Source of the DNA: a virus
Length of the DNA stretch: 21,504 nucleotides
Strand: one strand, 5' to 3'
Virus record (IMG/VR): IMGVR_UViG_3300022200_000624
Coordinates: 1-21,504 of that record
A program made the translations under genes and the position numbers. Under the pieces are notes generated by a model that made no database searches, was not told where the DNA came from, and was given only the letters and a program-made list of their open reading frames with translations. Shown one piece after another: positions 1 to 21,504 of the stretch. Position 1 is the first letter of the stretch. Each line of letters opens with the position of its first letter.

Positions 1-83
1 TCAAGTTTGTCTAAGAAGTCCTGCTCCATACGGTTCTCACCCGTATGTTGGCAGTTAAACTCTTCTCTAGTGAAGTATTTCAT
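1..83 (-). CDS. M15-family peptidase (probable endolysin), N-terminal part
   Basis: Only the first 27 codons are in the window; the gene runs off the left edge. The start is the ATG at 83-81, 23 bases after the stop of the upstream gene; I see no strong ribosome binding site. The visible residues (MKYFTREEFNCQHTG, then ENRM and FLDKL) match the N-terminus of phage Zn-dependent D-Ala-D-Ala carboxypeptidase-like lysins (Peptidase_M15_3): an F-x3-EF-x-C opening, a G-x-N-x-M turn and an FLDKL helix. Members cleave peptidoglycan cross-bridges at lysis. The zinc ligands and catalytic residues lie outside the window, so activity cannot be judged. It follows a terminase-small-subunit-like gene on the same strand, which fits a late packaging/lysis block. 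Confidence 0.6.
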   Translation of the reverse strand, partial: MKYFTREEFNCQHTGENRMEQDFLDKL

Positions 84-106
84 GCGTAAGCTGTTCGATT
101 CTTTCT

Positions 107-538
107 TTAATCTTCTGGATCTTGGACTGCAACGATAGAATCTTCTTCTTCCCTTGTCGTTTCAGTTCCTTGTGTAATAGACGTAGCTCCAACACCAGTG
201 ATGTTAATCTGTATCGCACTTCTTCCTGCATCTTTGATTATATCCTTTTCAAATGCAGCAATAGGAAGGATACGATCCATTACCAACTTCCATGCTGCTG
301 CTTGGTTTTTGTGTTCTGGGTCTGTAGCCGCTTCAAATATAGCATCCATTACGGCACGAGAACGAGGAGAGTTTAACATCCTCGCTTTGTACTCATTTAT
401 AATTGCAGCGTCACCCTTTGGTCTACCTACAGCCCTTCTGCCCCCCTTTTTCTTGGAGGAAACAGAAGATTTTTTAGGGCGACCAACAGGATTAGTCGCG
501 TTTGGCGACGCTTTACCTGATTGTTTGTCGTTATCCAT
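107..538 (-). CDS. Putative terminase small subunit-like DNA-binding protein
   Basis: 143 aa. The N-terminal 45 residues are basic and low in complexity (Ser, Lys, Gly, Pro) and hold two GRPK motifs (VGRPKKS and VGRPKGD, about residues 18 and 38), which resemble AT-hook minor-groove binders. Next comes a predicted helical segment (about 48-100: NEYKARML, AAAWKLVMDRILP), then a short beta-like IQINITGVG stretch and an acidic tail. I recall similar proteins in marine podoviruses annotated as hypothetical or terminase small subunit; the call rests on that resemblance and on position (first gene of the - strand unit, before a lysin). A terminase small subunit would recognise phage DNA for packaging. 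It could instead be a transcription regulator of the adjacent control region. It lies downstream of the 668-696 promoter with a leader of about 120 bases. Confidence 0.45.
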   Translation of the reverse strand: MDNDKQSGKASPNATNPVGRPKKSSVSSKKKGGRRAVGRPKGDAAIINEYKARMLNSPRSRAVMDAIFEAATDPEHKNQAAAWKLVMDRILPIAAFEKDIIKDAGRSAIQINITGVGATSITQGTETTREEEDSIVAVQDPED

Positions 539-667
539 CTATATAGACTCAACCTAGTTGGGTTTTTTGGTTCTTTTCTTATATTTGTTTCTATTTGTTG
601 TATGTAATAGTAATATTTAGATACGTTATTCGTAAATAGGAACTGCATTGTTCTATATATACATATT

Positions 668-696
668 ATTATAGCATATTTTTTACTAAAAGTCAA
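668..696 (-). promoter_or_regulatory. Near-consensus sigma70 promoter, leftward
   Basis: Read on the - strand: TTGACT (-35, 5 of 6 matches, at 696-691), a 17-base spacer, then TATAAT (-10, 6 of 6, at 673-668). It points at the 143-aa terminase-like gene and probably drives the - strand unit. Boxes and spacing are directly visible; activity is inferred. Confidence 0.75.
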
Positions 697-739
697 GAAC
701 TTTTTATAAAATAAGAAATATTACCTGTAGGACAGTGGT

Positions 740-776
740 TTTACAGTGCAGATTCTGTACATTTACAGTGCAGATT
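740..776. repeat. Two 15-bp direct repeats 22 bp apart
   Basis: TTTACAGTGCAGATT occurs at 740-754 and again, identical, at 762-776. The 22-base period is close to two turns of the helix, so two protein copies would sit on the same face. This arrangement suits an operator or an origin iteron. Confidence 0.7.
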
Positions 777-777
777 A

Positions 778-809
778 GCATTATGCAAGTTGCATTATGC
801 AATTAATTG
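778..809. repeat. Repeated GCATTATGCAA words and palindromes
   Basis: GCATTATGCAA occurs at 778-788 and 792-802 (14-base period). The second lies in TTGCATTATGCAA, a dyad with a single central base, and runs into CAATTAATTG (800-809), a perfect 10-bp palindrome. It directly follows the 740-776 repeats, so the two sets form one cluster of about 70 bases of probable protein-binding DNA. Confidence 0.6.
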
Positions 810-1043
810 AAAAATAAGAACAAACAACTAGATTTGCTATGGCCTAATTTGACTCTTTTTTGTATCTGTGGGGCACCACCGCGCGCAGAACTGCAAAATT
901 CCCCTCCCCCGGTGTCAAAATAGAACCGGCCTATGGTGATCAATGCAGAATTAGGCAGAATGAGAGGCAATGAAGGTCCACATATAGCCCGACACTATCG
1001 ACCAACACAGCGCCATTGATGGGTTCTCATGGCCTATGACAAG

Positions 1044-1061
1044 ACTTAAATGCATTTAAGT
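1044..1061. promoter_or_regulatory. 18-bp perfect palindrome, candidate operator (copy 1)
   Basis: ACTTAAATGCATTTAAGT is a perfect dyad with the core TTAAATGCATTTAA, shared with 1999-2014 and 9784-9797. It lies 18 bases upstream of a TTGACA box (1079-1084) and about 90 bases before the 178-aa gene. A run of T follows (1061-1067), so a weak AT-rich terminator hairpin is an alternative reading. Confidence 0.6.
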
Positions 1062-1151
1062 TTTTTTCTGATTATCTGTTGACATTTGAAAAACGAAGCC
1101 TCAGACTGTGTGCATGGTGCTATTCCGCACTGTTGCTAAAGGTAGATAGAT

Positions 1152-1688
1152 ATGAAAGCTGAAAACGTACAATCCAACACAAGCGCACCATTCATCGCTG
1201 GTCGACAGTTTGGAAAATTCCACAATGACCAGTCCACACTGTTATCCGTTCGGCTGTTGGACGATGCAAGGAAGATCCACACGGTTCAGGATATGAAGGA
1301 TTACATCGCGGGCTACAAGGAAACACTGACCGGCACTGACAGCTCAAAAGATGCGATGGCGTCAATGGTGCGAACGATCCTCAAGGTTGCCACGGGACTG
1401 GACGCCAAACTGTGCGAGTACCACAAGGTCAAGACACCCGCCGCCGGTCAGAAGGTAGTCAAAGCCAAAATGGATAAGGGCGTGAAGGGTATCGACTCAC
1501 TCGCCAAGGCGCTCCGCATCCCTAGTGCTGGAAAAGCTGAAGGCGACGGTGAAGGATCCGAACCAACCGCCAACGATGCCAAGGATCTGGCGACGCTATG
1601 GTCGACGTTCATAGGTGACGCGCTCAGCAACGGGCACACCAAGGATGACATCGCCGCGTTCATCGCTACCCTTGACCTCTCCGCATGA
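1152..1688 (+). CDS. Hypothetical 178-aa protein of a GC-rich cassette
   Basis: Not recognised. The protein appears mainly helical and soluble, with no signal peptide or membrane segment. Residues 62-100 (around MVRTILKVATGLDAK) and the C-terminal 40 residues (TLWSTFIGDALS, then DDIAAFIATLDL) look like amphipathic helices. They are joined by a Lys-rich stretch and a Gly/Glu/Ser linker at about residues 127-142. The start has only a weak AAAGGTAG ribosome site nearby. Base use differs from the neighbours: three 60-base lines counted by hand gave 53-62% G+C with many C-ending codons, against about 43% in a line of the following gene block. The stop overlaps the next ATG (ATGA) and a terminator follows, so the pair forms a self-contained unit, as expected of a phage moron. 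Function unknown. Confidence 0.8.
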   Translation: MKAENVQSNTSAPFIAGRQFGKFHNDQSTLLSVRLLDDARKIHTVQDMKDYIAGYKETLTGTDSSKDAMASMVRTILKVATGLDAKLCEYHKVKTPAAGQKVVKAKMDKGVKGIDSLAKALRIPSAGKAEGDGEGSEPTANDAKDLATLWSTFIGDALSNGHTKDDIAAFIATLDLSA

Positions 1689-1756
1689 ATGACACCATGG
1701 GATTAATCCTGATAGCTTGCTTTCTGCTTATCGTTTACGCTGAATTGACAAGCTAA
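1685..1756 (+). CDS. 23-aa single-span membrane peptide
   Basis: The ATG overlaps the TGA of the 178-aa gene by four bases (ATGA), the coupling signal used throughout this genome. The peptide starts MNDTMGLILIACFL, continues with LIVYAEL and ends TS. It is a short polar N-terminus followed by about 16 hydrophobic residues, enough for one membrane span. The stop at 1754-1756 is 14 bases before a rho-independent terminator, so this is the last cistron of the unit. Peptides of this kind can act as small toxins, lysis modulators or superinfection-exclusion factors, but nothing here identifies one. Its small size leaves some chance that it is not translated. Confidence 0.5.
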   Translation: MNDTMGLILIACFLLIVYAELTS

Positions 1757-1770
1757 TCTGACCCCTACCG

Positions 1771-1800
1771 AAACCCTGCCAGCAATGGTGGGGTTTTTTT
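1771..1800 (+). terminator. Rho-independent terminator
   Basis: An 11-bp stem (1771-1781 with 1786-1796, including two G-T pairs) is closed by a GCAA loop of the GNRA type and ends in seven T (1794-1800). It closes the 1152-1756 unit and separates it from the promoter at 1931. Confidence 0.88.
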
Positions 1801-1930
1801 ATGCCCGTAATTCTCTCTGTATCGCTCTCTAAGCGACGTTCTATTCCTACCCTATACCATACCCTTGCTTTTGTTATCGTTGCTCACAGCGTCATACAGA
1901 GCCTCTCATAGCGTCGCTAGGCGCGTCTAT
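1801..1930. other. Gene-free spacer between terminator and promoter
   Basis: Between the terminator and the 1931 promoter I see no supportable gene. The stretch carries several AGCG/CGTCGCT words in inverted orientation (1831-1837 AGCGACG against CGTCGCT near 1912) that may be incidental. The gene-free interval continues through the promoter and palindrome to the start at 2029. Confidence 0.5.
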
Positions 1931-1959
1931 TTGACATGGTTATTATGCTGTGCGATAAT
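1931..1959 (+). promoter_or_regulatory. Strong sigma70 promoter for the small early genes
   Basis: TTGACA (1931-1936, 6 of 6), a 17-base spacer, then GATAAT (1954-1959, 5 of 6). It points at the gene starting at 2029, and the transcript would run through the palindrome at 1999-2014 just before the ribosome binding site. This is one of the best bacterial promoter matches in the window. Confidence 0.82.
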
Positions 1960-1998
1960 ATGTGCTGGCTGGGGCGATAACGTCCAGCTATATCGAAA

Positions 1999-2014
1999 TT
2001 TAAATGCATTTAAA
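1999..2014. promoter_or_regulatory. 16-bp perfect palindrome, candidate operator (copy 2)
   Basis: TTTAAATGCATTTAAA sits 40-55 bases downstream of the -10 box of the 1931 promoter and directly before the AAGGAGG ribosome site (2017-2023). A dimeric protein bound here could block transcription; the same bases in RNA could form only a weak A-U hairpin. It shares the 14-bp core with 1044-1061 and 9784-9797. Confidence 0.65.
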
Positions 2015-2028
2015 AAAAGGAGGCGGTG

Positions 2029-2211
2029 ATGGTACTAACGAAAGAGCAACGTCATGCACTGTTGCGTGTGTGGCAACGTGGTGGATCAGACTTGAGTTAC
2101 TTGCAGTTTAGGCGTAGTGTTGAGTCTGGTTTTTGTATGGATGGCGCAGTCGTAGTGCCGTGGTGTGGTATGTGGCTCGCCATTGAGACTGATGGGTATA
2201 CCCATAGCTAA
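2029..2211 (+). CDS. Hypothetical 60-aa protein
   Basis: First gene after the strong promoter. The ribosome site AAGGAGG (2017-2023) is 5 bases before the ATG at 2029, which makes that the start rather than the in-frame GTG at 2026. The N-terminal half is basic and helical (TKEQRHALLRVWQRG). The C-terminal half is hydrophobic, with Trp at 45 and 49 and Cys at 36 and 46 around VVVPWCGMWLAIE. It is too short and interrupted for a clear membrane span. I recall similar short proteins in marine phage early regions, but no function. As the gene nearest the promoter it is expected to be among the first made after infection. Confidence 0.8.
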   Translation: MVLTKEQRHALLRVWQRGGSDLSYLQFRRSVESGFCMDGAVVVPWCGMWLAIETDGYTHS

Positions 2212-2224
2212 AGAGGAGTAAGTG

Positions 2225-2425
2225 ATGGACAAAAAGCAACAAGTAATTTCAGCCCTCATGCGGAAGATCGAGAACTGTCGGTCTGAGGCAAAGTACTATT
2301 ATGAAAAGGCAGAATCTGATCCTGAGTCATCTGAATCTGCTACTTGGAAAGTGTTGCAGGGATACATGGAAGGTCGTGCATCTGCCTTTCAATGGGCACT
2401 TGATACTATTACGGAGGAGTTGTGA
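2225..2425 (+). CDS. Hypothetical 66-aa helical protein
   Basis: The ribosome site AGGAG at 2213-2217 is 7 bases before the ATG at 2225, favouring it over the GTG at 2222. Nearly the whole protein looks helical and charged (KKQQVISALMRKIENC, EAKYYYEKAE, GYMEGRASAFQWAL), with a Ser/Glu-rich turn near residues 33-40. That suggests a small helical hairpin. Function unknown. Its stop overlaps the next start by one base (TGATG). Confidence 0.78.
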   Translation: MDKKQQVISALMRKIENCRSEAKYYYEKAESDPESSESATWKVLQGYMEGRASAFQWALDTITEEL

Positions 2426-2652
2426 TGAGCAGACCTATACATGAGATAGCGCGTGACGTTAACGCTACGTGGTCGAAGGTGTCACCGTATGCACAGCCAT
2501 ACCTTGACGCCATGCAGTACCTGACTAGCATTGACGATGACTATTACCTTGACAGTGGTAGGAGTGTGGTGCTTTACTTTCTATCGAACGCTGCCTCGTG
2601 GCGTGGTGATGATGCGAGGCGTATCAAGAAGGAGTTAAAGGAGATGTTATGA
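2425..2652 (+). CDS. Hypothetical 75-aa protein
   Basis: The start at 2425 shares one base with the previous stop and is preceded by a strong GGAGGAG site (2413-2419). The protein has a polar N-terminus, an aromatic-rich middle (YLDAMQYL, DDDYYLDSGR), a short hydrophobic stretch (SVVLYFLSNAASW) and a basic, helical C-terminus ending ELKEML. Not recognised. It overlaps the next gene by four bases. Confidence 0.78.
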   Translation: MSRPIHEIARDVNATWSKVSPYAQPYLDAMQYLTSIDDDYYLDSGRSVVLYFLSNAASWRGDDARRIKKELKEML

Positions 2653-2894
2653 GGGAAAAAGTAGAGGAGTCGTTGTATTCAAAGATGCAACCAACGTGGA
2701 TGCATAGTGAATGTGGACGCTTGGATGCGAGACTAGCGATAGTGGATCCAATGAAGGAGTGCGCTAGACGTTCAAGAAGAAAACGATTCAAGGTAGTTCT
2801 TTACTTTGATGGATCATTTAGCCATCAGTTTTATTTGGATACTATCGAAGATGGACACTATGCTATGCGTAGATACGTGGAGAAAAAGTTATGA
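2649..2894 (+). CDS. Hypothetical 81-aa basic protein
   Basis: ATGA overlap with the previous gene and an AAAGGAG ribosome site just upstream. Residues 40-50 (ARRSRRKRFK) form a strongly basic patch, followed by a beta-like KVVLYFDGSFSHQFYL segment and a basic end. The patch could bind nucleic acid, but no family is recognised. It overlaps the following gene by four bases. Confidence 0.75.
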   Translation: MREKVEESLYSKMQPTWMHSECGRLDARLAIVDPMKECARRSRRKRFKVVLYFDGSFSHQFYLDTIEDGHYAMRRYVEKKL

Positions 2895-3505
2895 GTGTAC
2901 TTACTGATGCACGAGATGCAGTGGGTGGACTAGCTAACCCAAGCAAGGTTCCGTGCAGATCCACATCAACACCAGCGGAGAACTGTCACACTGGTTCCAA
3001 GCTCATGAAGGTGAAGGGGTCTGTGTGTGAGGACTGCTATGCTTGCAAGGGTAACTATGTTTTTCCTAATGTAAAGAAGGCGTTGAAGCGTAGACTTGAT
3101 GCTCTTTCTCATCCTGATTGGGTGGAGAACATGGCGATAGCTATCAACAAAGCGCCATACTTTAGGTGGCATGACTCGGGTGACATCCAAGGTGTGTGGC
3201 ATTTGTCTAACATCGTGGAGGTGGCAAGGCGTACACCTGAGACTAAACACTGGTTGCCTACGCGTGAGGCCAAGTACGTGTCGCAGTACAGTGGTGACAT
3301 TCCGGACAATCTGATTGTGCGTGTGTCTGCTGCGATGGTTGACGGGTCACCACCGAAGAGGTTCAGCTTGACATCAACAGTACACAGGAATAGAATCCCT
3401 ACTGACTCGTTCGTATGCCCCGCACCCAAGCAGGACAACAAGTGTGGTGAGTGTCGAGCGTGTTGGGATAAAGCAGTACCGAACGTAAGTTACACACATC
3501 ATTAG
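2891..3505 (+). CDS. gp88-like cysteine-rich phage protein
   Basis: 204 aa. I associate this pattern with the phage family named gene product 88 (gp88, first annotated in mycobacteriophages and also seen in marine phages), whose biochemical role I do not know. It has nine cysteines in two groups: C22, C32 and C46-x2-C49-x2-C52 near the N-terminus, and C176 with C185-x2-C188-x2-C191 near the C-terminus. A conserved-looking RWHDSGD (92-98) and a PTREAKY (123-129) lie between them. The spacing suggests metal or iron-sulfur binding in which both ends may contribute ligands (inference). It is the largest protein in the small early gene block. The start shares ATGA with the previous stop and has a GGAG site upstream. 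Confidence 0.72.
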   Translation: MSVLTDARDAVGGLANPSKVPCRSTSTPAENCHTGSKLMKVKGSVCEDCYACKGNYVFPNVKKALKRRLDALSHPDWVENMAIAINKAPYFRWHDSGDIQGVWHLSNIVEVARRTPETKHWLPTREAKYVSQYSGDIPDNLIVRVSAAMVDGSPPKRFSLTSTVHRNRIPTDSFVCPAPKQDNKCGECRACWDKAVPNVSYTHH

Positions 3506-3515
3506 GAGGCTAACG

Positions 3516-3764
3516 ATGGGGACAGCTAGTATGTATGGTAATCAGGTGATGGATGTGGAGTTAGACTGTGAGTGGATGTCTATATACGCAACCATTGAGT
3601 ACACAATCTACAGTGCTGATAACGAGGAGGACTTAGTTGAATTGGTATCAGTTAAATCGCGTGGAGTTGACATCACTAATTGGATCAACACTAGTTATAT
3701 ATTCGATCTTATTTCTGATGAGATAAGCAACGCAGACTACCATCATAGTGATCATGGAGATTAA
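3516..3764 (+). CDS. Hypothetical 82-aa acidic protein
   Basis: AGGAGG (3505-3510) precedes the ATG at 3516 with 5 bases between. The protein is acidic and rich in Asp, Glu, Tyr and Ile, with alternating hydrophobic residues suggestive of beta strands (VELDCEWMSIYATIEYTIY) and a His/Asp-rich end (DYHHSDHGD). Small acidic proteins of this kind in phage early regions sometimes mimic DNA or inhibit host enzymes, but nothing specific supports that here. Confidence 0.75.
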   Translation: MGTASMYGNQVMDVELDCEWMSIYATIEYTIYSADNEEDLVELVSVKSRGVDITNWINTSYIFDLISDEISNADYHHSDHGD

Positions 3765-3766
3765 TC

Positions 3767-3910
3767 ATGGCTATCGTGACGATTGAATTAGAAATGGAAA
3801 TTGATAAAGATTTAGGCATAATCACACTGCCAGAGGTAATAAATTATTTAGAAAATCTTATTGAAAATAACTGCTTAGATTTTAGTGTACAAACTGGAGA
3901 TGAAGTATGA
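3767..3910 (+). CDS. Hypothetical 47-aa acidic protein
   Basis: A short gene between two others. GGAG (3756-3759) lies 7 bases before the ATG at 3767, and the stop overlaps the next start as ATGA (3907-3910), so it fits the run exactly. It opens MAIVTIELEMEID, has a central LPEVINYLENLIENN helix and ends GDEV. It is acidic and lower in G+C than its neighbours. Function unknown. Confidence 0.65.
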   Translation: MAIVTIELEMEIDKDLGIITLPEVINYLENLIENNCLDFSVQTGDEV

Positions 3911-4269
3911 TTGTTCAATTTGATACAGCGTTACCTGAGTATGCCGCACCGGGAGAGCGTCCTGTCTTGCAGGATCTGGTGCGTATCTGTCTTGAGGACA
4001 ACAACAGAGTGTCCGTATGGGACGGGGAAGAACTGTCTGTGCAGGGATGTAACAACAACCTCAACATCCTGAAGAACTTATCGCAGACTGATATGGATCA
4101 GCTAGAGGTGTACGATAAGGACGGTAACTATCGTGGGTTCTTCTCGTTGATATACAACAACGGATCAGAGCATGAGCCTATGATTGTGATCTCTGATTAC
4201 AGTGCTAACGAGTGGACAGATCGTGTGTACCGCAGGCTCGAGGAAATATACGGAGGATATGAGCTATGA
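3907..4269 (+). CDS. Hypothetical 120-aa acidic protein
   Basis: Starts in an ATGA overlap with the 47-aa gene, with GGAG a few bases upstream. The composition is acidic, with predicted mixed alpha/beta structure: VLQDLVRICLEDNNRVSVWDG, then NLNILKNLSQTD, then a beta-like GFFSLIYNNG and MIVISDYS, and a charged final helix (DRVYRRLEEIYGG). No catalytic motif, metal site or membrane segment stands out. Not recognised. It overlaps the next gene by four bases. Confidence 0.78.
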   Translation: MIVQFDTALPEYAAPGERPVLQDLVRICLEDNNRVSVWDGEELSVQGCNNNLNILKNLSQTDMDQLEVYDKDGNYRGFFSLIYNNGSEHEPMIVISDYSANEWTDRVYRRLEEIYGGYEL

Positions 4270-4484
4270 GTTATTACATCAAACCAGTTGATGAGCTAAG
4301 ACCGGGACGCCTTGCTGTGTACCGTATGGTCAAGAGGCTGCGTGACTTCAAGCCAGAGAACGGTGTTGAATACATGGTGTTCCCAAGTAAGAAGGCAATG
4401 AAGACAGCGTTGTTTATTGACTTGTATTGTGGTAAGAATGGTAAGCTAGTCAAGCTCAAAGACAGATCGATGATGAGGTTCTAA
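4266..4484 (+). CDS. Hypothetical 72-aa basic protein
   Basis: ATGA overlap with the previous gene. The protein is basic (many Lys and Arg), opening MSYYIKPVDELRPGRLAVYR and ending KLVKLKDRSMMRF. A PSKKAMKTALFIDLY helix lies in the middle. Unlike its acidic upstream neighbour it could bind nucleic acid or an acidic partner, but no family is recognised. It ends one base before the sigma-like gene. Confidence 0.75.
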   Translation: MSYYIKPVDELRPGRLAVYRMVKRLRDFKPENGVEYMVFPSKKAMKTALFIDLYCGKNGKLVKLKDRSMMRF

Positions 4485-4485
4485 C

Positions 4486-4680
4486 ATGAGACACGGTATG
4501 ACGTACGCTCAGATCGCTGAGGTGTTGGGTGTGTCAAGCGAAACAGTACGTAACATTGAGCGTAAAGCGTTATGGAAACTGAAGCGGTCAGGTAAGTTGG
4601 ACAGGTTCAAGGACTTATTGGATGCACCTGTCGAGGAGTATTACGGTGAAAACTACAGGAGAATCAAGCATGGAAAATGA
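4486..4680 (+). CDS. Sigma-70 region 4-like helix-turn-helix protein
   Basis: 64 aa. Residues 5-34 (MTYAQIAEVLGVSSETVRNI, then ERKALWKLKR) match the sigma70 region 4.2 pattern: a first helix, a G-V-S-x-E-T-V-R turn and recognition helix, and the E-x-K-A-L-x-K-L-(K/R) end seen in RpoD-type factors. Region 4 contacts the -35 box and the RNA polymerase beta flap. Regions 1, 2 and 3 are absent, so it cannot act as a complete sigma factor. It could compete with host region 4, act as a co-activator, or be a plain transcription regulator such as the reader of the nearby palindromes (inference). The start at 4486 has GAGG about 8 bases upstream. The 3' end overlaps the next gene by 11 bases. Confidence 0.75.
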   Translation: MRHGMTYAQIAEVLGVSSETVRNIERKALWKLKRSGKLDRFKDLLDAPVEEYYGENYRRIKHGK

Positions 4681-5095
4681 TGAGCAAAGACGACTATCGG
4701 TTATAGAAGACTTTGGATTCAGAGACTTAGCACACCTGTGTAAGTTTACAGAGTATCTGTCTGGTGCTAAGTTCATGATTAAAAAGTATGACGATGACAC
4801 TGTTAAGGTTTTGTATACTGATGGTGACAGTGGGACGATGGAGTTTGGATACTCTGAAATATATGACAGGCACGGGTATCAAATGGAATTGATTGCGTGT
4901 AGTTGGTGTGACATAACACCAGAATATATACAAAAAATTAACAGAGTTTTTACTAGACCTGACAAATACCATGATGGTCAGGTGGTCGTGTTTGAAAAAC
5001 CATGCACTACTGTCTCGTGGGATAGTGATGAGTGGAACGAACGTATGATTAATGCGAAAAAAGACCGAGAAAACAGGTTGTCACAGCAGCGCTGA
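4670..5095 (+). CDS. Hypothetical 141-aa protein
   Basis: The ATG at 4670 has AGGAG (4657-4661) 8 bases upstream; an earlier in-frame start inside the previous gene lacks such a site. The protein is acidic to neutral: an N-terminal helical part (RRLSVIEDFGFRDLAHLC), a beta-rich middle (DTVKVLYTDGDSGTMEFGY, MELIACSWCDI) and a charged Lys/Arg/Glu end. Cys at about 84 and 87 region (ACSWC) could be a metal pair, but no partner pair is seen. Not recognised. It is the last gene of the small early block; the next promoter overlaps its 3' end. Confidence 0.78.
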   Translation: MENDEQRRLSVIEDFGFRDLAHLCKFTEYLSGAKFMIKKYDDDTVKVLYTDGDSGTMEFGYSEIYDRHGYQMELIACSWCDITPEYIQKINRVFTRPDKYHDGQVVVFEKPCTTVSWDSDEWNERMINAKKDRENRLSQQR

Positions 5096-5107
5096 GTGTG
5101 CTACAAT
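5078..5107 (+). promoter_or_regulatory. Extended -10 promoter for the replication operon
   Basis: TTGTCA (5078-5083, 5 of 6), an 18-base spacer, then TGC plus TACAAT (5099-5107; -10 box 5 of 6, with the TG of an extended -10). It overlaps the end of the 141-aa gene and points at the replication genes from 5179. Confidence 0.65.
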
Positions 5108-5126
5108 CTCTATATAGATAACTAAG

Positions 5127-5165
5127 TATTACTATTATTAATACTATTACTACTATTACTAATAC
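5127..5165 (+). repeat. TAT/TAC trinucleotide-like tract in the operon leader
   Basis: A 39-base stretch built almost only of ATT, ACT and TAC steps lies between the 5078 promoter and the first gene of the replication operon. It has no G, so the leader RNA would be unstructured, which may help ribosome loading. Replication slippage could also have made it. Confidence 0.6.
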
Positions 5166-5178
5166 ATAGGAACTACAT

Positions 5179-5355
5179 ATGACACGCGAACAAATGATTG
5201 AAGAGTTAGTTGAGGATAATCTCTATCATGTTTCACTTATGGAGCTTGTTTATTTTCACAGGCGAAGAGTATCTGATAAGCTACAAGATCTTTCGGATGA
5301 TGAGTTGCTATCCCAATACAACTCCGTGTTCGGTGATGAGGAGGTAGTACACTGA
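5179..5355 (+). CDS. Hypothetical 58-aa acidic protein
   Basis: A short gene opening the replication operon. AGGA (5168-5171) lies 7 bases before the ATG, and the stop overlaps the primase start by one base (TGATG). The protein is acidic and helical (MTREQMIEELVEDNLYHVSL, ELVYFHRRRVSDKL, DLSDDELLSQY), with a basic HRRR patch in the middle. No family is recognised. The tight coupling to the primase-helicase suggests a related role or at least matched expression. Confidence 0.7.
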   Translation: MTREQMIEELVEDNLYHVSLMELVYFHRRRVSDKLQDLSDDELLSQYNSVFGDEEVVH

Positions 5356-6941
5356 TGACATTCGTAAAGTTACACCAGCAATGTGAGGACTGTGGTTCTA
5401 GTGATGCGTTGTCCTACAATGAGGATGGGTCTAGCTACTGTTTTGCTTGTGCTAAGTTTACCCCCTCACCAGAAGCCACAGGAGGCTCTGTGAGCAACAT
5501 TAAGGAACGAGTAGTACCAGCGGCAGGGTTCGACAAAGCTGCCTTTACAGAGCCATACAGAGGCTTTCAGGACAGGGGGCTGACAGCTACCACCATGTCT
5601 GCGTACTCTGCACAGCAGAAAGCAGGTAACATTCTGTTTGGTTATCATGATCCGCAGGGTGAGTTAGTGGCGGTGAAGACTAGGTATCCTGACAAGCAGT
5701 TCAAGATTGGTGGGGATTGGAAGAAGGCTGGGTTGTATGGTCAGCACCTGTTCCCTACTGGTGGTCAATACATAACCGTAGTGGAGGGAGAGTTCGATGC
5801 GCTGGCATCCTATCAAATGTTCGGTGGTAAGTATCCTGTTGTGTCTATTCGTAATGGTGCCCAAGGTGCTGCTGCTGACTGCCGCAGAGCCTATGACTTC
5901 CTTGACCAGTACGACCACATCATATTCTGCTTTGACAACGACGATCACGGCAGGTCGGCTGCTCTAGAGTGTGCTGATATCTTTGGTGGTAAAGCTAGGA
6001 TCTTCCATCATGGTGAGCACAAGGATGCATCTGATTACCTAGTCAACGGTGACAAGGAAGACTTTGTTAAGCGGTGGTGGGCAGCGAAGACGTACACACC
6101 TGATGGTATGGTGATGCTGGGTTCTCTGCGTGAATCGCTGAAGAAACCATTGGAAGAAGCAGAAGTACGCTACCCATACAAGGGACTAGATGACATGACG
6201 TTTGGGATCAGACCGACTGAGCTAGTCACCATCTGTGCTGGCTCTGGTCTGGGTAAGTCTACGTTCATGCGTGAGCTAGTCTTCTCCATACTCAGTCAGA
6301 CCAACGACAGGGTAGGGCTGGCGTTCCTTGAAGAGACACCTGATCGTACTGCTCGTGGTCTGGTGGGACTACAGATCAACAAGCCGATACACCTACCGGG
6401 CTGTGACTACTCACCATCAGAAGTAGACAGGGTATTCGACAGCCTCAACCTTGATGATCGTGTGGTACTGTGGGATACGTTTGGTTCCAACAAGATAGAG
6501 AACGTACTGGCACGGTTCAGATACCAGATCAAGGTACTAGGTGTGCAGTACATTGTGCTTGATCACATATCCATACTGGTATCAGATCAGGACAACGGTG
6601 ATGAGCGCAAGGCTATTGACGAGATCATGACGAAGCTACGTATGTTCTGTCAGGAGATGCGTGTGTCCATGTTCATCGTGTCACACCTGCGTAGACCTGA
6701 AGGCAAGGGACATGAGGACGGTGCATACACCAGCCTTGGTCAGTTGCGTGGCAGTGCAGCTATTGCACAACTGAGTGACATTGTGTTAGGATTAGAACGT
6801 AACGCACAAGCAGAAGATCCTATGGTACGTAACACCACCAACGTGCGTGTACTGAAGAACAGGTTCAGCGGTATGACAGGACCAGCCACATCGCTGATGT
6901 ACAACAAGGACACGGGGAGACTATCAGAGGTATTTGAATGA
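5355..6941 (+). CDS. DNA primase-helicase, T7 gp4-like
   Basis: 528 aa, close to the 566 aa of T7 gp4. It makes RNA primers on the lagging strand and unwinds the fork as a ring. Domains in order: zinc ribbon with Cys 10, 13, 29 and 32; TOPRIM primase with VVEGEFDA (142-149) and FDNDDHG (193-199) carrying the acidic metal-binding residues; a linker at about 245-275; a RecA/DnaB-fold helicase with Walker A GSGLGKS (296-302), catalytic Glu in FLEETP (324-329), Walker B-like IVLDHIS (400-406) and the DNA-binding QLRGS segment (463-467). All key residues expected of both activities appear present. GAGGAGG (5338-5344) precedes the start. It works with the polymerase, SSB and nucleases downstream. 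The following zinc-ribbon gene overlaps by four bases. Confidence 0.96.
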   Translation: MTFVKLHQQCEDCGSSDALSYNEDGSSYCFACAKFTPSPEATGGSVSNIKERVVPAAGFDKAAFTEPYRGFQDRGLTATTMSAYSAQQKAGNILFGYHDPQGELVAVKTRYPDKQFKIGGDWKKAGLYGQHLFPTGGQYITVVEGEFDALASYQMFGGKYPVVSIRNGAQGAAADCRRAYDFLDQYDHIIFCFDNDDHGRSAALECADIFGGKARIFHHGEHKDASDYLVNGDKEDFVKRWWAAKTYTPDGMVMLGSLRESLKKPLEEAEVRYPYKGLDDMTFGIRPTELVTICAGSGLGKSTFMRELVFSILSQTNDRVGLAFLEETPDRTARGLVGLQINKPIHLPGCDYSPSEVDRVFDSLNLDDRVVLWDTFGSNKIENVLARFRYQIKVLGVQYIVLDHISILVSDQDNGDERKAIDEIMTKLRMFCQEMRVSMFIVSHLRRPEGKGHEDGAYTSLGQLRGSAAIAQLSDIVLGLERNAQAEDPMVRNTTNVRVLKNRFSGMTGPATSLMYNKDTGRLSEVFE

Positions 6942-7183
6942 GGTGTGTTGCTTGCGATAAGATAATGACAGACTATGAACTAACCAAGAAGTTCAGCAAC
7001 AGTGGTGAGTTCGTTGATATGTGTAACGAGTGTAGTCGGTTCCTTGCTGATGATGACTTGATAGCAGTGGGCAACATGGACTATGCTACCCTTAGTGATC
7101 TGGAGGAGATTAAAGATGTCGAAGATGGGTCGTTGGATTATGGAGCAGGAGGAGAATATGGAGAGGAGGACGATTGGTCATGA
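6938..7183 (+). CDS. Small zinc-ribbon protein
   Basis: 81 aa. Two CxxC pairs (Cys 3/6 and 29/32) in the first 33 residues form a probable four-cysteine zinc site. The C-terminal half is very acidic (DLEEIKDVEDG, then EYGEEDDWS). Small zinc-ribbon proteins at this spot between primase and polymerase genes are familiar from other T7-like marine phages, but I know of no assigned role. A link to primase or polymerase function is inferred from coupling only: it starts in an ATGA overlap with the primase gene and ends in an ATGA overlap with the polymerase gene. Confidence 0.75.
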   Translation: MRCVACDKIMTDYELTKKFSNSGEFVDMCNECSRFLADDDLIAVGNMDYATLSDLEEIKDVEDGSLDYGAGGEYGEEDDWS

Positions 7184-8862
7184 ACTTTCAGAAAGACAGC
7201 AGCGTGATCTCGCCTACTACGAATACTCTCTTTTTGGATATAGAGACAGATGGTTTGAATCCAACCAAGATACACTGTGTAGTTACAAAGAGATCAAACG
7301 AGGGGCACTTGACCCACTTATCTAGAAGGAGTTTGATGGATGAACTGGCAAAAGGTGGACATGTTTGTGGTCATAATATTATTGGCTACGATCTTCCTGT
7401 TTTGTACAGGCTATGGGGTATACGCATTCCTCAGCACAGAGTTGTGGACACGTTGGTTCTTTCTCGCCTCTTTCATCCCGATCTGGATGGTGGTCACAGC
7501 CTCGCTGCTTGGGGAACTAGGCTTGGATTTCCTAAAGGAGAACATGAGGATTGGGAAGAACTATCTGAAGAGATGGTGGCGTACTGTAAAAGAGATGTGG
7601 ATGTCACTCACAGATTACACGATGCGTTGATGGCACAGATGCAGATGTTTGGTTTTACTAAGCACTGCGTTGACCTTGAGCACAGCGTTGCGTTTATCTG
7701 TAGGGATCAGGAAGAGAACGGCTTTGAGTTTGACAAGGCAGGTGCAATAGAACTGTATGAAGAACTCACTACCCGTATGAACAGGATAGAGAATGATTTA
7801 CAACGTGTGTTCCCACCCATAGTAGAGGAGAGGATCAGTGATAAAACACAGAAGAGACTCAAGGACAAAGTTACGGTATTCAACGTCGGTAGTAGACAAC
7901 AAATTGCAGAGCGGCTTGCTAGTAAGGGCGCTGTGTGGAAGGAACTCACTCCCGCAGGAAAACCTAAAGTCGATGAGAGTACACTCAAGAAGCAGACTCA
8001 CATTCCCGAGGCAAAGATTATTCTCCGTTACCTTCTCTGCCAGAAACGCGCATCGCATGTTGACTCGTGGATTAAAGCAGTTGGAGAGGACGGCAGAATA
8101 CATGGACGAGTCAGACACATCGGCGCTGTCACCGGTAGGATGGCACACTCCAATCCGAACATGGCTCAGATACCTGCGGTAAGGGCTGAGTACGGCAAGC
8201 GGTGTCGTGATCTGTTCACTGTTCCTACTGGTCGTGTTCTTGTTGGTGCTGATGCCAGTGGTCTTGAGCTACGTATGCTGGCTCACTACATGAACGATGA
8301 GAACTACACCAAGGAGATACTGACAGGTGACATACACACTGCCAACCAGAAAGCTGCTGGGTTAGATACACGCGATCAAGCTAAGACATTTATATACGCG
8401 TTCCTGTATGGCGCAGGTGATGCCAAGATAGGTAGCGTAGTAGGATCAACCAGCAACGCAGGACGTAAACTCAAGGAGAGATTCCTGCAGAACACACCGG
8501 CACTGGCAAAGCTACGACAACAGGTAGCCAAGGATGCAGAGTCTGGCTTTCTTACTGGTCTTGATGGCAGACGAATACGAGTACGTTCACAACATGCAGC
8601 GTTGAACACGCTACTACAGGGTGCTGGTGCTGTGGTAATGAAGCAAGCAATCATCATACTGTATGACATGCTGGCTCGTGTTGACTTCAAGCTAGTGGCA
8701 CAGGTACACGATGAGTGGCAGATAGAATGCCGCCCAGAAGACGCAGACTTTATTGGCAAGTCCTGTGTCAACGCAATGATATTCGCAGGTGAACTCCTGC
8801 AACTGAACTGTCCGTTGGACGGAGAGTATAGAGTTGGTAATAGTTGGGCAGATACCCACTAG
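7180..8862 (+). CDS. Family A DNA polymerase with 3'-5' exonuclease, T7-type
   Basis: 560 aa from the ATG at 7180, preferred over TTG at 7174 because it forms the usual ATGA overlap and sits 9 bases after GAGAGGAGGA. Exonuclease motifs: LDIETDG (19-25, D20/E22), GHNIIGYD (64-71) and YCKRD (135-139). Polymerase motifs: A in GADASGLELR (356-365, D358), B in RDQAKTFIYAFLYG (398-411) and C in QVHDEW (508-513). The nucleotide-selection position matching E. coli Pol I Phe762 is Tyr406, as in T7 polymerase. At 560 aa it is shorter than T7 gp5 (704 aa), and I did not see an insert matching the T7 thioredoxin-binding loop, so processivity may work differently. It copies the phage genome together with the upstream primase-helicase and downstream SSB. 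A hydrophobic frame is nested inside at 7340-7630. Confidence 0.96.
   Translation: MNFQKDSSVISPTTNTLFLDIETDGLNPTKIHCVVTKRSNEGHLTHLSRRSLMDELAKGGHVCGHNIIGYDLPVLYRLWGIRIPQHRVVDTLVLSRLFHPDLDGGHSLAAWGTRLGFPKGEHEDWEELSEEMVAYCKRDVDVTHRLHDALMAQMQMFGFTKHCVDLEHSVAFICRDQEENGFEFDKAGAIELYEELTTRMNRIENDLQRVFPPIVEERISDKTQKRLKDKVTVFNVGSRQQIAERLASKGAVWKELTPAGKPKVDESTLKKQTHIPEAKIILRYLLCQKRASHVDSWIKAVGEDGRIHGRVRHIGAVTGRMAHSNPNMAQIPAVRAEYGKRCRDLFTVPTGRVLVGADASGLELRMLAHYMNDENYTKEILTGDIHTANQKAAGLDTRDQAKTFIYAFLYGAGDAKIGSVVGSTSNAGRKLKERFLQNTPALAKLRQQVAKDAESGFLTGLDGRRIRVRSQHAALNTLLQGAGAVVMKQAIIILYDMLARVDFKLVAQVHDEWQIECRPEDADFIGKSCVNAMIFAGELLQLNCPLDGEYRVGNSWADTH
7340..7630 (+). CDS. Possible nested membrane-protein frame inside the polymerase gene
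   Basis: A 96-codon frame, +1 to the polymerase frame, starting at an ATG with AGAAGGAG (7324-7331) 8 bases upstream, which is good ribosome-site spacing. The product would have a polar start (MNWQKVD), one hydrophobic span (about residues 8-31, FVVIILLATIFLF), a second (about 39-62, RWFFLASFIPIWMVV) and a Lys/Arg/Trp-rich C-terminus (NYLKRWWRTVKEMW). Two spans plus a basic tail resemble small holins. Against it: T-ending codons in the polymerase frame put T or C at the second position of this frame and create hydrophobic residues by chance, and other open shadow frames of similar length exist. Low confidence that it is expressed. Confidence 0.22.
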   Translation: MNWQKVDMFVVIILLATIFLFCTGYGVYAFLSTELWTRWFFLASFIPIWMVVTASLLGELGLDFLKENMRIGKNYLKRWWRTVKEMWMSLTDYTMR

Positions 8863-8879
8863 TACAATTCTATTTTATG

Positions 8880-8888
8880 TGGTATAAT
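8880..8888 (+). promoter_or_regulatory. Extended -10 promoter in front of the SSB gene
   Basis: TGG directly followed by TATAAT (8883-8888, 6 of 6) makes a full extended -10 in the 61-base gap between polymerase and SSB genes. The -35 is weak (AGTACA at 8861-8866, 16-base spacer, 3 of 6), which extended -10 promoters tolerate. It would give extra transcripts of SSB and the genes after it. Confidence 0.6.
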
Positions 8889-8923
8889 ATTAGGGTAAGT
8901 TTAACTAGCAGGAGAAATGCTAT

Positions 8924-9370
8924 ATGTCTAATGAAGCACCCAATGTAATGGTCAACTGCACTTTGTTCTGGCCTAAGCTGACTCAGAAGAACGAGCTTGC
9001 TGACAAGTTTACTGTTGACGTTTGTAATCTTTCAGACGCTGCTGTAACTGCGTTGGAAGACATGGGTATTACTATCAACAACAAGGGAGATGAGCGTGGA
9101 CATTTCATAACATGCAAGTCTAACAACAAGTACCGTGCGTTTAGACCAGACGGTACAGAGTTGCTTCTCAAGGGACGCACACCCAGAAGTGATGAGGATG
9201 ACGTACAGTCAGGATCCATTGTTGCTAATGGTACTGAAGCACGTTGTCTCATTGGCTACTACGATTGGGAGTACCTCAAGAAGAAGGGACGCAGTGCTAC
9301 GCTCAAGCGTTTAGAGATCACCAACCTAATTGAGTACGCACCAGAAGTCGAAGAGATGGAAGCTCTGTGA
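8924..9370 (+). CDS. Single-stranded DNA-binding protein, T7 gp2.5-like
   Basis: 148 aa. The pattern fits the gp2.5-type phage SSB: an N-terminal strand with NVMVNCTLFWPKL, an OB-fold-like beta-rich core (KFTVDVCNL, HFITCKSNNKYRAF, EARCLIGYYDWEY), a basic KKKGRSATLKRLEI segment and a short acidic tail (EVEEMEAL). The tail of this family binds polymerase and helicase and is needed at the fork. Here it ends in Leu, whereas T7 gp2.5 ends in an aromatic residue. AGGAG (8910-8914) is 9 bases before the ATG. It is the only gene in this operon with a clear promoter directly in front, which suits a protein needed in large amounts. Confidence 0.85.
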   Translation: MSNEAPNVMVNCTLFWPKLTQKNELADKFTVDVCNLSDAAVTALEDMGITINNKGDERGHFITCKSNNKYRAFRPDGTELLLKGRTPRSDEDDVQSGSIVANGTEARCLIGYYDWEYLKKKGRSATLKRLEITNLIEYAPEVEEMEAL

Positions 9371-10059
9371 TACTAATCGACGGTGACATGCTGGTGTACC
9401 GTGTTGGGTTTGCTTGTGACGAAGAACCTGAAAACGTTGCAACGCAAACCCTAGACAACTACCTGTCAGAAATGGTCATGGATCTGTCTGAGCACTACGC
9501 ATCCAGCATTGTGTACTTAACGGGTAAGGGTAACTTCAGGGACGAGGTTGCCGTTACCCAACCCTACAAAGGTAATCGTGACAACACTCGCGTACCTGTA
9601 CACAAGAAACTGCTCCGTGACTTTATGGTATCTGAGTGGAACGCACAGGTTATTAACGGTATGGAAGCTGATGATGCTATTGCTATCAAGGCTACTGAGC
9701 TAGATCACAAGGCTATCATCTGTTCATTGGACAAAGACTTCAAACAGATTCCTTGTCCTATGTATGACTACACCAAGAAAAAGTTAAATGCATTTAAACC
9801 TGTTGAAGCTATGCGCTGGTTGTACAAGCAGGCATTGATGGGTGATCGTGTTGATAACATACCGGGCATACATGGTATTGGTCCTAAGAAAGCAGACAAG
9901 ATCATTGATCCTTGTTCTACTGAGTGGGAGTGTTACAGTGCTTGCCTTGCTCACTATTGGGACAACGATCTGGATGAAGACAGACTGCTAGAAAGTCTTA
10001 ACCTTCTGTATCTGTTGCGATCACCGGACGATAAGTATGAGAAGCCAAGTGAAGTTTGA
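9367..10059 (+). CDS. 5'-3' exonuclease, FEN/T7 gp6-like
   Basis: 230 aa. The flap-endonuclease/5'-nuclease metal residues are all visible: D5 and D7 in LIDGD, E100-x-D102-D103 in MEADDA, D122 and D124 in SLDKDF, and the helix-3-turn-helix GDRVDNIPGI with D160 and D163, followed by HGIGPKKA. YKGNR (67-71) matches the conserved basic arch region. It removes RNA primers and degrades DNA 5'-3', and in T7-like phages also feeds host DNA into nucleotide pools. The start is GTG at 9367, overlapping the SSB stop (GTGA). The next in-frame ATG would remove the essential LIDGD, so GTG is needed. The gene holds the third copy of the TTAAATGCATTTAA palindrome and overlaps the next gene by 23 bases. Confidence 0.93.
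   Translation: MILIDGDMLVYRVGFACDEEPENVATQTLDNYLSEMVMDLSEHYASSIVYLTGKGNFRDEVAVTQPYKGNRDNTRVPVHKKLLRDFMVSEWNAQVINGMEADDAIAIKATELDHKAIICSLDKDFKQIPCPMYDYTKKKLNAFKPVEAMRWLYKQALMGDRVDNIPGIHGIGPKKADKIIDPCSTEWECYSACLAHYWDNDLDEDRLLESLNLLYLLRSPDDKYEKPSEV
9784..9797. repeat. 14-bp palindrome, copy 3, inside the exonuclease gene
   Basis: TTAAATGCATTTAA is identical to the core of the palindromes at 1044-1061 and 1999-2014. Here it is coding sequence (Leu-Asn-Ala-Phe and the first base pair of Lys region, residues 140-144), so it may be chance or a functional site tolerated within the gene. Confidence 0.6.
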
Positions 10060-10447
10060 TTCCAAGTTTGAGAAAGAAGTCTATGCTTTACTTAACAAAG
10101 TAGAAGGCTTTAAGTATCATCCACAACAAACAATTAAATACACAGTATCCCGTACATATGAACCTGACTTTGTGTACAAGACACGCAAGAAGACAGTGTG
10201 GGTGGAAGTAAAGGGCAGGTTCCGTACATCAGACGAGGCACGTAAATATGTCTGCATCTCAGAGGCTCTTGGGCCAAAGGAGGAATTGGTATTTCTCTTT
10301 CAAAAACCCCGAACACCCATGCCGGGATCCAGAAGAAGAAAGGATGGTACACGCTACACAATGGCAGAGTGGGCAGACAAGAAAGGATTTAGATGGTACT
10401 CGCTTGAAACAGTACCAATCCTATGGTCAGAAGGATGGGAACGATGA
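10037..10447 (+). CDS. Endonuclease I-like Holliday junction resolvase
   Basis: 136 aa, similar in size to T7 endonuclease I (149 aa). The PD-(D/E)xK residues line up with that enzyme: E12 in KFEKEV, D44 in YEPDF, and E57 and K59 in WVEVKG (T7 E20, D55, E65 and K67). The enzyme cuts branched DNA, resolving replication and recombination intermediates before packaging and helping host DNA breakdown. The C-terminal half is basic and Trp-rich. It starts inside the 3' end of the exonuclease gene (23-base overlap) and ends in an ATGA overlap with the phosphoesterase gene, an order (exonuclease, resolvase) typical of a T7-like replication module. Confidence 0.9.
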   Translation: MRSQVKFDSKFEKEVYALLNKVEGFKYHPQQTIKYTVSRTYEPDFVYKTRKKTVWVEVKGRFRTSDEARKYVCISEALGPKEELVFLFQKPRTPMPGSRRRKDGTRYTMAEWADKKGFRWYSLETVPILWSEGWER

Positions 10448-11208
10448 GACACTTAGTCATACCTGATACACAAATAAAACCAGAACATCCCTTTGATCAC
10501 ATGCGGTGGGCAGGTAGATATGCCTGTGCTATCAAACCTGATGTGATCGTACATCTGGGAGATCACTGGGACATGCCATCGTTGTCCTCATACGACGTAG
10601 GTAAGAAGTCCTTTGAAGGTAGACGGTACTCTGCTGATGTCGAGGCAGGTAACGAAGCTATGCAGGTGTTCATGGATTGCATCAGAGCAGAGCAGACACG
10701 CTTGCGTAGAAGAAAAAAGAAAGTGTGGAAGCCAAGACTTATCTTTACTATCGGTAATCATGAGCAACGTATTGAACGTGCGGTAGAGAACGATGCAAAG
10801 CTAGAAGGGCTGATGAGTTATGAGGATCTTAATCTGCGCGGTTGGGAAGTTTTTCCGTATCTTCAGCCTGTCATTGTGGATGGCATTGCTTATTGTCACT
10901 TTTTTACTAGCGGTGTTATGGGCCGCCCAGTCACGAATGCAAAGCTACTGTTACAAAAGAAACATATGTCATGCGTCATGGGACATGTACAAGACAGAGA
11001 CATTGCCTTTGACAGAAACGCAGCAGGAAACAGAATGACCGCCTTGTTTGCTGGTATATACTATCAACACGACGAGGAGTATCTTAACCCACAGACTAAC
11101 GGATCATGGTCTGGTCTTTGGGTATTCAATGAAGTAGACAACGGCACGTTTGATGAGATGCCTGTGTCTATGACGTACCTACGGGGGAAGTACGGTGCTA
11201 ACTCTTGA
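10444..11208 (+). CDS. Calcineurin-like metallophosphoesterase
   Basis: 254 aa from the ATG at 10444, chosen because it makes the usual ATGA overlap and begins directly with MRHLVIPDTQ; a longer start inside the previous gene adds only seven unrelated residues. Metallophosphoesterase motifs: PDTQIKPEH (7-15), LGDHWD (38-43) and GNHE (104-107), plus a late GHVQDRD that supplies a further His. The family hydrolyses phosphoester bonds using two metal ions. The phage substrate is unknown; nucleotide recycling and DNA repair are possible. Location among replication genes, just before the nucleotide genes, fits either. The 3' end overlaps the following 54-aa gene by 14 bases. Confidence 0.87.
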   Translation: MRHLVIPDTQIKPEHPFDHMRWAGRYACAIKPDVIVHLGDHWDMPSLSSYDVGKKSFEGRRYSADVEAGNEAMQVFMDCIRAEQTRLRRRKKKVWKPRLIFTIGNHEQRIERAVENDAKLEGLMSYEDLNLRGWEVFPYLQPVIVDGIAYCHFFTSGVMGRPVTNAKLLLQKKHMSCVMGHVQDRDIAFDRNAAGNRMTALFAGIYYQHDEEYLNPQTNGSWSGLWVFNEVDNGTFDEMPVSMTYLRGKYGANS

Positions 11209-11359
11209 CGAAATACTTGAACGGATTGCAACACGGTATGATGAAATCACTATCATGGAAGCATTAGAGATTACATCTGAAGAGTTAGTTGAAAGGTTTG
11301 CTGACAAAGTAAACATTAACAGTTGGAAGTTTGACTTAGAGGAAGAGCATGAGCATTAA
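11195..11359 (+). CDS. Small conserved acidic phage protein, 54 aa
   Basis: Starts with GTG at 11195, preceded by a GGGGGAA ribosome site (11183-11189) 5 bases away, and overlaps the phosphoesterase 3' end by 14 bases. The sequence LTLDEILERIATRYDE, then ALEITSEELVERF and EEEHEH, is a pattern I recognise as a short acidic helical protein common in marine podo- and myoviruses; I know of no function. It ends 11 bases inside the DUF3310 gene. Together with the next genes it forms a chain of overlapping small reading frames before the ribonucleotide reductase. Confidence 0.72.
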   Translation: MLTLDEILERIATRYDEITIMEALEITSEELVERFADKVNINSWKFDLEEEHEH

Positions 11360-11642
11360 CGACGCAACCCCAGAGCAGTGGGACAAAGCAAGCAGGACAG
11401 TGTACGGTAGTTTGTATCATCCAAACGACCATGCAATAAAGAAACAAGTAGGTGGCAACCACTACAGCCGGTACACCATACAGCCTATTGATTTTATTAT
11501 TGCTAACAAGCTGGATTGGTGTGAAGCCAATGCAATTAAGTACATTACAAGACACCCACACAAGGGTGGAGTAGAAGATATAAGGAAAGCTATACACTAT
11601 CTAGAGATTCTTCTGGAGCGTATGATCAATGAAAATAGTTGA
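11349..11642 (+). CDS. DUF3310 family protein (SaV-like)
   Basis: 97 aa. Residues 32-90 carry the DUF3310 pattern: KQVGGNHYSRYTIQPIDF, then NKLDWCEANAIKYITRHPHK, GGVEDIRKAIHYLE. The G-G-x-H-Y and KYI-x-R motifs are characteristic. The family is widespread in phages and is often labelled nucleotide kinase-like; its reaction is not established to my knowledge. Here it lies two genes before the ribonucleotide reductase, which supports some link to nucleotide metabolism (inference). It begins in the end of the 54-aa gene and ends with a 14-base overlap with the next gene. Confidence 0.85.
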   Translation: MSINDATPEQWDKASRTVYGSLYHPNDHAIKKQVGGNHYSRYTIQPIDFIIANKLDWCEANAIKYITRHPHKGGVEDIRKAIHYLEILLERMINENS

Positions 11643-11880
11643 AGGTAACTTTGGTGGTAAGAATAACGACGATATAAAAACCTCTCACTTTCTGGCGTTG
11701 TTATCAGCACGTAGTTTAGAATACGAAAAAGAAGAACGACCCATCAAGTGTGTTGTTATTATGTATGAAGACGGAGAAGTATTTGAAGTCACAGCTACAG
11801 AACAATACCCTGATGGTGTATACTTACTCCTTGGTCTAGCACAAGCAGCAATCATCAACGAAACTTTAGGGATAACTTAA
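11629..11880 (+). CDS. Hypothetical 83-aa protein
   Basis: The start lies within the end of the DUF3310 gene (14-base overlap), and the TAA stop shares one base with the ribonucleotide reductase ATG. The N-terminus is polar (NFGGKNNDDIKTSHFLALLS). A beta hairpin-like IKCVVIMYEDGEVFEV follows, then a mildly hydrophobic helix near the end (GVYLLLGLAQAAIINE). Function unknown. Strict coupling to the reductase gene suggests co-expression. Confidence 0.75.
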   Translation: MKIVEGNFGGKNNDDIKTSHFLALLSARSLEYEKEERPIKCVVIMYEDGEVFEVTATEQYPDGVYLLLGLAQAAIINETLGIT

Positions 11881-13748
11881 TGGACGCATACCAACAATAC
11901 ATACACAAGTCACGGTACGCTAGGTACTTACCGGAAGAGAAGCGCAGAGAAACTTGGGAAGAAACAGTAGCGAGATACGTCAACTACTTTGCGAACAGGT
12001 TTGATATCGAAGACGTTTACGATGAGATCCTAACAGCCATTGACAACCTAGATGTTATGCCATCTATGCGAGCACTGATGACCGCAGGAGAGGCACTGGA
12101 TCGTGACAACGTAGCAGGATTTAACTGTAGCTACCTACCTATAGATCACCCCAAAGCATTTGACGAGATGATGTACGTCCTTATGTGCGGCACAGGTGTT
12201 GGCTTCAGTGTTGAGCGGCAGTACATAGCTAAACTACCTGAGATAGCAGAGGACTTTCATGACACAGACACAGTTATCCATGTTGCGGATTCGAAGATCG
12301 GATGGGCGAAATCGTTTAGGGAGTTGGTTTCATTGTTGTATTCAGGTCAAGTTCCCCAATGGGACGTTAGCCGAGTACGACCTGCAGGTTCCCCGCTTAA
12401 AACTTTTGGAGGCAGAGCTAGCGGTCCAGAACCTTTGCTCGACTTATTCCAATTCACTGTGGGACTTTTTCGGCAAGCGGCTGGAAGAAAGCTTACATCC
12501 ATTGAATGTCACGATCTTTGCTGCAAGATTGCTCAAATCGTCGTTGTCGGAGGAGTCAGACGATCAGCACTCATCAGTCTCAGCAACCTCAGCGATGACA
12601 GACTGCGACGATGTAAGCATGGAAAATGGTGGCTTGAAGAACCACAACGAGGACTAGCTAATAACTCTGCATGTTATACAGAGAAGCCTGACTTTCAAGC
12701 ATTTCTCAACGAGTGGAGTAGCTTATATGAATCACAATCTGGTGAACGAGGTGTCTTTTCTAGAGTGGCAAGTCAAAAGCAAGCTGCAAGAAACGAACGA
12801 AGAGATGCTACCTATGATTTTGGAACTAATCCATGTAGCGAAATCATCCTCCGACCCTACCAGTTTTGCAATCTATCAGAAGTTGTTGTCAGGCCAGACG
12901 ATACGCTCGCTAGTCTCAAACGAAAAGTACGCATTGCGTCTATCCTTGGAACTCTACAGGCTACCCTCACTGACTTCAGATACTTGAGGAACATATGGAA
13001 AACTAACACGGAGGAAGAAGCACTGCTAGGTGTATCCTTGACAGGTATCATGGATCACCCATTGCTCTGCGGGAGAGGAGACAATGATAAACTCAAGAAG
13101 TGGCTTGCGATCATGCGTCAGGAAGCTATCGACACTAACAAGGTCTGGGCTGCAAGACTTGGTATCAATCCGTCTGCCGCAATTACTGCAGTTAAGCCTT
13201 CAGGTACTGTTAGTCAGTTGGTTGACAGCGCTAGTGGTATCCATCCTCGTTATAGTGCACAGTATATACGACGAGTACGCGCAGATGCTCGTGATCCACT
13301 ATGTGCCGTGCTAGAAGCTGCTGGTGTCCCTGTAGAGGACGATCTCATGTCACCTAGTACTAGGGTATTCTCCTTCCCTATCGCCTCTCCTGAGGGCGCT
13401 GTGACAGCCTCAGAGATGGGTGCTATGGAGCAGCTAGAACTATGGGAGATATATCAGGACTACTGGTGTGAGCACAAGCCATCAATGACTTGTTACTACA
13501 GAGACAATGAGTTCTTGGAGGTAGGTCAATGGTTGTACAACAAGTTTGATAAGGTGTCAGGTATCTCCTTCTTACCTTACTCAGACCATGCGTATCAACA
13601 ACCACCCTATGAACCTATAGACAAGAAGACATACAACGAGTTAGCTAAGGTTGCTCCAAAAGAAATATCGTGGGACATAGAAGAGGCCAGCGATATGACT
13701 GAGGGATCACAACAACTGGCCTGTACGGGAGACAACTGTGAGTTGTAA
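11880..13748 (+). CDS. nrdJ: Adenosylcobalamin-dependent (class II) ribonucleotide reductase
   Basis: 622 aa. Converts ribonucleotides to deoxyribonucleotides for phage replication, using coenzyme B12 to make the thiyl radical. Comparing with the monomeric Lactobacillus leichmannii enzyme: C83 in FNCSYLP matches C119; N317-P-C319-x-E321 matches N406, C408 (radical) and E410; C330 lies 11 residues after C319, as C419 follows C408. The C-terminal C615-x4-C620 pair matches C731/C736, which re-reduce the active site through thioredoxin-type donors. GGVRRSALI (224-232) and PSGTVSQLVDSASGIHPR (443-460) are further family motifs. It is shorter than the Lactobacillus protein (739 aa), consistent with the compact phage form. 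No separate small subunit, activase or NrdI is seen, in line with class II. It depends on host B12 supply. Its last codons overlap the lipoprotein gene. Confidence 0.95.
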   Translation: MDAYQQYIHKSRYARYLPEEKRRETWEETVARYVNYFANRFDIEDVYDEILTAIDNLDVMPSMRALMTAGEALDRDNVAGFNCSYLPIDHPKAFDEMMYVLMCGTGVGFSVERQYIAKLPEIAEDFHDTDTVIHVADSKIGWAKSFRELVSLLYSGQVPQWDVSRVRPAGSPLKTFGGRASGPEPLLDLFQFTVGLFRQAAGRKLTSIECHDLCCKIAQIVVVGGVRRSALISLSNLSDDRLRRCKHGKWWLEEPQRGLANNSACYTEKPDFQAFLNEWSSLYESQSGERGVFSRVASQKQAARNERRDATYDFGTNPCSEIILRPYQFCNLSEVVVRPDDTLASLKRKVRIASILGTLQATLTDFRYLRNIWKTNTEEEALLGVSLTGIMDHPLLCGRGDNDKLKKWLAIMRQEAIDTNKVWAARLGINPSAAITAVKPSGTVSQLVDSASGIHPRYSAQYIRRVRADARDPLCAVLEAAGVPVEDDLMSPSTRVFSFPIASPEGAVTASEMGAMEQLELWEIYQDYWCEHKPSMTCYYRDNEFLEVGQWLYNKFDKVSGISFLPYSDHAYQQPPYEPIDKKTYNELAKVAPKEISWDIEEASDMTEGSQQLACTGDNCEL

Positions 13749-13848
13749 GGCGATGGCTTTATCTGTTCTTATGTTAACAGCCTGCACTGTAGTCAATACT
13801 GCTGATCCACAGTGGGAGGGGCCTCACGACATAAACAGGATAGAGTAA
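13738..13848 (+). CDS. 36-aa lipoprotein overlapping the RNR 3' end
   Basis: Starts at GTG 13738, 11 bases inside the reductase gene, with GGGAG (13727-13731) 6 bases upstream. The product has a short N-terminus with one Lys (MSCKAM), a hydrophobic core (ALSVLML) and a lipobox LTAC. Signal peptidase II would cut before the Cys, leaving a 21-residue lipid-anchored peptide starting CTVVNTADPQWEG. The ATG at 13753 gives a poorer signal lacking the Lys. Such peptides include outer-membrane spanin subunits (Rz1 type) and receptor-blocking exclusion proteins; this one is not Pro-rich and has no neighbouring i-spanin, so the role is open. Its 3' end overlaps the convergent 59-aa gene by 25 bases. 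Confidence 0.6.
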   Translation: MSCKAMALSVLMLTACTVVNTADPQWEGPHDINRIE

Positions 13849-14003
13849 CCTTCCCTCTTGCCTACGTCCTCTGGCTTGTCTTTCGGGTCATGGGGCGTAG
13901 GTATTCCTTGCTCCTGCATCTTCCTGATTTGATCTTTAGATCGTTGACACATACTGTGATAGTCAATAGATGTATAAGATACTGTATGCTTTTCGTCTTT
14001 CAT
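13824..14003 (-). CDS. Hypothetical 59-aa protein, last gene of the virion unit
   Basis: Begins at 14003 in an ATGA overlap with the stop of the 1251-aa gene and runs to 13824. The sequence is polar: MKDEKHTVSYTSIDYHSMCQ, a basic helical stretch (RSKDQIRKMQEQ), then a Pro/Asp-rich segment (GIPTPHDPKDKPEDVGKREG) and a hydrophobic end (YSILFMS). Coupling to the upstream gene and the absence of another gene on this strand support it. Function unknown; a small virion-associated or assembly protein is possible. It overlaps the + strand lipoprotein gene tail to tail. Confidence 0.68.
   Translation of the reverse strand: MKDEKHTVSYTSIDYHSMCQRSKDQIRKMQEQGIPTPHDPKDKPEDVGKREGYSILFMS
13861..13901. other. 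Inverted repeat at the convergence point
   Basis: CCTACGTCCT (13861-13870) can pair with GGGGCGTAGG (13892-13901), giving a 10-bp stem with two G-T pairs and a 21-base loop. It lies between the convergent transcription units, where a terminator is expected, but no T tract follows on either strand, and the bases also code for the 59-aa protein. Weak candidate only. Confidence 0.25.
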
Positions 14004-17000
14004 TCTTCTGTTAGTCCTTTTATAGTTTTACCAACAATAGGAAGGGATTCAAGTGACTCATTTGGTATAGGATCAGGAACCTCTCCAGCCATTAAAGCAC
14101 GAGCAACTGAAGCCGTGTCTTTTAGAACAGCAGCAGGAAGAGTAGCACCCACAGGAGGTAGTATGTTATTCATAAAGGCAGTGGCAGGATCACTCATGAA
14201 TTTATCATAACCATAATCATTAGCGCCCATAGCTCCAAAGGTAAACACCGATCCTATCTGGTACAACGCACCCATAGCTGCTTGTTCAGGATCAGGAACC
14301 TCTCCCTTGATAACCTGACGGCCCTCGTTAACAAGACCATAACCACCACCAGACAACACAATGTATCTCATAGCGTTTTGCAAGGCTTGTTTCTTGTTAC
14401 CATCACGCCACTCTTTAAATATCCTACGCTCCATTAAATCAAACTGCTTGATAGCAAAACCTTTTAACATGTAAAACAAACGGGCATTAGGATTAGCCAA
14501 ACCAAAAGCAGTCTGAGCGGCAGCATTAATAGGCTGTAACCTAAACAGATCAAACATAACAAGATCACGGACTAGCTCACTACGGATGTTACCAGCAGCA
14601 ATGTCCCTTTTTAATTGGTCTATTTCGGGTCTACTAAAGCTGTACTGCCATTTAGTATCAAACGAACCATCAGTTATATCTTGTCTTGCTTTACGAAAAG
14701 AAGCATTCATGATACGGCTTTTACCAAACTGATCTAGCTTAGAAAAACCAGACCAGTTCATAGACCATTCAAGTAAGGACTCACTAGCCTGTGCTGCATT
14801 CTCTAGGAATTTGTTACCGCTGATCTTGTCGCCAAATAACTTTTGATCTGTCCCTTTCCTAGCTTTACGGACAAACTCACCAAAGACTTGACGAGCTAGG
14901 CCCATGTCAGCAGGGTCAAATGAAATACCACCTTTGTTAAACAAACCAGCTAGTACGTTACGCACACCCAATTCAAACGATGCGTTGAACAGATCATGTA
15001 CGTTCATTAATGCACCATATGGGTTAGCAATAGTACCTACATAACCAAGACTACGTATTAACTCTAACTCATGGGACATACCCTTGTTAGCATTAATACC
15101 AAGATCGTCAATAATTTGTTTAGCATTGTTAATTTGTACGTCAGACAAACCCTCACGCTTCAACGCTTCTTCAATGATACGATCATCAAACAATTTAAAA
15201 GACCCTGCTTCTTTAGCTGCAGTTTCTTCTAATGTCTTTTTACCCTGAGCAACAACAGGCTTACCAACAGTACGGAAACCTAACTGTTTACCTAGCTCCA
15301 TGCGGGTTAGTGTTTGACGCTGCCATCTCCAATGAGAATCAAAAATATTTTCATATTCTTGTTGTTTCTCTACTGGTCTTTTAGTGTTTGCTTTTCTCCA
15401 CTCTTCCATAGAAGGACGTTGAATATTTTTAGAAGCAGCATCCTCTGATTTAGCTTGTGCTTTTTGTCTGAAAGAACGAAGACTAAAATCATCAGCAGTA
15501 GATGTCACATTAGAGTGCATCCACAAACGTGATAACTCACCTGCGGTAACTTCTCTACGATACCTTGCAGAGAATTGTAGATTGTCATCAAAGAACTGGT
15601 TGAGTCTGTCTTCTGATCCTTTACCAATCTTACCTCTTGCAATGTTAATAGCAGCTTTAAGACGTTTCTCTCTAAACTCTTGGGACAAACGTGAGTTCAT
15701 TACATCTAACAGAGCGTCGTTAAACTTTACATTCTCTTGTGCTAGTTCACGGAACGGCTCCATCCCCTTCCACATTTTATCTAGCACAGTTTGACCACGA
15801 ACAACACGGTTCATGCCGCGAATAATACGCTCTGAAAAAGCCTTGCCTACTGTTTCTTCAGCAAGAGTAGCAAGAGGAGAAGCTAAACGACGTAGCTTTA
15901 CAATAGTACTTTGAGCTTGTGGTATTGTTGTATTAACGTCTTTAGCAAGTCTACCTGTAGTCATATCTAACAAGTCTTGTCTTAACAAAGATAGCTCTTC
16001 TAGATTTTCAAAAGGCTCGTTAATCCTTTCTCGTAAAACTTTAATGTCTTTGTTAGAGTTGACAACACGATTAAACTGTTTCATGTTTACGCCCATATCT
16101 ATAGCGTAGTCACGCATACGGGTAAACATACTACCTAAGTCAGAAGGTAACGCACCTTGTCTTCCTATGGTGTTTCCTAAATATTCTACCTCTCGCATAA
16201 GCAATTGAGTAGCTAATTCATCATTAGTTAACTCAGCAGTAGGACGGACAACCTTAGCTTCTTGTATTAATTGTTCTTGAAGGTTAGCTTTCTGCGTGTT
16301 TAATTCATCAACAGATCCAACCTGACGGCCTAGTTGTGGATCAAATATACTGTCAAAGATGCGACCTACAATAGCACCGCCTGCACCATAGTACAGACCC
16401 TTCTCAAGTCTATCTGCTGCGTCCTCACCTACACCAATACCGTAAGCACCAGCCTCTAAACCACCAGCTACCGCAGAAGAAGTAACACCAAGAGCACGTA
16501 ACGAATTAACAATACCAAGACTTGTAGGTAAGGCTCCTGCTATTTCACCATACAAAGCAGTCCTTGGACTAAGTTGAGAGAACTCTTCCATCTCTTTGCG
16601 AATACGGTTAAGTGCTACATCGTATTCTTCACCAGATGCCAGAGCTTCTAACTCTTCACCAAAACCAAGCGTCACTCCTTGTGCTATTGCTCTTAACGCA
16701 CCACGTACATCTCTAGATTCTCTAGCTTGCTTATTAAAAAAGTAACGCTCAACAGGATCTTCAGGCGCATCTATACGTCCTAGTTCTACTTTTGATACTC
16801 TACTTCTGTTAAGATATTTTGCTACGGGATCAACAGTAGGAGTAACAGTGGGAACAGGTTGCATAGCTTCCATTTGAGTGGCTGCTAATTCAGACTCAAG
16901 ACGCGGAGTAGACATAGGAGGTACAACTACAGGTTCACGTTGAGGTACAGTAACCTCTGCTAGACGTTGATCCATTGCAGTTGTATAGTCAGTATACGGA

Positions 17001-17755
17001 GCAGGTATTTGTTTTTGTTCACGTTGAGGTACAGTAACTTCATCTACTTTACCTGCTCTTTTAGGTACAGTAACTTTTGCTAACGCTTGTTCAGGTACAC
17101 GTTTAGCGTCAACAGTAACTTCAGGAAATCTACCGGCCCGAGGAGGAACAATAACCTTGTTAAGATATTTCTCTACAGGGTCTATTTCTACCTTGGGTTC
17201 AGGTATAGGAACTTGCCCACGTTTTGTAGGTATAATAGGTTCAAGAACTCTTTTAGCATCTACTCGTACTTCTTCTAGAGTGTCTTCAAGTTTCTTGCGA
17301 TCTACTTCGTTAGGAAACGTAGCTTGATAATCTACATAAGGAGAAGGTATTTTTTTCTTTTGACGAGCAGGAACTTTAACTTCATCTATTTTACCAGAGC
17401 GTCTTGGTACAGCAATCTCATTTAAAATTTTATTAAGTTTTTCTTTCTGCTCAGGTATCTCTTGTAGTTCATCTTCACGTAAAACGCCAAAAGTATTGAC
17501 AACAAAATTAACAGGAAGTTTTAACGCTTTTGATAACTGCTCGGCTGTAGCACCATTATCTACAGCTTCTTTAACTTTTGTTTTTATATGTTTAGGATCA
17601 CGTACTACTTCACCTGCGTCCCACTTGTCACCTAAAACAGCACTGTTATATTTTAGTAACTCATCTACAGAAACGTCAAAAATTTTAGCAACTTGCTGTC
17701 GCGTTTCTCCAGATTTAATTACATGAGATTTTTGTGTGTAGCCTTTTTCAGCCAT
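14000..17755 (-). CDS. Large LysM-containing internal virion (ejection) protein
   Basis: 1251 aa, comparable to the largest podovirus ejection proteins (T7 gp16, 1318 aa). Residues 10-52 form a LysM-like peptidoglycan-binding motif (HVIKSGETRQQVAKIF, DVSVDELLKYN). Residues about 113-340 are a Pro/Val-rich linker with repeated units: VPxRxGK-type segments followed by EVxVP and IPxPYxDY (113-143 and 226-257, a partial copy near 198-223), and DPVxKY-type motifs at 192, 309 and 333. Residues 400-465 are rich in Gly/Ala (GGLEAGAYGIGVG, GAGGAIVG) and may interact with membranes. The rest is long, charged and helical. I infer that it enters the cell wall with DNA and helps form the ejection channel. 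No lytic transglycosylase motif was identified. GGAAG precedes the start. Confidence 0.7.
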   Translation of the reverse strand: MAEKGYTQKSHVIKSGETRQQVAKIFDVSVDELLKYNSAVLGDKWDAGEVVRDPKHIKTKVKEAVDNGATAEQLSKALKLPVNFVVNTFGVLREDELQEIPEQKEKLNKILNEIAVPRRSGKIDEVKVPARQKKKIPSPYVDYQATFPNEVDRKKLEDTLEEVRVDAKRVLEPIIPTKRGQVPIPEPKVEIDPVEKYLNKVIVPPRAGRFPEVTVDAKRVPEQALAKVTVPKRAGKVDEVTVPQREQKQIPAPYTDYTTAMDQRLAEVTVPQREPVVVPPMSTPRLESELAATQMEAMQPVPTVTPTVDPVAKYLNRSRVSKVELGRIDAPEDPVERYFFNKQARESRDVRGALRAIAQGVTLGFGEELEALASGEEYDVALNRIRKEMEEFSQLSPRTALYGEIAGALPTSLGIVNSLRALGVTSSAVAGGLEAGAYGIGVGEDAADRLEKGLYYGAGGAIVGRIFDSIFDPQLGRQVGSVDELNTQKANLQEQLIQEAKVVRPTAELTNDELATQLLMREVEYLGNTIGRQGALPSDLGSMFTRMRDYAIDMGVNMKQFNRVVNSNKDIKVLRERINEPFENLEELSLLRQDLLDMTTGRLAKDVNTTIPQAQSTIVKLRRLASPLATLAEETVGKAFSERIIRGMNRVVRGQTVLDKMWKGMEPFRELAQENVKFNDALLDVMNSRLSQEFREKRLKAAINIARGKIGKGSEDRLNQFFDDNLQFSARYRREVTAGELSRLWMHSNVTSTADDFSLRSFRQKAQAKSEDAASKNIQRPSMEEWRKANTKRPVEKQQEYENIFDSHWRWQRQTLTRMELGKQLGFRTVGKPVVAQGKKTLEETAAKEAGSFKLFDDRIIEEALKREGLSDVQINNAKQIIDDLGINANKGMSHELELIRSLGYVGTIANPYGALMNVHDLFNASFELGVRNVLAGLFNKGGISFDPADMGLARQVFGEFVRKARKGTDQKLFGDKISGNKFLENAAQASESLLEWSMNWSGFSKLDQFGKSRIMNASFRKARQDITDGSFDTKWQYSFSRPEIDQLKRDIAAGNIRSELVRDLVMFDLFRLQPINAAAQTAFGLANPNARLFYMLKGFAIKQFDLMERRIFKEWRDGNKKQALQNAMRYIVLSGGGYGLVNEGRQVIKGEVPDPEQAAMGALYQIGSVFTFGAMGANDYGYDKFMSDPATAFMNNILPPVGATLPAAVLKDTASVARALMAGEVPDPIPNESLESLPIVGKTIKGLTEE

Positions 17756-17770
17756 TAGATTGTACTTCCG

Positions 17771-19075
17771 CTATTTTATAGGATTAAAAGTAGAGAGATC
17801 TAAACTTCGAGAACCAATGGCTTGCGCTTCTAATTCATTTAATCTACGTATAGCAGCTTTTCTAGACAAGTCTTCCCTGTCCATCAAAGCATTAATAGCA
17901 GCCTCTCTATCTGCTGCTTCTTGTGCTGCCTCTTCTTTATTAATTTGCCTTCCTTCTTCTAGACGAAGATCGTGTTCTTCTCCTAATAAATCAAGAGCAG
18001 TTTTAATAGCCACTTGAGGATCTACATCTGGATTCTTTTCTATTTCTTGAGCAATAAAAGAATGAAAATCTTCTTCTAAATCATCGTCAGTACTAACACG
18101 ATTAACAAGCTCTATTAAATCTTCTCCATATACCCACTCAGAAATACTATCTTCTTCTAGTAAATTCTCAACCATTCTTTCTGCTTTAGCGCCAAGCCTA
18201 TCTTTACTACGATCTACTGTTTGTTGTCTTGCGAATTCATTATCAATAACAGAACGTAAAGTTGTGGCAGCACTCCTTAACTCACCAGCAGATACTGTTT
18301 GATTAGGATCGTTTTTACGGGCAAGTACATCAAGAGCAGCTTGAACCTGTGGATTCTTTTTTAACTCAGGGTTAGCATCTAGTATTTCTTTGTGTCCTTT
18401 AGGTAACACACCTTCGCTTACCAGAGTCTGATGATCATCGCGCACCTGTCTTAAACCTGTAGCTTCACGCACCAATGCGTTTTTTTCTCTTTGAGTAAAT
18501 CCTTGCGGATTATCTTCAGCAGACGGTAGTTGATCTACGTAAGCAACAATATCTGTTACATCTCTAGAAGAAGCAAGAGCATTAGCAACACTCTCTATTC
18601 TTCTTTCCGACACAGTTTCTAATAATATATCTACTTCTTGTATACGTTTAGAGCCTAAGCCTACAAACTTTGTAGGATCTGATTGCATAGTAGTAGTAGC
18701 TAACTCCATTATCTCTTCTTGTTTTTGTTTAATAAAAACAGGATCAACAGACGTTTGCATTTCTTGCATGATAGTTGCAATCTGATTAGCACCTTGTGCT
18801 CTAGCAGTGGCTTTAAGATTGTCAGCAGCGGCTCCGTACACACTTGCTTTAGGTGTATCACCTCGTCTAGCTGCATCCATTTGTAACTGTTGAAGTTGGT
18901 TTATTCTAGAGGCAACTCCAGTAATTCCAGTAGCACCAGATGTAAGTTGTTTAAACTGTTCTGCTTCTTGTTGTCTTCGAGAAAAACTACCAGCACCTTG
19001 AGCAGCAGTAAACAAACCCTGCTGATATGAAGGACTCATCAGCCCTTGTATAAACGATTCTGCAAAACTAGCCAT
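17771..19075 (-). CDS. Internal virion / structural protein, helical
   Basis: 434 aa. Opens MASFAESFIQGLMSPSYQQG, followed by a Gln/Ala-rich helical region (about 30-110). A long, strongly charged helical body ends in an acidic/basic coiled-coil-like stretch (about 370-425: EEGRQINKEEAAQEAADREA). No enzyme motif or signal peptide. Its place between two other large, helical virion proteins mirrors the T7 internal-core gene order (gp14-gp15-gp16), so an ejection or core protein is the best guess (synteny inference). GGGAG lies about 12 bases before the ATG. The ATG shares one base with the preceding gene's TAA. Confidence 0.6.
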   Translation of the reverse strand: MASFAESFIQGLMSPSYQQGLFTAAQGAGSFSRRQQEAEQFKQLTSGATGITGVASRINQLQQLQMDAARRGDTPKASVYGAAADNLKATARAQGANQIATIMQEMQTSVDPVFIKQKQEEIMELATTTMQSDPTKFVGLGSKRIQEVDILLETVSERRIESVANALASSRDVTDIVAYVDQLPSAEDNPQGFTQREKNALVREATGLRQVRDDHQTLVSEGVLPKGHKEILDANPELKKNPQVQAALDVLARKNDPNQTVSAGELRSAATTLRSVIDNEFARQQTVDRSKDRLGAKAERMVENLLEEDSISEWVYGEDLIELVNRVSTDDDLEEDFHSFIAQEIEKNPDVDPQVAIKTALDLLGEEHDLRLEEGRQINKEEAAQEAADREAAINALMDREDLSRKAAIRRLNELEAQAIGSRSLDLSTFNPIK

Positions 19076-21087
19076 TAGATTTTTACTCCCAAAGCTCCTG
19101 ACAACAATCCAGTACCAACAGTACCAAACAAGTTAGCTTGTCCTAGTGCCGCTGCCAAACGAGACTGAAGCCCTGTCATAGACCCTTCACCAAACAACCC
19201 AGCACCGTACAACTGACCACGTTGAGCCATCTCAATCGGTGTCATGCCTAGCTGTGCTACGTTCATAAGCTGTGCTTGTGGTATGTACGATCCTGTCAAC
19301 GCACCCAGTGCAAGCTGTTGTTGTGCTTGCTGTGCTGCAATGTCTTGCAGAGACAACTGACTACCCAAGCCAGCGTACTGTAGACCTAAGCCAGCCTGTT
19401 GTGCCTGTAATCCACCAGCAAGCTGTGCCAACTGAGCCGCCTGTTGTGCTGATGTAGCTGCTCTGCCTAGACCCTCAGACTGCAACTGAGATTCAATCTG
19501 CTGTGCACTAAGGCCAAGCTGTGACAACTGTGCAGCCCTCTGTTGTGCTGCCGACTGAAGCTGGCTAGAGAGTCCTGCTTGTTGACCAAACAAACCACCA
19601 AACGTCTGAGCCTCACTAACAGCCTGTTGACGTTCTGCTTGTGCTTGCTGCATTGCCATTAAGGATGCTCTGTTCTGTGCTTCTTCTTGTGCTTGAGCTA
19701 AAGCAAACTGTTCAGGAGCACCACCAAACATAGCTGTACGTACACCTAAACGCCCCTGTTGAGCCATACGCTCTTCTAGTGCAAGACGTTGACGCTCTTC
19801 TTCAGGACGCTGTGTAGCCCTGATACGCTCGTATACATCAGCCTCTCGTCCTGTTGTGTCTTGTAAAGCTCTACCAGCAGTTTGACTTGCTAGTTGAGTG
19901 TACTGTTGTCTTAGTGCTTCTACATCAGAAGGGGCTTGTGTATCTAAGCCAGCCATACCTAAGCCAAGTGCTTGTTGACCAAATTGACTTATAGTTGGGG
20001 CTTGCGACATCCCCTTTGCGCGTAAACCCTGAAAACGAGAAGGTATTTCTCGGGGTTGATAGCCCTCTGGTGCCGCTATTCTGCGTGTTATCTCACCTTC
20101 GGTTGATATAAAAATCTTTTCGCCTGTTTGTGGGTTGGTGTAGCCGATAGGTGCCCCAACAACCTGACCTATTGGGGCTTCCGGATTGAGAACGCTATTT
20201 GCAACAAAGCCAGCAGGCACTGCATTAGCTATTCGCTGTTCTCTTTCCAGCGACTTTTGTAGCACATCCGGGCTAAGTTGACCAAGCTGACCTTGACCGC
20301 CTGCTGCAACGCCGCCTGTTAACTGTCGTTGTTGTTCTTGCAAAAAAGATAAACCTTGCGGAGGAACACCACCACCTAAAGCACTTGCAGCTTGCTGAGT
20401 AAACATACCACGCAGCAGGTTAAGATCAGACGGTTGTTGTGCCGCAGCACCCATGAACTGACCACCTAAACCAAACGCTTGTTGTGCTGCTTGTTGTCTT
20501 TGGTACTCTCCATAAGGAATACCAAGCAAAGCACTTGTTGCCTGTTCTTGTAGCATGTCTTGAATAACATCTTCTCTTGGAGCCAGACTTAACCGTGCTG
20601 AAGAACCCTGAGCAGGAGATAAAGTTACGCCGGGCCCTGCTGAGGGTGGGAAGACATCAGATGTAAGTAAAGATTTACTTGTCAGACGATCAGGTTCAAT
20701 TCCCTCTGAAGGAGTAAAGCCACCACCACCCGGAGGAGTGTACCCACCACCGCCTCCACCGCCATCTGGAGCAGGAAACATAGTAGGAGGTGCATAAGGT
20801 GTAGCATAAGAAGGTATACCAGCAGGAGTAAAACCAAACTGACTACCAGTAGTAGACGTTACAGTAAACGGTCTAAACTGTGCTTGTTGTAATCCTTGTT
20901 GTGCAATAATGTTTGCACCAGCTTGTGACTCATCACCAATATCACCAAGACGAGAATAAGCATTAGATAAAAGACCAAGACCAGCACTGCCTAACGCAAT
21001 GTTACCTGCGTTATCTTTTATGTCTCCAAGTAAACTGTTTGTGCCGGTTCCAGTAAGGTAATTAATAAAAGGGTCATACCAAGCCAT
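19075..21087 (-). CDS. Gln/Ala-rich structural protein with glycine linker
   Basis: 670 aa. The N-terminus (MAWYDPFINYLTG) is followed by a Gly/Ala-rich stretch (25-60), an FRPFTVTSTTGSQFGFTPAG segment (71-90) that I recall from marine podovirus virion proteins, and a Pro/Gly linker with seven consecutive Gly (109-115). Residues about 180-270 and 370-640 are extremely Gln/Ala-rich and probably helical (QQAAQQAFGLGGQF, AQAEERQ-like runs, SAQQAAQLAQLAGGLQ). The sequence suggests an elongated, assembly-prone virion component. By order it sits where T7 encodes internal core protein gp14, but the resemblance is positional. Translation probably couples to the upstream 77-aa gene (TAATG), with GGAGG about 10 bases ahead. 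Confidence 0.62.
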   Translation of the reverse strand: MAWYDPFINYLTGTGTNSLLGDIKDNAGNIALGSAGLGLLSNAYSRLGDIGDESQAGANIIAQQGLQQAQFRPFTVTSTTGSQFGFTPAGIPSYATPYAPPTMFPAPDGGGGGGGYTPPGGGGFTPSEGIEPDRLTSKSLLTSDVFPPSAGPGVTLSPAQGSSARLSLAPREDVIQDMLQEQATSALLGIPYGEYQRQQAAQQAFGLGGQFMGAAAQQPSDLNLLRGMFTQQAASALGGGVPPQGLSFLQEQQRQLTGGVAAGGQGQLGQLSPDVLQKSLEREQRIANAVPAGFVANSVLNPEAPIGQVVGAPIGYTNPQTGEKIFISTEGEITRRIAAPEGYQPREIPSRFQGLRAKGMSQAPTISQFGQQALGLGMAGLDTQAPSDVEALRQQYTQLASQTAGRALQDTTGREADVYERIRATQRPEEERQRLALEERMAQQGRLGVRTAMFGGAPEQFALAQAQEEAQNRASLMAMQQAQAERQQAVSEAQTFGGLFGQQAGLSSQLQSAAQQRAAQLSQLGLSAQQIESQLQSEGLGRAATSAQQAAQLAQLAGGLQAQQAGLGLQYAGLGSQLSLQDIAAQQAQQQLALGALTGSYIPQAQLMNVAQLGMTPIEMAQRGQLYGAGLFGEGSMTGLQSRLAAALGQANLFGTVGTGLLSGALGVKI

Positions 21088-21320
21088 TAGTAAGTTCCTC
21101 CGTCAATCGTGCCTGTAGACAGAGTACCCGTAAACGTCAACGCAGGAATCGTTACAGTGCCAGTGAATGTAGGAGAAGCTGTGTCTGCTTTGGTTGCAAC
21201 CGCTGTTGATATAGCGTTGAACTCAGTGTCAAACTCGCTACCACGAATAACCTTACCACTATCTCCAGAAGGTAAACTGTCCTTAGCAGTAAAGTTTGTT
21301 GTTTTTGTATAGTTACTCAT
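21087..21320 (-). CDS. Tail-fibre-like short structural protein
   Basis: 77 aa. It opens MSNYTKTTNFTAKDSLPSGD and continues with GSEFDTEFNAISTAVATKAD, then a Thr/Gly-rich repeat (SPTFTGTVTIP, LTFTGTLSTGT, IDGGTY). I recognise this as the N-terminal module found in short structural or tail-fibre proteins of marine T7-like and pelagic phages; full tail fibres usually carry a receptor-binding part after it. Here the protein stops at the repeat, so it may be a stand-alone adaptor or connector, or a trimming remnant. It begins in an ATGA overlap with the upstream gene and ends in TAATG with the 670-aa gene. Confidence 0.7.
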   Translation of the reverse strand: MSNYTKTTNFTAKDSLPSGDSGKVIRGSEFDTEFNAISTAVATKADTASPTFTGTVTIPALTFTGTLSTGTIDGGTY

Positions 21321-21504
21321 ACTGTTTTACCCATTAGTGCTAATACGTTAATCTCTTGGAGGGATAAAGCAGACCCGTCAATGTCAGCTTCTAGTCCTAT
21401 CGTAATAATACTTCCGTTACCTGTTGCTTGAACAGAGTTTCTAGTCGTAAGTTCACCACCAGTAAACTCACCGATAGCAAACTCGTCAACACCGTAGTAC
21501 GCAG
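21317..21504 (-). CDS. C-terminal fragment of a virion structural protein
   Basis: The 5' part is beyond the right edge; 61 residues are visible. They read AYYGVDEFAIGEFTGGEL, then TTRNSVQATGNGSIITIGLE, ADIDGSALSLQEINVLALMG, KTV. The pattern is beta-rich with Gly turns, as in tail or capsid-decoration proteins, but no family can be assigned from this piece. Its stop overlaps the ATG of the tail-fibre-like gene, so it belongs to the same transcription unit. Confidence 0.6.
   Translation of the reverse strand, partial: AYYGVDEFAIGEFTGGELTTRNSVQATGNGSIITIGLEADIDGSALSLQEINVLALMGKTV

Follow-up and report, generated by a model that had tools for sequence, protein, structure and literature searches.

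A stand-alone sigma70 region 4.2-like protein encoded ahead of the replication genes in a mostly marine family of uncultured phages

A 64-residue protein resembling the region 4.2 helix–turn–helix (HTH) of primary sigma factors is encoded at positions 4486–4680 (+) of a 21,504-nucleotide stretch of viral DNA (IMG/VR record IMGVR_UViG_3300022200_000624; hereafter the window), and homologues that keep the same architecture occur in more than 100 viral contigs of IMG/VR. The carriers form a family of largely marine phages, none of them cultured, in which an RNA polymerase of the phage's own appears to be missing, and the protein is a good candidate for steering host RNA polymerase between phage gene groups. 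Our tentatively favoured reading, to which we give a little under an even chance, is that region 4.2 of a primary sigma factor has been turned into a small early regulator of transcription, acting at the −35 step of the host's sigma70 RNA polymerase. How gene expression is ordered in many T7-sized marine phages seemingly devoid of an RNA polymerase is largely an open question; a near-universal sigma fragment lying beside two promoter-like classes makes this question reducible to simple tests and, if the reading is correct, would represent a remarkably small viral use of a sigma domain. A literature search returned no paper on this 64-residue protein.

The ORF runs from an ATG to a TGA, extends past the start of the following gene (ATG at 4672) and is preceded by a Shine–Dalgarno-like TGAGG (4474–4478, +). 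The ORF is a real gene, to judge from the architecture shared by its homologues and from purifying selection on the core, where dN/dS is low (median 0.146 over 816 pairs). The first-pass annotation had described the product as a stand-alone sigma70 region 4-like protein, and this is confirmed by Pfam matches to Sigma70_r4 (E = 1.1e-10; 41.3 bits, cut-off 24.1) and Sigma70_r4_2 (28.1 bits, cut-off 25.7), with the non-sigma HTH families all below their cut-offs (HTH_23, 23.2 against 24.6; HTH_3, 20.1 against 23; GerE, 17.6 against 23.5). The region 4.2 HTH sequence also matched Sigma70_r4 in 14 of 14 relatives tested. The E-x-K-A-L-x-K-L motif noted in the same annotation is present as E25-R-K-A-L-W-K-L32. 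Matches among PDB sequences were mostly to region 4 of RpoD/SigA, including the C-terminal tail RSxKLRDFL, and the profile alignment continues beyond the HTH into the last sigma70 helix with a three-residue gap (KLK---RSGKLdkFld against KLRhpsRSEKLRDFLE). One top PDB entry, the repeat protein 8vd6, aligned through weak single repeats and was discarded as not meaningful. The Sigma70_r4 match covers profile positions 19–49 of 50 and, since it begins at position 19, region 4.1 is missing; this region and all preceding sigma regions are absent from the window and the relatives examined. The preceding ORF (4266–4484) ends in ...MMRF, followed by NMRHGMTY, which resembles the end of region 4.1. A frameshift fusion with this ORF was nevertheless rejected because the genes directly upstream differ between relatives, among which no conserved fused or frameshifted extension upstream of the gene was found.

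An AlphaFold2 model computed from a 38-sequence alignment predicts helices at residues 7–14, 18–35 and 38–45, with a pLDDT of about 95 over residues 11–40 and low confidence in the tail. The first two helices form the HTH (4504–4590, +), with the recognition helix starting from SETVRNIERKALWKLKR. The C-terminal helix (4597–4620, +) is equated with sigma70 residues 607–613 (L38 = L607 and F41 = F610) by the RpoD/SigA profile alignment, conservation and the model. The low-confidence tail contains a conserved YYGE motif (residues 52–55; 4639–4650, +), which is absent from the shortest family forms of 42 residues. The model superimposes on Taq sigma4 over 32 residues at 0.8 Å with E-values short of significance, and LuxR-type HTHs reach similar scores; the best Foldseek hit (E = 0.93) was likewise not significant, and VIA-align gave a tie between SigA and LuxR-type domains. 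Structure comparison therefore does not separate sigma4 from LuxR-type HTHs, whereas the sequence profile does.

The residues corresponding to the −35 reading positions of Escherichia coli sigma70 (R584, E585, R588 and Q589) are S, E, R and N in the window protein. Some relatives differ at several of them, and L213 retains all four; in the family as a whole their variability is close to that of ordinary surface positions, which argues against one fixed −35 specificity; in some members the recognition helix is almost identical to that of RpoD (SRERVRQIEATALRKLR). Within the close group the counterparts of L607 and F610 hardly vary or do not vary at all, F41 itself being invariant, and L42, the counterpart of L611, is kept. 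The conservation of the C-terminal helix may reflect only its replacement of the missing N-terminal helix in the fold.

The distribution of the gene was assessed by primase-anchored sampling, which avoids the bias of searching with the 64-residue protein itself. Among the 72 close relatives with enough sequence upstream of the primase, 71 carry the gene, 271–923 bp upstream of the primase, as do all 28 newly fetched contigs of a second clade, in which primase identity is about 79%. In the most divergent clade the protein was found in only 29 of 61 contigs, and the replication promoter class described below is missing. The single close relative without the HTH gene is L278; in a further contig, L372, an internal deletion (about 530–590), possibly between ATTAGCA repeats, has removed most of it. 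GenBank phages yielded no close relative at useful similarity, and bacterial genomes none with the pattern used.

The rightward module comprises, in order, primase-helicase, DNA polymerase A, SSB, exonuclease, endonuclease, phosphoesterase and class II ribonucleotide reductase, and the structural genes run leftward. The term early, as applied to the 64-residue protein, derives from where its gene lies, in the rightward module and before the genes for replication. The earlier remark that the phage has no RNA polymerase of its own in view is supported by a 37.6-kb relative, G002, which we consider near complete because a small terminase gene lies at one end, the first early gene at the other and about 590 bp of control region is common to both ends. 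G002 encodes the portal, the major capsid protein and the large terminase, and its only ORF of more than 700 residues is homologous to the virion-like, LysM-bearing protein that the window encodes. No match to PF00940 (T7-type RNA polymerase) was obtained in the relatives, G002 included, although the positive controls T7 and CRP-125 matched. The failure to find a T7-type RNA polymerase, or a second ORF of that size, in G002 supports the premise that this phage group relies on host RNA polymerase. A search of the window against Rfam returned no match. The window also encodes a Gene product 88 family protein (PF17338) at 2891–3505.

Promoters were compared by scanning seven genomes for extended −10 patterns only; the sites are consensus matches supported by conservation rather than mapped promoters. 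Two promoter-like classes are distinguished, mainly by the −35 element. All 12 structural-strand extended −10 sites have TTGAC(A/T) at exactly 17 bp, represented in the window by TTGACT-17-(TATGC)TATAAT (668–696, −), and both early rightward sites have TTGACA at 17 bp, as in TTGACA-17-(TGTGC)GATAAT (1931–1959, +). The replication-module sites carry an extended −10 of the form TGTGnTATAAT without a good −35: none of the 21 (ten downstream of the HTH gene and 11 between the polymerase and SSB genes) has TTGACA, and their −35 matches range from 2 to 5 of 6. In the window these are TTGTCA-18-TACAAT ahead of the primase module (5078–5107, +; extended −10 TGTGCTACAAT), of which relatives keep the extended −10 with a weak or absent −35, and, in the interval from the DNA polymerase gene to the SSB gene, the extended −10-like TGTGGTATAAT (8878–8888, +), which has no good −35. 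The former matches the −35 consensus at 5 of 6 positions (TTGTCA at 18 bp), so that the window is not the cleanest case. Of 92 distinct gene versions, 85 have downstream of them a TGTGnTAnAAT-type site and then CTATATAG, and the −35 match of the site downstream of the HTH gene is slightly above that of shuffled sequence and far below that of the structural promoter.

Several features lie beside these sites. The structural-strand promoter-like site is a near-perfect sigma70 promoter (TTGACW-17-TRTGnTATAAT) family-wide, which would be unusual for late phage genes unless something represses it. Just upstream of it in the window is a tandem repeat of TTTACAGnnCAGATT (740–754 and 762–776), with copies 22–24 bp apart, which is conserved in about 80 IMG/VR contigs and in all seven genomes that extend over this region; in these seven genomes the pair was not found a second time. 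A candidate binder of this repeat is the product of the first gene of the rightward operon (1152–1688), which has no family match and has homologues (28–100% identity) in most relatives covering that region. An AT-rich conserved leader with CTATATAGATAACTAAGTATTA (5108–5170), ahead of the primase module, is a possible regulatory or origin element.

A regulator acting at the −35 step could operate by competition, the sigma4.2 mimic contending with host sigma4.2 either on the polymerase, at the beta flap tip, or on −35-like DNA. The −35-dependent early and structural promoters would then be held down and the extended −10 replication promoters would keep firing, or the reverse would hold later in infection. 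Contact with the beta flap tip helix is made by region 4.2 rather than by region 4.1, and a holoenzyme that lacks region 4 or 4.2 fails at the −10/−35 promoter lacUV5 but is still active, to a lesser degree, where the promoter has an extended −10 (PMC7948647); an argument that the loss of region 4.1 excludes flap contact was accordingly rejected. The T4 activator MotA makes contact with sigma70 at the C-terminal residues F610 and L611 (PMC6755090), and the beta flap tip targets the same residue set, to go by the title of a reference cited therein. The DNA version of the competition is weakened by the variation of the four −35 reading positions without a matching promoter change, and the polymerase version by the chance that the C-terminal helix is conserved for folding alone. 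The fuller proposal, that a mimic of 42–66 residues toggles the −35 dependence of host polymerase with replication and early/structural genes expressed in turn, we regard as unlikely; if true, one tiny sigma fragment would serve as a switch for a group of phages that have no RNA polymerase of their own.

The two genomes lacking the gene point in opposite directions on a link between gene and promoter. In L278, a TTGACA-16-TATAAT site (extended −10 TATGG) occurs at the polymerase–SSB promoter (about 7015), where relatives have no −35, and the polymerase gene ends there in TGA instead of TAG, this stop codon forming part of the −35. In L372 both replication promoters are unchanged, and since no −35 of the L278 type arose there, the promoter difference in L278 is given little weight. 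The case of L372 speaks against the promoter switch, as do the fact that extended −10 promoters need no phage factor, the 5 of 6 −35 match at the first replication promoter of the window and the lack of this promoter class in the divergent clade.

No covariation of the recognition helix with either the promoter −35 region or the tandem element was found, and identical −35 regions accompany different recognition helices in two pairs of contigs (L234 and L017; L242 and L217). A further possibility is that the protein is a repressor or activator of the usual small DNA-binding kind, which has an operator of its own in the phage, is sigma-like by ancestry only and makes no polymerase contact. Small phage HTH proteins are mostly ordinary repressors or activators, a recognition helix that varies is as expected of operator-specific repressors, and the conserved tandem element near the structural-strand promoter suggests that some regulator probably binds there. 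That element, however, stays constant while the recognition helix changes and is thus probably not the operator of the 64-residue protein, and no DNA element changing together with the helix was found; we consider an ordinary regulator possible, if somewhat doubtful.

A role in replication, in which a small DNA-binding protein without a function in transcription marks an origin beside the primase gene, would suit the constant position of the gene in the close group, always upstream of the primase, and its adjoining the AT-rich leader. We judge it improbable, since the closest matches of the protein are sigma factors rather than replication initiators and the adjacent conserved DNA holds a promoter-like extended −10 with the CTATATAG leader. 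In Bacillus, SigO/RsoA is a split sigma factor with a separate region 2 protein, and such systems show just this separation of region 4 from region 2. The search for a partner bears out the earlier statement that region 2 is lacking: Sigma70_r2 had no match in the window and 14 relatives (15 contigs), whereas the controls matched. As the phage promoters moreover carry host-type −10 elements, half of a split sigma factor is a very remote prospect.

Among known systems, the best sequence match of the proposed −35-step regulator is region 4.2 of RpoD/SigA, with which it shares the HTH with its IExxALxKL end, the C-terminal helix and, in some relatives, all four −35 reading residues of RpoD. It differs in having no regions 1, 2, 3 and 4.1, in missing three RpoD residues (the HPS region) before its C-terminal helix and in not conserving the −35 reading residues within the family. 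With neither region 2 nor region 4.1, the protein as predicted is not a sigma70 factor capable of initiation. Its logic may be that of sigma appropriation by T4 AsiA/MotA (PMC6755090), in which a phage factor acts at the sigma4/−35 step of the host enzyme, and a further possible likeness is that the affected promoters lean on −10 and extended −10 elements; AsiA and MotA, however, are not sigma homologues and their binding has been shown, whereas binding by the present protein is a proposal. Xp10 P7 and other binders of the beta flap or sigma4 (PMC3985653) fall in the same small size range, a region 4/flap target being only proposed here; no sequence relation to these binders was seen, and Xp10 has its own single-subunit RNA polymerase. 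AsiA and gp33 also belong with P7 among the flap or sigma4 binders.

Stand-alone region 4-like proteins of other phages are already known, and no described function was found for them; new here are the smaller size, the near-universal presence in the group and the tie to a two-class promoter layout. A 65-codon gene of a Helicobacter prophage, recorded as 'RNA polymerase subunit sigma-70' (BK070047, LS72_008830), encodes a stand-alone region 4.2 from MTFEEIG of nearly the same length, but its tblastn E-value is about 0.3, the phage is of a different type and the record describes no function. The region 4-like proteins of the phage contigs L299 and L300 include region 4.1 as well. A 290-kb phage contig, L297, contains around 5001–5159 a sigma-like 500-codon ORF ending in KLRRSGKVKRLL, the product of which has the same shortened KLRRSGK end as the 64-residue protein family.
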